Assembly (NCBI RefSeq): GCF_017565305.1
Contig: NZ_JAGEKP010000001.1
Coordinates: 62,001-126,000 of the forward strand
DNA length: 64,000 bases
Direction of reading: 5' to 3'
DNA from: Leifsonia sp. TF02-11
GTDB taxonomy: Bacteria; Actinomycetota; Actinomycetes; Actinomycetales; Microbacteriaceae
Under the pieces are notes generated by a model that was not told the origin of the DNA, did no database searches, and was given only the letters and a program-made list of their open reading frames with translations. The stretch's first letter is position 1; the number at the start of each line of letters is the position of its first letter. The position numbers and the translations under genes were made by a program. Of the stretch, positions 1 to 64,000 are shown piece after piece.

Positions 1-238
1 CCAGCTTGGCGAGCACAGGGACGACCAGCGCGGAGAGCAGCAGCTGGGCCGCCTCGAACCAGTTGTAGTCGGCGTCGTGGATGCCGAGGTGCTTGACGAT
101 GTCGGAGATCAGCGGCACGTAATAGCCCTGCAGGATGCCGCTGGTGAGCTCGACCAGGGCGAGCCAGCCGATGAGGGCCGCCGTCGCGCCGATCGCGGTG
201 GTCGCCCGACGCTGGCCGACGGTCTTCTCCGATGTCAT
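1..238 (-). CDS. MFS transporter, N-terminal fragment
   Basis: This gene starts at an ATG on the minus strand and runs off the left edge, so only about 79 N-terminal residues are visible. They begin with a short polar stretch (MTSEKTVGQRR), then a hydrophobic helix with an internal Glu, then a loop (DADYNWFEAAQ) and a second hydrophobic helix. This layout of first helix, periplasmic loop and second helix fits a Major Facilitator Superfamily secondary transporter. The substrate cannot be read from this piece. It is divergent from the phosphoribosyltransferase gene, with about 40 bp between the start codons. Confidence 0.6.
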   Translation of the reverse strand, partial: MTSEKTVGQRRATTAIGATAALIGWLALVELTSGILQGYYVPLISDIVKHLGIHDADYNWFEAAQLLLSALVVPVLAKL

Positions 239-268
239 GCGCGGATGCTAACACCTGCCTCGCCCTTG

Positions 269-274
269 TACGGT
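269..274 (+). promoter_or_regulatory. -10 box TACGGT, leaderless promoter
   Basis: TACGGT ends 6 nt before the GTG start of the phosphoribosyltransferase gene, so transcription should begin at or next to the start codon. No Shine-Dalgarno sequence lies between them. Confidence 0.5.
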
Positions 275-280
275 AGAGAC

Positions 281-802
281 GTGGCCAGCGAACTCGACGA
301 TTCAGGTACAGGCGTTCTCGCGGAGACCGAACGGGAGGTCCTGGGCTGGCTCGAGTTCGGCGAGGCGTCGCGTCATCTCGCCGGGGAGGTCGTCGAATCC
401 GGCTTCGAACCCGACATGGTCGTGGCCATCGCGCGCGGCGGCCTGCTGCTCGCCGGTGCCATCTCGTACGCCCTCGGCATCAAGGCGTGCGGCGCGCTCA
501 ACGTGGAGTTCTACACGGGCGTCGACTCGCGCCTTCCCGAGCCGGTGGTGCTGCCTCCGATGCTCGACTCCTCCGCCCTCGAGGCCAAGCGGGTGCTGCT
601 GGTCGACGACGTGTCCGATTCCGGCCGAACCCTCGCCCTGGTGGTCGACCTGATCGCGGCCTCCGGTGCCGACGTGCGCACCGTGTGCCTCTACTCGAAG
701 CCGCACACCGTGCTCGAGCCCGATTTCGTCTGGCGTCGCACCGACCGCTGGATCACCTTCCCCTGGTCGGCGCTCCCGCCCGTCACCTCCGCCACGCACT
801 GA
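281..802 (+). CDS. Phosphoribosyltransferase family protein
   Basis: The 173-residue product is a type I phosphoribosyltransferase-fold protein. The diagnostic PRPP-binding loop VLLVDDVSDSGRT lies near residues 104-116, with the two adjacent acidic residues that contact ribose and the following Ser/Gly turn. An upstream MVVAIARGGLLLAG strand-loop matches the pyrophosphate-binding region. This places it with xanthine/hypoxanthine-type enzymes (purine salvage), but the base cannot be decided from sequence alone. The GTG start was chosen because a -10 box sits 6 nt upstream. An open frame extends further upstream but overlaps the divergent transporter. ung follows 39 nt downstream, probably co-transcribed. 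Confidence 0.8.
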   Translation: MASELDDSGTGVLAETEREVLGWLEFGEASRHLAGEVVESGFEPDMVVAIARGGLLLAGAISYALGIKACGALNVEFYTGVDSRLPEPVVLPPMLDSSALEAKRVLLVDDVSDSGRTLALVVDLIAASGADVRTVCLYSKPHTVLEPDFVWRRTDRWITFPWSALPPVTSATH

Positions 803-841
803 GCGTCGTGGCCCCGAAGCTCTGATGGCACGGAAACTCTG

Positions 842-1534
842 ATGCCGAAGTCCCTCACCGAGCTCGCCGCCGGCGGCTCGATGGATCCCGGCTGGGCCGG
901 AGCACTCGCTCCCGTCGCCGACCGGATCGCCGCGATGGGCGACTTCCTGCGCGCCGAGGTCGCCGCGGGGAGGCCGTATCTGCCGGCCGGCGAGAATGTG
1001 CTGCGCGCGTTCCGAGCGCCGTTCTCCGATGTGCGCGTGCTCATCGTGGGGCAGGACCCGTATCCGACGCCCGGCCACCCGATCGGCCTCTCGTTCGCGG
1101 TGGAACGGCACGTGCGCCCGATCCCGCGCAGCCTCCAGAACATCTACCGCGAACTACGCGACGACCTCGGCGTCGTTCCCCCGCAGCACGGCGACCTGAG
1201 CGCCTGGTCGAACAGCGGTGTGATGCTGCTCAACAGGGTGCTGACCGTGCGGCCGGGCGCTCCCGCCTCCCATCGGGGCGCCGGCTGGGAGCCGATCACC
1301 GAACACGCCATCCGCGCGCTGGTGTCGCGTGGCACACCGTTCGTGAGCATCCTGTGGGGGAGGGACGCCTCCACGCTGAAGCCCTTGCTCGACGGGAACC
1401 CGGTGATCGAGTCGCCGCACCCGAGCCCGCTGTCGGCTTCCCGCGGCTTCTTCGGATCGCGGCCCTTCTCGCGCAGCAACGCCCTCCTGGAGCGGCTCGG
1501 CGAACAGCCGGTGGACTGGTCGCTGGAGCCGTAA
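842..1534 (+). CDS. ung: Uracil-DNA glycosylase
   Basis: Family 1 uracil-DNA glycosylase removes uracil from DNA as the first step of base excision repair. The 230 residues match the usual length of the family. The water-activating motif [16 protein letters not shown] is near residue 70, with its catalytic Asp. The DNA-intercalation loop [18 protein letters not shown] is near residue 192, with the catalytic His. The ATG start has GGAA about 8 nt upstream. It lies just downstream of the phosphoribosyltransferase gene on the same strand. Confidence 0.97.
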
Positions 1535-1557
1535 CGCGGCCGAAACGCCGCACGACG

Positions 1558-1563
1558 TACTCT
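1558..1563 (+). promoter_or_regulatory. -10 box TACTCT
   Basis: TACTCT should start transcription near position 1570. That gives a leader of about 20 nt carrying the GGAGG (1579-1583) used by the acetyltransferase gene. Confidence 0.35.
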
Positions 1564-1588
1564 TGTCGTGCACACTACGGAGGTCGCA

Positions 1589-2167
1589 GTGCTGGAAGAG
1601 GAATACGAGTCGCGTCGGGTGCTCCCGCGTCACCTGCGCAAGCCGGAGCCGCAGGAGGCGCCGTTCGACTACACCCTCCGCGAGGCACGGCCGGAAGACC
1701 TTCCGCACGTGCGCGAGATCTACAACCACTACGTCGCCAACAGCACCGTCACCTTCGACGAGGATGCGATGACGCTCAAGGAGTGGAAGGACAAGTTCGC
1801 CTACCTCCACAAGCTCGGCATGCCGTTCATCGTCGCCGAGTCGTCCAGCGGGCAGATCCTCGGCTACGCCCTGGTGACGCCGTGGAAGCAGAAGCGCGCG
1901 TACCGATTCACGGTCGAGAACTCGATCTACCTGGGCGCGGCCTCCACGGGCAAGGGCCTCGGGCCCGTGCTCATGCAGGAGCTGATCGACCGGTCGAAGG
2001 CTGCGGGCCTCAAGGAGATGATCGCCGTCATCGCCGACAAGGGCGCGGAGGCCTCGATCAAGATGCACGAGAACTTCGGCTTCACCGAGATCGGCCGGAT
2101 GGGACGGGTCGGCTACAAGTTCGAGCGCTGGCTCGGGACGGTGCTGATGCAGAAGTCGCTCAAGTAA
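1589..2167 (+). CDS. GNAT acetyltransferase, phosphinothricin/methionine-sulfoximine N-acetyltransferase type
   Basis: The 192-residue product has the Pat/MnaT-type GNAT fold. The N-terminal part contains LREARPEDLPHVREIYNHYV, typical of the family, followed by TVTFDEDAMT. The central ENSIYLGAASTGKGLG carries the acetyl-CoA pyrophosphate loop, and the C-terminal HENFGFTEIGRMGRVGYKF is the usual last strand. Such enzymes acetylate small amines such as phosphinothricin or methionine sulfone; the true substrate is unknown. An earlier in-frame GTG at 1568 is possible, but GGAGG lies 5 nt before the GTG at 1589, which decides the start. The C-terminus (WLGTVLMQKSLK) is slightly longer than in short members. 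Confidence 0.8.
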   Translation: MLEEEYESRRVLPRHLRKPEPQEAPFDYTLREARPEDLPHVREIYNHYVANSTVTFDEDAMTLKEWKDKFAYLHKLGMPFIVAESSSGQILGYALVTPWKQKRAYRFTVENSIYLGAASTGKGLGPVLMQELIDRSKAAGLKEMIAVIADKGAEASIKMHENFGFTEIGRMGRVGYKFERWLGTVLMQKSLK

Positions 2168-2207
2168 CGCTTCGGACACGCGTGCCGCGGCGGCCTTCGT
2201 CGTGCGA

Positions 2208-2213
2208 TAGCCT
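2208..2213 (+). promoter_or_regulatory. -10 box TAGCCT
   Basis: This is a candidate promoter for the first lipoprotein gene. Initiation near 2220 would give a leader of about 37 nt with a GGGGGAA ribosome-binding site just before the ATG. Confidence 0.35.
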
Positions 2214-2256
2214 GCAAAGGTGCCGAGGCGACTCGGTCGTATGAACCCGGGGGAAT

Positions 2257-3318
2257 ATGCGTCGCACGTCTGTCTCCGCTGCCGCGCTCGCGGCAGTGGT
2301 CGCCCTGATTCTCGCGGGGTGTGCCGCGCCCGCGCACGAAGCCACTCCCTCCGCAGCGACGCCCCCACCGACGCCGACGCCGACGTCGAGCGCGGCGGCG
2401 GCACCGACCCTGCGTGTTCCGGCGACCTGTGACCAGTTGGCGTCGGCGAGCGTGCTCGCCGACGGATTCCGTACAAAGGTCGTCGCGCAGAAGGTCACAC
2501 CGCCGCGGAGTCCCGCCGCTTACGCCGACGAGAGGGTAGGAGCCCTGTCATGCCGCTGGGAGTCGCCCGAGCGCTGGCCTGGCACGACGCAGGCGGCGAT
2601 CAACGCGTGGCTTACCGTCGTGCCCGGAGCGACGAGCGCGGCTGTCGAGCACGAGAAGACCGGCGGATGGGGTCCGGGGACGCCGCTCGACAATGCAACC
2701 GAGGGTTTCCAGTTCTGCGCGCGCGAACAGTTCCAGCTGTGTGGTTTCGTCGCGCGAGTCGGAGGCTACGGCATCTCCGGCGGTGTCTGGGACTACGGGG
2801 ATGCGACCTACGAATCCCAGTCCGCCGCCCTCCACGCACTCGTATCGTCGAGCATCCCGTCCGTTGCCGGCCTCCCGTCGCCCGTCGCGCTCTGGCAGCC
2901 CACATCCGCCACACTGCGTGGAGCCTCCGACTGCGACGGACTGCTGACCCCCGACCAGATCAGCGCGGCGACCGGCCGGGAGGACGCGTACGAGGTCAAG
3001 GCAGACGGTGGTGAGAACGCGCTCTCGACGCTGGAGGCGAACGGGCTCGTCGGCTCCTACTATTGCGCGTTCAGTGTCGGAACCGATCAGGGGGTCCGCG
3101 CCTCTGTGCTCCCGGGCGGTGCGTCGTATGCGCTCGCCACACGACCGGCCGACGCGGTCGATGTCGCCGGACTCGGCACGTCGGCATATCGGACCAGCGA
3201 CGAAATCGACGTCATCGCCGACTCAGGATGGGTGCAGGTGAGCGCGTCCCCCGGTTCTGCCGACGGTGCTGCACTGATCGCACTGGCGAAGCAGGTGCTC
3301 GCGAACGTCTCTGGCTGA
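2257..3318 (+). CDS. Secreted lipoprotein, paralogue of the gene at 5406
   Basis: The 353-residue product has a type II signal peptide: a short basic start (MRRT), a hydrophobic core and the lipobox LAGC near residue 22. A Pro/Thr/Ala linker follows, then a mature domain beginning LRVPATCDQL. It should be anchored to the outer face of the membrane. The family is not recognised. It shares layout and blocks with the lipoprotein at 5406: the LRVP-TCD start, a VGALSC/AGALIC block, VLPGGAS and a C-terminal WVQVS followed by ANVS. The two are clearly paralogues. Several Cys pairs suggest disulfides. A GGGGGAA precedes the ATG. Confidence 0.8.
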   Translation: MRRTSVSAAALAAVVALILAGCAAPAHEATPSAATPPPTPTPTSSAAAAPTLRVPATCDQLASASVLADGFRTKVVAQKVTPPRSPAAYADERVGALSCRWESPERWPGTTQAAINAWLTVVPGATSAAVEHEKTGGWGPGTPLDNATEGFQFCAREQFQLCGFVARVGGYGISGGVWDYGDATYESQSAALHALVSSSIPSVAGLPSPVALWQPTSATLRGASDCDGLLTPDQISAATGREDAYEVKADGGENALSTLEANGLVGSYYCAFSVGTDQGVRASVLPGGASYALATRPADAVDVAGLGTSAYRTSDEIDVIADSGWVQVSASPGSADGAALIALAKQVLANVSG

Positions 3319-3336
3319 GGGACGCCTTGACGGTTT

Positions 3337-3673
3337 GTGCTGTTCGTGTTCGACGGCGCGCACATCACCGTGCAGGCCAACGCTGCCGGAGCACGCGCTG
3401 TCGAATACACCTTCACGGGCGACGAGTTCCGAGAGGGATGTACACGGGCTGGTCCGAGCTCCCGTTCGTCGTTCAGGCCGTCGAGCGCTGGTTCGGCGAC
3501 GGAGCCGATCGCCCGCGCGTCCGGCGTGGCGATCGACGACCTCTTCTACGGGGAGCACCGCTGCGGATCGTGGCAGGCGCAGAGCCAGCGGTGGCGGCTA
3601 CCGAGCCCTCGAGGTGCTGCTGAAGGCGCGTCACCGCGTGGGGCGCGGGCTGCGCCGGCTCCGGATGGCCTGA
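3337..3673 (+). pseudogene. Decayed gene with at least three frameshifts
   Basis: Four consecutive protein-like segments lie in different frames: LFVFDGAHITVQANAAGARA onwards (frame 1), MYTGWSELPFVVQAVERWFG (frame 3), GVAIDDLFYGEHRCGSWQAQ (frame 1) and YRALEVLLKARHRVGRGLRR (frame 2), ending at a TGA. Each uses the G/C-ending codons typical of real genes here, so one ORF broken by indels is the simplest reading. The family is not recognised. The fragment begins about 20 nt after the lipoprotein stop. Assembly errors could mimic this. Confidence 0.5.
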
Positions 3674-3712
3674 CACTCACCGAACTCCTCCCGTCGGGGG
3701 CCCGCGGGCCGC

Positions 3713-3718
3713 TAGGCT
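3713..3718 (+). promoter_or_regulatory. -10 box TAGGCT, leaderless promoter
   Basis: TAGGCT ends 6 nt before the GTG start of the EXPERA-like gene. Confidence 0.5.
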
Positions 3719-3724
3719 CGCCCC

Positions 3725-4273
3725 GTGACCACCGCCACCTCCGACACCGGCCAGGTCGCCTCCGCCGCGCCAGCGACGCCCGCGAACCTCCCGCTGCGCA
3801 AGCGCCCGTTCGACATCTTCTTCGTCGTGATGTTCTCGCTGTTCAGCCTGACCTGCATCATCAGCGATGCCATCCCGACCCTCGGCATCCCGCAGACGGC
3901 GACGACGACGAACATCCTCGCCCAGTGGAACTACACGTACTCGTCGCAGTACGACCCGCTCTACATGCACGAAGCGCTGTGGCTGAGGTTCATCACCGGC
4001 ACGAGCGCGTTCGTCTACCTGCCGTTCTACATCCTGCTCATCGTCTGCCTGGTGAAGGGCTTCAACTGGATCCAACTGTTCTGCGTGATCTACGCGACGA
4101 TGATCATCAGCCTGACGGCCATCCCGATCTTCGGCGTCGAGTTCTTCGGGCCGGTGGGGGAGCGCACGCCGAACCCCGTGGTCTTCCTGCTCTACAACGG
4201 CCCCTACGTGCTGGTGCCGCTGCTGCTGCTCATCCGGATGCGCAAGCCCATGCCGTTCACCAGGAGGTTCTGA
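3725..4273 (+). CDS. EXPERA/emopamil-binding-like membrane protein
   Basis: The 182-residue product has four predicted membrane helices: PFDIFFVVMFSLFSLTC, a pair covering FITGTSAFVYLPFYILLIVCL and IQLFCVIYATMIISLTAIPI, and a last one around LLYNGPYVLVPLLLLIRM. The acidic residue after helix 1 (IISDAIP), the DPLYMHEALWLRF segment before helix 2 and the NPVVFLLYNGPY segment before helix 4 resemble the EXPERA fold (TMEM97/emopamil-binding proteins). Eukaryotic members act in sterol metabolism, but no function should be inferred for this bacterial one. The transcript looks leaderless. A 74-codon gene follows after a 1-nt gap. Confidence 0.6.
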   Translation: MTTATSDTGQVASAAPATPANLPLRKRPFDIFFVVMFSLFSLTCIISDAIPTLGIPQTATTTNILAQWNYTYSSQYDPLYMHEALWLRFITGTSAFVYLPFYILLIVCLVKGFNWIQLFCVIYATMIISLTAIPIFGVEFFGPVGERTPNPVVFLLYNGPYVLVPLLLLIRMRKPMPFTRRF

Positions 4274-4274
4274 C

Positions 4275-4499
4275 ATGCCGCTGCTGGAAGATCTGTCCGT
4301 CTACGAGGACGGCGACGTGTTCTCGGTCTACGACCACTCGTACGAAGACGAGGACGCCGTGCCCGACCGCGGCCGCCCGCTCGGGACGATCGCGCGCACG
4401 GCCGGGGGCGACTACGTGCCGGACGGAGTGGGCGCGATCTTCCCGTGGGTGCAGCCGGCACGGACGCTCGACGACGCGCTGGCGGCGTTCGTCGGCTGA
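4275..4499 (+). CDS. Conserved-looking small acidic protein
   Basis: The 74-residue product is rich in Asp and Glu (EDGDVFSVYDHSYEDEDAVP) and has no membrane segment or signal peptide. The start ATG lies one nucleotide after the stop of the membrane protein gene, and AGGAGG overlaps the end of that gene, so translation is probably coupled. No family is recognised. Codon use is typical of the neighbourhood, supporting a real gene. Confidence 0.65.
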   Translation: MPLLEDLSVYEDGDVFSVYDHSYEDEDAVPDRGRPLGTIARTAGGDYVPDGVGAIFPWVQPARTLDDALAAFVG

Positions 4500-4519
4500 G
4501 CCTGCGCGTGGGCCTCAGT

Positions 4520-4858
4520 TCAGGAGGCCGGGTGGCGACCGCCGAGCTCCAGGAGGCCGACGCCGCCGATCAGCAGAAGCAGGCCGAGGATCTGCACCCA
4601 GGTAAGCGACTCCTTGAAGAAGATCCACGAGATCACGGCGATCACGGCCACTCCGACGGCCGACCAGATCGCGTAGGCGACGCCGAGCGGCACTCCGCGG
4701 GAGAGCGACTGCGACAGGGCGAAGAACGACGCAACGTAGCCGACCACCACGATCGCGAACGCCCACCATTTGGGGTTCTCGCCCGACGTGAACTTGAGGA
4801 ACGTGGTCGCGACGACCTCCGTCGCGATGGCGACGGCGAGGAAGATGTAACCCAGCAC
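4520..4858 (-). CDS. SMR-family small multidrug efflux protein (EmrE/QacE type)
   Basis: The 112-residue product has the four tight membrane helices of the small multidrug resistance family. The essential Glu of helix 1 is present in IFLAVAIATEVVATTFLKF, and helices 2-4 include the AYAIWSAVGV and GLLLLIGGVGLL stretches. It would act as an antiparallel dimer exchanging cationic compounds for protons. It is convergent with the acidic protein and divergent from the VOC gene. The start is a GTG exactly 6 nt after a TAGCGT -10 box on the same strand, so the mRNA is probably leaderless. Confidence 0.9.
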   Translation of the reverse strand: MLGYIFLAVAIATEVVATTFLKFTSGENPKWWAFAIVVVGYVASFFALSQSLSRGVPLGVAYAIWSAVGVAVIAVISWIFFKESLTWVQILGLLLLIGGVGLLELGGRHPAS

Positions 4859-4864
4859 ACCCCC

Positions 4865-4870
4865 ACGCTA
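4865..4870 (-). promoter_or_regulatory. -10 box TAGCGT, leaderless promoter
   Basis: On the minus strand TAGCGT ends 6 nt before the GTG of the SMR gene. It lies in a 32-bp divergent intergenic gap. Confidence 0.5.
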
Positions 4871-4890
4871 GCGATCGGAAGGAATCACGG

Positions 4891-5307
4891 ATGGACGACA
4901 CGACACGGGTGCGACAGCTGCGCATCGTGGTGGAGGCCGAAGACTACGACGCGGCGCTCGCATTCTTCCGCGACGTGCTCGGCCTCCCCGAGCAGGAGAG
5001 CTACGCGGGGGACGGCGGTGCGCGGGTGGCGATCCTCGACGCGGGAAGGGCGACGCTCGAACTCGCGAACCCGGCCCAGAAGGCGATGATCGACGACGTG
5101 GAAGTCGGCCGCCCGGTCGCACCGCACATCCGGCTGGCCTTCGAGGTGGGCGACGGGCGCTCTGTCACCGCACGGCTGGTGGAGGCCGGTGCCGAGCTGA
5201 TCGCGCCGCCGACGATCACTCCGTGGAACTCGCTGAACTCGCGGCTGGCGACGCCGGCAGAGCTTCAGGTGACGGTGTTCCAGGAGCTCGATTCAACCGA
5301 ACCATAA
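4891..5307 (+). CDS. VOC (glyoxalase/bleomycin-resistance fold) protein
   Basis: The 138-residue product shows the paired beta-alpha-beta-beta-beta modules of the vicinal oxygen chelate superfamily. The first module is LRIVVEAEDYDAALAFFRDVLGLPE followed by ATLELANP; the second starts at HIRLAFEVGD and ends with LQVTVFQEL. Metal-ligand candidates include the Glu in the first module and the Glu at its end. The substrate cannot be predicted. AAGGAA lies upstream of the ATG. Confidence 0.8.
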   Translation: MDDTTRVRQLRIVVEAEDYDAALAFFRDVLGLPEQESYAGDGGARVAILDAGRATLELANPAQKAMIDDVEVGRPVAPHIRLAFEVGDGRSVTARLVEAGAELIAPPTITPWNSLNSRLATPAELQVTVFQELDSTEP

Positions 5308-5347
5308 CGATCCGGGCATTCGAACGACCCGAGGGCGGTGATTCTCG

Positions 5348-5353
5348 TAGGAT
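5348..5353 (+). promoter_or_regulatory. -10 box TAGGAT
   Basis: This is a candidate promoter inside the 98-nt gap before the second lipoprotein gene. It would give a leader of about 45 nt containing AGGGGGA. Confidence 0.35.
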
Positions 5354-5405
5354 CAGCCTGATCGGTTCGAAGGGAACCGCGACATCGACGCGACCAGGGG
5401 GACGG

Positions 5406-6488
5406 ATGGGAGCACGGCGTTCGGGGCCGGCAGTCGGGCTGATCCTGCTCATACTCCTCACGGCATGCACCGCTCCGACCACCGGCTCGCCGACACGGAC
5501 GCCACAGCCGGCGATACCGGAACCGACGGCGACCGCCGCCTCTGCCCCGAGCCTCCGGGTGCCGACCACTTGCGATGTGCTAGCCCCGGCCGCGCTGGCA
5601 AGCGCCGCCGCCGCCGCGGATGTACGCCTGCTGGAGTGGTCCCCCACCTCGCCGAGCCCGGTCGAGTACTCCGATTCACGGGCGGGCGCGCTGATCTGCG
5701 AGTACCAAGGCAACGGTTCGCCGGCCTCGCCGCGGATCGAGCCCGACGTGTTCGTGGGCGTGCTCCCGACCCTCGGCCACAATGAGGGCTTCGGGGACAG
5801 TGTGGGCGAAGTGGGGATCGCCGTGACCGGCGACGAGTACTTCAGCTGTCCCGCGTCGTACCCGAACGGGTGCTTCTTCGGCGCGATCATCGGTGGGTAT
5901 CAGCTCACCGGCACGGTTCAGGTCGCCGACCGCAGCGTCATCGACGCCGCCCAGGCGAGACGCGTCTTCGACACCGCGGAGTCCGTCGTCCGCTCGCTCG
6001 CGGAGCCGGCCCCCCTCTGGGAACCGGCCGGCGGCAGCCTCCGTGGGGCGTGGACCGCACAGGAGCTCGCCACCGAGGAGAGCGTCGCCGCCGCTCTCGG
6101 TGTTCCGTCCGTCCGCGTCATCAGGGGAGAGGGCGGCGAATACGCGATCAGCCGGTTGCTCTCGACCGCGTTGAGTGGGACATACTGGGCGACCTACGCG
6201 GATGACAACCGCCAGGCGATCGTCTCGATCGCCGTTCTCCCCGGCGGCGCGTCGTTCTACGACGAGGCCAAGCGGAGGCCGCTTACGGGGACCACTGATG
6301 TTCACGCCGTCACCGGGGTCGGTGACGACGCGTACCTCTCGACATTCCGTCCCACCGTGTCCGGTGCCCCCGGAGACCCGATCCAGTACTTCGACGTCAA
6401 GGTGAAGAACAGCTGGGTCCAGGTGAGCGATGCCTCGCCCGCCGTGCTCGAACAGCTCGCACGCGAGGTCATCGCGAACCTGTCTTGA
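5406..6488 (+). CDS. Secreted lipoprotein, paralogue of the gene at 2257
   Basis: The 360-residue product has a lipoprotein signal peptide with lipobox LTAC near residue 21, followed by a Thr/Pro-rich linker and a mature domain starting LRVPTTCDVL. It shares its overall plan and several blocks with the lipoprotein at 2257, including the ending NSWVQVSDASP...VIANLS. No catalytic motif is seen and the family is unknown. The open frame extends upstream, but the ATG at the signal peptide has AGGGGGA six nucleotides before it and was chosen. Confidence 0.8.
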   Translation: MGARRSGPAVGLILLILLTACTAPTTGSPTRTPQPAIPEPTATAASAPSLRVPTTCDVLAPAALASAAAAADVRLLEWSPTSPSPVEYSDSRAGALICEYQGNGSPASPRIEPDVFVGVLPTLGHNEGFGDSVGEVGIAVTGDEYFSCPASYPNGCFFGAIIGGYQLTGTVQVADRSVIDAAQARRVFDTAESVVRSLAEPAPLWEPAGGSLRGAWTAQELATEESVAAALGVPSVRVIRGEGGEYAISRLLSTALSGTYWATYADDNRQAIVSIAVLPGGASFYDEAKRRPLTGTTDVHAVTGVGDDAYLSTFRPTVSGAPGDPIQYFDVKVKNSWVQVSDASPAVLEQLAREVIANLS

Positions 6489-6608
6489 GTCTCCTATGAG
6501 TCTGCTGCGCATCCGGTCATGTCGGTCGGCGGCCACCTAGGCTGACGTCGACGACATCGTCGGACGGCCCGCGTGGCGGGTCGGCCGAGTGAGGCCGATG
6601 GCACAAAT

Positions 6609-6637
6609 CGTGGCCGGGAGCAGTGCTCCCGGCCACG
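6609..6637 (+). terminator. Hairpin terminator between convergent genes
   Basis: This is a perfect 13-bp stem (CGTGGCCGGGAGC and its complement) with a 3-nt loop. There is no U tract, which is common in high-GC actinobacteria. It lies between the lipoprotein and the convergent ABC permease, so it can serve both. Confidence 0.7.
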
Positions 6638-6663
6638 TCCATGTCCGGCGGTCCCTGAGCGGG

Positions 6664-7446
6664 TCAGCTGCGCGGGGTCGCCCTCGCGAGCACCGCGTAG
6701 CCGGCCGCGGCCGCGAGTGCGGTCGGAACGAGCAGCCAGGCCGTCACGCCGACCGGGCCGTTAGCGACCAGCCAGTCGCCGACCGCCGGCCAGCTGCCGG
6801 TGAAGGTGATCAGCGCCGCCCCGCCCACGAGCACCAGCGTCAGGCCGGCGAAGAAGCCGAGGACGCCGTACATGCGCCACCGCATGAACAGCGAGGCCGA
6901 GAGCGCGCCGACCGCGAAGAAGAACAGCATCAGGCCGAACACGGAGAACAGCCGGCCTGCGAAGTTCTCGTCGGCGAAGTACACCGACGTGAACAGGTGG
7001 CCGCCGAGGCCCCAGCCGTTCGTCCACTCCTCGATGGTCGAGAGGAGCGTGAAGCCGATCGAGTATCCCGCGGAGAGCAGCAGGAAGGTGAGGCCGGAGC
7101 CCAGGGTGAAGTCGCGGCGGGTCACGCTGTAGCCGAGCGCGAACGGGAACGTCGCCGAGATCACCTGGATGCCCACCACGAGCATGTAGACGAAGATGTA
7201 GAACGCTCCGCCGCTCCACTGCGTCCCCTCCAGCGCCTTGGCCCGGTCGGCCGGCGCGGTGGCGCCCCAGATGATCCACCAGATCAGCCAGTTGACCAGC
7301 CAGATGAAGAACATGATCATCACCGGCACCCAGATCGTGGTCCACTTGTTCACCAGGTTGAGGCGGACGACGCGCCAGATGCGCGCGCCGACACCCGGGC
7401 CGGCGTTCTGCGCCGGGGCGCCGGGGTTGTGCGTGATGGCGGTCAT
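6664..7446 (-). CDS. ABC transporter permease subunit
   Basis: The 260-residue integral membrane protein has about six helices: WVPVMIMFFIWLVNWLIWWI near residue 45, then YIFVYMLVVGIQVIS, FLLLSAGYSIGFTLL, FSVFGLMLFFFAVGALSASL, VLGFFAGLTLVLVGGAAL and a last Ala-rich one. Its ATG overlaps the stop of the ATPase gene by 4 nt, so the two form one transporter. With the YtrA-type GntR gene at the head of the operon it resembles Gram-positive ABC-2-like systems answering to cell-envelope stress. The substrate is unknown. Confidence 0.8.
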   Translation of the reverse strand: MTAITHNPGAPAQNAGPGVGARIWRVVRLNLVNKWTTIWVPVMIMFFIWLVNWLIWWIIWGATAPADRAKALEGTQWSGGAFYIFVYMLVVGIQVISATFPFALGYSVTRRDFTLGSGLTFLLLSAGYSIGFTLLSTIEEWTNGWGLGGHLFTSVYFADENFAGRLFSVFGLMLFFFAVGALSASLFMRWRMYGVLGFFAGLTLVLVGGAALITFTGSWPAVGDWLVANGPVGVTAWLLVPTALAAAAGYAVLARATPRS

Positions 7447-8360
7447 GCGCTCTGCTCGAATTCTGTCTCACGGACGTTGGTCTTGCGGACGATGAGTTGC
7501 TGGAGGGAGACCGGGGCGAGCTCGAGACCGGCTGCGGCCGCCTCGGTGCGCTCGGCCGGGCCGAGACCGGAGACCGTCACGGAGGCCAGGCCGCCGATGC
7601 CGTCGCGGTGCAGCACCTCGCGGCCTCCGACGAACGCGTCTACCGCGGTGCGCGGCCCGACGACGGTCGTGGCGGACGAGCGGAGCGTCTCCGCATCGTC
7701 GTCCATCAGGATGCGGCCCTGGTCGATGACGATGACGTGCTCGAGGAGGTTGGCCACCTCGTCGATCAGGTGCGTGGAGAGCACGACCGTGCGCGGGTGC
7801 TCTGCGAAGTCTTCCAGCAGCCGATCGTAGAAGAGCTGGCGCGCGACCGCGTCGAGTCCGAGGTAGGGCTCATCGAAGAACGTCAGCGGAGCCCGCGACG
7901 CGAGGCCGACGATCACGCCGACCGCCGACAGCTGGCCACGGGAGAGCTTCTTGATGCGACGGGTCAACGGGACCCGGAACTCCTCGATGAGCTGGTCGGC
8001 CAGGTCGGCGTCCCAGTTCTCGAAGAACCACGGTGCGCTGCGGAAGACGTGCCGCGGCTGGAAGTCTTCCGGGTAGCGCTGGCTCTCCTTGATGAAGCAG
8101 ATGTTCTGCAGCACGCGTGCGTTCTCGGTGGGCTTCTCTCCGAACACCCGGATGTCTCCGGCGGTGACGAAGTCCTGCCCGGTGATGAGCTGCATCAGGG
8201 TGGTCTTGCCCGCGCCGTTGCGGCCGAGGAGGCCGTGGATGCGGTTCGGCTTGATCGTGACGGAGACGTCGTCGATCGCGGTGAACGATCCGAAGCGCTT
8301 GGTCACGTTCGAGACCTGCACCGCTGGAGCGATGGAGGTCGGTGCCGGGGTCGCGCTCAT
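7443..8360 (-). CDS. ABC transporter ATP-binding protein
   Basis: The 305-residue ATPase has Walker A GRNGAGKTT at residues 46-54, signature motif LSRGQLS, Walker B LTFFDEPYLGLD and switch-His LSTHLID. The order and spacing match a DrrA/CcmA-like single-domain ATPase of ABC-2 exporters, with about 80 extra C-terminal residues. It overlaps both the regulator upstream and the permease downstream by 4 nt, so all three are translationally coupled. Confidence 0.93.
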   Translation of the reverse strand: MSATPAPTSIAPAVQVSNVTKRFGSFTAIDDVSVTIKPNRIHGLLGRNGAGKTTLMQLITGQDFVTAGDIRVFGEKPTENARVLQNICFIKESQRYPEDFQPRHVFRSAPWFFENWDADLADQLIEEFRVPLTRRIKKLSRGQLSAVGVIVGLASRAPLTFFDEPYLGLDAVARQLFYDRLLEDFAEHPRTVVLSTHLIDEVANLLEHVIVIDQGRILMDDDAETLRSSATTVVGPRTAVDAFVGGREVLHRDGIGGLASVTVSGLGPAERTEAAAAGLELAPVSLQQLIVRKTNVRETEFEQSA

Positions 8361-8719
8361 GCGCTGATTCCTTCCTTCTGGATCATCTGGCTGATCTGGT
8401 CGGGGTCGATCCCGAGCTTCGCCGCCTCGGCGAGCAGGGGTCGGAGGTATTCGTCGCGGAACGCCTCGCGCCGCTTGGCGACGAGCCGTTCGCGCGCGCC
8501 ATCGGAGACGAACATGCCGATTCCTCGCTTCTTGTAGAGGATCCCGTCGTCGACGAGAAGGTTGACGCCTTTGCCGGCCGTGGCCGGGTTGATCCGGTAG
8601 AAGGCCGCGAACTCGTTCGTGGACGGCACCTGCGTCTCGGGCGGGTAGACGCCTTCGATGATGTCGTTCTCGATCTGCTCGGCGATCTGGACGAAGATCG
8701 GCTTGCCTTCTTCGATCAC
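8357..8719 (-). CDS. GntR-family transcriptional regulator, YtrA subfamily
   Basis: The 120-residue product has an N-terminal winged helix (IEEGKPIFVQIAEQIENDII, then YPPETQVPSTNEFAAFYRI and GKGVNLLVDDGILYKKRGIG) and a short helical tail, as in YtrA-like regulators. These usually repress their own ABC transporter operon. It is the first gene of the regulator-ATPase-permease operon. The start is GTG. An ATG slightly upstream is out because its frame stops after four codons. A palindrome overlaps the upstream region. Confidence 0.9.
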   Translation of the reverse strand: MIEEGKPIFVQIAEQIENDIIEGVYPPETQVPSTNEFAAFYRINPATAGKGVNLLVDDGILYKKRGIGMFVSDGARERLVAKRREAFRDEYLRPLLAEAAKLGIDPDQISQMIQKEGISA

Positions 8720-8737
8720 GCGAACCTCATGGGTTCA

Positions 8738-8753
8738 TTAGTCATGTAACTAA
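8738..8753. promoter_or_regulatory. Candidate GntR/YtrA operator
   Basis: TTAGT-N6-ACTAA is a 5-bp inverted repeat around CATGTA, 19 bp upstream of the regulator start. It is much more AT-rich than its surroundings and overlaps the likely promoter. A TTGCAT on the minus strand (8756-8761) could be the -35. Autorepression is inferred from the family. Confidence 0.5.
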
Positions 8754-8853
8754 CCATGCAACCAACCCCGGGTGCGTGTCAAGAGATCTGCCGCAAATGT
8801 CCCGATCGAGGCCGCCAGAGAGCACATTCGGCGCAAATCCGCCGTTCGCGGCC

Positions 8854-8859
8854 TAGCGT
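8854..8859 (+). promoter_or_regulatory. -10 box TAGCGT, leaderless promoter
   Basis: TAGCGT ends 6 nt before the amidase ATG. A GAGG also lies in between, so either mode is possible. Confidence 0.45.
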
Positions 8860-8865
8860 TGAGGC

Positions 8866-10293
8866 ATGGCGGAACTGCATGAGCTGACGGCATTGGAGTT
8901 GTGGCAGGAACTGCAGACGGGACGCGTCTCGCCTCGGGAGCTGGCCTCGCACTACCTGGATCGCATCGAGCGGCTCAACCCGCAGCTCGGCGCGTTCGTC
9001 ACAGTGACGCGGGAGCGTGCCCTCGCCCGGGCGGACGAAGTCGCCGAACGGGTCCAGAAGACGTCACCGCTGTGGGGGCTGCCGTCCGGCGACAAGGACC
9101 TCTGGATGCGCGCCGACGTACCCACCGGGTTCGGCTCGCGGGTGATGGCGGGATTCGTGCCCGACGTGTCCGACGAGATCGTCGAGACGCTCGACGCGGC
9201 CGGGGCGGTCAGCCTCGGCAAGACCAACGCGCCGGAGTTCGGCCTCCCCGCGTACACCGAGTCGCTCGCGGCCCCGCCCGCGCGCAACCCGTGGGATCCC
9301 GCGCTCGGCGCCGGCGGATCCAGCGGTGGCGCCGCCGTCGCGGTCGCGAGCGGGATGCTGCCGTTCGCGCCCGGCTCCGACGGCGGCGGCTCCGTGCGCA
9401 TCCCCGCGGCGGCTTGCGGGCTGGTCGGCATCAAGCCGTCGCGCGGGCTCGTTCCGGCTGGGAGCGGCATCGACTCGCTCGCCGGGTTGGTGGTGGACGG
9501 CCCGCTCGCGCGCACGACGACCGACGCCGCCCTGCTGCTCGACGGGATGATCGCGCGGGTGGGCGGCCGCATCGACCATCACTACACGCTGCGTGCGCCC
9601 TATGACGATGACGGGCCCTTCCTCGGCACGGCCGTGCGCGGCGAGGGGCGCTTCCAGCTCGGCGTCATGACGACCTCCGCCTGGGACGACGCCTACGACA
9701 TCACGATCGCCCCGGAGGCGCGGGCCGCGCTGGACGTCGCCGTCGAGGCCCTGACGGGGATGGGGCACGGGATGGAGGAGACGGCGCTCGACCCCGATCC
9801 GACGTACGCGCCAGCGTTCCGGACCATCTGGCAGGCCGGTGCGGCGCGCATCCCGGCAGAGGGAGAAGCTCTCGCTCTGCTCGAGCCGCTCACAGCGTGG
9901 CTCGTCCAGCGCGGACGTGCGATCAGTGCGCGCGAGCTGAGCGAGGCGCTGAGCGCGCTCACCGCGTACGAGCGGTCGTTCATCCGGCAGCTCGCGTCGT
10001 TCGACGCCGTGCTCACACCCGCACTCGCCCTCACGCCACGGCCGGTCGGCTGGTACGACTCGGAGGACGGCGAGCGCAACTTCGAACAGCAGGTGCTCTA
10101 CACGCCGTTCACGTCGATGCTGAATGTCACTGGACTCCCGGGCATCGTGCTACCGGTGACGCAGACGGAGGGCGGGCTGCCGATGGGCGTTCAGCTCATC
10201 GGTCGCCCGGGAGGCGAGCGCGCACTGTTGTCGCTGGCAGCACAGCTGGAGCGTCGCATTCACTGGGAGAGGCGCCGGCCGCCGGTCTGGTGA
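8866..10293 (+). CDS. Amidase signature family hydrolase
   Basis: The 475-residue enzyme hydrolyses carboxylic amides. The Ser-cisSer-Lys triad is visible: Lys near residue 77 in GDKDLW, the GGSSGGAA glycine-rich loop near residue 150, and the nucleophile in GSDGGGSVRIPAA near residue 175. A C-terminal FTSMLNVTGLPGIVLP block follows as in indoleacetamide/6-aminohexanoate-type amidases. The neighbours do not suggest GatA of a transamidosome: gatC and gatB are absent. The substrate is unknown. Confidence 0.9.
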   Translation: MAELHELTALELWQELQTGRVSPRELASHYLDRIERLNPQLGAFVTVTRERALARADEVAERVQKTSPLWGLPSGDKDLWMRADVPTGFGSRVMAGFVPDVSDEIVETLDAAGAVSLGKTNAPEFGLPAYTESLAAPPARNPWDPALGAGGSSGGAAVAVASGMLPFAPGSDGGGSVRIPAAACGLVGIKPSRGLVPAGSGIDSLAGLVVDGPLARTTTDAALLLDGMIARVGGRIDHHYTLRAPYDDDGPFLGTAVRGEGRFQLGVMTTSAWDDAYDITIAPEARAALDVAVEALTGMGHGMEETALDPDPTYAPAFRTIWQAGAARIPAEGEALALLEPLTAWLVQRGRAISARELSEALSALTAYERSFIRQLASFDAVLTPALALTPRPVGWYDSEDGERNFEQQVLYTPFTSMLNVTGLPGIVLPVTQTEGGLPMGVQLIGRPGGERALLSLAAQLERRIHWERRRPPVW

Positions 10294-10315
10294 GGTCGCT
10301 CTGCGCGACGCGAGC

Positions 10316-10344
10316 GGGGCCCCCGAATGGTGTTCGGAGGCCCC
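10316..10344 (+). terminator. Hairpin terminator between convergent genes
   Basis: A 12-bp stem with one mismatch (GGGGCCCCCGAA against TTCGGAGGCCCC) closes a 5-nt loop. It lies between the amidase and the convergent secreted protein. Confidence 0.7.
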
Positions 10345-10375
10345 GTGTCGTGGTGGTGGTGTCAGGGTTGTGTCG

Positions 10376-11107
10376 TCAGAGCTTCAGACTCGGTGCGAGG
10401 ATGTGCGCCGTGTACGAGAAGCCGTCGATGACCTGGCCGGCACTGTTGTAGACGGTCACCATGAGGTGGTTGCCGTTCGAGCCGCCGAAGTCGGCGGTGG
10501 GAATCGAGAACGTCGCCTTCTGCGGCGCCGCCGTCGATGTCTTCAGGTACTCCGCGAACTCGCCCTTCTTGGGACTCCACATCGTGACCTTGACCGTGGT
10601 GCCAGGCTGACCCTTGGTGACCGCGAGCGTCGCAGTGAGAGTCGTTGCGGACTTCTTCACCAGGGTCGGCGTCGCGAGCCCCGGGGTGGTCGCGAGAGTG
10701 ACGGGAGCGCCCAGGAAGCCGGCGATCGGTGCGCCCTGGCCGTCGATCTTGACACCGGCGGCGTTGAAGACCTCCACATACAGCTGGTTCGTCAGCCCGG
10801 CGCCGACGAAGTCGGCCTTCGGGACCGTGAACGCGACCGTGCCGGCGACGGCGGCCGAGGCGACGACGCCGTAGTCCTTGACCGGCACGCCGTTCGCGTC
10901 GGACACGGAGGCGCGGACGGTTCCACCGGTAACGGCGGAGACGGTGGCGTCGATCTGGTAAAGGCCTGGCGCGTAGGTCACCTCGTGCGAGGCGATCGAG
11001 GTCAGCGAGCGCGCGGGCGTGGTCGCGTTCGCCGCGGTGATCGGGGCGAGGGCCAGGGTTGCGGCGACGGCGATGCCGGCGAGCGCTTTGACGGGGGAAG
11101 TGCGCAA
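10376..11107 (-). CDS. Secreted protein with two Ig-like repeats
   Basis: The 243-residue product has a Sec signal peptide (RTSPVKALAGIAVAATLALA, probable cleavage after AANA). The mature part holds two similar beta-rich units of about 100 residues. Unit 1 contains FVGAGLTNQLYVEVFNAAGV plus KIDG; unit 2 contains FGGSNGNHLMVTVYNSAGQV plus IDG. No enzymatic motif is seen, and an adhesin or wall-associated role is only a guess. The start was placed at a TTG because GGAG lies 5 nt upstream of it; a GTG 15 codons earlier has no such site. Confidence 0.75.
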   Translation of the reverse strand: MRTSPVKALAGIAVAATLALAPITAANATTPARSLTSIASHEVTYAPGLYQIDATVSAVTGGTVRASVSDANGVPVKDYGVVASAAVAGTVAFTVPKADFVGAGLTNQLYVEVFNAAGVKIDGQGAPIAGFLGAPVTLATTPGLATPTLVKKSATTLTATLAVTKGQPGTTVKVTMWSPKKGEFAEYLKTSTAAPQKATFSIPTADFGGSNGNHLMVTVYNSAGQVIDGFSYTAHILAPSLKL

Positions 11108-11258
11108 TGGGTCTCCAATATTCGGTGTGATGCGTCGACCGAGAGTCGACACACTCGATGTCTAGCAAGTTAAAATCTTACACATTGACAACAGACATGG
11201 ATATTCACGTCGATCGGCGCGAGGGAGACGGCCGTCGCCAGACCGTGGTGCGGAGCGC

Positions 11259-11264
11259 TACGAT
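11259..11264 (+). promoter_or_regulatory. -10 box TACGAT, leaderless promoter
   Basis: TACGAT ends 6 nt before the GTG of the PLP decarboxylase. The divergent gap to the secreted protein also holds a notably AT-rich stretch (11160-11207) likely to carry the opposite promoter. Confidence 0.5.
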
Positions 11265-11270
11265 GCCCGC

Positions 11271-12659
11271 GTGGACGATCGGGAGGGGTTCCGCCCGGTC
11301 CTCGGCGAGGCGGCGTCATTCGCCGGTGACTGGCTCGACGGCGTACGCGAGGGAGCGATTCCTCCCCGCGCCGACATCGACGCGGTCGCGGACGCCCTCG
11401 GCCGCGACCTCCCCGCCCGCGGGCCGTCGCCCGAGGCGGTCATCGCCCACCTGGCCGCAGCCGTCGAGCCCGGCCTGATGCGGATGCATTCGCCACGTTT
11501 CCACGGTTGGGTGATCGGGGGAGCGCAGCCCGTCTCGCTCGGAGCCGACTGGCTGGTGTCGGCATGGGATCAGAACGCGGGCCTGCGGTCGCTGTCGCCG
11601 GGTGTCGTGGCGGCGGAGGAGATCGCGGCGTCCTGGCTGCTCCGGCTGCTGGGGCTTCCGGACGGTGCGGAAGTGGGCTTCGTCACCGGAGCGACGGCCG
11701 CGAACCTGGTCGGGCTGGTCTGCGCGCGTGACGCGACGCTGCGCCGGTCCGGCTGGAACACCGCCGTCGACGGCCTGGCCGGCGGCCCGCGCGTGCGGCT
11801 GCTCGTCGGCGCGGAGCGGCACGGTTCGATCGACGGCGCGGCACGGCTGGCCGGGCTCGGAGGGGGACGGGAGGTCGCCGCAGACGACCAGGGCCGGATC
11901 CGCCTCGACGCCCTCCGTGCCGCGCTCGCCGACGGCGATGGGCCCGCGATCGTCTGCCTGCAGGCGGGGAACGTGCACTCCGGATCGTTCGACCCCTTCG
12001 CCGAGGCGGTCGAGATCTCCCATGCAGCGGGTGCCTGGGTGCACATCGACGGCGCCTTCGGGCTGTGGGCAGCCGCCGCACCGCGGCTGCGTGCGCTCAC
12101 CGCGGGGATGGGCGGGGCGGACTCCTGGGCGACCGACGCGCACAAGACGCTGAACGTGCCGTACGACTGCGGCGTCGCGGTGGTGGCGCGTCCGGAGGCG
12201 ATGCACGCTTCGATGGCCCAGCATGCCGCCTACCTGCAGTCGTCCGCCGGCATCGCCGACCCCAGCGACCGGGTGCCGGAGCTGAGCCGCCGCGCCCGCG
12301 GCGTCCCGGTCTACGCCGCGCTGGCCCAGCTGGGACGCGACGGTGTCGCCGACCTCGTGCAGGGCCTCGCCGACGCCGCGACGGTGATCGCGGACGGACT
12401 GCGCGGCCTCGCCGGGGCGGAGGTGCTCAACGACGTGGTCTACACCCAGGTCTGCGCCGCCTTCGGCGACGACGAACGCACCCGCCGGGTCGGTGACGCG
12501 TTGCGCGCCGGCGGAATCGCCCTGGCGTCGCCGTCGCAGTGGCGCGGTCGCGCGGTCCTCCGGCTCTCCGTCAGCAACTGGCTCACCGACCGCCGTGAAG
12601 CGGAGCGCACGGTCGAAGCGGTGCGGGCCGCGGTGGAGAAGGTCGACCGACTCCGGTGA
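11271..12659 (+). CDS. PLP-dependent group II decarboxylase
   Basis: The 462-residue enzyme has fold-type I, group II decarboxylase features (aromatic L-amino acid, glutamate or diaminobutyrate decarboxylase relatives). The cofactor Lys is at about residue 292 in TDAHKTLNVPYDCG. The stacking His lies in GAERHGSID and the phosphate-binding GATAANLVGL is near residue 143. WVHIDGAFGLWAA carries the Asp that binds the pyridine nitrogen. The amino-acid substrate is undetermined. It is transcribed toward tyrS, but the leader peptide and hairpins between suggest separate control. Confidence 0.87.
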   Translation: MDDREGFRPVLGEAASFAGDWLDGVREGAIPPRADIDAVADALGRDLPARGPSPEAVIAHLAAAVEPGLMRMHSPRFHGWVIGGAQPVSLGADWLVSAWDQNAGLRSLSPGVVAAEEIAASWLLRLLGLPDGAEVGFVTGATAANLVGLVCARDATLRRSGWNTAVDGLAGGPRVRLLVGAERHGSIDGAARLAGLGGGREVAADDQGRIRLDALRAALADGDGPAIVCLQAGNVHSGSFDPFAEAVEISHAAGAWVHIDGAFGLWAAAAPRLRALTAGMGGADSWATDAHKTLNVPYDCGVAVVARPEAMHASMAQHAAYLQSSAGIADPSDRVPELSRRARGVPVYAALAQLGRDGVADLVQGLADAATVIADGLRGLAGAEVLNDVVYTQVCAAFGDDERTRRVGDALRAGGIALASPSQWRGRAVLRLSVSNWLTDRREAERTVEAVRAAVEKVDRLR

Positions 12660-12669
12660 ACTGGCATGC

Positions 12670-12675
12670 TACGGT
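12670..12675 (+). promoter_or_regulatory. -10 box TACGGT before the tyrosine leader peptide
   Basis: TACGGT ends 7 nt before the ATG of the 18-codon leader ORF, implying a leaderless transcript that starts with the leader peptide. Confidence 0.5.
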
Positions 12676-12682
12676 TCTCTGC

Positions 12683-12739
12683 ATGCAGGCGCTTTCCTAC
12701 GCATATCTCCCGGCTCTGGTCAGAGCCGGCGTCGTGTAG
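12683..12739 (+). CDS. Tyrosine-containing leader peptide of the downstream tyrS
   Basis: The 18-codon ORF encodes MQALSYAYLPALVRAGVV and ends at TAG. Two Tyr codons (TAC at 12698, TAT at 12704) sit just before a perfect inverted repeat that encodes PALVRAG. It lies 118 nt upstream of a tyrosyl-tRNA synthetase gene and a promoter-like -10 precedes it. This is the arrangement expected of a ribosome-sensing attenuator that responds to charged tRNA-Tyr. The role is inferred from position, codons and downstream folds. Confidence 0.65.
   Translation: MQALSYAYLPALVRAGVV
12710..12729 (+). promoter_or_regulatory. Leader hairpin A:B
   Basis: An 8-bp stem (CCGGCTCT with AGAGCCGG) closes a 4-nt loop directly downstream of the Tyr codons. 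Arm A (GGCTCTG) can also pair with a second copy of CAGAGCC at 12760-12766. The 13-nt string TCTGGTCAGAGCC occurs exactly twice (12715-12727 and 12754-12766). Confidence 0.6.
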
Positions 12740-12756
12740 CGCGCTGTTTCGTATCT

Positions 12757-12821
12757 GGTCAGAGCCCTGAAGGCAAGGACATCCGTCCTTGCCTTTCGTG
12801 TATCCGCGGGAGGCTCTGGCC
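12757..12821 (+). promoter_or_regulatory. Attenuator region: terminator-like stem enclosed by an alternative stem
   Basis: A 12-bp hairpin (12769-12796, arms AAGGCAAGGAC and GTCCTTGCCTT, loop of 4) is followed by only three Ts. It is flanked by GGTCAGAGCC (12757-12766) and GGCTCTGGCC (12812-12821), which can pair with each other. Because CAGAGCC at 12760 can pair with either 12712-12718 or 12812-12818, mutually exclusive structures exist. An antiterminator overlapping the 12769 stem is not obvious, so the exact mechanism is open. Confidence 0.55.
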
Positions 12822-12856
12822 CGTCCATCCCTCTCGCCCGATGGAGAGGGAGACGC

Positions 12857-14068
12857 ATGTCTCACGCAGACGATGTCCTGGAGCCGATGTGGCGGACGAT
12901 CGACTCGATCGTCGACGAGGAGGGTCTTCGACGGCGCCTGGACGCCGGCGAGAAGCTCCGTATCAAGTACGGCGTGGATCTGACGGCTCCGGATCTGCAC
13001 CTCGGGCACGCCGTGAATCTCTGGTTGATGCGCCACCTCCAGAGCCGCGGGCACACGGTCGTCTTCCTGCTCGGTGATCTCACCACCCAGGTCGGTGACC
13101 CGACCGGCAAGTCGGAGACGAGGCCGGTGCTGTCCCGGGAGGCGATCGAGCAGAACGCTGCCGCCTTCCTGGACCAGGTGTCGATAGTGCTCGACACCGA
13201 CCCGGCCGTGTTCGAGGTGCGCCGCAACTCGGAGTGGTTCGAGCGGATGCCCATCCCGCAGCTGCTCGGGCTGTTCAGCCTGACGACCAACGCGCAGCTC
13301 ATGGCACGCGACATGTTCCGGGAGCGCGTCGCGAACGGCCGGGAGATCGCGCTGCACGAGCTGACCTACCCGGTGCTCCAGGGCTACGACAGCGTCGCGA
13401 TCGACAGCGACCTGACCATCGTCGGATCGGACCAGCTCTTCAACGAGATGATGGGTCGCCAGCTCCAGCAGCGCCTCGGAGCGCGACAGCAGGCGATCAT
13501 CACCACGGTCATCACACCGGGACTGGACGGCGGCCCCAAGCAGTCGAAGTCGCTCGGCAACTACGTGGCTCTGACCGACGCCCCCGCAGACAAGTTCGGC
13601 AAGATCATGAGCCTGTCCGACGAGCTCGTCGGTGTCTGGGCCGGCGCGTACACGACTCTCGACGATTCCCGGCTCGCAGAGCTGGAGCGCGCCGTCGCCG
13701 CCGGCGGCCCGGCGGCCAGGGACGCGAAGCTGACGCTCGCCGAGGCCGTCGTCGCGCGCTACCACGGCGCGGCGGCCGCGAGTCACGAGCGCGAGGCCTT
13801 CCTGAGCGTCTTCTCCGACGGTGCCGCCCCTGTCGACATTCTCGAGGTGGACGTCGCTGCGGAGACCGTCACTGTGCTGGCGTTGCTCGAACTCGTCAGA
13901 CCGGACCTCTCCCAATCGGCCAGGCGGCGCCTCCTCGCTCAGAACGCCGTCCGCATCGACGGGGAGCCGGTCAGCGACCCGGGGCTGTCGCTCACTCTCC
14001 GTGACGGGACCACCGTGCGCACCGGGCGACGGTCGTGGGCGCGGATCCGCGTGGGCAGGAACGTGTAG
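12857..14068 (+). CDS. tyrS: Tyrosyl-tRNA synthetase, TyrZ-like form
   Basis: This class I synthetase of 403 residues charges tRNA-Tyr. HIGH-type motif HLGHAVNLW is near residue 50 and the KMSKS-type motif KQSKSLGN near residue 228. LQGYDSVAIDSDLTIVGSDQ supplies the tyrosine pocket, and a C-terminal S4 RNA-binding domain (SARRRLLAQNAVRIDGEPV) follows. It differs clearly from the second tyrosyl synthetase at 35421 (KFGKS motif, different pocket), so the genome carries two types. This copy is the one preceded by the Tyr leader peptide, consistent with induction on tyrosine shortage or with an inhibitor-resistant back-up role. Confidence 0.9.
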   Translation: MSHADDVLEPMWRTIDSIVDEEGLRRRLDAGEKLRIKYGVDLTAPDLHLGHAVNLWLMRHLQSRGHTVVFLLGDLTTQVGDPTGKSETRPVLSREAIEQNAAAFLDQVSIVLDTDPAVFEVRRNSEWFERMPIPQLLGLFSLTTNAQLMARDMFRERVANGREIALHELTYPVLQGYDSVAIDSDLTIVGSDQLFNEMMGRQLQQRLGARQQAIITTVITPGLDGGPKQSKSLGNYVALTDAPADKFGKIMSLSDELVGVWAGAYTTLDDSRLAELERAVAAGGPAARDAKLTLAEAVVARYHGAAAASHEREAFLSVFSDGAAPVDILEVDVAAETVTVLALLELVRPDLSQSARRRLLAQNAVRIDGEPVSDPGLSLTLRDGTTVRTGRRSWARIRVGRNV

Positions 14069-14113
14069 GGAGAAAGGAGCGGCGGTGCCGAGCAGTCTCT
14101 CGACGACCCGGTC

Positions 14114-15910
14114 TCACCGCCCTGCCGCGTACCCCTGCATCCCGCGCGGATTGGCCGCGGCCGACAGCACGCCCGTCGCGGGGTCACTGCCCACCGACGA
14201 GAGCCGACCCAGCGTCCAGGCGCCCGCTCGCGTCACCACGTGACCGCGCGCCTCCAGCCCCGCGATCACCTCGTCGGGGAGCCGCTCCTCCACGACGGCT
14301 CCGGCGGGCACCCACGTGCGCGGCCAGAACGACTCCGCCAGCGACGTGGTGTGAAACGCAGGGGCGTCGATCGCCTGCTGCGGCGTGTAGCCGCCCACGA
14401 TGGTCCGGAGCAGGTAGAGCAGCTGCCACTGGTCCTGCTGGTCGCCGCCCGGCGAACCCAGCGCGAGAACGGGCAGCCCGTCCCGCAGGACCAGGGTGGG
14501 CGTGAGCGTCGTGCGCGGCCGGTGCCCCGGCGTGAGCGTCGACGCGGAGCCCTCCTCCAGTGAGGTCATCTGCAGGCGCGTGCCGAGGCAGAAGCCGAGC
14601 GCGGGGATCGTCGGCGACGATTGCAGCCAGCCGCCGGAAGGCGTCGCGGAGACGATGTTCCCCCAGCGGTCGACCACATCGAGATGGCACGTGTCTCCGC
14701 GGGTCTCGCCGGTGGGCGAGACGGTCGGCTCTCCGGCCCCGGCGACGGCGGTGGACAGGGGAGGCCGGTAGGCGGTACGCAGCGGCGGCAGGAACGGAGT
14801 GCCCCCCGGCACGACGCCCGGCCGGAACTCGGCGGAGGCGCGATCGCCGATCAGGGCGCGGCGCTCGGCGATGTAGCCGGGGGCGAGCAGTTCCTCAACC
14901 GGAACCGCCGCCTCGCCGAAGTACGCGTCGCGGTCCGCGTAGGCGAGCTTCTGCGCCTCCAGGATCGTGTGGGCGCCCAGCTCGGTCGACGGGTCGAGGT
15001 GCTCCTCGTCGAAGCCGTCGAGGATGGCCAGGGTCTCCAGCAGCGCCGGTCCCTGTCCCCAGGCTCCCGTCTTCGCGATCGTGAAGCCACGGAACTCCAG
15101 AGTCGTCGCCGGTTCGTACCCGGCCCGGAACGCCGCGAAGTCGGCTTCGGCGATGACCCCGGCGTGGTCGGTTCCGGGGGAGTGCCGGTGCGGGATGCGG
15201 GCGAAGGCCGCCGCCTCGCGGGCGACGTGGCCCGTCGCCCACTCGGTTCGCGCGGCCTCGACCCGTTCCTCTCTGGTCGACGCCTCGTCGCCGGCGGCGA
15301 CCAGGCCGCGCAGCACGCGCGCGTACGCCGGGTTCGTGATCAGCTCGCCCGGCTCGGGGATGCGCCCGCCCGGCATCCATTGCTCCGCCGACGTCGGCCA
15401 GTGCTCGGCGAAGAGGCCGGCGACCGTGCGGATCGTCGCGCACACGCGCTCCAGCGCGGGGTGGCCGTCCTCCGCGTAACCGATGGCGAACGCGAGCACC
15501 TCGGCGAGCTCCCAGGTGCCGTGGTCCTTCAGCAGCAGCAGCCACGCGTCCACCGCGCCGGGCACGGCTGCCGCGAGCGCCCCGGCGCCCGGCACCAGCT
15601 CCAGTCCCTCGGCGAGGTAGTGCTCTCGGGTCGCCGCGGCCGGTGCGGGGCCCTGCCCGGCGAGCACGACGGGCGTCGGGTCGTCCGCCGTGGCGAACAG
15701 CGCGACGAGGTCGCCGCCCGGGCCGTTCAGGTGCGGCTCGACCACGTGCAGCACGAAGGCCGCGGCGACGGCGGCGTCGAACGCGTTTCCGCCGCGCTCC
15801 AGCACGGCCTGTGCGGTCGCCGTCGCGAGCCAGTGCGTCGAGGCGGACATTCCGAACGTCCCGGTCAGCGTCGGTCGGGTGGTCACCGCTGGAGGGGGCG
15901 TGAAGGTCAT
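14114..15910 (-). CDS. ggt: Gamma-glutamyltransferase family protein
   Basis: The 598-residue Ntn-hydrolase has GMSASTHWLATATAQAVLER and GGNAFDAAVAAAF near the N-terminus and the LNGPGGDLVALF block. The autocleavage/catalytic Thr lies in GETRGDTCHLDVVDRWGNIV, and LGSPGGDQQDQW near the C-terminus forms the glutamate pocket. No signal peptide is seen, so it may be cytoplasmic, acting on glutathione-like or other gamma-glutamyl compounds. The ATG at MTFTPPP was chosen. A GTG five codons earlier is possible. Confidence 0.9.
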   Translation of the reverse strand: MTFTPPPAVTTRPTLTGTFGMSASTHWLATATAQAVLERGGNAFDAAVAAAFVLHVVEPHLNGPGGDLVALFATADDPTPVVLAGQGPAPAAATREHYLAEGLELVPGAGALAAAVPGAVDAWLLLLKDHGTWELAEVLAFAIGYAEDGHPALERVCATIRTVAGLFAEHWPTSAEQWMPGGRIPEPGELITNPAYARVLRGLVAAGDEASTREERVEAARTEWATGHVAREAAAFARIPHRHSPGTDHAGVIAEADFAAFRAGYEPATTLEFRGFTIAKTGAWGQGPALLETLAILDGFDEEHLDPSTELGAHTILEAQKLAYADRDAYFGEAAVPVEELLAPGYIAERRALIGDRASAEFRPGVVPGGTPFLPPLRTAYRPPLSTAVAGAGEPTVSPTGETRGDTCHLDVVDRWGNIVSATPSGGWLQSSPTIPALGFCLGTRLQMTSLEEGSASTLTPGHRPRTTLTPTLVLRDGLPVLALGSPGGDQQDQWQLLYLLRTIVGGYTPQQAIDAPAFHTTSLAESFWPRTWVPAGAVVEERLPDEVIAGLEARGHVVTRAGAWTLGRLSSVGSDPATGVLSAAANPRGMQGYAAGR

Positions 15911-15955
15911 GCGGCCAGTCTGCACCGCCGGTCCGCACCGCAGGTCCGCACCGCC

Positions 15956-15961
15956 TAGGTT
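15956..15961 (+). promoter_or_regulatory. -10 box TAGGTT, leaderless promoter
   Basis: TAGGTT ends 7 nt before the GTG of the DUF1275 gene. Just upstream GGTCCGCACCGC is repeated twice in tandem. Confidence 0.5.
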
Positions 15962-15968
15962 GGAGACC

Positions 15969-16682
15969 GTGTCCGTCTCTGATCGCCTGGCCGGTGTCGA
16001 TGCCGATCGGCTTCACCTCGCCCTCATGCTCGCCCTCACCTTCTCCACCGGGGTCGTCGACGCGGTCGGCTATCTCGGCCTCGACCGTGTCTTCACCGGC
16101 AACATGACGGGGAACGTCGTGCTGCTCGGGATGGCGCTCACCGGCACGACCAGCCTCCCGATCCTGCGGCCGTTGCTCGCGCTCGGGTTCTTCCTGGCGG
16201 GGGCGGTGGTCGGCTCCCGGTTGGTGCGCCGACAGGACGGCTGGTCGGGCCGGGTGACCGTGACGCTGTGGATCATCGCCACACTCCTGACCGCGATCGC
16301 CGCCCTGCTCGCCTTCGCACTCCACCTCGCCCCGGAGACGGTCGGCACCATCGCGACGTCGGCGCTCGGCTTCGCGATGGGGATGCAGGCGGCGCTCGCC
16401 CGCCGGGTGAAGGTCGCCGAGGTGACCACGGTCGTCGTGACCTCCACGCTAACCGGCCTCGCCGCCGACAGCAGGCTCGCGGGCGGCACCGGGGCGCTGT
16501 GGCTGCGGCGCGCGCTGGCGGTCGTCCTGATCTCGGCGGGAGCGGCCGCAGGTGCGCTCGCCCTCCTGGTGAACGTGGCGCTCGGCGTCCTGGTGTCGGC
16601 GGCGGTCACGATCGTGGTCGCATCGCTCGGACACACGGGGCACCGTGCCCGGTCGGCCGGTCAGGAGCCCGCGGCGGACTAG
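15969..16682 (+). CDS. YoaK-type (DUF1275) membrane protein
   Basis: The 237-residue product has about six membrane helices. It carries the family hallmarks: LTFSTGVVDAVGYLGLDRVF followed by TGNMTGNVVLLGMAL at the N-terminus and GFAMGMQAALARRV in the middle. Members of this family have no firmly known function; some sit near stress or transport genes. Its last 4 nt overlap the end of the convergent MmcQ-like gene. Confidence 0.87.
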   Translation: MSVSDRLAGVDADRLHLALMLALTFSTGVVDAVGYLGLDRVFTGNMTGNVVLLGMALTGTTSLPILRPLLALGFFLAGAVVGSRLVRRQDGWSGRVTVTLWIIATLLTAIAALLAFALHLAPETVGTIATSALGFAMGMQAALARRVKVAEVTTVVVTSTLTGLAADSRLAGGTGALWLRRALAVVLISAGAAAGALALLVNVALGVLVSAAVTIVVASLGHTGHRARSAGQEPAAD

Positions 16683-17011
16683 TCGAGCAGACGCCGCAGC
16701 GTCGCAGGCGCACGGTTGCGCCAGGCGTCGGTGACCAGCTCGCGCATCAGTCCCGCATCGATGTCGGCGAAGTCGACCCGCGCGGCCATCAGCCGGCCGG
16801 CGAACCAGCGCTCCGAGCAGTGCTCCGGCCAGGCGGCGGTGGCCTCCCGGATGCCCGCCTCGCCGAGCATCAGGTTGACCGTCGACGACTCCGGGTCGAG
16901 CAGGGTCGCGAACCGGCTGCCGCGCACCCGGAACGCAGGGAGGCCGCCGTGGTCGTACTCCTCGACCTCGGGGAGGCCGAGGGCGAGGGCACGCACCGCC
17001 GCGGCGTCCAA
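16679..17011 (-). CDS. MmcQ/YjbR-family protein
   Basis: The 110-residue product matches the CyaY-like fold family. It has an N-terminal ALGLPEVEEYDHGGLPAFRV, then GSRFATLLDPES, and a final helix with the family's RAPATLRRLL. Members are often annotated as DNA-binding, but the function is unknown. It follows the DUF1844 gene by 4 nt on the same strand, probably as an operon. Confidence 0.82.
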   Translation of the reverse strand: MDAAAVRALALGLPEVEEYDHGGLPAFRVRGSRFATLLDPESSTVNLMLGEAGIREATAAWPEHCSERWFAGRLMAARVDFADIDAGLMRELVTDAWRNRAPATLRRLLD

Positions 17012-17015
17012 CGGC

Positions 17016-17390
17016 TCAGCTCACCGGGCCGGTGTACTTCTCGCCCGGTCCCTTGCCGATCTCGTCGGGGAACGGCGACGCCTCCCGGAAGGCCAGCTGC
17101 AGCGAGCGGAGGCCGTCGCGCAGGCTGCGGGCGTGCTGGTCGCCGAGGTGCTGCGCGCTCGCCGTGACCAGCCCGGCGAGGGCGTCGATGAGCTTGCGGG
17201 CCTCGTCGAGGTCGGTCTGCTGCTGCGGGTCGTCGGCGAGCCCCACCTTGACGGCGGCGGCGCTCATCAGGTGCACTGCGGTGGTGGTGATGACCTCCAC
17301 CGCGGGGACCTCGGCGATGTCGCGCGTGACCTCGGCGATCGCCTCCTCCTCGTACGAGAAGCTGTCGGGGGTGGGGGATGTGTCGCTCAC
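17016..17390 (-). CDS. DUF1844 domain protein
   Basis: The 124-residue protein has the conserved helical core VPAVEVITTTAVHLMSAAAV, LDEARKLIDALAGLVTASA and RSLRDGLRSLQLAFREAS of DUF1844. In actinobacteria this gene is commonly found divergent from infC, as here. A function related to translation factors is only a guilt-by-position inference. The ATG overlaps the infC promoter region. Confidence 0.85.
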   Translation of the reverse strand: MSDTSPTPDSFSYEEEAIAEVTRDIAEVPAVEVITTTAVHLMSAAAVKVGLADDPQQQTDLDEARKLIDALAGLVTASAQHLGDQHARSLRDGLRSLQLAFREASPFPDEIGKGPGEKYTGPVS

Positions 17391-17403
17391 TGCATTCCTC
17401 TGC

Positions 17404-17409
17404 TAGAAT
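17404..17409 (+). promoter_or_regulatory. -10 box TAGAAT of the infC-rpmI-rplT operon
   Basis: TAGAAT is close to consensus and would start the mRNA near 17416, giving an untranslated leader of about 258 nt. The -35 is weak (TGTCGC at 17381). Confidence 0.5.
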
Positions 17410-17415
17410 CGTTCG

Positions 17416-17673
17416 GGCTCCGGGGCATCTGCCTCGGGACGAAAGTGGAGATTCCTCCCACCCGCGCTTGACCGCTTTACAGGTTACCGGGTCGTTGCAC
17501 TCCGCCGACGTGCGTCAGCACGGCGGTAGCCAGGGTGTTGCACCAGCCGTGCGAACCGAATCCTTCGGGAAAATCGGGCGCGGGGCTGCGCTGGTGCGTG
17601 GAATCCACACTTTCTCCGAACCGTCCCCGGACGGCCCGAGCACACGAAGAATCGCTCATCAGAGGAGACTGAC
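17416..17673 (+). promoter_or_regulatory. Long infC 5' leader
   Basis: This 258-nt stretch has no convincing ORF. It contains GC-rich inverted repeats, for example CCGCCG with CGGCGG around 17504-17528. Its position matches the autoregulatory leaders of IF-3/L35/L20 operons in other bacteria, where L20 or IF-3 represses translation. I could not match it to a known RNA family by eye. Confidence 0.4.
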
Positions 17674-18329
<656 letters not shown>

Positions 18330-18330
<1 letters not shown>

Positions 18331-18524
18331 TGCCCAAGCAGAAGTCCCACTCCGGCGCCAAGAAGCGCTTCAAGATCACCGGCAGCGGCAAGGTCATGAA
18401 GCAGCAGGCCGGCATGCGCCACAACCTGGAGCTCAAGTCCAGCCGTCGCACCCGTCGACTGAACCAGGACCAGGTCGTCCCCGAGGTGGACGCCAAGGTC
18501 ATCCGCCGGATGATCGGCAAGTAG
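18330..18524 (+). CDS. rpmI: 50S ribosomal protein L35
   Basis: The 64-residue basic protein starts [20 protein letters not shown] and contains the L35 block [15 protein letters not shown]. Its start codon shares one base with the infC stop (TAATG), so the two are translationally coupled. It is a structural protein of the large subunit and is conserved between infC and rplT. Confidence 0.97.
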
Positions 18525-18561
18525 AGCTCCTCCCCGACACGCACGTAAGGAATAACGACTA

Positions 18562-18954
18562 ATGGCAAGAGTGAAGAGGGCTGTCAACGCCCACAAGAAG
18601 CGTCGGGTCATCCTCGAGCGCGCCGAGGGCTACCGCGGTCAGCGGTCGCGCCTCTACCGCAAGGCGAAGGAGCAGGTCACCCACTCGCTCGTCTACGCGT
18701 ACCGTGACCGCCGCCAGAAGAAGGGCGACTTCCGCCGTCTCTGGATCCAGCGGATCAACGCCGCGAGCCGCGCCAACGGCCTCACCTACAACCGCTTCAT
18801 CCAGGGCCTGGGCCTGGCGGGCGTCGAGGTCGACCGTCGCATCCTCGCCGAGCTGGCCGTGAACGAGCCCGCGACCTTCGCGGCCCTCGTCGAGACGGCG
18901 AAGAAGGCCCTCCCGGCCGACACCTCGGCCCCGAAGGCCGACGCCGCCGCGTAA
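18562..18954 (+). CDS. rplT: 50S ribosomal protein L20
   Basis: The 130-residue protein begins [20 protein letters not shown] and has the RNA-binding segment [20 protein letters not shown] of L20, needed for early large-subunit assembly. The C-terminus has about ten extra Ala/Pro-rich residues. A ribosome-binding site (AAGGAA) precedes it. L20 is the usual autorepressor of this operon in other bacteria; whether that holds here is untested. Confidence 0.97.
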
Positions 18955-18967
18955 GCTGCGCACCCTC

Positions 18968-19006
18968 CGAACGGCCCGGTCGACGTCGCGTCGACCGGGC
19001 CGTTCG
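18968..19006 (+). terminator. Terminator of infC-rpmI-rplT
   Basis: A perfect 17-bp stem (CGAACGGCCCGGTCGAC with its complement) and a 5-nt loop lie 13 nt after the rplT stop. It is one of the strongest hairpins in the window. There is no long U tract. Confidence 0.85.
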
Positions 19007-19161
19007 TCGTTCCCGGCTGGGCCCCGGCCTCCGTTCGTCCGGAGAGCCATCCCTGTGCCGCCACCGATCTCCGGAGTCACGGACATCCGCGCGGCGTGTG
19101 GAGCCGAACCTCCGGAATTGCCGACGGCGTCGCAAGTGCGGCTGCTCCGCGGGCGCGCCGA

Positions 19162-19167
19162 TATGCT
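19162..19167 (+). promoter_or_regulatory. -10 box TATGCT, leaderless promoter
   Basis: TATGCT ends 6 nt before the ATG of the TrmH-type methyltransferase. Confidence 0.5.
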
Positions 19168-19173
19168 GAGCGC

Positions 19174-19977
19174 ATGCTTGACAACCCGCGCTCCCCGCGC
19201 GTCCGCGCCGTCGCGAAGCTGGCGAAGCGTCCCGCCAGGGCAGAGACCGGTCTCTTCCTGCTGGAGGGGCCGCAGGCGGTCTCCGAAGCGCTCACCTTCC
19301 GACCCGAGCTCGTCGTGGAGCTGTACGCCACACCGTCGGCCCTGGAGCGCTATCAAGACATCGCGCAGACGGCCGTGGAGGCCGGCGTCGACGTCGAGTT
19401 CGTCACCGAGCACGTCCTCGACACCATGGCCGACACCGTCACGCCGCAGGGCTTCGTCGCCGTCTGCCGGCAGTTCCCCACGTCGATCCGCGACATCTTC
19501 GCCGACGAGCCGCGGCTGGTCGCAGTGCTGGAGGAAGTCCGCGACCCGGGCAATGCCGGCACGATCATCCGCGCAGCCGACTCGGCGGGGGCGGACGCGG
19601 TGGTGCTCACCGGGCGCACGGTCGACCTCTACAACCCCAAGGTCGTGCGGTCGACGACGGGCTCGCTGTTCCACGTGCCGGTCGCCGTCGGCGCCGACCT
19701 CGCCGACGTCATCGGCCGTGCGCACTCGGCCGGCCTGCAGGTGCTGGCCGCCGACATCAAGGGAGAGGACCTCCTCGCCGCGCGTCAGGAGGGGCAGCTC
19801 GCCCGGCCGACCGCGTGGGTGTTCGGCAACGAGGCGCACGGGCTGGACGACGAGCTGCTCGGTCTGGTCGATCGCGTGGTGACCGTTCCGATCTACGGTC
19901 GCGCCGAGTCGATGAACCTGGCCACCGCTGCGTCGGTGTGCCTGTACGAGTCGGCGTTCGCTCAGCGCTCGGTGTGA
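19174..19977 (+). CDS. TrmH/SpoU-family RNA 2'-O-methyltransferase
   Basis: The 267-residue enzyme has the SPOUT knot motifs: VRDPGNAGTIIRAADSAGAD (motif 1), WVFGNEAHGL (motif 2) and VPIYGRAESMNLATAASVCL (motif 3, SAM binding and catalysis). An N-terminal substrate-binding domain (SPRVRAVAKLAKRPARAETG, then FLLEGPQAV) resembles the RlmB/TsnR group. It probably methylates a 23S rRNA ribose. In actinobacteria it commonly lies between rplT and pheST. The ATG is set by the -10 spacing. Confidence 0.9.
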   Translation: MLDNPRSPRVRAVAKLAKRPARAETGLFLLEGPQAVSEALTFRPELVVELYATPSALERYQDIAQTAVEAGVDVEFVTEHVLDTMADTVTPQGFVAVCRQFPTSIRDIFADEPRLVAVLEEVRDPGNAGTIIRAADSAGADAVVLTGRTVDLYNPKVVRSTTGSLFHVPVAVGADLADVIGRAHSAGLQVLAADIKGEDLLAARQEGQLARPTAWVFGNEAHGLDDELLGLVDRVVTVPIYGRAESMNLATAASVCLYESAFAQRSV

Positions 19978-19993
19978 TTCGATAAAGATTGCG

Positions 19994-20018
19994 TTATATA
20001 ATGCTGCCTTGATAGATT
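19994..20018 (+). promoter_or_regulatory. AT-rich promoter/operator of the ArsR-type gene
   Basis: TTATATAA (19994-20001) is an 8-bp palindrome overlapping TATAAT (19997-20002). A second -10-like TAGATT (20013-20018) ends 6 nt before the ATG. The palindrome is a plausible autoregulatory site for the ArsR-type product. Confidence 0.4.
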
Positions 20019-20024
20019 GTCCGC

Positions 20025-20480
20025 ATGGACGGTCTCGAGGCAGTGGGCGATCCCGTTCGGCGGCGCTTCGTGGAGCTGCTCGCACGCGGTGAGCGCACGG
20101 CGGGGGAGCTGGCCGTGCACGCTGCCGACGAGTTCGGCATCACGCAGCCCGCCGCCTCCCGGCACCTGCGCGTACTGCGCGAGACGGGCGTCGTCGCCTC
20201 CCGCGTCGACGGGCAACGCCGGGTCTACGCCCTCGATCCGGCCGGCCTCCAGGAGGCCGCGGCCTGGTTCGAGGGGCTCGCCGCCTTCCGCGCGGTGGAG
20301 CCCAGAGCAGCGCGCAGCGATGCCGCGACCCCAGGGCCGAGGGAGCCTGCCACCGAGGTACTCCAGCAGCGCCTCGACGCCCTCGGCACCGAGCTCGCCC
20401 GCGGGCGTGCGGCGCAGCGCCGCGCCACAGTGCAGGCCACGGCGCAGACCACGGCGCAGGCCACTCAGGAGGCGTCATGA
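20025..20480 (+). CDS. ArsR-family winged-helix regulator
   Basis: The 151-residue protein has an N-terminal ArsR winged helix: LEAVGDPVRRRFVELLARGE, then TAGELAVHAADEFGITQPAA and SRHLRVLRETGVVASRVDGQ. No metal-binding Cys cluster is present, so it belongs to the SdpR-like metal-independent type. The C-terminal 70 residues are Ala/Gln/Arg-rich and probably helical or disordered. Its stop overlaps the start of the AHSA1 gene by 4 nt, the usual regulator and AHSA1 pairing. Confidence 0.87.
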   Translation: MDGLEAVGDPVRRRFVELLARGERTAGELAVHAADEFGITQPAASRHLRVLRETGVVASRVDGQRRVYALDPAGLQEAAAWFEGLAAFRAVEPRAARSDAATPGPREPATEVLQQRLDALGTELARGRAAQRRATVQATAQTTAQATQEAS

Positions 20481-21517
20481 CCCTATGGGGAGAGATCGCG
20501 CTCGACGGCGCCCGCCGATCGGTAACGGTCCAGCGCGAGTACCCGGCAACGCCCGCGGAGCTCTGGGCCGCGCTCACCGAACCGGAACGGCTGGCCCGCT
20601 GGATCGGGCGCTATCAGCAGACCGTCGACGGCTTCCGCCTCGAGATGGGCGGCCCCGACACCGACGCTGTGGTCGACGGCCGCGTGCTCGCCTGCGACCC
20701 CGGGCGACGCCTCCTCGTGAGCTGGCGGTTCAGCGGCGACGGCGAGACCGAGTCGCGCACCGAACTGGAGGCGACTATCACGGAAGCGGGGGCCGACCGC
20801 GTTCTGCTTACGCTGACCCACCGCCGCGTGCAGGCCGTGACGGCCTCCGTCTACGGGGCGGGCTGGCAGGACGTCCTCACCCATCTCGCCCGCGAGCTCG
20901 GTGGGGAGGCGACACCGCAGGAGCTCGACGGCTACGTCGGCGAGGCGGCCGATCCCGCCGCGTTCGACGCCGCACTCGACGAGTACCGCCGCGACGAGGC
21001 CGCCCTCGTGCGCGCGACGATCGAGCGCACGGGGGACCGATCGGCGGTCGCGCTGGAGCGGCTGCTGGACGCGTCGGTCGATGAAGTCTGGGACGCCCTC
21101 ACGCTGCCCGACAGGGTGGGCCGGTGGCTCTGGCCGGTGGTGCAGTGGCCGGACGATCCCGCCCGTGAGCGCCGGCTGCGCACCGGCGATGTGATGCGCC
21201 TCGGCGACGAGAACGTGGAAGGTGCCGTCCAGGAACTGGAGGTCCTCGACCTCCAGGAGCGCGCGCACCTGAGGTTCACCTGGGGTGACGCCGCGGTGAG
21301 CATCCGCCTGGAGGAGACCCGCGACGGCACGCTGCTGTCGCTCGTGCAAGACGGAGTGAAGGACACCCTCGGCGCCGGGCGGCTGCGCTCGGCGCCCGAC
21401 TTCGCGGCGGGTTGGCACACGCTGATCGACCAGCTGACCCTGTTGCTCTCCGGACTCACCGTCCCGGCTCCCGACCGGCTCTGGGAGGCCGCGTACCTGG
21501 TCTACGCGGGGGAGTGA
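20477..21517 (+). CDS. Tandem SRPBCC/AHSA1-domain protein
   Basis: The 346-residue protein contains two START-like (AHSA1) domains. The first covers about residues 15-150 (TVQREYPATPAELWAALTEP then RLARWIGRY). The second covers about 185-346 (LERLLDASVDEVWDALTLPD then VGRWLWPV). Such proteins bind hydrophobic ligands; the exact role is unknown. A single-domain partner is more usual, so the duplication is notable. It is translationally coupled to the ArsR-type gene. Confidence 0.85.
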   Translation: MTLWGEIALDGARRSVTVQREYPATPAELWAALTEPERLARWIGRYQQTVDGFRLEMGGPDTDAVVDGRVLACDPGRRLLVSWRFSGDGETESRTELEATITEAGADRVLLTLTHRRVQAVTASVYGAGWQDVLTHLARELGGEATPQELDGYVGEAADPAAFDAALDEYRRDEAALVRATIERTGDRSAVALERLLDASVDEVWDALTLPDRVGRWLWPVVQWPDDPARERRLRTGDVMRLGDENVEGAVQELEVLDLQERAHLRFTWGDAAVSIRLEETRDGTLLSLVQDGVKDTLGAGRLRSAPDFAAGWHTLIDQLTLLLSGLTVPAPDRLWEAAYLVYAGE

Positions 21518-21555
21518 GCGCCTCCGCCGCCGGGCGGCCGTCCGCCGCGTCGGAC

Positions 21556-22678
<1,123 letters not shown>

Positions 22679-22679
<1 letters not shown>

Positions 22680-25222
22680 TGCGCGTCCCCCTGAGTTGGC
22701 TCGGCGAGTACGTCGACCTCGAGCCGGGAACCACGGCGGAGGAGGTCCACGCCGCCCTCGTCTCCGTCGGTCTCGAAGAGGAGGACGTCCACACCTTCGA
22801 GATCAGCGGCCCCGTCGTCGTCGGTCAGGTGCTGGAGTTCGTGGAGGAGCCGCAGAGCAACGGCAAGACCATCCGCTGGTGCCAGGTGCGCGTCGCGCCC
22901 GACGGGCAGCAGGCGGCCGACGGCGGCGACGCGGTGCACGGAATCGTGTGCGGCGCCCGCAACTTCTTCGTCGGCGACAAGGTCGTCGTCACCCTGCCCG
23001 GCTCCGTGCTCCCCGGCCCGTTCCCGATCGCCGCGCGCAAGACCTACGGGCACGTGTCCGACGGGATGATCGCCTCCGCGCGCGAGCTCGGGCTCGGCGA
23101 CGACCACGAGGGCATCCTGCGGCTGTCGACGCTCGGACTCGACCCGGAGGTCGGCTCCGACGCGATCTCGCTGCTCGGCCTCGACGACACCGCGGTGGAG
23201 GTCAACGTCACCCCCGACCGCGGCTACGCGTTCTCGATCCGCGGCATCGCGCGCGAGTACTCGCACGCCACCGGTGCGGCCTTCCGCGACCCGGCCGAGG
23301 CCGTCCACGTGCACTCGGCCGGCGCGCACGCGCACGGGTTCAGCGTGACCATCGACGATCGCGCGCCGATCCGCGGCCGCGTCGGCGCGACCGTGTTCGT
23401 GACCCGCGTCGTCCGCGACGTCGACGGGTCGCGGCCGACCCCGCCATGGATGGTCGCGCGCCTCAAGCTAGCGGGCATCCGTTCGATCTCGCTGATCGTC
23501 GACATCACCAACTACGTGATGCTCGAACTGGGCCAGCCGATCCACGGCTACGACCTCGACAAGCTCACCGGCGGCATCGTCGTGCGGCGCGCCCACGCGG
23601 GCGAGACGCTCGTGACCCTCGATGACCAGACCCGCGCGCTCGACGTGGAAGACCTCCTCATCACCGACGAGTCCGGCGCGATCGGTCTCGCCGGCGTGAT
23701 GGGCGGGGCGTCCACCGAGATCGGCGACGGCACCAGCAACGTGCTCGTGGAGGCCGCGAACTTCGACCCCGTGTCGATCGCGCGCACCGCACGCAGGCAC
23801 AAGCTGCCGAGCGAGGCGTCCAAGCGTTTCGAGCGCGGTGTCGACCCCCGGGTCGCCGTGGCCGCGGCGGCGCGCGTGGTTCAGCTGCTCGAGCAGCTCG
23901 CGGGCGGGCACGCCGACGAGCTCGGTTCGCTGCTCGACACGGCGGAGGACGCCGAGCCCATCCGGCTCCCGAACGACTACATCCCGAACCTGATCGGGGT
24001 CGCGTTCACCGACGACGAGGTGCGCGGTGCGCTCGCCGAGATCGGCGGAGCGGTGACCGGCGACGGGGACGCGCTGCTCGTCGTCCCGCCGAGCTGGCGA
24101 CCCGACCTGCGCGACAAGTCCGACCTGGCGGAGGAGGTCGCCCGGATCGTCGGCTTCGACCGCATCCCGTCCGTGCTTCCGGTCGCACCGCCCGGGCGCG
24201 GCCTGTCGCGTGAGCAGAAGCTGCGTCGGGGCGTTGCGCAGATGCTCGCCGACAACGGCGCGACGGAGGTGCTCGCGTTCCCGTTCGTCTCGGAGGCGCA
24301 GAACGATCTGTTCGGATCGCCCGAGAGCGGCCCCGTGCCTGCAGTGCGGCTGGCGAACCCGCTCGACGCGACCGCGCCGTACCTGCGGGCTTCGCTGCTC
24401 CCCGGCCTTCTGGACATCGCCAAGCGCAACCTCGCGCGCGGCCTCGTCGACCTGCGCGTGTACGAGCTCGGCACGGTGTTCCTGCCGACCGGCGTGCAGC
24501 TCGGGAGCGCGGAGCTGCCGCCCGGCGCCGCCCTCCCCGACGCCGACGTGCTCGCGGGTCTCAACGCCGGCATCCCGGCGCAGCCCCGGCACCTCGCCGG
24601 CCTCATCGTCGGCAACCCGGTGGAGAAGCAGCCGGGACAGACGCCGATGACGGCGGGCATCGCGGACGCGCTGACCGCTGTACAGCAGACCGCCGCCGCC
24701 GTCGGCGTGGCGATCGAGCCCGTGCAGAGCCGGCACAAGGCGCTGCACCCCGGACGCACGGCGCAGCTGGTCGCGCACGCGGCGGACGGGTCGCGGATCG
24801 TCGTCGGCTACGCGGGCGAACTTTTGCCCGCGCTCGCGGACGAGCTCGACCTGCCCCGTGTGGTCGCGGTCTACGAGCTCGACCTCGACGCGCTGATCGC
24901 GGTCGCCCCCGCCGACATCGTCGCGGGCACGATCGCCGGCTTCCCCGCGGCGACCCAGGACCTGTCGCTCGTCGTGCGCGACGAGGTGCCTGCGGGACAG
25001 GTGCTGGCCGCCGTTCGCGACGGGGCGGGCGACCTGCTGGAGGACATCCGCCTGGTCGACGACTACCGCGGCACCGGCCTCCCCGTCGCGCACAAGAGCC
25101 TGACGTTCGCGCTGCGCTTCCGCGCCGACGACCGCACGCTCACCGCGGCCGAGGCCAGCGAGGCGAAGCTCGCCGGCGCCGCCCGCGCCGAGCAGCTCTA
25201 CGGGGCGCACATCCGCGACTAG
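22679..25222 (+). CDS. pheT: Phenylalanyl-tRNA synthetase beta subunit
   Basis: The 847-residue subunit has all standard domains. A tRNA-binding OB fold spans roughly residues 40-155. The B3/B4 editing domain includes RRHKLPSEASKRFERGVDPR near 370. The B5 domain lies around 410-480, the catalytic-like core follows, and a ferredoxin-fold anticodon-binding domain lies at the end (FPAATQDLSLVVRDEVPAGQ then HKSLTFALRFRA). It is translationally coupled to pheS by the overlapping TGATG. Confidence 0.97.
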
Positions 25223-25240
25223 CTCCACCGCGCCGCCGCC

Positions 25241-25293
25241 GATTCGACACGAATGTCGCGCTTCGCTCCGAACCGCGACATTCGTGCCGAATC
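25241..25293 (+). terminator. Terminator of pheST, built from the same motif as the repeat array
   Basis: A 20-bp stem with one mismatch (GATTCGACACGAATGTCGCG against CGCGACATTCGTGCCGAATC) closes a 13-nt loop, 18 nt after the pheT stop. Its arms match the 18-bp consensus GATTCGTGACGAATGTCG that fills the following kilobase, once in each orientation. Confidence 0.7.
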
Positions 25294-25352
25294 CCGGGCG
25301 CGCCCCGAGCCGCTCGCGGCGACCCGCCACGCGCCAGCACCGCCGCTCGGTG

Positions 25353-26200
25353 ACGAATGTCATGCTGCGAGCCACGATCGCCCGGCCTAGTGCGAATGCG
25401 GGCCGCTGCGATTTGCGCCAAACGTGACGTTGCGGGGCACGAGTCGCCGCACTTGCGGCAAATGTGGCGGGGATTCGTGACGAATGTCGACTTTCGTGCC
25501 ACGAATCCCGCGATTCGTGACGAATGTGGGCGCGCGACATTTGCGTCGAATGTGGCCTTGGGGGGCGCGGGTCACCGCACTTGCGGCAAATGTGGCGGGG
25601 ATTCGTGACGAATGTGGGCGCGCGACATTTGCGTCGAATGTGGCGTTTGGGGGCGCAGGTCGCCGCACTTGCGGCAGGTATGGTGCGGATTCGTGACGAA
25701 TGTCGACTTTCGTGCCACGAATGTCGGGATTCGTGACGAATGTAGGTGGGTGCGATTTGGGCCGAATGTGGCGTTTGGGGGCCCGAGTCGCCGCATTTGA
25801 GGCAGGTATGGTGCGGGGATTCGTGACGAATGTCGACTTTCGTGGCACGAATGTCGGGATTCGTGACGAATGTGGGTGGGTGGGATTGCACCGAATGTCG
25901 CGTTGCGGGGTGTGAGTCGCCGCATTTGCGCAAGTGTGGCGCGGGGATTCGCGTACGAATGTCGGGATTCGTGACGAATGTGGGTGGGTGGGATGTGCCC
26001 CGAATGTCGCGTTGCGGGGCGTGGGTCGCCGCATTTGCGGCAAATGTGCGCGGGGATCGTGACGAGCGTGGGCGCGCGGGATCGTGCGCGCACGCGGCGG
26101 AAAGCGGCGAATGCGTGCGTTCGCGCGTGTGGGGCGGCGATTCGTGACGAGCGGCGACATTCGCGCCGCGAACGCGGCGATTCGTGGCGGCGGCCGGGGC
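25353..26200. repeat. Degenerate nested repeat array between pheT and argC
   Basis: About 850 bp of noncoding DNA is built from the near-palindrome GATTCGTGACGAATGT. Eight exact copies start at 25472, 25512, 25600, 25688, 25728, 25818, 25858 and 25966. They sit in larger units that each open with CCGCA(C/T)TTG, at 25447, 25575, 25663, 25791, 25920 and 26029, of 128, 88, 128, 129 and 109 bp. Paired copies inside long units are exactly 40 bp apart, and the 88-bp unit lacks one 40-bp step. The array decays to the right. ORFs across it are low-complexity and not credible. Confidence 0.9.
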
Positions 26201-26236
26201 GCGCAGCCGATTTGGCGAGCGGCGGGGAGGGGGCGG

Positions 26237-26242
26237 TAGGGT
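26237..26242 (+). promoter_or_regulatory. -10 box TAGGGT before the arginine leader peptide
   Basis: TAGGGT ends 6 nt before the ATG of the Arg-rich leader ORF. A leaderless transcript starting at the leader peptide is expected. Confidence 0.5.
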
Positions 26243-26248
26243 TGCAGC

Positions 26249-26305
26249 ATGCTTATCGTCGGTGCCCCCTCCTTGCGCCGACGCCTGCGCGACCGCCGAA
26301 TCTAG
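26249..26305 (+). CDS. Arginine-rich leader peptide of the arg operon
   Basis: The 18-codon ORF encodes [18 protein letters not shown] and ends at TAG. Six of the last nine codons are Arg (CGC, CGA), clustered just before a hairpin. It lies 86 nt upstream of argC, the first gene of the arginine biosynthesis cluster. Position, codon bias and alternative folds point to attenuation by charged tRNA-Arg. High GC makes CGN codons common, so the case rests on the cluster, the promoter spacing and the parallel with the Tyr leader. Confidence 0.65.
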
Positions 26306-26372
26306 GCGGCGTTCGGGCGACCCCTCGCGGGTCGGACGTGGGCGCCGCCGGAGTCTCGGCCCCCTGTCGTCC
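26293..26372 (+). promoter_or_regulatory. Candidate attenuator hairpins of the arg operon
   Basis: CCGCC (26293-26297, inside the Arg codons) pairs with GGCGG (26305-26309). CGACCC pairs with GGGTCG (26318-26334). A longer fold is closed by GGACG/CGTCC (26334-26338 with 26368-26372) and contains GCCG/CGGC (26347-26360). GGCGGC (26305-26310) can instead pair with GCCGCC (26344-26349), which would break the outer folds. A ribosome stalled on the Arg codons would cover CCGCC and favour that alternative. Confidence 0.5.
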
Positions 26373-26390
26373 ACTCATCAAGGAACAAGC

Positions 26391-27440
26391 ATGACTTTCT
26401 CGGTTGCCGTCGCCGGTGCCTCCGGGTACGCGGGCGGCGAGCTGCTGCGCATCCTCGCCGATCATCCCGATTTCGAGATCCGCACCGTCACCGCCCACCA
26501 GAACGCCGGTCACCCGCTGATCGCGCACCAGCCGCACCTGCGTTCGCTCGCCCACCTCACACTCACCGAGAGCACGGCGGAGAAACTCTCCGGTCACGAC
26601 GTGGTCTTCCTGGCCCTGCCGCACGGCACGTCCGGCGCGATCGCCGCGCAGCTGCCCGCCGACACCCTCGTTGTCGACGCGGGAGCGGACCACCGGCTGG
26701 AGGATCCGGCCGACTGGGCCGCGTTCTACGGCGGCGAGCACCACGGGGCGTGGGCCTACGGGGTGCCCGAGCTGATCGTGTCCGCCGACGGGACGAAGCA
26801 GCGGTCGCGGATCGTCGGCACGACAAGGATCGCCGCACCCGGCTGCAACGCGAGCGCCGTCTCCCTCGCGCTCGCGCCGGGCATCCACGCCGGGATCGTC
26901 GAGGAGCAGGACATCGTCAGCGTCCTCGCCGTCGGCCCCTCCGGCGCGGGCAAGTCGCTCAAGACGATGTATCTGGCCAGCGAGATCCTCGGGTCGGCCA
27001 ACCCGTACGCGGTGGGCGGCACGCACCGGCACATCCCGGAGATCCAGCAGAACCTCCGCAAGGCGGGCGCGACGGCGCCGACGCTGTCGTTCACACCGGT
27101 GCTCGTTCCGATGTCGCGCGGCATCCTCGCCACCTCCACTGCGCGGGTGAAGCCGGGAGTGACCGCGCAGCAGGTGCAGGAGGTCTGGGAGGCCGCCTAC
27201 GTGGACGAGCCGTTCGTGCAGGTGCTGCCCGCCGGAACCGTTCCGCGTACCGCCGACGTGCTCGGCGCCAACACGGTTCTGATCGGCGTCGCGCTCGACG
27301 CGGCCGCGGGGCGGGTCGTCACGGTACTCGCGATCGACAATCTCTACAAAGGAACAGCCGGGGCGGCGATCCAGTCCGCGAACATCGCTCTCGGCCTCGC
27401 CGAGACCGCCGGCCTGAGCGTGAACGGAGTCGCGCCATGA
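26391..27440 (+). CDS. argC: N-acetyl-gamma-glutamyl-phosphate reductase
   Basis: The 349-residue NADPH-dependent enzyme reduces N-acetylglutamyl-5-phosphate to the semialdehyde, step 3 of arginine synthesis. The dinucleotide loop [15 protein letters not shown] is at the N-terminus. The catalytic Cys lies in [13 protein letters not shown] near residue 150. [13 protein letters not shown] near residue 211 supplies the catalytic His. AAGGA precedes the ATG. It is the first gene of argCJBDFH and overlaps argJ by 4 nt. Confidence 0.97.
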
Positions 27441-28591
27441 GCGTCACCACAGCCAAAGGATTCGCCGCGGCCGGCGTCGTCGCGGGGCTCAAGTCGAGCG
27501 GCAAGCGCGACCTCGCGCTCGTGCAGAACCGGGGGCCGCTCACCGCGGCCGCCGCCGTGTTCACCACCAACCGCTGCCAGGCCAATCCGGTGATCTGGAG
27601 CAAGCAGGTCATCGCCGACGGCGTGGTCTCCGCGATCGTCCTCAACTCCGGAGGCGCGAACTGTTACACCGGGTCGCGCGGCTTCCAGACCACGCACGCG
27701 ACGGCCGAGGCGGTGGGGGAGGCCCTGGGCATCTCGGCGGGCGATGTGCTGGTGTGCTCGACCGGCCTCATCGGCGAGCAGCTCGACGTCGCGAAGCTGA
27801 CGGCCGGCGTCGCTCAGGCGGCGACGGCGCTCGCCGGCGACTCGGGACTCGGCGCCGCCGAGGCGATCATGACGACCGACACCCGGCCCAAGCAGGCGGA
27901 GCACCGCTCCGACGCGGGTTGGGCGGTCGGCGGGATGGCCAAGGGTGCCGGCATGCTGGCGCCGGGGCTCGCGACCATGCTGGTCGTCATCACCACCGAC
28001 GCGGTGCTCGACTCCGACCAGCTCGACCGTGCCCTGCGCGCGGCCACCCGGGTCACGTTCGACCGGGTGGACTCCGACGGGTGCATGTCGACGAACGACA
28101 CCGTCGCCCTCCTCGGCTCCGGGGCGAGCGGGGTGACTCCCGACCTCGACGAGTTCACACTCGCCCTCACCGACGTGTGCCGCAGCCTCGCGAAGCAGCT
28201 GCAGGAGGACGCCGAGGGAGCGTCGCACGACGTCACGATCGAGGTCGTCAACGCCCGCACGGAGGACGACGCCGTGACCGTCGGCCGCGCCGTCTCGCGC
28301 TCCAACCTGTTCAAGGCGGCGATCTTCGGCAACGACCCCAACTGGGGTCGGGTGCTCGCCGCCGTGGGCACGACCGACGCGGAGTTCGACCCGTACGGCA
28401 TCGACGTGGCGATCAACGGCGTGCAGGTGTGCACGGCCGGGGAGCCCGACCAGCCGCGCGACCTGGTCGACCTGACCCCGCGCGCCGTGCACGTGCTCAT
28501 CGACCTCCACGCCGGAGACGAGACGGCCGCGATCCTCACCAACGACCTGACCCACGACTACGTGCACGAGAACAGTGCCTACTCCAGCTGA
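27437..28591 (+). CDS. argJ: Glutamate N-acetyltransferase / amino-acid acetyltransferase
   Basis: The 384-residue bifunctional ArgJ transfers acetyl from N-acetylornithine to glutamate, closing the cyclic arginine pathway. The self-cleavage site is visible in [20 protein letters not shown], with nucleophile Thr at residue 180. [16 protein letters not shown] and the C-terminal [14 protein letters not shown] are family hallmarks. Presence of ArgJ implies the acetyl-recycling route, so argE is not needed. Confidence 0.97.
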
Positions 28592-28592
28592 G

Positions 28593-29509
28593 ATGACGAC
28601 GACAGACGAGACGACCGAGGCCGCCGAAGCGGCCGAGCACGAAGCAGCCGCGGCCAAGGCCGCGACCCTCATCGAGTCGCTGCCGTGGCTGAAGACCTTC
28701 CACGACCGCGTCATCGTCGTGAAGTTCGGCGGCAACGCCATGGTGAGCGAAGAGCTGCAGCGTACGTTCGCGGAAGACATCGTCTACCTGCGCTACGCGG
28801 GCCTGCGTCCCGTCGTGGTGCACGGTGGGGGCCCGCAGATCTCGGCCATGCTCGACCGGCTGGGCATCGACAGCGAGTTCCGGGGCGGCTACCGGGTCAC
28901 GACGCCCGAGGCGATGGACGTGGTGCGGATGGTGCTGACCGGCCAGATCAACCGCGACATCGTGAGCAACATCAACAAGCACGGCCCACTGGCCGCCGGC
29001 CTTTCCGGAGAGGACGCCGGGCTCTTCCAGGGCCGCAAGCGCGGGGCCGTCGTCGACGGCGAAGAGGTCGACCTCGGTCTCGTCGGCGACGTGATCGGTG
29101 TGAACCCGGAGGCGGTGCTCGCTCAGCTCGACGCCGGGCGCATCCCGGTGGTCTCCTCGATCGCGCCCGACATCGACGACCCCGGTCAGTCGCTCAACGT
29201 CAACGCCGACGCCGCAGCGGCGGCGCTCGCCGTGGCGCTCGGAGCCGCGAAGCTGGTCATCCTGACCGACGTCGCCGGACTCTACAGCGACTGGCCCAAC
29301 CGCGACTCCCTGCTGTCGAAGATCGCGGCGCCCGAGCTGCGGGAGCTGCTGCCGACGCTCGAGTCGGGGATGATCCCCAAGATGTCGGCCTGCCTCGATG
29401 CCGTCGACGGCGGCGTGCCCAAGGCGGCGATCATCGACGGACGGGTGGCACACTCGATCCTGCTCGAGGTCTTCACGCAGTCCGGAATCGGAACGGAGGT
29501 GGTGCCCGC

Positions 29510-29513
<4 letters not shown>
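28593..29513 (+). CDS. argB: Acetylglutamate kinase
   Basis: The 306-residue amino-acid kinase phosphorylates N-acetylglutamate. [11 protein letters not shown] binds phosphate, [12 protein letters not shown] binds substrate and [19 protein letters not shown] and [11 protein letters not shown] shape the nucleotide site. The N-terminal helix ([17 protein letters not shown]) is the segment that in hexameric enzymes mediates arginine feedback inhibition. A GTG six codons upstream that overlaps argJ is an alternative start. argD overlaps its end by 4 nt. Confidence 0.96.
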
Positions 29514-33156
<3,643 letters not shown>

Positions 33157-33157
<1 letters not shown>

Positions 33158-33279
33158 TGGCCGGCCGTCCGGAGCAGCGGCGGCCGGGATGGGTCATCCC
33201 GCTGATCGTCGTCGTCGCGGTCGCGGTGATCGTGGTCGGTCTGATCGTCACCGTCGTGGCCGGCGGCCGGATCTTCTGA
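33157..33279 (+). CDS. Small single-span membrane protein
   Basis: The 40-residue product is a basic start (MAGRPEQRRPGW) followed by one long hydrophobic helix rich in Val and Ile. The ATG shares a base with the argH stop (TGATG) and the next gene starts 13 nt downstream, so it is in the operon. No function is known. The tight packing and typical codon use support translation. Confidence 0.6.
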
Positions 33280-33292
33280 GCGGGCGGCCGTC

Positions 33293-33922
33293 GTGACCCT
33301 CTACCGCCCGGGGCGCGACGTCTTCCTCGCGTCGGCGCTCGATGTCGCGCCGAAACTGCTCGGCGCGGTCCTCCGTCACGAGACGGAGGAGGGCGCCGTC
33401 ACGGTGCGCATCACCGAGGTGGAGGCCTACATCGGCGACGGCGTCGACCCCGGTTCGCACTCCTTCCGCGGCCGCACGAAGCGCAACGCCGTGATGTACG
33501 GCGGCCCTGGACACCTCTACACCTACTTCACGTACGGGATGCACGTCTGCGCCAACGTGGTCTGCTCGCCGGAGGGCGTCTCCTCCGCCCTGCTGCTCCG
33601 GGCAGGGGAGGTCGTGGAGGGCGAGGAGCTGGCGGAGCGGAGGCGGTCCGGGCCATCGGGGCGCGCGATTCCCGCGCGCGATCTGGCCAGGGGCCCCGCG
33701 CGGCTGGTGGTGGCGACCGGCATCCTGCTGTCGGAGAACGGCTCCGACCTGTTCGCGCCGCCGTTCGACCTCCTGCTGCCGGCCGTGCAGCCCGCCTACG
33801 AGACCGGCCCACGCACCGGCGTCTCGGGTGCAGGCGGCAGCGTGACGTTCCCGTGGCGGTTCTGGATTCCCGGCGACCCGACCGTCTCCCCGTACAAGCG
33901 CCACCCCAAATCGCACGACTGA
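33293..33922 (+). CDS. 3-methyladenine DNA glycosylase (AAG/Mpg family)
   Basis: The 209-residue monofunctional glycosylase removes alkylated purines. RITEVEAYIGDGVDPGSHSF carries the catalytic Glu (ITEVEAY) and DPGSH, and NAVMYGGPGHLYTYFTYGMH is the intercalating and active-site block. A ARGPARLVVATGI segment near residue 135 is also typical. It lacks the N-terminal extension of eukaryotic AAG. It follows argH and the small membrane gene as the last gene of the transcript. Confidence 0.93.
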   Translation: MTLYRPGRDVFLASALDVAPKLLGAVLRHETEEGAVTVRITEVEAYIGDGVDPGSHSFRGRTKRNAVMYGGPGHLYTYFTYGMHVCANVVCSPEGVSSALLLRAGEVVEGEELAERRRSGPSGRAIPARDLARGPARLVVATGILLSENGSDLFAPPFDLLLPAVQPAYETGPRTGVSGAGGSVTFPWRFWIPGDPTVSPYKRHPKSHD

Positions 33923-33945
33923 GCACTCAGAGCGATCTGCCCGGG

Positions 33946-34008
33946 CGCCGAGGGGCACTCTGTTGTCCCCTTCGCACCTCGAAAGGGACAACGACGTGCC
34001 CCTCGGCG
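33946..34008. terminator. Long two-tier inverted repeat between convergent genes
   Basis: The outer stem is 13 bp (CGCCGAGGGGCAC with GTGCCCCTCGGCG). After a 3x3 internal loop an inner 8-bp stem (GTTGTCCC with GGGACAAC) follows, then TTCG with CGAA. The 63-nt element is almost fully self-complementary and lies 24 nt after the glycosylase stop and 12 nt before the end of the convergent membrane gene. It is probably a bidirectional terminator. Confidence 0.75.
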
Positions 34009-34020
34009 GCAGCGGACGGG

Positions 34021-34620
34021 TCAGGCTGCGGCGAAGCGGAAGAGGCCGGCGCAGACGCAGGCCCAGATGAGGCTGACCAGGGTGCCGATGATGAACCGCT
34101 CGCGGGCCTCCGGCGCCTCCAGCTCGGTGAAGCGGCCGACGCCCTTGATCGCGATCAGCACGCCGAGGGCCTCGGGGAAGCCCGCCATGATCGCGCCCGT
34201 GGTCGCGAACCGCTCGAGGAACCCGATGGTCGTGCCGCCCCGCAGCACCTCCCTGGTCTCCTCCAGCCCGCTCACGCGGTCGTGGACGACGATGCCGCCG
34301 TGGACGCCGGGCACCGCGGTGCTCCGGGTGGCGAGGGCGAGCGCGAGCTGGGCTGCGGGGCCGCCGCCGATCACGCTCAGGACGAGGGCGACGACGCCGA
34401 TCAGCACCCGGAAGGTCAGGGGCGCGCTCTGTTGAGGGATCGCGACCAGGAGGAACGCCAGGGCGAGCAGCCCCGCCGCGGTATAGACGAGCGGGCGCCG
34501 CGGAGTGCGCAGGGTGGCGACCATGCAGCACACGGAGGCGATGGCGACCACGAGCGCCAGCGCCCACAGGGCGATCGGCAGCGCGGCCTGGAGGAACTGG
34601 GGCAGAGGCAGGGCGGTCAT
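34021..34620 (-). CDS. Conserved-looking membrane protein next to the SatD-like gene
   Basis: The 199-residue product has four predicted helices: PIALWALALVVAIASVCC, LVYTAAGLLALAFLLVAIP, LIGVVALVLSVIGGG and a C-terminal FIIGTLVSLIWACVCAGLF. A cytoplasmic-looking segment (VSGLEETREVLRGGTTIGFL then FATTGAIMAGFPEALGVLIA) lies before the last helix. I do not recognise the family. It follows the SatD-like gene by 55 nt on the same strand, so the pair is probably one operon with shared control. Confidence 0.75.
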   Translation of the reverse strand: MTALPLPQFLQAALPIALWALALVVAIASVCCMVATLRTPRRPLVYTAAGLLALAFLLVAIPQQSAPLTFRVLIGVVALVLSVIGGGPAAQLALALATRSTAVPGVHGGIVVHDRVSGLEETREVLRGGTTIGFLERFATTGAIMAGFPEALGVLIAIKGVGRFTELEAPEARERFIIGTLVSLIWACVCAGLFRFAAA

Positions 34621-34675
34621 GCGGCTCACGTTCGGTCGGCGGACGTTCTGTCGGAGAAGCGGCGGGCGGCCGTGC

Positions 34676-35290
34676 TCAACCGGAAGTCGTTCCCTGGGCG
34701 GCGTCGGCGCTCTCCAACAGCCTAACCAGGGCAGGCTGTGCGGCGAGGTCGGCGCGCAGCCCGGCCGCGCGGGCGCGGTCGCTGACCGATTGGGGCGTGA
34801 TGCCGAGCCGTGCACCGGCCTCGGCCTGGGTCATCCCGGTCGACACGAGGTCGTACAGCTCCCATCCCGCTGCGCTGCGACCCGCGCGCAGGCTGAGCAG
34901 CAGGCCCACAAGCGCCTCCGCGTCGGCGGCCGGCTGCGGGGCGACGAGCGCTTCGGCGGCGAAGCGGAGCGGTGCCCGCTTGGCGCGCGTGACCGCGGCC
35001 CTGGCGGCGACGAACGCGTCGCCTCCCGCCTCCCTGGTGTGCGGCGGAAGAGGAGTGCGCACCTCCCCGATGCCGAGACCGACGCTCCACGCGTCGCCGC
35101 GGGCGAGTGTCGTCACGATGTCGAGGGCGGCGGCGGCATCCGCGGTGAGCGCCTGCAGCTCGTCGCCCGCGTTGCGGTCGACGGGGAGCAGGAGCCGGTC
35201 GCCGAATCGCTCGTCGAGCGCCGCGAGCACCGGCGTGACGATGTCGGGTCGGCCCCGGCTGTCGACCTGGTCGGCCGTGATGACGAACAT
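34676..35290 (-). CDS. SatD-like protein with C-terminal HTH
   Basis: The 204-residue protein starts MFVITADQVDSRGRPDIVTP and has the SatD-type core (LLPVDRNAGDELQAL, then WSVGLGIGEVRTPLP and GGDAFVAARAAVTRA), a nucleotidyl-cyclase-like fold seen in stress-related operons. The C-terminus forms a helix-turn-helix (MTQAEAGARLGITPQSVSDR). The start was set at an ATG preceded by GGAGGGA; an open frame extends 21 codons upstream. Three phased inverted repeats overlap its promoter, making it a candidate autoregulator. The effector is unknown. Confidence 0.7.
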   Translation of the reverse strand: MFVITADQVDSRGRPDIVTPVLAALDERFGDRLLLPVDRNAGDELQALTADAAAALDIVTTLARGDAWSVGLGIGEVRTPLPPHTREAGGDAFVAARAAVTRAKRAPLRFAAEALVAPQPAADAEALVGLLLSLRAGRSAAGWELYDLVSTGMTQAEAGARLGITPQSVSDRARAAGLRADLAAQPALVRLLESADAAQGTTSG

Positions 35291-35300
35291 GATCCCTCCG

Positions 35301-35378
35301 ATCAGGGGTTTTGGCCTGATCGTGAGCATATCAGGGTTCATGGCCTGATTCAATGATCATCAGGATCTCTGACCTGAC
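35301..35378. promoter_or_regulatory. Three phased operator-like repeats ATCAGG-N8-CCTGAY
   Basis: Inverted repeats start at 35301, 35330 and 35359, exactly 29 bp apart. Each is ATCAGG, 8 nt, then CCTGAT (CCTGAC in the third). The middle one overlaps the minus-strand promoter of the SatD-like gene, and the third lies 31 bp before the -10 of the second tyrS. Even 29-bp phasing suggests cooperative binding of one protein to the same or nearby DNA faces. Confidence 0.7.
35325..35353 (-). promoter_or_regulatory. Promoter of the SatD-like gene
   Basis: On the minus strand TTGAAT (35348-35353) and TATGCT (35325-35330) are separated by exactly 17 bp. This is one of the best consensus promoters in the window and lies inside the operator repeats. 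Confidence 0.65.
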
Positions 35379-35408
35379 TGCAACGCCGAGCCCGGTGACC
35401 GCCGCTGC

Positions 35409-35414
35409 TAGCCT
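35409..35414 (+). promoter_or_regulatory. -10 box TAGCCT, leaderless promoter
   Basis: TAGCCT ends 6 nt before the GTG of the second tyrosyl-tRNA synthetase. Confidence 0.5.
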
Positions 35415-35420
35415 GGGACC

Positions 35421-36752
35421 GTGCCAGAAACCGCCGCAGCCGCAGAACGGAGCAGCGCAGAGCAGAGGCTCAGCGCGCAGACCAACGACCCGACGTTCGC
35501 CGACGTCTGGGACGAGCTCACGTGGCGCGGACTCGTCCACGTCTCGACCGACGAATCCGCCCTCAAAGAGCTCCTCGCCGGCGACCCGATCACGTATTAC
35601 TGCGGTTTCGACCCGACGGCGCCCAGCCTCCACCTCGGCAACCTGGTGCAGCTCCTGCTGATGCGCCGCCTCCAGCTCGCCGGGCACAAGCCCCTCGGGC
35701 TCGTCGGCGGCTCCACCGGCCTCATCGGCGACCCGCGCCCGACCGCCGAGCGCACGCTGAACACGAAGGAGACCGTCTCGGAGTGGGTCGGCTACCTGCA
35801 GCAGCAGGTCACCCGCTTCCTGTCCTCCGAGGGCGACAACGCCGTGCGCCTGGTCAACAACCTCGACTGGACGGCGCCGCTGTCGGCGATCGACTTCCTG
35901 CGTGAGATCGGCAAGCACTTCCGCGTCGGCACGATGCTCAAGAAGGACGCCGTCGCGGCGCGCCTCAACTCCGACGAGGGCATCTCGTACACCGAGTTCA
36001 GCTACCAGATCCTGCAAGGCATGGACTTCCTGGAGCTCTACCGTCAGTACGGCTGCGTGTTGCAGACCGGTGGCAGCGACCAGTGGGGCAACCTCACGAG
36101 CGGCACCGACCTCATCCGCAAGGTGGAGGGCGCGCACGGCCACGCCATCGGCACGCCGCTCATCACCAACAGCGACGGGACCAAGTTCGGCAAGAGCGAG
36201 GGCAACGCGATCTGGCTCGACGCGAACCTCACCAGCCCGTACCGCATCTACCAGTTCTGGCTCAACGCCGACGATGCCGACGTCATCGACCGCCTCAAAG
36301 TCTTCACGTTCCTGCACCGCGACGAGATCGAGCGGCTCGAGCGCGCCGTCGCCGAGGAGCCGTTCCGCCGGGAGGCGCAGCGCCGCCTCGCCTACGAGGT
36401 GACCGCGCTCATCCACGGCGTGGAAGCGACGGAAGCCGTCATCGCCGCGTCGGAGGCGCTCTTCGGGCAGGGCGATCTGGCCGGGCAGGACACGGGGACA
36501 CTCGAGGCCGCGCTGCGCGAGCTGCCCAATACGATGACGGCGGCCTCCACCACGATCGCGCAGGCGCTCGTGGACACCGGCCTCACCAAGAGCCTCGGCG
36601 AGGCGCGCCGCGCGGTGGGCCAGGGCGGCGTCTACGTCAACAACGCCAAGGTCGAGGACGCCGACGTCGAGGTGGGGGAGCACCTGCTCCCCGGTGGGAT
36701 GGTCGTGCTGCGGCGCGGCAAGAAGACCCTCAGCGGCGTCTTCGTGGAGTGA
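35421..36752 (+). CDS. tyrS: Tyrosyl-tRNA synthetase, standard TyrS form
   Basis: The 443-residue class I synthetase has YYCGFDPTAPSLHLGNLVQL (HIGH motif near residue 70), YQILQGMDFLELYRQYGCVL, GGSDQWGNLTSG and the KMSKS-type KFGKSEGNAIWL near residue 254. A C-terminal S4 domain follows (SLGEARRAVGQGGVYVNNAK). The roughly 25-residue N-terminal extension is Ala/Glu-rich. This is the common bacterial type and probably the housekeeping enzyme. The other tyrS at 12857 has a leader peptide and different motifs. Confidence 0.93.
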   Translation: MPETAAAAERSSAEQRLSAQTNDPTFADVWDELTWRGLVHVSTDESALKELLAGDPITYYCGFDPTAPSLHLGNLVQLLLMRRLQLAGHKPLGLVGGSTGLIGDPRPTAERTLNTKETVSEWVGYLQQQVTRFLSSEGDNAVRLVNNLDWTAPLSAIDFLREIGKHFRVGTMLKKDAVAARLNSDEGISYTEFSYQILQGMDFLELYRQYGCVLQTGGSDQWGNLTSGTDLIRKVEGAHGHAIGTPLITNSDGTKFGKSEGNAIWLDANLTSPYRIYQFWLNADDADVIDRLKVFTFLHRDEIERLERAVAEEPFRREAQRRLAYEVTALIHGVEATEAVIAASEALFGQGDLAGQDTGTLEAALRELPNTMTAASTTIAQALVDTGLTKSLGEARRAVGQGGVYVNNAKVEDADVEVGEHLLPGGMVVLRRGKKTLSGVFVE

Positions 36753-36777
36753 CCACTCCCGGGAGCCCTGCGCCGGG

Positions 36778-37692
36778 TCAGAGTGATCGGGCGGCGCCCG
36801 GCGGCAGTACTCCTGCTCGGCGGTCGAGTTCGTCGAGCAGGCTCGCGGAGCGCACGGAGTCCACCTTGCGGACGAAGGGCATCGAACTGCGGACGATCTC
36901 GTCGAGCTCGTCCAGGGTGAAGGTCTTCGTCATCGATCGATCGAGAAGGTGGATGTTCGCGTAGTCGGCGACCTTCTCGCCGCGGAAGGGGCCGACGCCC
37001 CCCTCCTGGGTCTGCGATGCGTACGGACTGCGCAGAACGGCGGTCGGAAAGAACGTCTCCTCGGGGGATTGGGTCGTCCGGAGCAAGCGGCGGTAGTGGT
37101 CGGCGGCCGGGAGGACGGCCTCACGGATCGCGGCGGCTGTGAGCACGCACCATTGACTGCCGAGGATGAACTGGTCTTCGCCGGGAATCGTCCTCGGGAA
37201 CAGCCTCGATACCCGCTGCACCAGCTTGCGCGGGATTCCGTAGAGGATCCGCCGGTACCCCGTCTGACGCACCGGGAAGGTGTCGTAGAACTGGCGGAAC
37301 CGAGTTCTGCTCTGGTCTGCGAAGTCGTGGTACGGCGCTCCCGAGAGATAGAGCCGCTTCGGCGGAGCGTCCAACTCGGCGACGATCTCTGCAACCGGCC
37401 TCAACGGATAGCAATGACCGGACAGCAGCACGATCTGCTCCTCGTCCGACAATCCGGTGAGGGAGTCACGATAGAGCGCCAGAATGGCCTCGACCAGGCT
37501 CCACCCTCCCCAGTTCGTCGTCACCCGCGACTCGCTGATCCGGACGTTCTCGATCCCCGCGAGTGCGTCCGCGAATGGTCTTCGATCGCGACGCCCGTCG
37601 ATGTGGACGACGACGGGATACGGGGCGAGTCTGCGGCCGAGCCGTGCGAGCATTCGGGGATCGTCATGGGCGAGGACGGCGAAGGTGGTCAA
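36778..37692 (-). CDS. Core-2/I-branching-type beta-glycosyltransferase
   Basis: The 304-residue enzyme resembles GT14 (Branch family). It starts TTFAVLAHDDPRMLARLGRR then LAPYPVVVHIDGR, and continues with WGGWSLVEAILALYRDSL and EQIVLLSGHCYPLRPV, the hallmark block. A C-terminal GEDQFILGSQWCVLT and SPEETFFPTAVLRSPYA supply the acidic catalytic region. It probably adds a branch sugar to a surface polysaccharide. A TTG start is supported by AAGGGA 4 nt upstream and a 4-nt overlap with the previous gene. Confidence 0.82.
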   Translation of the reverse strand: MTTFAVLAHDDPRMLARLGRRLAPYPVVVHIDGRRDRRPFADALAGIENVRISESRVTTNWGGWSLVEAILALYRDSLTGLSDEEQIVLLSGHCYPLRPVAEIVAELDAPPKRLYLSGAPYHDFADQSRTRFRQFYDTFPVRQTGYRRILYGIPRKLVQRVSRLFPRTIPGEDQFILGSQWCVLTAAAIREAVLPAADHYRRLLRTTQSPEETFFPTAVLRSPYASQTQEGGVGPFRGEKVADYANIHLLDRSMTKTFTLDELDEIVRSSMPFVRKVDSVRSASLLDELDRRAGVLPPGAARSL

Positions 37693-38576
37693 CGATTCCC
37701 TTTCGAGGCGTGGGCTCTCATTTGCGCGATCCGACGCAGCAGCGGTCGTCTGCCGCGAACCGGAGCGAGCGCCGCCCGCCTCTCGAGTTCGTCGAGTTCG
37801 GCGCCGAGGCCCGGGGGGATGGAGTCGATGGGGAAGCCGTCCCGACGCCAGGCGAACCAGGACGGGGCGAAGCCGAGCATCAGCTCGCCCAGCAGAAGGA
37901 ACGACTCCTCGACGAGCGAGCTCTTCGACCGGGACGCGCGCCAGGCGACCTGCGCCGTCACCTGTCCGGGATGGCGCCGGTAGATCACCCGTGGAACCGT
38001 CGAGCGGACGAGTCGGACGCCCTGGGCGGCGGCACGGAGCCACAACTCGTAGTCCTCGCTGGGCACCGGGCGATAGCCCTCCAGGTCGCGTAGGACGGCT
38101 GTCCTCGCGAGCATGGTCGGGTGCATGAACGGGTTGTCGACCAGCAGTACCAGCGGCGTGAGCGGGTGCGCGATCGGTTCGAGGCGCTGGGGTTTGACCA
38201 CGGGGGTCCCCGAGAACCAGTTGACGACCGGGGTGAAGGCGATGTCGGCGCCGGCCCGCAGGGCAGCGGCCTGAGCCTGCCAACGGCCGGGGAGCACGAT
38301 GTCGTCGGCGTCCATCCGTGCCACGAGCGGGGTCTCGACACGCTCGAGGAGCTGATTGAGGGAGGCCGCGACCCCGATCGACTCCGATGACTCGATGACC
38401 TCGACTCGCGAGTCGCCGAGAGAACGCGCGGCTTCCGCCGTCGCGTCCGTGCTCCCGTCCGATCGGAGAAGCACCCGGGATCCGGCCGGCAGGCCGCGAA
38501 GCGTCGACGAGATGGCGGTCCGAACGCTCGCCGCCGCGTTCCTCGCGGGGATGATCACGGTGATCGGCTGGCTCAC
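37689..38576 (-). CDS. Family 2 glycosyltransferase
   Basis: The 295-residue GT-A enzyme begins PITVIIPARNAAASVRTAIS. It has LLRSDGSTDATAEAARSLGD for nucleotide binding and the metal-binding MDADDIVLPGRW near residue 98, with EDYELWLRAAAQG carrying the likely catalytic acidic residue. It has no membrane helices. GTG start; it overlaps genes on both sides by 4 nt in the minus-strand operon. Confidence 0.87.
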   Translation of the reverse strand: MSQPITVIIPARNAAASVRTAISSTLRGLPAGSRVLLRSDGSTDATAEAARSLGDSRVEVIESSESIGVAASLNQLLERVETPLVARMDADDIVLPGRWQAQAAALRAGADIAFTPVVNWFSGTPVVKPQRLEPIAHPLTPLVLLVDNPFMHPTMLARTAVLRDLEGYRPVPSEDYELWLRAAAQGVRLVRSTVPRVIYRRHPGQVTAQVAWRASRSKSSLVEESFLLLGELMLGFAPSWFAWRRDGFPIDSIPPGLGAELDELERRAALAPVRGRRPLLRRIAQMRAHASKGNR

Positions 38577-39637
38577 GGGTGGGCTCCATCCGTGCCGAGG
38601 GCGGTCAGGAAATCGTCGAACCGACGCTGCACGTACGCTTCGAGCCGGTCGGCGATGCCGCTGTCGTCCGGGAGGTGATCGTGTTGCGCCGCAAGCCGAT
38701 CGAGAGCCTCGGCCAGTGCGCACTCGTCGGGAACGCCGATCAAGAGCGGTCCGGCGATGTCGGCGATCTCGGCCAGGGCCGGACCGCTTCGAGTCACGAC
38801 GGTGCGGCTGACCGCGAGTCCTTGCCACACCTTGTTCGCCAGCACGGTCCGAGCCTTGGGAGAGTCGCCGAAGACGCCGAGCACCACATCGTGCTCGCCG
38901 ACCACTCGGATGAGTTCGCCGTGCGAGACCGGCTCGACGAATTCGCATCGATCGAGGATCCCGAGGTCGTCGGCGAGAGCGCGGAACGACTCGAGCCGCA
39001 CGGCCGGTGCGGCGAGGACCAGGGTCAGTCGCGTGGCCGTCCGTCGCGTCTCCGCAAGCCCACGGAGGAAGAACGGGATTCCGTGGAGCGGGAGCGCCCC
39101 TCCCGAGTAGAGCACCCGCAACTCGGTGTTCTGCGGGCGTGGCTGCGGTCTGATCCAGGCGGGAGAGCCCACGGGAAGGGTGAACACCGAGGTGTTCTTC
39201 CCCGCCCGCGACCGGAGTGTCTCCGCGCGAGCGTCGGTGTCGATGAGCAGGAGGTCCGCCAGGCGCGCCGCGGTTCGGTCGACGAGGGAACACCAGCGCG
39301 CGCGAAGTGAGCCCGGGCGCGCGCGTCCCCAGTCTTCGACGACCGTCTCGTATTTGCCGACGAACGCGTCCACGACGAGCCGTGCCCCAGCGACCCGCGC
39401 GATCAGCCAGGCCGCCGGGACGAACGGGAGGGAGAACTCCGGCACGACGACGTGGCTGCTCCCGAGCGATGCACGCAGTCCGCGCGCGAAGTCGCGCAGC
39501 AAGCGGATCGGCTTCGGCCCGGAGGTGACGCGGTCGACGACCACGACGTCATGCCCGGCCTGGCCGAGGCTCGCGCGGATGCGTTCGTTGCGCGGGTAGT
39601 TCCTGTCCTCGACGCGCAGATACACGATCCGGCTCAT
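38573..39637 (-). CDS. Family 4-like glycosyltransferase (GT-B)
   Basis: The 354-residue protein has the two-Rossmann GT-B layout. An N-terminal RIVYLRVEDRNYPRNERIRA is followed by FARGLRASLGSSHVVVPEF. The C-terminal half has LRVLYSGGALPLHGIPFFLR, LVLAAPAVRLESFRAL and ANKVWQGLAVSRTVVTRSGP, the donor-binding end. The canonical E-x7-E motif is not clear, so the retaining GT4 assignment is tentative. Part of the same tightly overlapped operon. Confidence 0.75.
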   Translation of the reverse strand: MSRIVYLRVEDRNYPRNERIRASLGQAGHDVVVVDRVTSGPKPIRLLRDFARGLRASLGSSHVVVPEFSLPFVPAAWLIARVAGARLVVDAFVGKYETVVEDWGRARPGSLRARWCSLVDRTAARLADLLLIDTDARAETLRSRAGKNTSVFTLPVGSPAWIRPQPRPQNTELRVLYSGGALPLHGIPFFLRGLAETRRTATRLTLVLAAPAVRLESFRALADDLGILDRCEFVEPVSHGELIRVVGEHDVVLGVFGDSPKARTVLANKVWQGLAVSRTVVTRSGPALAEIADIAGPLLIGVPDECALAEALDRLAAQHDHLPDDSGIADRLEAYVQRRFDDFLTALGTDGAHP

Positions 39638-40683
39638 GCGCCGACCGCCCCCTGCTCCGTTCGGATCGAGCGAGAGCGCAGTGAGCGCAGGGTGTCCAGA
39701 CAGAAGAGCGCCGATCGGATGGCCGCGGGGAGGAGGGGCGGCGCGATGCGCAGGAGGAGCATCGCCGCGGCGAGCGGAACGCTGTTCCTCGCGACGCCGA
39801 CGAGTGCCAGACCGCGTGCCCTGCGGACCGCCGCTGCTGTCGTCACCCGCATCTGCCGGCCGTCGACTCCCCAGCGGACGGCGGTCTTCACGGCGGCGAG
39901 GCAGAAGAAGCGTGCGGTGAACGTGTCACGAGCGGCTCGGGACACGCGGCCTCCGACGAGTCGCAGGACATCGTCGTGGGCGGACTCGAGTGCGCCGATG
40001 TCGGGGGTCCGCACGCGGGTGATCGACCCGGGTTCGCGGCGGTAGACGTAGACGGTCTCCGGGATGAGGCGCACGACGCGGGCGTTGGAGAAGGCGCGGG
40101 CCACTCCCACGACGTCGCTCTGCGACACGTACCGAGGGAACGGGGTGTCGCCCAGCACCGTGCGCCGAAAGAGCTTCGACCAGAGGAATCCGTGAAGCTC
40201 GCCGCCGATCAGCAGTGCGCCGGCGGCGTCGGCCTCGATCGAGCGCGCCGACGTCACCGCGGCGACACCGTCGATGCGACGCCGGTCTGCGGCGCCGGGG
40301 CCCCAGCGGAAGTCGGCGCGCGCACAGACGACGTCCGCGCCGTCCGCGTGCGCGAGGAGGGCGCTCAGGCCGGCGCTCGACCACTCGTCGTCGTGGTCGA
40401 CGAACCAGACGAACTCGCCGTCGGCGAGCGAGATCGCTTCGTTCCTCCGCGCCGCGACCCCGGCCGACTCCGAGTGCCGGACGAGCCTGATGCGTGGCGA
40501 GCCGCCGATCAGCTCTTCGAGAGCCGACCCGGTCGCATCGTCGGAGCCGTCGTCGATGACGACGGCTCCGACATCCGCAAGGCCCGTCACATCCCGCAGC
40601 CGTTCGGCCAGGGCCGTCACGTGCTCGCCGGCGTTGCGCACAGCGACGATCACCGTCGCGGTGCGGGTCGAGCTGGGGGTCAT
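39634..40683 (-). CDS. Family 2 glycosyltransferase with C-terminal helices
   Basis: The 349-residue GT-A protein begins STRTATVIVAVRNAGEHVTA. VVIDDGSDDATGSALEELIG and FVWFVDHDDEWSSAGLSALL carry the nucleotide- and metal-binding Asp residues. The last 80 residues include a hydrophobic stretch (ARNSVPLAAAMLLLRIAPPL) that may attach it to the membrane. It is the first gene of the four-gene glycosyltransferase operon and is divergent from the flippase. Confidence 0.83.
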   Translation of the reverse strand: MTPSSTRTATVIVAVRNAGEHVTALAERLRDVTGLADVGAVVIDDGSDDATGSALEELIGGSPRIRLVRHSESAGVAARRNEAISLADGEFVWFVDHDDEWSSAGLSALLAHADGADVVCARADFRWGPGAADRRRIDGVAAVTSARSIEADAAGALLIGGELHGFLWSKLFRRTVLGDTPFPRYVSQSDVVGVARAFSNARVVRLIPETVYVYRREPGSITRVRTPDIGALESAHDDVLRLVGGRVSRAARDTFTARFFCLAAVKTAVRWGVDGRQMRVTTAAAVRRARGLALVGVARNSVPLAAAMLLLRIAPPLLPAAIRSALFCLDTLRSLRSRSIRTEQGAVGA

Positions 40684-40723
40684 CGGTCACATCCAAGTCG
40701 TGGGTAGCGGATCCACGTCACGG

Positions 40724-40729
40724 TATACT
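40724..40729 (+). promoter_or_regulatory. -10 box TATACT
   Basis: TATACT is near consensus. It probably drives the flippase gene with a leader of about 60 nt. An ATG only 2 nt downstream is too close to be a leaderless start. Confidence 0.45.
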
Positions 40730-40794
40730 AGATGATCAATCTGGCCGCGAACGTTCTTATGGTCAGTATCGCGCCGACACCCTCCGGGAATGCC

Positions 40795-42144
40795 ATGACA
40801 TCCTCCAGCCCACGGTCACGAGCGGCCGCCCTTTCGCGATTCCGGTTCTTCGCGGGAGCGGTACTGGGCTACCTCGCTGTGCCGATCCTGAACGCGGTCT
40901 CTCCGTTGCTGGCGCTTCCGTCGATCACCGCGTCGTACGGCGGGCCGGCCTGGGAGGCGATCGCCGTCGGGCAGTCGCTCGGAGGAACAGCGGGAGTGAT
41001 CGTCGAGCTCGGCTGGGGATTGTCGGGGAGCCAACGGGTGGCGCGGATGTCCGGACGGAGTCGTGCGCGCACGTTCGGCATCTCGCTCCTGACGAAGGGG
41101 ATCGTCGGCGTCCCGGTGATCGGCCTGGCCTCGGTCGTCGCCTTCGTCATGGCACCGGAGGGGTACGGCCTCGAGTCGGCGACCGTCGCGGCGGCGGCCG
41201 GGATCGCCATGTTCTCCGCCGGCTGGATCTTCATCGGCATCCTGAAGCCTCGGCTGTTCCTCTTCACGGAAGTCCTGCCGCGGGCGCTCCTCATCTCCGG
41301 AGCCGCCGTCGCCATCCACTTCGGTGCTGCACTGTGGGCGTACTCTGGCGCGCTCCTGCTGGCGGCGGTGGGCGCCCCGGTCGCGGGAGCCGTCGTCCTC
41401 GGGCTGCGATGGTGCGATCTGACCGCCCTCGGTCCGCGTCGACTACTGAGGGTGATCGGATACCAGGGGGCGGCGCTGAGCACGAACGTGTTCTCGAGCG
41501 TGTACATCTCGCTCGGTACGACGGTCGCGACGCTCGGCTCGGCGAATGCCACCCTGCTTTTCGCCTCCGTGGATCGCCTGCAGCGGATGCTCCAGCAGGT
41601 GCTCCGGTCCCAGAACTTCGTCTTCAAGGGGTGGGTCGGCCGGGAAGTGGATCCGAGCGTGCGAATCCAGAGGGCGGTGCGCGCCACGATGGTGAGCACG
41701 CTGATCGGCGTGGTCAGCGGCATCCTCTTCGCCGTGTGCAGCCCGTGGGCGGCGGACGTCATCTTCTCGGGCACTGTCACCGTCCCTCCGCTCGCCGCGG
41801 CGATCTCCGGTCTGAGCATCGCCATCATCTGCACGACGATGTCGACGGGTGCCGTGCTCCTGGTCGCGTTGGGTCGCGTGGGCGCCGTCGCCAGATCCGC
41901 CGCGACCGGGGCTGTGATCGGGCTCCCCGGGATCTTCTTCGGCGCGATGTTCTTGGGGGGCACCGGCGCACTCGCCGGCCAGTTGCTGGCGGAAGCGTCG
42001 GTGCTGGTCGTCCAGGTCGTCGCTGTGCGTCGGCGCCTGCGCGAGAATCGAGAATCCGGTCGCTGGCAGACCTCCCTCGTGCAGGGACCTCCGACCGTGT
42101 CGTCGGCGGACCGGCATCCGGGCGGCGGGTCCGGCACGGTGTAG
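40795..42144 (+). CDS. Polysaccharide flippase-like (Wzx/MATE-type) membrane protein
   Basis: The 449-residue protein has 10-12 predicted helices. Examples are LGYLAVPILNAVSPLLALPS at the start, GIVGVPVIGLASVVAFVMAP, VYISLGTTVATLGSANATLL and a final pair around ATGAVIGLPGIFFGAMFLGG. Such proteins flip undecaprenyl-linked oligosaccharide across the membrane. Adjacency to four glycosyltransferases supports an exopolysaccharide role. Starts at 40732 and 40759 are in frame. The ATG at 40795 was chosen because GGGAA precedes it. Confidence 0.75.
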   Translation: MTSSSPRSRAAALSRFRFFAGAVLGYLAVPILNAVSPLLALPSITASYGGPAWEAIAVGQSLGGTAGVIVELGWGLSGSQRVARMSGRSRARTFGISLLTKGIVGVPVIGLASVVAFVMAPEGYGLESATVAAAAGIAMFSAGWIFIGILKPRLFLFTEVLPRALLISGAAVAIHFGAALWAYSGALLLAAVGAPVAGAVVLGLRWCDLTALGPRRLLRVIGYQGAALSTNVFSSVYISLGTTVATLGSANATLLFASVDRLQRMLQQVLRSQNFVFKGWVGREVDPSVRIQRAVRATMVSTLIGVVSGILFAVCSPWAADVIFSGTVTVPPLAAAISGLSIAIICTTMSTGAVLLVALGRVGAVARSAATGAVIGLPGIFFGAMFLGGTGALAGQLLAEASVLVVQVVAVRRRLRENRESGRWQTSLVQGPPTVSSADRHPGGGSGTV

Positions 42145-42147
42145 CGT
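42142..42147 (+). promoter_or_regulatory. -10 box TAGCGT, leaderless promoter
   Basis: TAGCGT overlaps the flippase stop and ends 6 nt before the ATG of the small ORF that begins the tlyA-recN transcript. Confidence 0.5.
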
Positions 42148-42153
42148 GATCGC

Positions 42154-42321
42154 ATGACAGGTGAGCGCGCGGACGCCGCGTCCGACGACGGCGACGCCCT
42201 CGTCGCGCGCCTCGACGTGATCGAGGCGCAGCCGCTCGCCGAGCGCGCCGACGCGTACGCGCAGCTCCACGAAGTCCTTCAGGCCCGGCTGGAAGGCAGC
42301 GACCGGCTCCGGGATGACTGA
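42154..42321 (+). CDS. Small acidic protein upstream of tlyA
   Basis: The 55-residue product (MTGERADAASDDGDALVARL, then DVIEAQPLAERADAYAQLHE) is acidic and helical. It overlaps the tlyA start by 8 nt (ATGACTGA). A promoter-like -10 lies 6 nt before the ATG, and the overlap implies coupled translation. Similar short ORFs upstream of tlyA are common in actinobacteria as I recall, but no function is known. Confidence 0.7.
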   Translation: MTGERADAASDDGDALVARLDVIEAQPLAERADAYAQLHEVLQARLEGSDRLRDD

Positions 42322-43105
42322 ACGACTCGACGTCGCCCTGGTCTCCCGAGGACTCGCCTCCTCGCGGACGCGAGCGGCGTCGCTCATCGCCGACGGTCTC
42401 GTGACCGTCGACGGCCGGCCGGTCGTCCGCGCCTCGACGAAGGTCGGTGAGGAGCAGGCGCTGCTGGTGGCCGGTGCAGACCACTACGTCAGTCGAGGGG
42501 CGCACAAACTCCTCGCCGCCCTCGACGGATTCTCGGTGCCCGTCGCGGGCCGGGTCGCGCTCGACGCCGGGGCCTCCACCGGTGGGTTCAGCCAGGTCCT
42601 GCTGGAGCGGGGCGCCCGGCTCGTCCTCGCGGTCGATGTCGGGCACGGCCAGCTCGACCAGCGGCTGGCCGGTGCGGACAGGCTGCGCTCGTTCGAAGGG
42701 GTGAACGTACGGTCACTCGACGCCGCCGGCTTGGCGGAGCTGACCGGTGACGACACCGTCCCGCAACTCGTCGTGGCCGATCTCTCGTTCATCTCGTTGA
42801 CGCACGTGCTCCCCGCGCTGCGGTCCGTCGCGACGGACGACGCTGACTTCATCCTTCTGATCAAGCCGCAGTTCGAAGTGGGCAGGCAGGGCGTCAGGGA
42901 AGGGATCGTGACCGATCAGGGGCTGCGTCTCGACGCGGTCGAACGCGTGCTCTGGGCGGCCCATGATGTGGGACTGGGGACCGCAGGAGTGATGGCGTCG
43001 CCGATCGCCGGGACGCACGGCAATCACGAGTTCCTCGCCTGGTTCCGCGTCGGGGCTCCGGATCCGTCGTCGTCTCGCGAGCAACTCCTCCACTTGGCGC
43101 TCTGA
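42314..43105 (+). CDS. tlyA: TlyA-type rRNA 2'-O-methyltransferase
   Basis: The 263-residue protein joins an N-terminal S4 RNA-binding domain (LDVALVSRGLASSRTRAASL, then IADGLVTVDGRPV) to a Rossmann methyltransferase domain. The latter has LDAGASTGGFSQVLLERGAR, VVADLSFISLTHVLPAL and FILLIKPQFEVGR. TlyA methylates C1409 of 16S and C1920 of 23S rRNA and affects capreomycin sensitivity in mycobacteria. The linker has RGAHKL rather than a plain RxWV motif. nadK and recN follow, as usual. Confidence 0.93.
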   Translation: MTERLDVALVSRGLASSRTRAASLIADGLVTVDGRPVVRASTKVGEEQALLVAGADHYVSRGAHKLLAALDGFSVPVAGRVALDAGASTGGFSQVLLERGARLVLAVDVGHGQLDQRLAGADRLRSFEGVNVRSLDAAGLAELTGDDTVPQLVVADLSFISLTHVLPALRSVATDDADFILLIKPQFEVGRQGVREGIVTDQGLRLDAVERVLWAAHDVGLGTAGVMASPIAGTHGNHEFLAWFRVGAPDPSSSREQLLHLAL

Positions 43106-43212
43106 GTGAACGTTCTCCACAATTCCGGCGCCTCCCGCACATTCGCCGCTCGAAAACCGACAGAATGGAGGGACGCAGCCAGTAGGAATCGACGAGCTCG
43201 TGAGGAGGCGAC

Positions 43213-44139
43213 GTGACGGCATCGGGTGACGCGCAGCGATACATCCTCGTCGTCGCGCACACCGGTCGTCGAGACTCGCTCGAGGCGGGCGTGCAGGTGT
43301 GCCGGCAGCTCGTCTCCGCCGGTGTCATCCCTGTGCTCAGCGAAGACGAGCGGCGCGACCTGCTGCTCGCCGCTCCCGACCTCGACTCCGTCGCGGTCCT
43401 GGGAGACGAGGTGAGCTCCAGCGACCTCGAGCTGGTGATCGTGCTCGGCGGCGACGGCACGATCCTGAGGGCGGCCGAGCTGGTCCGCGGCTGCACCGCG
43501 CCGCTGCTGGGCGTCAACCTCGGGCACGTCGGCTTCCTCGCCGAGAGCGAGCGCGATGATCTCGAGATCGCCGTCGCCCGCGGGCTCGCCAAAGACTACG
43601 AGGTCGAGGAGCGCATGACGCTCTCAGCACGGGTCAAGGTCGGCAAAGAGGTCGTCTACGAGAGCTGGGCGCTCAACGAGGCGACGGTCGAGAAGGCCAG
43701 CCGCGAGCGGATGCTCGAGGTCGTCATCGAGGTCGACGGCCGACCCATGTCGAGCTTCGGGTGCGACGGCGTCGTGATGTCGACGCCGACCGGCTCCACC
43801 GCGTACTCCTTCTCGGCCGGCGGCCCGGTCGTCTGGCCGGGCGTCGCCGCGCTCCTGCTGGTTCCGCTCAGCGCGCACGCGCTGTTCTCTCGGCCGCTCG
43901 TGGTCGACGGCGACTCGTCGCTCGCCGTCGAGCTGCTCGATCGCGCGGGCGGGGAGGGCATCCTCTGGTGCGACGGCCGACGTGCGTTCGACCTGCCGCG
44001 CGGCGCGAGGGTCGTGGTGCGTCGTTCGCCGATCCCTGTGCGGCTCGCGCGACTGCACCAGGGGCCGTTCACCGACCGGCTCGTGCACAAGTTCGATCTT
44101 CCCGTGACCGGGTGGCGGGGGCCGGCCGGCCGTGAGTGA
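43213..44139 (+). CDS. nadK: NAD kinase
   Basis: The 308-residue enzyme phosphorylates NAD to NADP. LVIVLGGDGTILRAAELV (GGDG motif) is near residue 78. LGVNLGHVGFLAES and the long DGVVMSTPTGSTAYSFSAGG near residue 186 complete the active site. GTG start with GAGGAGG upstream. It overlaps recN by 8 nt. Confidence 0.96.
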   Translation: MTASGDAQRYILVVAHTGRRDSLEAGVQVCRQLVSAGVIPVLSEDERRDLLLAAPDLDSVAVLGDEVSSSDLELVIVLGGDGTILRAAELVRGCTAPLLGVNLGHVGFLAESERDDLEIAVARGLAKDYEVEERMTLSARVKVGKEVVYESWALNEATVEKASRERMLEVVIEVDGRPMSSFGCDGVVMSTPTGSTAYSFSAGGPVVWPGVAALLLVPLSAHALFSRPLVVDGDSSLAVELLDRAGGEGILWCDGRRAFDLPRGARVVVRRSPIPVRLARLHQGPFTDRLVHKFDLPVTGWRGPAGRE

Positions 44140-45856
44140 CGTGCGTGGAGGCATCGAAGAGATCTCGATCCGCGATCTGGGCGTCATCGCCGACGCATCC
44201 CTCCCGCTGGGAGCGGGGTTCACGGCGATCACGGGTGAGACCGGAGCGGGCAAGACGATGGTGGTCTCGGCTCTCGGCCTGCTGCTGGGCGAGCGCGCCG
44301 ACACCGGCGCCGTGCGCGTCGGCAGCCCGCAGGCCTGGGTGGAGGGCCGTTGGCGGGTCGCCGGTGCCGGCGACGTCGTGGAGCGCGTGCGCGACGCCGG
44401 GGGAGACGTCGACGAACTCGGCGGCGGCGAGGCCGAGCTCGTGCTCAGCCGCTCGGTCTCGGCCGAGGGGCGTTCGCGTGCGGTCGTCGGCGGGCGGGGT
44501 GCGCCCGTCAGTGTGCTGACCGAGCTGGGCGGCCAGCTCGTGGTCGTGCACGGCCAGTCCGACCAGATCCGGCTGCGTTCGGCCGTCGCCCAGCGCGAGG
44601 CTCTCGACCGGTTCGCCGGTCCCGACTTCGCCGAGCGGGTCGACACCTACGCCCAGGTTTTCCACCGCTGGCGGGACAACCGTTCCGAGCTCGACGAACT
44701 GGTCGCCGACCAGGAGCGCCGGGCCCGTGAAGCCGACGACCTGCGCGCCGCCATGTCCGAGATCGAGGCCGTCGCCCCGCAGCCGGGGGAGGACGACGAG
44801 CTCGCCGAACGCGCCGAACGGCTGACCAACCTCGAAGAGCTGCGTCTCGCCGCCGCCGGCGCCCGCGAACTGCTCTCGGCGGAGGAGTCGGAGGGCGCCG
44901 ACGCGCTGGGCCTGCTCGACAACGCCCGCAGGCAGCTGGAACGCGTCGCACCGCACGACGCCGAGCTGCGGCCCCTGGCCGAGGCCGTCGCCAACGCCAA
45001 CTACCTCGTCTCCGACATCGCCGCGCAGCTCTCCACCTATCTCGCCGCCCTCGACACCGACGGCGCCCGCGAGCTGGAGGTCGTCCAGGAGCGCCGCGCG
45101 GAGCTCGCCGGGCTCGTCCGCAAGTACGGCCCCGCCCTCGACGACGTCATCGCGACCCTCGAGACCGGTAGCCTGCGTCTCCTGGAGCTCGACGGCGACG
45201 CCGACCGCATCCAGGAGCTCGCGGGCGAGGTCGAGGCCGACGCCGCGCTCGTCGCCGAGCTCGCCGCCGACCTCGGGGCACGCCGCAGGGAGGCCGCGCA
45301 GCGCCTCGCCGATGCCGTCTCCGACGAGCTCGCGGCGTTGGCGATGCCCGACGCGCGGATCGTCGTGGAGGTCACCGAGCGCGAGGAGTACACGGCCAGC
45401 GGGCGCGACCAGGTCGCCATCCTGCTGCAGCCGCACCCCGGCGCCGAGCCGCGTCCGCTCGGCAAGGGCGCCTCCGGGGGCGAGCTCTCGCGCGTGATGC
45501 TGGCCATCGAGGTGGTCATCGCCGGCACCGACCCCGTGCCCACGTTCATCTTCGACGAGATCGACTCCGGTGTCGGCGGCGCCTCCGCCATCGAGATCGG
45601 CCGCCGGCTCGCGCGCCTGGCCGAGAACTCGCAGGTGATCGTCGTGACGCACCTCGCCCAGGTGGCGGCCTTTGCCACCAACCACCTCACCGTGGTCAAG
45701 GGCAGCGACGGCGCGGTCACCGAGTCCAGCGTGCGCCGTCTCGACGGCGACGAGCGCATCGCCGAGATGGCCAGGCTGCTCTCCGGCCTCCCCGACTCCG
45801 AGAGCGGGCTCGCCCACGCGCGCGAGCTCGTCGAGATGGCCGCCGCCGCGCGCTGA
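44132..45856 (+). CDS. recN: DNA repair protein RecN
   Basis: The 574-residue SMC-like ATPase acts in double-strand-break repair. Walker [21 protein letters not shown] is near residue 34. A coiled-coil-rich centre follows. The C-terminal head has the signature [20 protein letters not shown], Walker [21 protein letters not shown] and D/H-loop [14 protein letters not shown]. The GTG start overlaps nadK; another GTG three codons later is possible. Confidence 0.96.
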
Positions 45857-45906
45857 GTCCGACATCCGTCCGCGGGGCGGCGCGCGGTCGGCCCGTCAGC
45901 AGGTGA

Positions 45907-45912
45907 TAAGCT
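45907..45912 (+). promoter_or_regulatory. -10 box TAAGCT, leaderless promoter of pyrG
   Basis: TAAGCT ends 8 nt before the GTG of pyrG. There is no ribosome-binding site in the gap. Confidence 0.5.
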
Positions 45913-45920
45913 ACAAGCCC

Positions 45921-47663
45921 GTGGTGGATTATTCAGATGCGGGCCAGATCAACAGCAAAACCAACGGCACTACCAAGCACATCTTCGTGACAGGTGGTGT
46001 CGTTTCTTCGTTGGGGAAGGGGCTCACGGCCGCTTCCCTGGGCAATCTTCTGACGGCCCGCGGCCTCCGCGTCGTCATGCAGAAGCTCGACCCCTACCTC
46101 AATGTCGACCCTGGGACGATGAACCCGTTCCAGCACGGCGAGGTGTTCGTGACCGACGACGGCGCCGAGACCGACCTCGACATCGGGCACTACGAGCGCT
46201 TCCTCGACATCAACCTCGGCCAGTCCGCGAACGTCACCACCGGCCAGATCTACTCGAACGTCATCGCCAAGGAGCGCCGCGGCGAGTACCTGGGCGACAC
46301 GGTCCAGGTCATCCCGCACATCACCGACGAGATCAAGCGCCGGATGCGCCTCCAGGCGCAGCCCGGTCCGGACGGCGAGCCCGCCCCGGACGTGATCATC
46401 ACCGAGATCGGCGGAACGGTCGGCGACATCGAGTCGCAGCCGTTCATCGAGTCGGCCCGTCAGGTGCGCCACGAGCTCGGGCGCAAGAACTGCTTCTTCG
46501 TGCACGTCTCGCTCGTGCCGTTCATGAACGCCTCCGGCGAGCAGAAGACGAAGCCGACGCAGCACTCCGTTGCCGCGCTGCGCTCCATCGGAATCCAGCC
46601 GGATGCCCTCGTGCTCCGCAGCGACCGCCCGGTCTCGGAGTCGAACAAGCGCAAGATCGCGCTGATGTGCGACGTGGACGAGCAGGCCGTGGTGAACGCG
46701 GTCGACGTGCCGAGCATCTACGACATCCCGACGATGCTCCACGAGCAGGGCCTCGACGCGTACATCATCGACCAGCTCGGCCTCGACAAGGCGGCCGACG
46801 TCGACTGGCGCGGCTGGGCCCGCCTCCTGGAGGCGGTGCACGACCCCAAGCACGAGGTCACCATCGGTCTGGTCGGCAAGTACATCGACCTCCCCGACGC
46901 CTACCTCTCGGTCACCGAGGCGCTGAGGGCGGGCGGGTTCGCCCACCGCACGAAGGTCACCCTCAAGTGGATCCCGTCCGACGACTGCCAGACGCCGGAG
47001 GGCGCCGCCCTGCAGCTGAGCGACGTGGACGCGATCTGCGTCCCCGGCGGATTCGGGGTGCGCGGCATCGAGGGCAAGGTCGGCGCGCTGCGGTTCGCGC
47101 GCGAGAACGGCATCCCCGCCCTCGGACTCTGCCTCGGCCTGCAGTGCATGGTCATCGAGTATGCACGTCACGAGGCCGGCCTGGCCGGCGCGTCGTCGTC
47201 GGAGTTCGACCCGGAGACCGAGTTCCCCGTGATCGCCACGATGGCGGAGCAGGTCGAGATCATCGCGGGCGGCGACCTGGGCGGCACCATGCGCCTCGGA
47301 CTCTACCCGGCCGCGCTGGCCGAGGGCTCCCTCGTCGCCGAGCTGTACGGTGCCCCGGAGGCCAGCGAGCGTCACCGCCACCGCTACGAGGTGAACAACA
47401 ACTACCGCGAGCAGATCGCCGACGCCGGCCTGTGGTTCTCCGGAACCTCGCCGGACGGCCACCTGGTCGAGTACGTGGAGCTCCCGCGCGACGTGCACCC
47501 GTTCTACGTCGGGACCCAGGCGCACCCCGAGCTGCGGTCGCGTCCGAACCACGCGCACCCGCTGTTCGCCGGACTCGTCGGGGCCGCGCTCGAGCGCCAG
47601 AAGGCCAGCCTCCTGTTCGAGGTGGCGGCGGAGGACGCCGAAGAACTGGTGACGGAGCCCTGA
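45921..47663 (+). CDS. pyrG: CTP synthase
   Basis: The 580-residue enzyme aminates UTP to CTP. The N-terminal synthase domain begins [20 protein letters not shown] and contains [20 protein letters not shown] and [20 protein letters not shown]. The C-terminal class I glutaminase domain (from about residue 315) has [15 protein letters not shown] and the nucleophile Cys near residue 404 in [11 protein letters not shown], with the HPE near the end. Codons 1 and 2 are both GTG; the first was taken. Confidence 0.97.
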
Positions 47664-48331
47664 TGGCCACCGAGGTCGACACGATCGGCGACGAGCCGTT
47701 CCGCCCGGAGATCGTCTCGTCCGACCGCGTCTTCGCGGGCAGGGTCTGGGATGTGCGCCGCGACACCTTCCGCTACAACGGTGAGGAGATCACGCGGGAC
47801 TACGTGGACCACACGGGCGCCGTCGCCGTGCTTGCGCTCGACGACGAGGGGCGGGTGATGCTCATCCGGCAGTACCGGCATCCCGTGCGTCACTACGATT
47901 GGGAGATCCCGGCCGGTCTGCTCGACGTTCACGGTGAGGACCCGCTCAGCGCTGCCCAGCGGGAGCTGGCAGAGGAGGCCGACCTCCAGGCCGACACCTG
48001 GAACGTGCTGTCGGAGATCTTCTCGAGCCCTGGCGGCAACGACGAGGCCATCCGCATCTACCTCGCCAGGGACGTGCGGCCGACGGCCGAGGCGTTCCCC
48101 CGCGAGGACGAGGAGGCCGACATCGAGGTCGCTTGGGTGCCGCTGGAGGACGCTGTGGACGCCGCTCTCGAGCGTCGTTTCCACAACGCCCCCCTGGTGG
48201 TCGCCGTGCTCGCGGCCCGCGTCGCGCGGGATAAAGGCTGGACGAGTCTCGGCGCCGCAGACGCGCCGTGGCCGAGCCACCCGAAGCTGGGCAGGCCGGG
48301 TTTCTCCTCCGAATCCGGCGCCGAGGGATGA
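47663..48331 (+). CDS. Nudix hydrolase, ADP-ribose pyrophosphatase type
   Basis: The 222-residue protein has the NudF-like beta-strand VMLIRQYRHPVRHYDWEIPA followed by the Nudix box GLLDVHGEDPLSAAQRELAE plus EADL. The box has one residue more than the strict G-x5-E form. FSSPGGNDEAIRIYLARDV is the usual third block. It probably hydrolyses ADP-ribose or related dinucleotides. It is coupled to pyrG by TGATG. Its stop lies in a 24-bp sequence that is repeated 47 bp downstream. Confidence 0.92.
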   Translation: MATEVDTIGDEPFRPEIVSSDRVFAGRVWDVRRDTFRYNGEEITRDYVDHTGAVAVLALDDEGRVMLIRQYRHPVRHYDWEIPAGLLDVHGEDPLSAAQRELAEEADLQADTWNVLSEIFSSPGGNDEAIRIYLARDVRPTAEAFPREDEEADIEVAWVPLEDAVDAALERRFHNAPLVVAVLAARVARDKGWTSLGAADAPWPSHPKLGRPGFSSESGAEG

Positions 48332-48388
48332 CTCTCGCGGCCAGACGCTCTGAACGCCGAGCGAGCGCCGAGGGATGACGCTCGCGGC
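48318..48388 (+). repeat. Duplicated gene junction (24-bp direct repeat, 47 bp apart)
   Basis: A 24-bp sequence (GCGCCGAGGGATGA, one variable base, then CTCGCGGC) occurs at 48318-48341 and 48365-48388 with one mismatch. The first copy contains the nudix stop and the second contains the xerD start, so the junction has been duplicated. Confidence 0.85.
48328..48378 (+). CDS. Short ORF created between nudix and xerD
   Basis: A 16-codon ORF (MTLAARRSERRASAEG) begins at an ATG overlapping the nudix stop (ATGA) and ends at a TGA overlapping the xerD start (ATGA). Its first residues mimic the xerD start (MTLAA). It could relay ribosomes between the two genes or be a neutral by-product of the duplication. 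Confidence 0.4.
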   Translation: MTLAARRSERRASAEG

Positions 48389-49280
48389 GGACGTCGACGC
48401 CTACCTGAGGCATGTCGCCATCGAGCGCGGCCTCTCGGCGAACACGGTCGCCGCGTATCGTCGCGACCTCGCGGTCTACACCTCCTGGCTCGCCGACGAG
48501 GGCGTCGACGACGTGCGCGCCGTGTCCGGCGCGACCGTGTCCGGGTACCTCGCGCACCTCGGGTCGCGCGAGGAGTCGCCGCTGACCGCGACCTCCCTCG
48601 CCCGGATGCTGTCGACCGTCCGCGGATTCCACCGGTTCCTGCTCGAGGAGGGCCGTGTGGAGGTCGATGCGGCGCGCGACGTCCGCCCTCCCAAGCTGCC
48701 GAGCACGCTGCCGAAGGCGATCAGCGTCGACCAGGTCGCCGCGCTGCTGGCGGCGACCGACGGCGACGGGCTCGACGCCCTCCGCGACAAGGCGCTGCTG
48801 GAGCTGATGTACGCGACCGGCGCGCGCGTCAGCGAGGCCGTCGGGCTGAACGTGGACGACGTCATCGACGCCGACGTCGTGCGGCTCACCGGCAAGGGCG
48901 CGAAACAACGCATCGTGCCTCTCGGCAGCTTCGCCCAGGAAGCCGTCGCCGCCTACCTCGTCCGGGCACGTCCCGTGCTCTCGACGCGCGGCCGGGCGAC
49001 ACCGGCGTTGTTCCTCGGCATGCGCGGCGCGCGGCTGTCGCGGCAGAACGTCTGGCTGATCATCCGGGCGGCCGCCGAACGCTCGAAACTCGGCATCGAG
49101 ATCTCGCCGCACACCCTCCGGCACTCGTTCGCGACCCACCTCCTCGCCGGCGGGGCGGACGTGCGCGTGGTGCAGGAACTGCTGGGCCACTCGTCGGTGG
49201 CGACGACGCAGATCTACACCCTGGTGACGGCGGACGCGCTGCGCGACGTGTACGTCACGGCTCACCCGCGGGCGCGGTAG
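48375..49280 (+). CDS. xerD: Tyrosine recombinase XerD
   Basis: The 301-residue recombinase resolves chromosome dimers at dif with XerC. The N-terminal SAM-like domain (LRHVAIERGLSANTVAAYRR) is followed by the catalytic domain. Catalytic residues are visible: Arg in YATGARVSEAVGL, His and Arg in HTLRHSFATHLLAGG, His in LLGHSSVATTQIY and nucleophile Tyr at residue 281. Length and its place before parA and scpA support XerD rather than a phage integrase. Its last codons overlap a 14-bp repeat seen again at 52110. Confidence 0.93.
   Translation: MTLAADVDAYLRHVAIERGLSANTVAAYRRDLAVYTSWLADEGVDDVRAVSGATVSGYLAHLGSREESPLTATSLARMLSTVRGFHRFLLEEGRVEVDAARDVRPPKLPSTLPKAISVDQVAALLAATDGDGLDALRDKALLELMYATGARVSEAVGLNVDDVIDADVVRLTGKGAKQRIVPLGSFAQEAVAAYLVRARPVLSTRGRATPALFLGMRGARLSRQNVWLIIRAAAERSKLGIEISPHTLRHSFATHLLAGGADVRVVQELLGHSSVATTQIYTLVTADALRDVYVTAHPRAR
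49265..49278 (+). repeat. Direct repeat DR1, CCCGCGGGCGCGGT
   Basis: This exact 14-bp string forms the end of xerD just before its stop. The same string occurs at the end of the helicase-nuclease gene. Confidence 0.75.
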
Positions 49281-49302
49281 ACAAGTCGTTCTGTTTCTTC
49301 AC

Positions 49303-49308
49303 TAAGAT
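49303..49308 (+). promoter_or_regulatory. -10 box TAAGAT of the helicase-nuclease gene
   Basis: TAAGAT lies in the AT-rich 61-bp gap after xerD. A leader of about 28 nt with GGAGG would result, so this gene is probably transcribed on its own. Confidence 0.45.
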
Positions 49309-49341
49309 GTAAGGCGCTAGACGCTATGCATCGGAGGATTG

Positions 49342-52125
49342 ATGATCGACGCCCGTCAATACGCGGTTCTGATTCGCGACAAAGGAACGGGGGTGTGGCA
49401 GAACGAGACCGCGAAGGTGAAGCGTGTCGAGTTCGAGGGCGCCAGCGGCATCGTCGAGTTCACGCGCTCGTCGAAGCTCTATACGTATCGAACTGAGAAT
49501 GTCCGCGTCGTCGGGGTGTCCGTTCGTCACCGACTGACGGAAGCCGAACGGGCGGAGATCGACGGCGCGGTCTGGAGTTCGGTCGAAGAGACCTGTGTAT
49601 TCCGGAGCGATGTGGGCTCGTGGGTGCATTTGTTCCGGTCGTCCGACGAGGGACAGAGATTCTCTGTTCGCCCGGAACACTCGGTGAGGCTCGTCGTGTC
49701 CGATGGCGTCGTCGGGTATCCCGCCGAGGTGCTGGCCGGGTGGCGGCGCCTCGTCTCGCAGCTTCCGGGAGACGATCCGATTCAGAAGCCGTTCAGCTCG
49801 CTCGAGTTCATCCATCCCGAGAGCGCACTGTCACGGCTGCTGCGCCGCGGGGATGCGCAGATGGCGTCACCGGCGGAGACGATGCTCGTTCTCCCGTTCG
49901 GCTCGAATCTCAGCCAGCGCTCAGCAGTGAAGAAGGCGCTTCGCAGCCACATCTCGGTGATCGACGGGCCACCAGGAACCGGCAAGACCCAGACGATACT
50001 CAACATCGTCGCCAACCTCGTTCTTCGCGGTTCGACCGTTGCGATCGTCTCGTCCAACAACTCTGCTGTGGACAATGTGGCAGAGAAGCTTGCGCGCGAG
50101 GGCGTGGGCTTCATCGCGGCCGAGTTGGGGAGATCGGACAAGCGCACGGAGTTCTTCGCAGCACAGTCGGATCGCGCTGATCAGGTACGTGCGTTCGTCG
50201 ACGGTCCCGATGCGGAACCTGTCGAACGCGAGGTGGTCTCTCGGTTGGATTCGATGATCGAGCGGAGTCAAGAGCGTGAGCTCACGATGTCTCTCGCCCG
50301 GCACGAGCTCGACGCCCTAGGACTCGAGTCCAAGCACTTCGAAAAGTCGCTCGGCCGCGTCGGGCTGCCGGATCTGGACGATCTGCCGTTGCTGCGAAAG
50401 TCGGCGGATACGATCCTCGATTATCTTGCTACGACCGGGATTCGAGGCGAGAGCCCGCCGCGCGGGCTCGGCCGGCTCGTCACGCGCGTAACCGACTATT
50501 TCAGGTTCGGCAAAACCGCCGGCCTCGACCCCACTGTGACAGAGACCATCCTCGCCCTGCAGCGCGCCTTCTACCAGCGGAGGTCCGAGGAGCTGAACAA
50601 GACGATCGAGGATTGCGAGCGCCAGCTCGAGGGCGAACGCTTCGCAGATCGCCTTTCCGAGCACCGAGCGCTGTCGTGGCAGGTTCTTCGCGAGGACCTT
50701 CGACGGCGCTACCGGAGCCTCGATGTCCATGCATACAGTGCAGCTCACTATCGTCAACAGATCGGCGGATTTCTGCGGGACTACCCTGTCATCCTCAGTA
50801 CCTGTCATTCGCTCCGGGCCAGCATCGGCAGTGAAGCCCTCCTCGACTACCTGATCGTGGACGAAGCGTCACAGGTCGATCTGCTCGCCGCTGCTCCCGC
50901 GCTGGCGTGCGCGAAGAACCTCATCGTCGTCGGCGATCTCAAGCAGCTGCCGCACATCGTCGCGAAGCACCTCCAGGAGTCACCGCGCGACGAGCGCCTC
51001 GGGGCGTTCGACTACCACGAGCACAGCCTTCTCTCGTCAGTGATCGAACAGTACGGGGCCGAACTGCCGCGCACACTGCTCAGAGAGCACTACAGGTGCC
51101 ACCCGGCGATCATCGGATTCAGCAATCAGAAGTTCTACGACGGTGGTCTCGTGCCGTACACCAGCTCGGGCGTCGAGGAGAACCCGCTCGTGCTCGTGCG
51201 TGCGCCGGAAGGCAACCACATGCGGGTCCATCGAGACAAGGCCCGGTCGAACCAGCGAGAGATCGACATCATCATCAACGAGGTCATCCCGAGAGTCTGC
51301 GCGGAGTTCGATCCGGAATCGATCGGGGTGACGACGCCGTACCGTCGGCAAGCCGACAAGGCGAGCGCTCAGATCATGGGCGAGATCGCGGCAGACACCG
51401 TCCACAAGTTCCAGGGTCGCGAGAAGGCCGCGGTCGTCCTGTCGACGGTCATCGACGACAGCTGGAACGGACGAAACGGCGTCTTCTTCGTCGATGATCC
51501 GAAGTTGGTCAATGTCGCGGTGTCGAGAGCGATGAAGAGATTCGTGCTCGTGACGAACAACGAGCTGCTCCCGACGAGCCGGAACCTTCGAGACCTCATC
51601 GGATACATCGAGTACCACAATCCTGACGAGCCGCGCATCGAGAGCGAGACCGTCTCCGTGTTCGATCTCCTGTATAGGCGATATTCCGAGCGGCTTCGGC
51701 CGCTCTCGAAACGCCTGAGGGAAGAACGGGACTACAAGTCCGAAGACATCATCTGGACCGTGCTTCACGACATTCTGAGGGAGGAGCGCTATGAGGGATT
51801 CTCCGTCGTACCGCAGGTTCTCCTCGCCAACATGTTCCCCGACGTGACGACTCTGACCGATCGGCAACAGTCGTACATGCGCCATCGTGCTTCCGTGGAT
51901 TTCGCCGTGTACAACCGGGTGACGAGACGGCTGGGATTCGCGATCGAAGTCGATGGATTCGCCTTCCACGAGAACAACCCGCACCAACGCGAAAGGGACG
52001 AGGTGAAGAACGCGATCTTCGCGGCTTTCGGGATTCCGCTTCTCCGGCTTGCGACGACGGAAAGCGGTGAGGAACGGCGAATTCGCGATCAGCTCGACGC
52101 GATGCTCGTCCCGCGGGCGCGGTGA
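49342..52125 (+). CDS. Superfamily 1 helicase with C-terminal DUF2726-like nuclease domain
   Basis: The 927-residue protein has all SF1 motifs of the Upf1/DNA2-like branch. These are Walker A DGPPGTGKTQTILNIVANL near 208, motif II LIVDEASQVD near 505, motif III VVGDLKQLPH, motif IV LREHYRCHPAII, motif V DTVHKFQGREKAAV and motif VI VNVAVSRAMKRFVL. A helical insertion fills residues 270-460. The C-terminus has a PD-(D/E)XK-like block (HRASVDFAV, GFAIEVDGFAFHENN, then ERDEVKNAIFAAFGIPLLRL). Such fusions are frequent in phage-defence islands, but no partner gene is present. ATG chosen for its GGAGG 4 nt upstream. Confidence 0.85.
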   Translation: MIDARQYAVLIRDKGTGVWQNETAKVKRVEFEGASGIVEFTRSSKLYTYRTENVRVVGVSVRHRLTEAERAEIDGAVWSSVEETCVFRSDVGSWVHLFRSSDEGQRFSVRPEHSVRLVVSDGVVGYPAEVLAGWRRLVSQLPGDDPIQKPFSSLEFIHPESALSRLLRRGDAQMASPAETMLVLPFGSNLSQRSAVKKALRSHISVIDGPPGTGKTQTILNIVANLVLRGSTVAIVSSNNSAVDNVAEKLAREGVGFIAAELGRSDKRTEFFAAQSDRADQVRAFVDGPDAEPVEREVVSRLDSMIERSQERELTMSLARHELDALGLESKHFEKSLGRVGLPDLDDLPLLRKSADTILDYLATTGIRGESPPRGLGRLVTRVTDYFRFGKTAGLDPTVTETILALQRAFYQRRSEELNKTIEDCERQLEGERFADRLSEHRALSWQVLREDLRRRYRSLDVHAYSAAHYRQQIGGFLRDYPVILSTCHSLRASIGSEALLDYLIVDEASQVDLLAAAPALACAKNLIVVGDLKQLPHIVAKHLQESPRDERLGAFDYHEHSLLSSVIEQYGAELPRTLLREHYRCHPAIIGFSNQKFYDGGLVPYTSSGVEENPLVLVRAPEGNHMRVHRDKARSNQREIDIIINEVIPRVCAEFDPESIGVTTPYRRQADKASAQIMGEIAADTVHKFQGREKAAVVLSTVIDDSWNGRNGVFFVDDPKLVNVAVSRAMKRFVLVTNNELLPTSRNLRDLIGYIEYHNPDEPRIESETVSVFDLLYRRYSERLRPLSKRLREERDYKSEDIIWTVLHDILREERYEGFSVVPQVLLANMFPDVTTLTDRQQSYMRHRASVDFAVYNRVTRRLGFAIEVDGFAFHENNPHQRERDEVKNAIFAAFGIPLLRLATTESGEERRIRDQLDAMLVPRAR

Positions 52126-52628
52126 CGCCCGCGCGGAGCACGTCGACGCATCCAGACCAGCACCTTGCCGTTTTCGCCCGTGACACGGACCGGCGCGAAG
52201 CCGAGCTTGTCGAGCACCCGGAACGACGGCGCGTTCCAGCTCTCGACGGTCGCCCAGAGCGTGGGGAAGCCCGCCGAGAAGGCTGCATCGGTCACGGCGG
52301 CGGCCGCCTCGGTCGCGTAGCCTGAGCCGACGTGCTCGCGCAGCAGCTCGTACGCGAGCTCGGGCTGCTCCGCGCTCGCCCGGCCGACGATCAGCCCGCA
52401 GTAACCGACGGGGACTCCCGTGTCGGCGATCTCGATCGCGTAGAGGCCGAAACCGGCGTCCTCGGCCGCAGCGCGTCGCGCGTCCAGTCGGTCCCGCTCG
52501 TCGGCGAGCGGGAGGGGTACGCGGGACGGGTCCTCGGCGATCAACCGCAGGTTCCACTCGGCGTCCCCGCCGTCGCGGAGGCGCAGGCGCAGGCGCTCTG
52601 TGGCGAGTTCGGGCGGCATCGTCGGCAC
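52089..52628 (-). CDS. GNAT N-acetyltransferase (RimJ/RimL-like)
   Basis: The 179-residue GNAT protein begins PPELATERLRLRLRDGGDAE and has YCGLIVGRASAEQPELAYEL, then REHVGSGYATEAAAAVTDAA for acetyl-CoA binding, and SWNAPSFRVLDKLGFAPVRV near the end. This pattern is the RimJ/L group acting on protein N-termini or small amines. The stop lies inside the 3' end of the convergent helicase gene, so the last dozen residues (ARGTSIASS) are read from the insertion end. The start is a GTG 6 nt after TACGCT; another GTG two codons upstream and an ATG three codons downstream are alternatives. Confidence 0.82.
   Translation of the reverse strand: MPTMPPELATERLRLRLRDGGDAEWNLRLIAEDPSRVPLPLADERDRLDARRAAAEDAGFGLYAIEIADTGVPVGYCGLIVGRASAEQPELAYELLREHVGSGYATEAAAAVTDAAFSAGFPTLWATVESWNAPSFRVLDKLGFAPVRVTGENGKVLVWMRRRAPRGRHRARGTSIASS
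52110..52123 (+). repeat. Direct repeat DR2, CCCGCGGGCGCGGT
   Basis: An exact second copy of the 14-bp xerD-end sequence spans the last codons of the helicase-nuclease gene. Both genes therefore end in PRAR. Confidence 0.75.
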
Positions 52629-52634
52629 GGGCAC

Positions 52635-52640
52635 AGCGTA
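52635..52640 (-). promoter_or_regulatory. -10 box TACGCT, leaderless promoter
   Basis: On the minus strand TACGCT ends 6 nt before the GTG chosen for the GNAT gene. Confidence 0.4.
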
Positions 52641-52690
52641 CGCCCTGGGGACCCGCCGCCGTCACGCCGACGCGGGCGCGGGCACGCGGA

Positions 52691-52696
52691 TAGGAT
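52691..52696 (+). promoter_or_regulatory. -10 box TAGGAT, leaderless promoter of parA-scpAB
   Basis: TAGGAT ends 8 nt before a GTG and only 2 nt before an upstream in-frame ATG. The GTG is therefore the likelier start. Confidence 0.45.
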
Positions 52697-52704
52697 GGAT
52701 GCCA

Positions 52705-53655
52705 GTGAACGGGTCGGAAACGGCCGCCGAGCGACAGAGGACGAGGAACAGCCAGGTGACGCGCAACGACGAGGTCAGGACGGAGCTTCCGGGCATGGAC
52801 ACCGCAGCCCTCGGCGCACCGCTCGGACCGACCGGACGGCCGCTGCGGGCGTTCCCGGCGCCGGCCGAGCTCACCCAGCACGGGCCCGCCAAGATCGTCG
52901 CGCTGTGCAACCAGAAGGGCGGGGTCGGCAAGACCACGACCTCCATCAACCTCGGTGCGGCGCTGGCGGAGTACGGCCGTCGCGTGCTAGCGATCGACTT
53001 CGACCCGCAGGGCGCGCTGTCCGCCGGGCTCGGAGCGCAGACCCACGATGTCACGACCATCTACGACCTGCTGCTGAACAGGCACGCCGACGTGCAGGAG
53101 GCCATCCAGTCCACGGGCGTCGCGGGGCTCGACATCATCCCGGCCAACATCGACCTGTCGGCCGCCGAGGTGCACCTGGTCAACGAGGTGGCGCGCGAGC
53201 AGATCCTCGCCGGCGTGCTGCGCAAGGTGTCAGGCGACTACGACGTCATCCTGATCGACTGCCAGCCGTCGCTCGGCATCCTCACCGTCAACGCGCTGAC
53301 CGCCAGCCACGGCGTGCTCATCCCGCTCGAGTGCGAGTACTTCGCGCTGCGCGGCGTCGCCCTCCTCATCGAGACCATCGACAAGGTGCGCGAGCGGCTC
53401 AACCCGGCCATCGAGCTCGACGGCATCCTCGCCACGATGTACGACTCCCGCACGCTGCACTCGCGCGAGGTGCTGGAGCGCGTCGTCGACGCCTTCGGCG
53501 ACCGGGTGCTGGAGACGGTGATCTCGCGCACGGTGAAGTTCCCGGACGCGTCGGTCGCGGCCACCCCGATCACGCAGTTCGCGCCGGAGCACCAGGCGGC
53601 GGAGGCCTACCGCCAGCTGGCGAGGGAACTGATCTTCCGTGGCGCCGTCGCCTGA
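52705..53655 (+). CDS. ParA-family chromosome-partitioning ATPase
   Basis: The 316-residue ATPase has the deviant Walker A KGGVGKTTTSINLGAALAEY near residue 70, Walker A' IDFDPQGALSAGLG and Walker B YDVILIDCQPSLGILTVNAL. A 60-residue N-terminal extension is Ala/Pro-rich. It lies directly before scpA and scpB, the usual place of the second (Soj-like) ParA in actinobacteria. No parB or parS is adjacent. It overlaps scpA by 17 nt. Confidence 0.9.
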   Translation: MNGSETAAERQRTRNSQVTRNDEVRTELPGMDTAALGAPLGPTGRPLRAFPAPAELTQHGPAKIVALCNQKGGVGKTTTSINLGAALAEYGRRVLAIDFDPQGALSAGLGAQTHDVTTIYDLLLNRHADVQEAIQSTGVAGLDIIPANIDLSAAEVHLVNEVAREQILAGVLRKVSGDYDVILIDCQPSLGILTVNALTASHGVLIPLECEYFALRGVALLIETIDKVRERLNPAIELDGILATMYDSRTLHSREVLERVVDAFGDRVLETVISRTVKFPDASVAATPITQFAPEHQAAEAYRQLARELIFRGAVA

Positions 53656-54526
53656 AGACTCCACGAGTGCGGTGACCCCGAAGGGCACGTCGTCGTCGCT
53701 TTCGGAGGCCGAGAGCGACAACAAGGTGCCCCTCGCGGAGGCCGACAGCGGGTTTCGCGTGGCGGTGGGCGATTTCGAGGGGCCCTTCGACCTGCTGCTG
53801 TCGCTGATCAGCAAGCACGAGCTCGACATCACCGAGATCTCGCTGAGCCGGGTCACCGACGAGTTCATCGCGTACCTGCGCCAGCTCGACGCCGACCAGA
53901 GCCTCGACGAGGCGAGTGAGTTCCTGCTCGTCGCCGCGACCCTCCTCGACCTCAAGATCGCCGGGCTGCTGCCGCAGGGCGAGCTCGTCGACGCGGAAGA
54001 CGTCGCCCTGCTGGAGGCGCGCGACCTGCTGTTCGCGCGCCTGCTGCAGTACCGTGCGTTCAAGGAGGCGTCCGCGTGGTTCTCTGCGCAGCTGGACACC
54101 GAGTCGTCACGGCATGCGCGCACCGTGCGCCTGGAGGACAAGTACCGCCAGCGCACGCCCGAACTGGTCTGGACGCTCACCGCCGACGACTTCGCCGCCC
54201 TCGCGACACTGGCGATGACGCCGCGCGAGATCCCCGTCGTGGGACTCGACCACCTGCACGCGCCGCTCGTGAGCATCCGCGAGCAGGCTGCCGTGGTGGT
54301 CGGGATGCTGCGCAGCGGCGACCAGCTGTCGTTCCGGCAGCTCGTCGCCGGAGCCGAGCAGAAGGGCGTCGTGATCGCGCGGTTCCTCGCCGTGCTGGAG
54401 CTGTACCGGCACGCGGCCATCGCATTCGAGCAGCTCGAGCCGCTGGGCGAGCTGACGTTGCGCTGGACGGCCGAGCACTGGTCGGAGGAGAACCTGTCGA
54501 ACCTGGGAGCGGACTATGACGGTTGA
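53639..54526 (+). CDS. scpA: Segregation and condensation protein A
   Basis: The 295-residue kleisin subunit of the SMC condensin has the N-terminal block FRVAVGDFEGPFDLLLSLIS then KHELDITEISLSRVTDEF, and DEASEFLLVAATLLDLKIAG. A C-terminal winged helix (VIARFLAVLELYRHAAIAFE) binds the SMC head. The first 40 residues are Ser/Glu-rich and unstructured. The GTG start lies inside parA. scpB overlaps its end. Confidence 0.93.
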   Translation: MAPSPEDSTSAVTPKGTSSSLSEAESDNKVPLAEADSGFRVAVGDFEGPFDLLLSLISKHELDITEISLSRVTDEFIAYLRQLDADQSLDEASEFLLVAATLLDLKIAGLLPQGELVDAEDVALLEARDLLFARLLQYRAFKEASAWFSAQLDTESSRHARTVRLEDKYRQRTPELVWTLTADDFAALATLAMTPREIPVVGLDHLHAPLVSIREQAAVVVGMLRSGDQLSFRQLVAGAEQKGVVIARFLAVLELYRHAAIAFEQLEPLGELTLRWTAEHWSEENLSNLGADYDG

Positions 54527-55130
54527 CGGAACCGAGCTGGAGACCGAGCCGGCAGTCGTGGAGGACGCGCACGTCGAGCGCGCCCTGGAGGCCATCCTGA
54601 TGGTGGCCGACGAGCCGATGAGCGTCGTCACGCTGGCGACGGCGGTCGGCGCGCCGGTGACGCGCGTGCGGGCGGCGATCGACGCGCTCGTCGCCGACTA
54701 CGACGGCGAAGCGGACGCCGAGGGGAGGCCGGGCCTGCGTCGCGGCTTCGAGCTGCGGGAGGTGGGCGGCGGCTGGCGCGTCTACGTGCGGCCCGAGTTC
54801 GACGCGGTCGTCTCCGGCTACGTCCTGCAGCAGAACCCGACCCGGCTGTCGCAGGCGGCGCTCGAGACGCTCGCCGTGATCGCCTACAAGCAGCCGATCA
54901 GCCGCGGGGCGATCGCCTCCATCCGCGCCGTCAACGTCGACTCCGTGGTGCGCACGCTGCTCGGACGCGGCCTGATCACCGAGCTCTTCACCGACAGCGA
55001 GACCGGCGCGATCAACTACGGGACGACCGACTTGCTGCTCACGCAGCTGGGCATCAACTCGATCGAGGAGCTGCCGAAGATCTCCCCGCTGCTGGCGGAC
55101 GGCGCAGACGGGTTCGACGATGTCCGGTAA
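54516..55130 (+). CDS. scpB: Segregation and condensation protein B
   Basis: The 204-residue protein consists of two winged helices: VERALEAILMVADEPMSVVT at the start, and RLSQAALETLAVIAYKQPIS then RGAIASIRAVNVDSVVRTLL in the second half. It dimerises and binds the ScpA linker in the condensin complex. The C-terminal extension after INSIEELPKISPLL is short. It overlaps scpA by 11 nt and rluB by 11 nt. Confidence 0.94.
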   Translation: MTVDGTELETEPAVVEDAHVERALEAILMVADEPMSVVTLATAVGAPVTRVRAAIDALVADYDGEADAEGRPGLRRGFELREVGGGWRVYVRPEFDAVVSGYVLQQNPTRLSQAALETLAVIAYKQPISRGAIASIRAVNVDSVVRTLLGRGLITELFTDSETGAINYGTTDLLLTQLGINSIEELPKISPLLADGADGFDDVR

Positions 55131-55881
55131 CGCGGGAGCAGGAGAGGCGGCGCAGGGCGAGCGCCTGCAGAAGGTGATGGCGGCGGCCGGGGTCGCCTCC
55201 CGGCGGGTGTCCGAGGACATGATCGTGGCCGGCAGGGTCACCGTGAACGGCCAGGTGGTGACCGAGCTGGGCCGGCGCGTCGACCCGTCGACCGACCGTG
55301 TCGCCGTCGACGGCACCGCCGTGCAGCTCGACACCTCCCGTCGCTACGTCATGCTCAACAAGCCGGTGGGCGTGGTGAGCTCGATGCGCGACGAGCAGGG
55401 CCGTCCCGACCTCACCCGGTTCACGGCCGACTACCCCGAGCGGCTGTTCAACGTCGGCCGACTGGACGCCGAGACGTCCGGGCTGCTCATCCTCACCAAT
55501 GACGGCGAGCTCGCCCACGTGCTCGCCCATCCCAGCTTCGGGGTCACGAAGACCTACATCGCGCGGGTGCGCGGCACGGTCACGCCGCAGACCATCGGAC
55601 GACTGACGAAGGGCGTCGAACTGGAGGACGGGCCGATCGCGGCCGACAAGGCGCGCCTGCTGCAGTCGCGTTCGGGAGGCGGCGACAGCCTCGTGGAGCT
55701 CACCCTGCACTCGGGGCGCAACCGGATCGTCCGCCGGATGATGGCGGAGGTCGGCCACCCGGTGATCGAGCTCGTCCGGCGGCAGTTCGGCCCACTGCAC
55801 CTCGGCACGCTGAAGGTCGGCGCCATGCGCGACCTGACGAAGGACGAGCTCGGGGCTCTGCTGACGATCTCGCGGCAATAG
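55120..55881 (+). CDS. rluB: RluB-type ribosomal large-subunit pseudouridine synthase
   Basis: The 253-residue enzyme has an N-terminal S4 domain (RLQKVMAAAGVASRRVSEDM) and the RsuA/RluB core. Catalytic Asp lies in FNVGRLDAETSGLLILTNDG, and YVMLNKPVGVVSS and NRIVRRMMAEVGHPVIELVR are typical. It modifies U in 23S rRNA. Placement between scpB and cmk is the usual one in Gram-positive genomes. Confidence 0.93.
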   Translation: MSGNAGAGEAAQGERLQKVMAAAGVASRRVSEDMIVAGRVTVNGQVVTELGRRVDPSTDRVAVDGTAVQLDTSRRYVMLNKPVGVVSSMRDEQGRPDLTRFTADYPERLFNVGRLDAETSGLLILTNDGELAHVLAHPSFGVTKTYIARVRGTVTPQTIGRLTKGVELEDGPIAADKARLLQSRSGGGDSLVELTLHSGRNRIVRRMMAEVGHPVIELVRRQFGPLHLGTLKVGAMRDLTKDELGALLTISRQ

Positions 55882-55902
55882 GGCAGGAGTTGGCTGCCGG
55901 TT

Positions 55903-55930
55903 TCTCCTGTCTCAGCGCTGCGACAGGAGA
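55903..55930 (+). terminator. Hairpin after rluB
   Basis: A perfect 9-bp stem (TCTCCTGTC with GACAGGAGA) closes a 10-nt loop, 21 nt after the rluB stop. A further ATCTCCTGTG lies at 55951-55960. It may terminate the parA-rluB transcript before the tyrA promoter. Confidence 0.5.
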
Positions 55931-55990
55931 TCTCGGCGCGTGCCAGGCCGGATCTCCTGTGCGGGGCGGGGGCGCGGTGCGGGCACTGAC

Positions 55991-55996
55991 TAAGGT
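55991..55996 (+). promoter_or_regulatory. -10 box TAAGGT, leaderless promoter of tyrA
   Basis: TAAGGT ends 6 nt before the GTG of tyrA and would also serve cmk and der. Confidence 0.5.
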
Positions 55997-56002
55997 GGAT
56001 TC

Positions 56003-57091
56003 GTGAATGAATCCGCCTCCCGCCTGGCCGGACCGGTCCGCGTCGTCGGGGCCGGGCTGCTCGGGGCGTCCGTCGGGCTCGGGCTGCGCGCCCGCGGTGT
56101 CGACGTCCTGCTCGCCGACGCCTCGCCCGCCCACCTGCGGCTGGCCGCCGACTACGGCGCGGGGCGACCGGACGACGGGGGAGCGGAGCCGGCGCTGATC
56201 GTGGTCGCCGTGCCGCCGGACCTGGTGTCGCGCGTCGTCGCGGACGAGCTCGCCGCCCATCCCGCGGCGGTCGTCACCGACGTCGCCAGCGTGAAGGGCG
56301 CGCCCCTCGCCGAACTCCAGGAGGCCGGCCTCGACCTCTCCCGGTACGTGGGATCGCACCCGCTCGCCGGCCGGGAGCGCGGCGGCCCGAGCGCCGCGCG
56401 CGCCGACCTGTTCATCGGGCGCCCGTGGGTGGTGTCCGCCCGGCCGGAGAACCCGCGCTCGGCGGTCAACCTCGTGGAGGCGCTCATCCTCGACCTCGGC
56501 GCCACGCCCATCGAGATGGCCGCGGCCGACCACGACGCCGCCGTCGCCCTCGTCTCGCACACCCCGCAGATCGTGTCGTCGCTGATGGCCAAGCGGCTCG
56601 CCGACTCCACCGACGCCGCGCTCGGTCTCGCGGGCCAGGGGGTCCGCGATGTGACCCGTATCGCGGCGAGCGAGCCGGAGCTGTGGGTGCAGATCCTCGG
56701 CGCCAACGCACCGGCGATCGTGCAGATCCTCCGCGCCTACCGCGACGACCTCGACCAGGTGCTCTCCGCTCTCGAGGACGTCGACGCCGCCGGTTCGCGC
56801 CGCGCCATCGCCGAGGAGATCGCCGGCGGCAATGTGGGCGTCGCGCGCCTCCCCGGCAAGCACGGCCAGGACAAGCGCTTCCGGAGCCTGATCGTCATGG
56901 TCGACGACCGGCCTGGGGAGCTGGCGAGACTGCTCGCCGAGCTCGGCGAGCTCGACGTGAACCTGGAGGACCTCCGCCTGGAGCACTCCCCGGGCGCCGC
57001 GTTCGGCCTGGCCGAGATCGCCGTGCTCCCCGAGGTGTGGCAGCGCACCGTGACCGACCTGACCGACCGCGGCTGGAGGCTCGCAGGATGA
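56003..57091 (+). CDS. tyrA: Prephenate dehydrogenase
   Basis: The 362-residue enzyme converts prephenate to 4-hydroxyphenylpyruvate in tyrosine synthesis. The NAD loop [20 protein letters not shown] starts at about residue 13. [15 protein letters not shown] and [20 protein letters not shown] carry catalytic and substrate residues. [20 protein letters not shown] follows. The C-terminus has an ACT-like regulatory domain ([20 protein letters not shown]), which may bind tyrosine. It overlaps cmk by 4 nt. Confidence 0.93.
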
Positions 57092-57780
57092 CCGACCCGC
57101 AGTACACAGCAGACGCTCCCGTCGTCGTCGCCGTCGACGGCCCCGCCGGCAGCGGCAAGTCGTCGGTGTCCAAGGCGACGGCCAGCCGGCTCGGCTGGGC
57201 GTACCTCGACACCGGGGCCGCCTACCGCGCTCTCAGCTGGTATGTGGTGCAGCGCAGGCTCGATCCGACCGACGCGGAGACCGTCATCGACGCGCTGCCC
57301 GACTTCGACTACCGCATCGGCACCGACCCGGACACCTATCACGTGTTCGTCGGCGACCACGACGTGACCGAAGCCATCCGCGAGCCGGAGGTCACCGCCG
57401 TCGTCAGCGCGATCGCACGGGTTCCGGAGGTGCGCTCGTTCCTGACCGGCCTGTTCCGGTCGATCGTCGCGCGCACCCGCGAGCCGGGGATCGTGGTCGA
57501 GGGTCGTGACATCACCACCGTCGTCTGCCCCGATGCGCCCGTGCGCATCCTGCTGACCGCCGACGAGCAGGTTAGAATGGCCAGGCGTTCCGCCGAGCTG
57601 ACCGGCCATTCCGCCGCTCACGTGGGGGAGGCGCTGCGCAGGCGTGACGCGGCCGACTCCCGGGTCGTGGACTTCATGAACGCCGCAGACGGCGTGACCA
57701 CCGTCGACTCCACCGACCTCGACTTCGACCAGACCGTCGACGCGGTCATCGCGGTCGTACAGAAAGAGACCCATGTCTGA
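57088..57780 (+). CDS. cmk: Cytidylate kinase
   Basis: The 230-residue NMP kinase phosphorylates CMP and dCMP. The P-loop [19 protein letters not shown] is near residue 18, followed by [33 protein letters not shown] and ARRSAELTG carry the nucleotide-binding and lid residues. It sits between tyrA and der as in most actinobacteria and overlaps der by 8 nt. Confidence 0.95.
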
Positions 57781-59278
57781 CATCGAGAACGAGCCCACGG
57801 GCGCCGACGACCTCGTCGAGCGCCTGGCGGGGCTGGACGACAACCTGGCCGTACAGCGCGCCGCCGCCCTCCGCAGTGGTCTGGAGGAGTACGAGCTCGA
57901 CGACACCGACCTCGACCTCCTCGGCACCGCCACCGAGAACCCGGACGAGATCACCTACCTGCCCGCCCTGCCGGTGCTGGCCATCGTCGGTCGCCCCAAC
58001 GTGGGCAAGTCGGCGCTCGTCAACCGCATCCTGGGCCGCCGCGAGGCCGTGGTGGAGGACACCCCCGGTGTCACGCGCGACCGCGTCTCGTACCAGGCCG
58101 AGTGGAACGGGCGCCGGTTCACGGTCGTCGACACCGGCGGCTGGGAGCCCGATGCCCGCGGCATCGACGCCTCCGTCGCCGCGCAGGCCGAGGTCGCGAT
58201 CGACCTGGCCGACGCCGTGATGTTCGTCGTCGACGCGACGGTGGGGGCGACCTCCACCGACGAGCACGTCGTCCGCCTGCTGCGCAAGACGAAGAAGCCG
58301 GTCTTCCTCGCCGCCAACAAGGTGGACGACGCGCGTCAGGAGCCCTACGCGACCGAACTGTGGTCGCTGGGCCTCGGCGAGCCGTGGCCGGTCTCGGCGC
58401 TGCACGGCCGTGGCGTCGCCGACCTCCTCGACCAGATCCTGAAGGCGCTGCCGGAGGTCTCGGCCGTCGCCAAGCACGAAGTCGGCGGCCCGCGCCGCGT
58501 CGCGATCGTCGGCCGTCCGAACGTGGGCAAGTCGTCGCTGCTCAACAAGGCGGCGGGGGAGGAGCGCGTCGTCGTCAACGAGCTCGCCGGCACCACGCGC
58601 GATCCCGTCGACGAGCAGGTCGAGCTGGGCGGCAAGGTGTGGCGCTTCGTCGACACCGCCGGCATCCGCCGCCGCGTCCACCTGCAGCAGGGCGCCGACT
58701 TCTACGCGTCGCTGCGCACCTCCACCGCGCTCGAGAAAGCGGAGGTCGCGGTCGTCGTGCTCGATGTCTCCCAGCCGATCAGCGAGCAGGACGTGCGCAT
58801 CATCGACCTGGTGCTGGAGTCGGGCCGCGCACTCGTGCTGGCGTTCAACAAGTGGGACCTCCTCGACGACGAACGCCGCCGGTACCTCGAGCGCGAGATC
58901 GAGCAGGACCTGGCCCACGTGTCGTGGGCGCCGCGCGTCAACATCTCCGCCCGCACCGGGCGCCACCTCGAGAAGCTGGTACCGGCGCTGGAGCTCGCGC
59001 TCGAGTCGTGGGACACCCGCATCCCGACGGGCAAGTTCAACGCATTCCTCGCGGAGCTCACCGCGGCGCACCCGCACCCGGTCCGCGGCGGCAAGCAGCC
59101 GCGCATCCTGTTCGGTACGCAGGCGTCGAGCCGGCCGCCGACATTCGTGACGTTCACCACGGGTTTCCTCGACCCCGGCTACCGCCGGTACATCATCCGC
59201 CGCCTGCGCGAGGTGTACGGCTTCGAGGGCTCTCCGATCGTGCTGAACATGCGGGTTCGCGAGAAGCGCAAGCGTTAA
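57773..59278 (+). CDS. der: Ribosome-associated GTPase Der (EngA)
   Basis: The 501-residue GTPase has two tandem G domains. The first has [12 protein letters not shown] near residue 73, DTPGVTRD and NKVDD; the second has [12 protein letters not shown] near residue 246, GTTRDPVDE and NKWDL. A C-terminal KH-like domain follows ([20 protein letters not shown]). It acts in 50S maturation. The N-terminal 65 residues are an acidic extension typical of actinobacterial Der. Confidence 0.96.
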
Positions 59279-59293
59279 CCAGACCTCTGCTCG

Positions 59294-59322
59294 GGCCGGC
59301 TCGTCAAGCGGACGCGCCGGCC
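59294..59322 (+). terminator. Terminator after der
   Basis: A 7-bp outer stem (GGCCGGC with GCCGGCC) and a 4-bp inner stem (CGTC with GACG) are separated by one mismatch, 15 nt after the der stop. Confidence 0.65.
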
Positions 59323-59338
59323 TCCGAGGTGAACGTTC

Positions 59339-59381
59339 GGTGACGCGTCACCCCCAATGAAGGGGCGACCTCATTGGGGGT
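59339..59381. promoter_or_regulatory. Overlapping palindrome and inverted repeat before the GT2-GH18 pair
   Basis: GGTGACGCGTCACC (59339-59352) is a perfect 14-bp palindrome. It runs directly into an inverted repeat with 11-bp arms ACCCCCAATGA and TCATTGGGGGT (59350-59360 and 59371-59381). The -10-like TATTGT lies 25 bp downstream, so both could be operator sites for the synthase operon. Confidence 0.5.
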
Positions 59382-59405
59382 ATTTGTACCCCGGAAAGTC
59401 CTCAC

Positions 59406-59411
59406 TATTGT
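59406..59411 (+). promoter_or_regulatory. -10 box TATTGT
   Basis: This is a candidate promoter of the glycosyltransferase gene, giving a leader of about 70 nt. The -35 is weak (TTTGTA at 59383). Confidence 0.4.
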
Positions 59412-59485
59412 GGACAACCGACGGAGCTACCCGACCGCGTTACCCGAAGACGCGGGCTCTGTCCATTGAGGACGCATACCCGACC

Positions 59486-61813
59486 ATGAGTTCTACAAGT
59501 ACATATTCGCCTGCCCGGAAACGGCAGTGGGGCTCCGAGCGCCGCACCGAACCGCTTCCGACCGTCCACCCGAAGCCCTCCGATCGCAAGATCACCTGGA
59601 GCCGTGTCGCCATCGTCGCGACCATCGTCTTCTGGGCCATCTACGTCGTGACGACGATCATCCGTCAGTTCCTGGTGCTCGGCACGCAGGACTTCCGGTT
59701 CACGATGGAAGCCATCGGCTACACCGTCGTCGTCACTTTCCTCACCTTCTCCGCGCTGATGTACCTGGTGGCTCGCCAGGGTGCGCTGCAGCGCTTCCAG
59801 AAGCACGTGCGTGTTCCGCGCGCCGAGCTCGACCGGCACTTCGCGCAGAACCAGCCGTCCATCACGGTGCTCGTGCCCTCCTACGCGGAGGAGCCGGAGG
59901 TCGTGCGGATGACGCTGCTCTCCGCCGCGCTGCAGGAGTTCCCCTCCATGCGTGTCGTGCTGCTGGTCGACGACAACCCGAACCCGACCGACCCGGCCGT
60001 CGCCGCGAAGCTGAACGCCACCCGCGACCTCGCCGACAGCATCACCGGTCAGCTCGCCGAGCCGCGGTTCCGCTTCACCGACGCCCTGATGCGGCACGAG
60101 CTCGGCGACGAGCGCGCCTTCGTCACGGACGAGGCCGCCCTCGAGCTGGCGGAGCACTACCGCTGGGCCGCCGAGTGGCTGTACGCCCAGGCGGACGCGC
60201 ACGGAATCGACGACCACGTCGACGTCTTCTTCGCCGACCAGGTGCTCCGCGCCCTCGGCGACGAGCTGGCGCTGACGGCGGAGGCCGTGAAGGCCGCCGT
60301 CGCGGAGGGCGCAGAGCTCTCGTCGGAGCGGGTCGCCCAGCTCTACCGCCGCCTGGCGTGGACGTTCGATGCCGAGCTCATGGTGTTCGAGCGCAAGAAG
60401 TGGGCCTCCCTGTCGCACGAGGCCAACAAGGCGATGAACCTGAACGCCTTCATCGGTCTGATGGGCGGGACCTACCGCGTCGAGCAGACGCCGGACGGCC
60501 CGATCCTGAGCCCTGTTCCCGCCGGCTCCCGCAAGCCAGGTGACATCGAGATCCCGGACAGCGACTTCCTGCTGACCCTGGACGCCGACTCCATCCTGCT
60601 GCGCGAGTACTGCCTGCGGCTGACGTACCTCCTGCAGCAGCCGGACAACGCCCGCGTCGCGGTCACGCAGACGCCGTACTCCTCGTTCCGCGGCGCCGGA
60701 ACGCGCATCGAGCGCCTCGCCGGCGCGACGACCGACATCCAGCACATCCTGCACCAGGGCAAGAGCTACTACGGCGCGACCTTCTGGGTGGGAGCCAACG
60801 CGGTGATCCGCAAGCGCGCGCTGGAGGACATCGTCGAGACCGAGTGGGTCGGCGGCTTCGAGGTGCGCCGGTACATCCAGGACCGCACCGTCATCGAGGA
60901 CACCGAGTCGAGCATCGACCTCGGCACCCACGGCTGGACGCTCGTCAACTACCCGGAGCGCCTCAGCTACTCCGCCACCCCGCCCGACTTCGGCTCGCTG
61001 ATCGTGCAGCGTCGCCGCTGGGCGAACGGCGGCCTGCTGATCCTCCCGAAGCTGTGGAAGCAGGTCCGCGAGCGCAAGCGTCGCGGCGAGAACGTGTCGC
61101 GCATCGAGCTTCTGCTGCGCGTGAACTACATGGCCTCCATCTGCTGGGCCAGCTTCGGGCTGGTGTTCCTGCTGGCGTACCCGTACGACGGCCGTCTGCT
61201 GAGCCCGATGGTGCTCCTGGCCGCGCTGCCGTACTTCATCAGCCAGGCCAGCGACCTCCGCTACTCGGGCTACAAGGCGACCGACATCTTCCGGATCTAC
61301 GGCTTCAACCTGATCCTGCTGCCGGTGAACCTCGCCGGCGTGCTCAAGTCGATCCAGCAGTCGCTGACCGGCAAGAAGATCCCGTTCGCCCGCACGCCGA
61401 AGGTCAAGAACCGCACAGCTTCGCCGTTGCTGTACGTGATCGCGCCGATGGCGATCATTGCGTTCTCGCTGTTCACCCTGTGGCGCGACTGGAACGCGCA
61501 CAACTGGGGCAACGCCGCGTTCGCCGCGTTCAACGCCACCCTCGCGATCTGGTCGCTGGTCGCCTACATCGGCATCGGGAACTCGATCGTCGACATCTGG
61601 CTCGGCCTGACCAAGCCGCTTTACGTGGAGAAGAAGCGCAAGGCGTCGGCCCCGGCCTCCGCCCCCGTGACGGAGTCGATCGACTGGCGTTCGGTGCTCT
61701 ACCACGGCCACGCCGGCGGCGAGGTGCCGCACCTGGAGCGCACCGCGCTGCGGGATGACGCCGTCGCAGCCTCGGCCGCGCCCGTCTCCGACGACCAGAA
61801 GCAGGCCGCCTGA
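59486..61813 (+). CDS. Processive family 2 glycosyltransferase (cellulose/hyaluronan-synthase-like)
   Basis: The 775-residue membrane enzyme has two N-terminal helices (about 40-62 and 74-96), a GT-A domain and five C-terminal helices. Processive-synthase motifs are seen: VVLLVDDNPNPTD, LTLDADSILLREY, the acidic VIEDTESSIDL and QRRRWANGG. Residues 190-330 form an unusual, Ala/Glu-rich helical insertion between the first two Asp motifs. There is no PilZ domain. Its product is unknown; the neighbour suggests a beta-linked GlcNAc-type polymer. The next gene shares its last base (TGATG). Confidence 0.87.
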   Translation: MSSTSTYSPARKRQWGSERRTEPLPTVHPKPSDRKITWSRVAIVATIVFWAIYVVTTIIRQFLVLGTQDFRFTMEAIGYTVVVTFLTFSALMYLVARQGALQRFQKHVRVPRAELDRHFAQNQPSITVLVPSYAEEPEVVRMTLLSAALQEFPSMRVVLLVDDNPNPTDPAVAAKLNATRDLADSITGQLAEPRFRFTDALMRHELGDERAFVTDEAALELAEHYRWAAEWLYAQADAHGIDDHVDVFFADQVLRALGDELALTAEAVKAAVAEGAELSSERVAQLYRRLAWTFDAELMVFERKKWASLSHEANKAMNLNAFIGLMGGTYRVEQTPDGPILSPVPAGSRKPGDIEIPDSDFLLTLDADSILLREYCLRLTYLLQQPDNARVAVTQTPYSSFRGAGTRIERLAGATTDIQHILHQGKSYYGATFWVGANAVIRKRALEDIVETEWVGGFEVRRYIQDRTVIEDTESSIDLGTHGWTLVNYPERLSYSATPPDFGSLIVQRRRWANGGLLILPKLWKQVRERKRRGENVSRIELLLRVNYMASICWASFGLVFLLAYPYDGRLLSPMVLLAALPYFISQASDLRYSGYKATDIFRIYGFNLILLPVNLAGVLKSIQQSLTGKKIPFARTPKVKNRTASPLLYVIAPMAIIAFSLFTLWRDWNAHNWGNAAFAAFNATLAIWSLVAYIGIGNSIVDIWLGLTKPLYVEKKRKASAPASAPVTESIDWRSVLYHGHAGGEVPHLERTALRDDAVAASAAPVSDDQKQAA

Positions 61814-63453
61814 TGGCTCGCTCCGACAAGAAGGCCGCCAGGACGGCTGCCGCCGCGGACGCTGCCGCGGCTCAGACGGACCGGCTGCAGGCTCCCGAGT
61901 CGGACTCCGGCCGGCGCCTCTCGCCGTGGCGTGTGATCGGCGCGGCTCTGGTCGCGGTCGTCGTGATCTCCGGCGGTGTCGTCGGATTCCAGTGGTGGAG
62001 CGCCCGCGCCTCCGTCGACGTGAAGCCGTGGTTCGCCTCCTTCGTGGATGTGACCGCGACCCCGAAGTACGCCTTCGAGAACCTGGGCTCGACCTCCACC
62101 AAGGACGCTGTGCTGTCGTTCGTCGTCTCCAGCCCGTCGAACGCGTGCACACCCTCCTGGGGCGGCGCGTACACGATGGACCAGGCGCGCGGCTCGCTCG
62201 ACCTGGACCGCCGGATCGCCCGCCTGCAGCAGCAGGGCGGAGACGTCGCGGTGTCGTTCGGCGGACTGGCGAACGACGAGCTCGCCGTCGGCTGCACCGA
62301 CGCCTCGGCCTTGAAGGCGGCATACGCTTCGGTCGTCGAACGCTACAAGGTGGGGACCATCGACCTCGACCTGGAGGGCGACGGCCTGGTGAACGCGGAC
62401 GCCTCTTCCCGCAGGGCCACCGTCATCGCGCAACTGCAGCAGGAGCGCCGGGCAGCGGGCAAGAGCCTCGCCGTCTGGCTGACCCTCCCGGTGTCGCCGA
62501 CCGGCATGACCACCGATGGCACCAACGCCATCGCGGCCATGCTGAAGGCCAAGGTGGACCTCGCCGGTGTCAACGTGATGACCATGGACTACGGCAACTC
62601 CAAGGACGCCAAAGACTCGATGGCGGAGGCCTCGGAAGCCGCACTCACGGCCGCGCAGCGGCAGCTGGGCGTGCTCTACAACCGCGCAGGCATCCACCAG
62701 TCCGACCCGAGCCTGTGGGCGAAGATCGGCGCCACCCCGATGATCGGCCAGAACGACGACCAGGGGCAGATCTTCAGCCTCGCCGACGCCAAGGCCCTCA
62801 ACGCCTGGGCGGTGTCCACGGGCATCGGCCGGATGTCGATGTGGTCGGCGAACCGCGACAAGACCTGCGGTTCGAACTACGTCGACCTCACCGTCGTCTC
62901 CGATGCCTGCAGCGGCGTGAACCAGGGCAAGCAGACCTTCGCCGGCCTGCTGTCGAAGGGCTTCGACGGCCGCATCGCGCTGGGCGAGGGCGCCGTGACC
63001 ACCGCGGAGCCGACCTCCGCCGCCACCGCCGACGACCCCGCCCACTCGCCGTATGGGATCTGGACCCCCACCAACTCGTACCTCAAGGGCACCAAGGTCA
63101 CCTGGCACCACAACGTCTACGAGGCCAAGTGGTGGACCAAGGGCGATGTGCCGGACAACCCCGTCCTCAACGCATGGGAGACTCCGTGGGAGCTGGTCGG
63201 CCCTGTGCTGCCCGGCGAGACCCCGATCCCGCAACCGACCCTCCCGGCCGGCACCTACCCGAACTGGTCGGGCGAGACGCCGTACGACAAGGGCGCCCGC
63301 GTGCTCTTCGACGGCGTGCCGTTCGAGGCCAAGTGGTGGACGCAGGGCGACAGCCCGGAGGCGGCCAGCGCGAACCCCGACTCGTCCCCCTGGGCCCCGC
63401 TCACCCAGGACGAGATCGACACGATTCTGGGCGGTGGTACCGCCCAGAAGTGA
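61813..63453 (+). CDS. Membrane-anchored GH18-like protein with two chitin-binding-type modules
   Basis: The 546-residue protein has a cytoplasmic Lys/Ala-rich start, one membrane helix (VIGAALVAVVVISGGVVGF), then an outside GH18 barrel. The active-site strand GTIDLDLEGDG matches the DxDxE motif with its acidic catalyst. VNVMTMDYGNSKD and MSMWSANRDK follow. Two CBM5/12-like modules lie at the C-terminus, with paired KGTKVTWHHNVYEAKWWTKG and KGARVLFDGVPFEAKWWTQG. It is coupled to the synthase gene, so it may trim or release the polymer. Confidence 0.87.
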   Translation: MARSDKKAARTAAAADAAAAQTDRLQAPESDSGRRLSPWRVIGAALVAVVVISGGVVGFQWWSARASVDVKPWFASFVDVTATPKYAFENLGSTSTKDAVLSFVVSSPSNACTPSWGGAYTMDQARGSLDLDRRIARLQQQGGDVAVSFGGLANDELAVGCTDASALKAAYASVVERYKVGTIDLDLEGDGLVNADASSRRATVIAQLQQERRAAGKSLAVWLTLPVSPTGMTTDGTNAIAAMLKAKVDLAGVNVMTMDYGNSKDAKDSMAEASEAALTAAQRQLGVLYNRAGIHQSDPSLWAKIGATPMIGQNDDQGQIFSLADAKALNAWAVSTGIGRMSMWSANRDKTCGSNYVDLTVVSDACSGVNQGKQTFAGLLSKGFDGRIALGEGAVTTAEPTSAATADDPAHSPYGIWTPTNSYLKGTKVTWHHNVYEAKWWTKGDVPDNPVLNAWETPWELVGPVLPGETPIPQPTLPAGTYPNWSGETPYDKGARVLFDGVPFEAKWWTQGDSPEAASANPDSSPWAPLTQDEIDTILGGGTAQK

Positions 63454-63578
63454 CTCGGTGGCGGGATGCTGCCTCCCCGCGCATCCCGTCACCGACCCAC
63501 TCGGACCAACCGCTGCGGGGCGGGACGTCCGTGGTGCCCGCGCCTCACCGCTCGTCGGGAGGGGTGTGCGCGGCGCCG

Positions 63579-63634
63579 GTGCTGGCGGGGCCCACTGTGG
63601 CTTTCGGGTTGGTCACGACCGGCCCCGCCAGCAC
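63579..63634. repeat. 14-bp inverted repeat with 28-nt loop upstream of tRNA-Pro
   Basis: GTGCTGGCGGGGCC (63579-63592) and GGCCCCGCCAGCAC (63621-63634) are perfect complements. The loop includes GGTCACGACC. The element lies 126 nt after the GH18 stop and directly abuts the tRNA -10 box, so it may terminate the upstream operon. Confidence 0.65.
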
Positions 63635-63636
63635 GC

Positions 63637-63642
63637 TAAGAT
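63637..63642 (+). promoter_or_regulatory. -10 box TAAGAT of tRNA-Pro
   Basis: TAAGAT lies 47 bp before the mature tRNA 5' end and is the best candidate promoter for it. Confidence 0.5.
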
Positions 63643-63689
63643 AGTCGAGTTGTCTCATTTGGCGCCCCCCGGCCTGGGTGGGACAGCAA

Positions 63690-63766
<77 letters not shown>

Positions 63767-63800
63767 AAAACCCCGGAAACTCAACGGTTTCCGGGGTTTT
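63767..63800 (+). terminator. Rho-independent terminator of tRNA-Pro
   Basis: A perfect 14-bp stem (AAAACCCCGGAAAC with GTTTCCGGGGTTTT) closes a 6-nt loop and ends in a T run. It starts immediately after the CCA. Confidence 0.93.
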
Positions 63801-64000
63801 CTTGTGTCCGTGCGGGCCCGATTTGCGGGCCTGCTCTTGCTATGCCCTGGCCACACTCAGCGGCTGTGACTAGTGCCTGCTAACGGACCTCGAACTTCTG
63901 ACCGACTGTCACTTCTCAAGCCAGTTGGGCCTTTCTCGTTCTACTGTGCGTGGGCGGCCACCGCCATGTCTAGCTATTGCGAACCCTTCACCAGCTGCAG
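63801..64000. other. Unassigned AT-richer tail after tRNA-Pro
   Basis: I see no credible gene in these 200 bp. A 6-bp hairpin (GGCCCG with CGGGCC) lies at 63815-63831. Base composition is visibly less GC-rich than the rest of the window, with stops in all frames. It may be the edge of an element integrated beside the tRNA gene, but the window ends too soon to tell. Confidence 0.35.

Follow-up and report, generated by a model that had tools for sequence, protein, structure and literature searches.

The window, i.e. the whole 64,000-nucleotide stretch of Leifsonia sp. TF02-11 DNA that we analysed, contains two tyrS genes, as a preliminary description made from the sequence had stated. The gene under study, tyrS1 (12857..14068, + strand), codes for a tyrosine--tRNA ligase of 403 residues. 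Its product scores 276.7 bits against the NCBIfam equivalog model TIGR00234 (cutoff 113.8) and matches PF00579, and its best solved chains, 6bqy ahead of 1h3e, are both tyrosine--tRNA ligases; the earlier assignment of this gene as a tyrosyl-tRNA synthetase is thus correct. The second tyrS was located by a sequence match within the window, as a 32% identical stretch at 35514..36491 (+ strand). Such a second tyrS, 27-34% identical to tyrS1, accompanies it in 18/18 genomes checked (its own, 6/6 and 11/11), and tyrS1 is an accessory synthetase gene. By eye, the second tyrS could be leaderless as well, with TAGCCT a few bases 5' of a GTG (35405-35423) that precedes the matched stretch. On the other side, a pyridoxal-dependent decarboxylase gene (PF00282; 11271-12659) ends just 5' of the tyrS1 promoter; specific models, including that of the tyrosine decarboxylase MfnA, score far under cutoff for this gene.

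Genes of the tyrS1 type, defined as relatives at E 1e-90 or better, occur in 3/398 genomes at the family level and in 2 of the 28 of its own genus, all 28 of which match at E 0.001. The corresponding figures are 8/366 for the genus of G416, 6/394 for the class (four of the six being Frankia-like, at 48-49% identity), 45/342 for the order of G420 and 9/38 for the genus of G419, one of these nine being a fragment. No tyrS1 relative was detected in plasmid records at E 1e-60.

Upstream of tyrS1 lies the short leader ORF MQALSYAYLPALVRAGVV (12683..12739, + strand), with an ATG at 12683, 18 codons and a TAG stop codon at 12737-12739; it aligns without gaps across six leaders. A putative -10 element, TACGGT (12670..12675, + strand), is located 7 nt 5' of the ATG, and this spacing suggests leaderless translation of the ORF. 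A simple sigma70 scan of the window called no promoter at the leader. The 173-nt leader (12684-12856) folds better than 200/200 shuffled sequences (z -5.5). The exact 13-nt repeat reported in the preliminary description, TCTGGTCAGAGCC, is found at 12715-12727 and 12754-12766.

We read 65 upstream regions, those of the window and of 64 loci whose tyrS1 relatives have at least 54% identity and an intact 5' end; gene fragments lacking their 5' part (L013, L079 and L145), duplicates (L073-L078) and relatives below 54% identity were set aside. One layout is shared by 59 of the 65 regions, and the remaining six harbour a simpler Tyr leader. The 18-codon leaderless-looking ORF described earlier thus recurs in relatives, and this conservation rules out a chance ORF. 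The leader ORFs are 15 to 27 codons long, 39/59 having exactly 18, and start with GTG (36), ATG (22) or CTG (1). A TANNNT box lies 6-7 nt ahead of the start in 59/59 leaders, a count favoured by the choice of starts, as our script preferred boxed starts where several were possible. The peptides themselves vary, with YxPALxxAG in one group and YLDGSGVSR or YPHGSGTSR in others. In the group with 57-58% identity, PAL is lost, and the Tyr codon and the segment that we call arm A are retained; as the peptide is otherwise free to vary, it is the arm-A sequence rather than the peptide that is kept.

The preliminary description had pointed to two Tyr codons before the repeat. Both are present, TAC at 12698-12700 and TAT at 12704-12706, but only the second is conserved. 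It had also stated that non-conserved leader Tyr codons would speak against the proposal; this applies to codon 6 and not to codon 8, since TAT occupies the aligned position of the latter in 59/59 leaders. We regard this UAU (codon 8; 12704..12706, + strand) as the putative sensor codon. By script, the last Tyr codon is TAT in 58/59 leaders, and the exception (L139) has a later TAC as well as a TAT at aligned codon 7. A single Tyr codon is found in 54/59 leaders. At 49 of these loci, the tyrS genes together contain 327 TAC and four TAT codons, and the window tyrS1 has six TAC. The invariant UAU of the leaders (59/59) was compared with the 4/331 of the genes by a Fisher test, in which the rows are not independent. 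Arm A begins 3 nt past the sensor codon, and its GGCTC motif starts 5 nt past the Tyr codon in 46 leaders and 6 nt past it in 12. A short leader ORF with codons for the amino acid to be sensed, as in trp-type attenuators, is thus found in all 59 tyrS leaders, with a Tyr codon, and also in a second set of leaders, with Tyr, Trp and Phe codons.

This second set was revealed by a covariance model, R1, built from 20 tyrS leaders. In the genus of 38 genomes that is probably Kribbella, R1 gives a strong match (81-137 bits) in 37, and 36 of these 37 matches are tyrS1 loci found in our order-level search. The leader of genome G1273 (L146), which has a strong match and looks intact, precedes a tyrS gene broken into two frames. 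A weaker full-length match is present elsewhere in 32/38 genomes of the genus. We read 23 such second places (22 of them full-length matches), and 23/23 contain an aromatic leader of the VKRSYWRFFEWPALVPG kind. Nine of them precede a gene for DAHP synthase, which catalyses the initial reaction of the aromatic amino acid pathway, as judged from the start of the protein. Run at E 0.003 over 340 class-level genomes, R1 matched in 45, own genome included; outside the latter, 43/45 places are aromatic leaders, with scores of up to 64 bits, and are spread over 15 genera. In total, 66/68 R1 places read are aromatic leaders. The class-level matches L204 and L212, as well as L171, proved on reading not to be leaders. 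In the Leifsonia genome itself, R1 has a single match, and no such leader was seen upstream of the second tyrS.

The aromatic leaders (L162-L170, L172-L203, L205-L211 and L213-L230) have Tyr, Trp and Phe codons and the same RNA layout as those of tyrS. In one of them, the DAHP synthase-type leader L230, the frame shifts after YWRF, yielding a different peptide end. Among the downstream proteins submitted to NCBIfam, 6/7 pass TIGR00034 (DAHP synthase). The protein of L184, a divergent DAHP synthase that also contains a chorismate mutase domain, falls under the NCBIfam cutoffs, and four further downstream fragments match PF00793; some of the remaining downstream genes were judged by eye. The aromatic leaders have 87 TTT and four TTC, 65 TAT and ten TAC, and 69 TGG codons. 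In 62 downstream gene stretches, we counted 268 TTC and no TTT, and 205 TAC and four TAT. A -10 box occurs 6-8 nt before the start in 66/66 aromatic leaders, a count again favoured by the choice of starts.

We then asked which segments of the leaders pair with one another. To this end, the duplex energies of segments from one and the same leader were compared with those obtained after shuffling the partners among the tyrS leaders of a clade; four clades were used (32, 9, 6 and 7 sequences), after dropping 5/59 leaders (L005, L106, L126, L129 and L130). We tested segments rather than columns because the column alignment of one helix, C:E, fails in the Kribbella group owing to a register shift. 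More than 100 segment pairs were tested, with segment borders and test chosen while viewing the data, and the p values given are uncorrected. The same tests were run on the aromatic leaders, with 4/66 rows falling outside the clade groups (L181, L186, L214 and L230); for the pair F:G, another 4/66 have no assigned start (L202, L210, L183 and L185).

The upstream half of the leader comprises several segments that can pair in alternative ways (all on the + strand). Segment H, the 5' half of the leader ORF (12683..12703), pairs with the linker L, 3' of the stop codon (12739..12753), with a z of -5.9 within tyrS clades, and of -2.5 within and -6.4 across clades in aromatic leaders. Arm A, CCGGCTCTGG (12710..12719), can pair with B or C. 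The signal for A:B is z -2.4 within tyrS clades and -1.7 (p 0.047) within aromatic ones; A:C hardly varies in tyrS leaders (z -1.0 within, -3.8 across). The loop and arm B (J/B; 12717..12729) contribute the pair J:C5' (z -2.6 within and -4.8 across tyrS clades; -0.9 and -4.8 for aromatic leaders, with A/J:C at -3.2 within). Arm C, CTGGTCAGAGCC (12755..12766), can pair with A/J or with the downstream arm E, GGCTCTGGCC (12812..12821). The signal for C:E is z -5.6 across tyrS clades and weak within them (-1.6, p 0.067), and it is z -2.1 within and -5.8 across clades in aromatic leaders.

Between C and E stands hairpin D (12769..12796, + strand), a terminator-like stem of 12 bp with strands 12769-12780 and 12785-12796. 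It has a z of -6.3 within tyrS clades, with compensatory pairs by column, and of -8.4 within aromatic ones. It is followed by a U-rich tail (12794..12803, + strand). At least four U in the 10 nt past D are found in 57/57 tyrS leaders that have D and in 66/66 aromatic leaders, with means of 5.6 and 6.3 U, where leader composition would predict 1.8 and 1.9. Since D is never without this tail in the leaders of either set, the hairpin is probably an intrinsic terminator; by sequence, a candidate U-tract terminator thus precedes the gene in 57/59 tyrS and 66/66 aromatic leaders. A simple terminator scan of the window did not flag D and flagged another stem, at 12727-12746.

Beyond D, arm P, GCGGGAGG (12806..12813), pairs with arm F, TCCCTCTCGC (12828..12837), and could act as an anti-anti-Shine-Dalgarno segment, as F can instead pair with strand G (12844..12851), which contains the tyrS1 Shine-Dalgarno sequence GAGAGGGA (all on the + strand). 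Within tyrS clades, the z values are -2.5 for P:F, -3.4 for F:G and -4.3 for E:F, and within aromatic clades -3.6, -3.9 and -4.6. As P:F and F:G share F, they are mutually exclusive, and both are supported within clades, as befits a switch at the Shine-Dalgarno sequence. The covariation analysis of aligned tyrS leaders proposed in the preliminary description supports A:B, J:C5', H:L, D, P:F and F:G within clades. In the 62 aromatic leaders, A:B, A/J:C, H:L, D, P:F and C:E have p values below 0.05 within clades, as has F:G in 58.

No upstream segment pairs consistently with either strand of D in the tests on tyrS or aromatic leaders. In tyrS leaders, B:D5' has a z of +3.7 and B:D3' of -0.7 within clades; the values for aromatic leaders are -4.7 within and +2.5 across (0.2 kcal) for B:D5', and -2.7 and -0.8 for B:D3'. 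The signal for B:D3' across tyrS clades (z -4.5) vanished within clades, which indicates that tests across clades are inflated by kinship. With no consistent upstream partner of D, there is no antiterminator of the classical kind, and part of the output is thus probably translational. The earlier proposal that arms A to D pair alternatively around a 12-bp terminator consequently stands in part: the stem is real, its tail is U-rich in relatives and the alternative arms are present, but no arm pairs consistently with the stem, more arms exist, and the covarying relay runs past the stem to the Shine-Dalgarno sequence. Pairing of E with the tyrS coding start (E:T) or of H with the Shine-Dalgarno region (H:G2) gave no signal in the main leader type. 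Some signals fall outside our model, namely H:F (p 0.028), A:E (p 0.059) and C:F (p 0.062) in tyrS leaders, and C:F (z -2.2 within, -3.9 across) and H:E (-2.1 within, +0.1 across) in aromatic leaders.

To see how translation of the leader could shift these pairings, we computed constrained nested folds of 54 tyrS and 62 aromatic leaders with a ribosome placed at given positions. With the ribosome on the Tyr codon of tyrS leaders, A/J:C decreases from 4.8 to 2.6 pairs and C:E increases from 6.2 to 7.7; with the ribosome at the stop codon, there are 6.5 and 3.0 pairs, respectively. In these folds, the sensor half thus behaves like a classical attenuator. In aromatic leaders, a stall at the last aromatic codon has a similar effect, with A/J:C going from 8.3 to 2.6 and C:E from 2.6 to 7.1 pairs. 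When the stall is placed on the first aromatic codon instead, arm A remains free and the shift is reversed (A/J:C 7.2 to 9.8, C:E 2.6 to 0.8); a single rule thus fails to cover every sensor position.

The predicted effect at the Shine-Dalgarno sequence is less clear-cut. Its mean openness in tyrS leaders is 0.42 both without a ribosome and with one on the Tyr codon, and 0.40 with one at the stop codon; upon stalling, 11 of the 54 leaders show an increase and 10 a decrease, in nested folds that do not allow pseudoknots. Two other sets of folds gave no clear change upon stalling either. In the nested folds, stalling lowers P:F from 3.0 to 1.7 pairs, by itself the wrong direction, and a ribosome at the stop codon raises it from 3.0 to 5.1. 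A geometry in which at least five pairs of C fit inside the P:F loop, as required for a pseudoknot, is available in 38/54 tyrS and 35/57 aromatic leaders, and in only 1/10 leaders of one clade.

From these observations we propose the following mechanism. The tyrS1 mRNA would begin at or beside the start codon of the leader, and the 18-codon ORF would be translated while the RNA emerges. When charged tRNA-Tyr is short, the ribosome would stall with the rare UAU of codon 8 in its A site. A ribosome covers about 15 nt ahead of its P site. At this distance, the stalled ribosome is predicted to cover H and arm A, in which case H:L, A:B and A:C cannot form. When tRNA-Tyr is plentiful, the ribosome would pass, and C would be captured by A/J, or the H:L/A:B hairpin would refold. 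Arm C would thus be the switch strand between A/J and E. As E/P, F and the Shine-Dalgarno strand extend this relay, translation of the leader would be read out at the tyrS1 ribosome-binding site, and hairpin D with its U-rich tail, a probable intrinsic terminator, would add a transcriptional layer. A rise of TyrRS upon tyrosine shortage requires that tyrS1 be ON when C is paired with E. In our preferred reading, C:E and P:F would coexist in a pseudoknot, so that F is no longer available for pairing with the Shine-Dalgarno sequence, and tyrS1 would be induced on Tyr shortage.

The steps of this mechanism differ in strength. We consider it highly likely that translation of the leader senses Tyr. 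That it does so for tyrS1, setting aside the last step at the ribosome-binding site, is almost as probable judging from the sequences. The peptide-based Tyr switch for an actinobacterial tyrS put forward in the preliminary description thus finds strong support at the sequence level, from the invariant UAU, the leaderless layout, the alternative helices and the DAHP synthase leaders. We have moderate confidence in the output mechanism overall, and the pseudoknot with its translational output is a tentative proposal. Points that weigh against our reading are the presence of a single sensor codon, the C:E signal that falls short of significance within tyrS clades, the missing antiterminator partner of D, the unchanged openness of the Shine-Dalgarno strand in the folds and the opposite shift caused by a stall at the first aromatic codon.

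The output could instead be purely transcriptional, with D as the sole gate, stalling lowering termination without any pairing to D, and the Shine-Dalgarno hairpin being constitutive; termination might then depend, for instance, on which state arm C, immediately 5' of D, is in, or on coupling between RNA polymerase and the ribosome. D is indeed the best supported helix, with its U-tail in 57/57 and 66/66 leaders, and terminators are part of several known leader-peptide systems of actinobacteria as described in the available portions of reports on trp, trpS and leuS (PMC1262725) and on aroF (PMC11802643). Such a scheme must contend with the lack of a segment pairing consistently with D5' or D3' and with the support for both P:F and F:G in the two sets of leaders. 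Moreover, two tyrS leaders (L129 and L130) are devoid of D by eye and yet keep A, B, C, P and F, and no U-tailed stem was seen by eye in the six simpler Tyr leaders. We thus regard an exclusively transcriptional output as rather unlikely. By eye, L129 and L130 also have an F:G of different build in addition to P:F.

Nor do we favour an opposite sign of regulation, in which complete translation of the leader would switch tyrS1 ON. In the nested folds, a ribosome at the stop codon does give A/J:C and more P:F, the state expected to free the Shine-Dalgarno sequence, but the openness of the latter is not raised in this situation. Such positive feedback would be at odds with a synthetase gene and would leave unexplained both the rare UAU and the presence of Tyr, Trp and Phe codons before a biosynthetic gene, which makes this possibility improbable. 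Tyrosine genes of other bacteria are under T-box control, according to the available part of PMC1262725, and the RNA might accordingly be a T-box or a riboswitch binding tRNA or tyrosine, with the small ORF being incidental. However, neither a T-box nor any other Rfam family was matched by the window (at gathering score) or by ten loci drawn from both sets of leaders (at E 0.01), the ORF is conserved together with its start box and Tyr codon, unlike the other codons, and related leaders also carry Trp and Phe codons; this alternative is thus highly improbable. Returning to our preferred reading, we are somewhat inclined to view the leaders of both sets as members of a single, as yet undescribed actinobacterial RNA family that controls aromatic genes. 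It would combine a leaderless sensor ORF with rare codons ending in U and a conserved A/J-C-E/P-F-Shine-Dalgarno strand-exchange relay around a terminator, with specificity set by the codons alone, i.e. Tyr, Trp and Phe for DAHP synthase, and Tyr only for the patchily distributed accessory tyrS.

Related systems are found in other actinobacteria. Vecchione and Sello reportedly described, in 2010, an auxiliary tryptophanyl-tRNA synthetase of Streptomyces that is controlled by ribosome-mediated transcriptional attenuation and linked to antibiotic resistance; that system resembles ours in combining an accessory synthetase with ribosome-mediated attenuation, but it responds to Trp rather than Tyr. 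Likewise, Canestrari and co-workers are said to have described, in 2020, attenuators with leaderless poly-Cys short ORFs in mycobacteria, which would share with the tyrS leader a leaderless actinobacterial sensor ORF but have a run of Cys codons. In Corynebacterium glutamicum, the aroR leader, with its Phe-Tyr-Phe sequence, precedes aroF, coding for DAHP synthase, and ribosome stalling has been reported (Neshat et al. 2014; PMC4046766, PMC11802643, in the portions available). The aromatic leaders presented here share with aroR both the aromatic codons in a leader peptide and the DAHP synthase gene; unlike aroR, they have Tyr, Trp and Phe codons, and the tyrS leader has Tyr only and precedes tyrS. 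According to the available part of PMC11802643, Tyr availability has no effect on the C. glutamicum aroF operon. Leader-peptide attenuators were also predicted before trp, trpS, leuS and other genes in actinobacteria (Seliverstov et al. 2005; PMC1262725, available part). Those of trpS and leuS similarly are leader peptides preceding actinobacterial synthetase genes, but they involve other amino acids and structures, and, according to the same part of that study, the actinobacterial genomes examined at the time showed no conserved RNA structures ahead of their tyrosine operons. A study of Streptomyces lividans describes eight leader peptides, several of them leaderless, and the words tyrosine, phenylalanine and tyrS are absent from its available text (PMC8079986). 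In our literature search, mostly without subscription papers, neither a leader peptide that senses tyrosine ahead of tyrS nor a leader of a DAHP synthase gene from a genus other than Corynebacterium came up.

If our interpretation is correct, the codons sensed by such leaders are Tyr in the case of an accessory tyrS, and Tyr together with Trp and Phe in that of DAHP synthase genes from additional genera. The textbook scheme does not provide for a relay that leads around a terminator to the Shine-Dalgarno sequence and lacks an antiterminator; such a relay would illustrate how two gates can be driven by one leader peptide. The rare sensor codons ending in U are a directly testable feature, and the choice of codons may determine to which amino acid a sensor of this type responds.

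The six simpler Tyr leaders (L128, L131, L132, L135, L136 and L137) code for peptides of the MIGSQQRYRR type, and the codons at their 5' end form pairs across the region of the tyrS start, with the Tyr codon in an internal loop; in L131, the helix takes in the tyrS start codon. They resemble the LEU element, which, according to the available part of PMC1262725, pairs leader codons with the Shine-Dalgarno box. Placing a ribosome on the Tyr codon of these six leaders abolishes the enclosing helix in the folds, and the mean openness of the Shine-Dalgarno sequence is clearly up in 0/6. By eye, no leader was seen before the Frankia-type tyrS relatives with 48-49% identity (L032-L034 and L090-L093). 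In MAGs of alphaproteobacteria or Micavibrio, short Tyr-rich ORFs at about -140 to -190, followed by hairpins, precede eight tyrS genes (L009, L010, L011, L012, L014, L015, L024 and L025); the ORFs, e.g. MKIAVRTYSYSNYYPNRG and MKRESRLYYPALYCSRFGK, apparently belong to a separate Tyr leader system.
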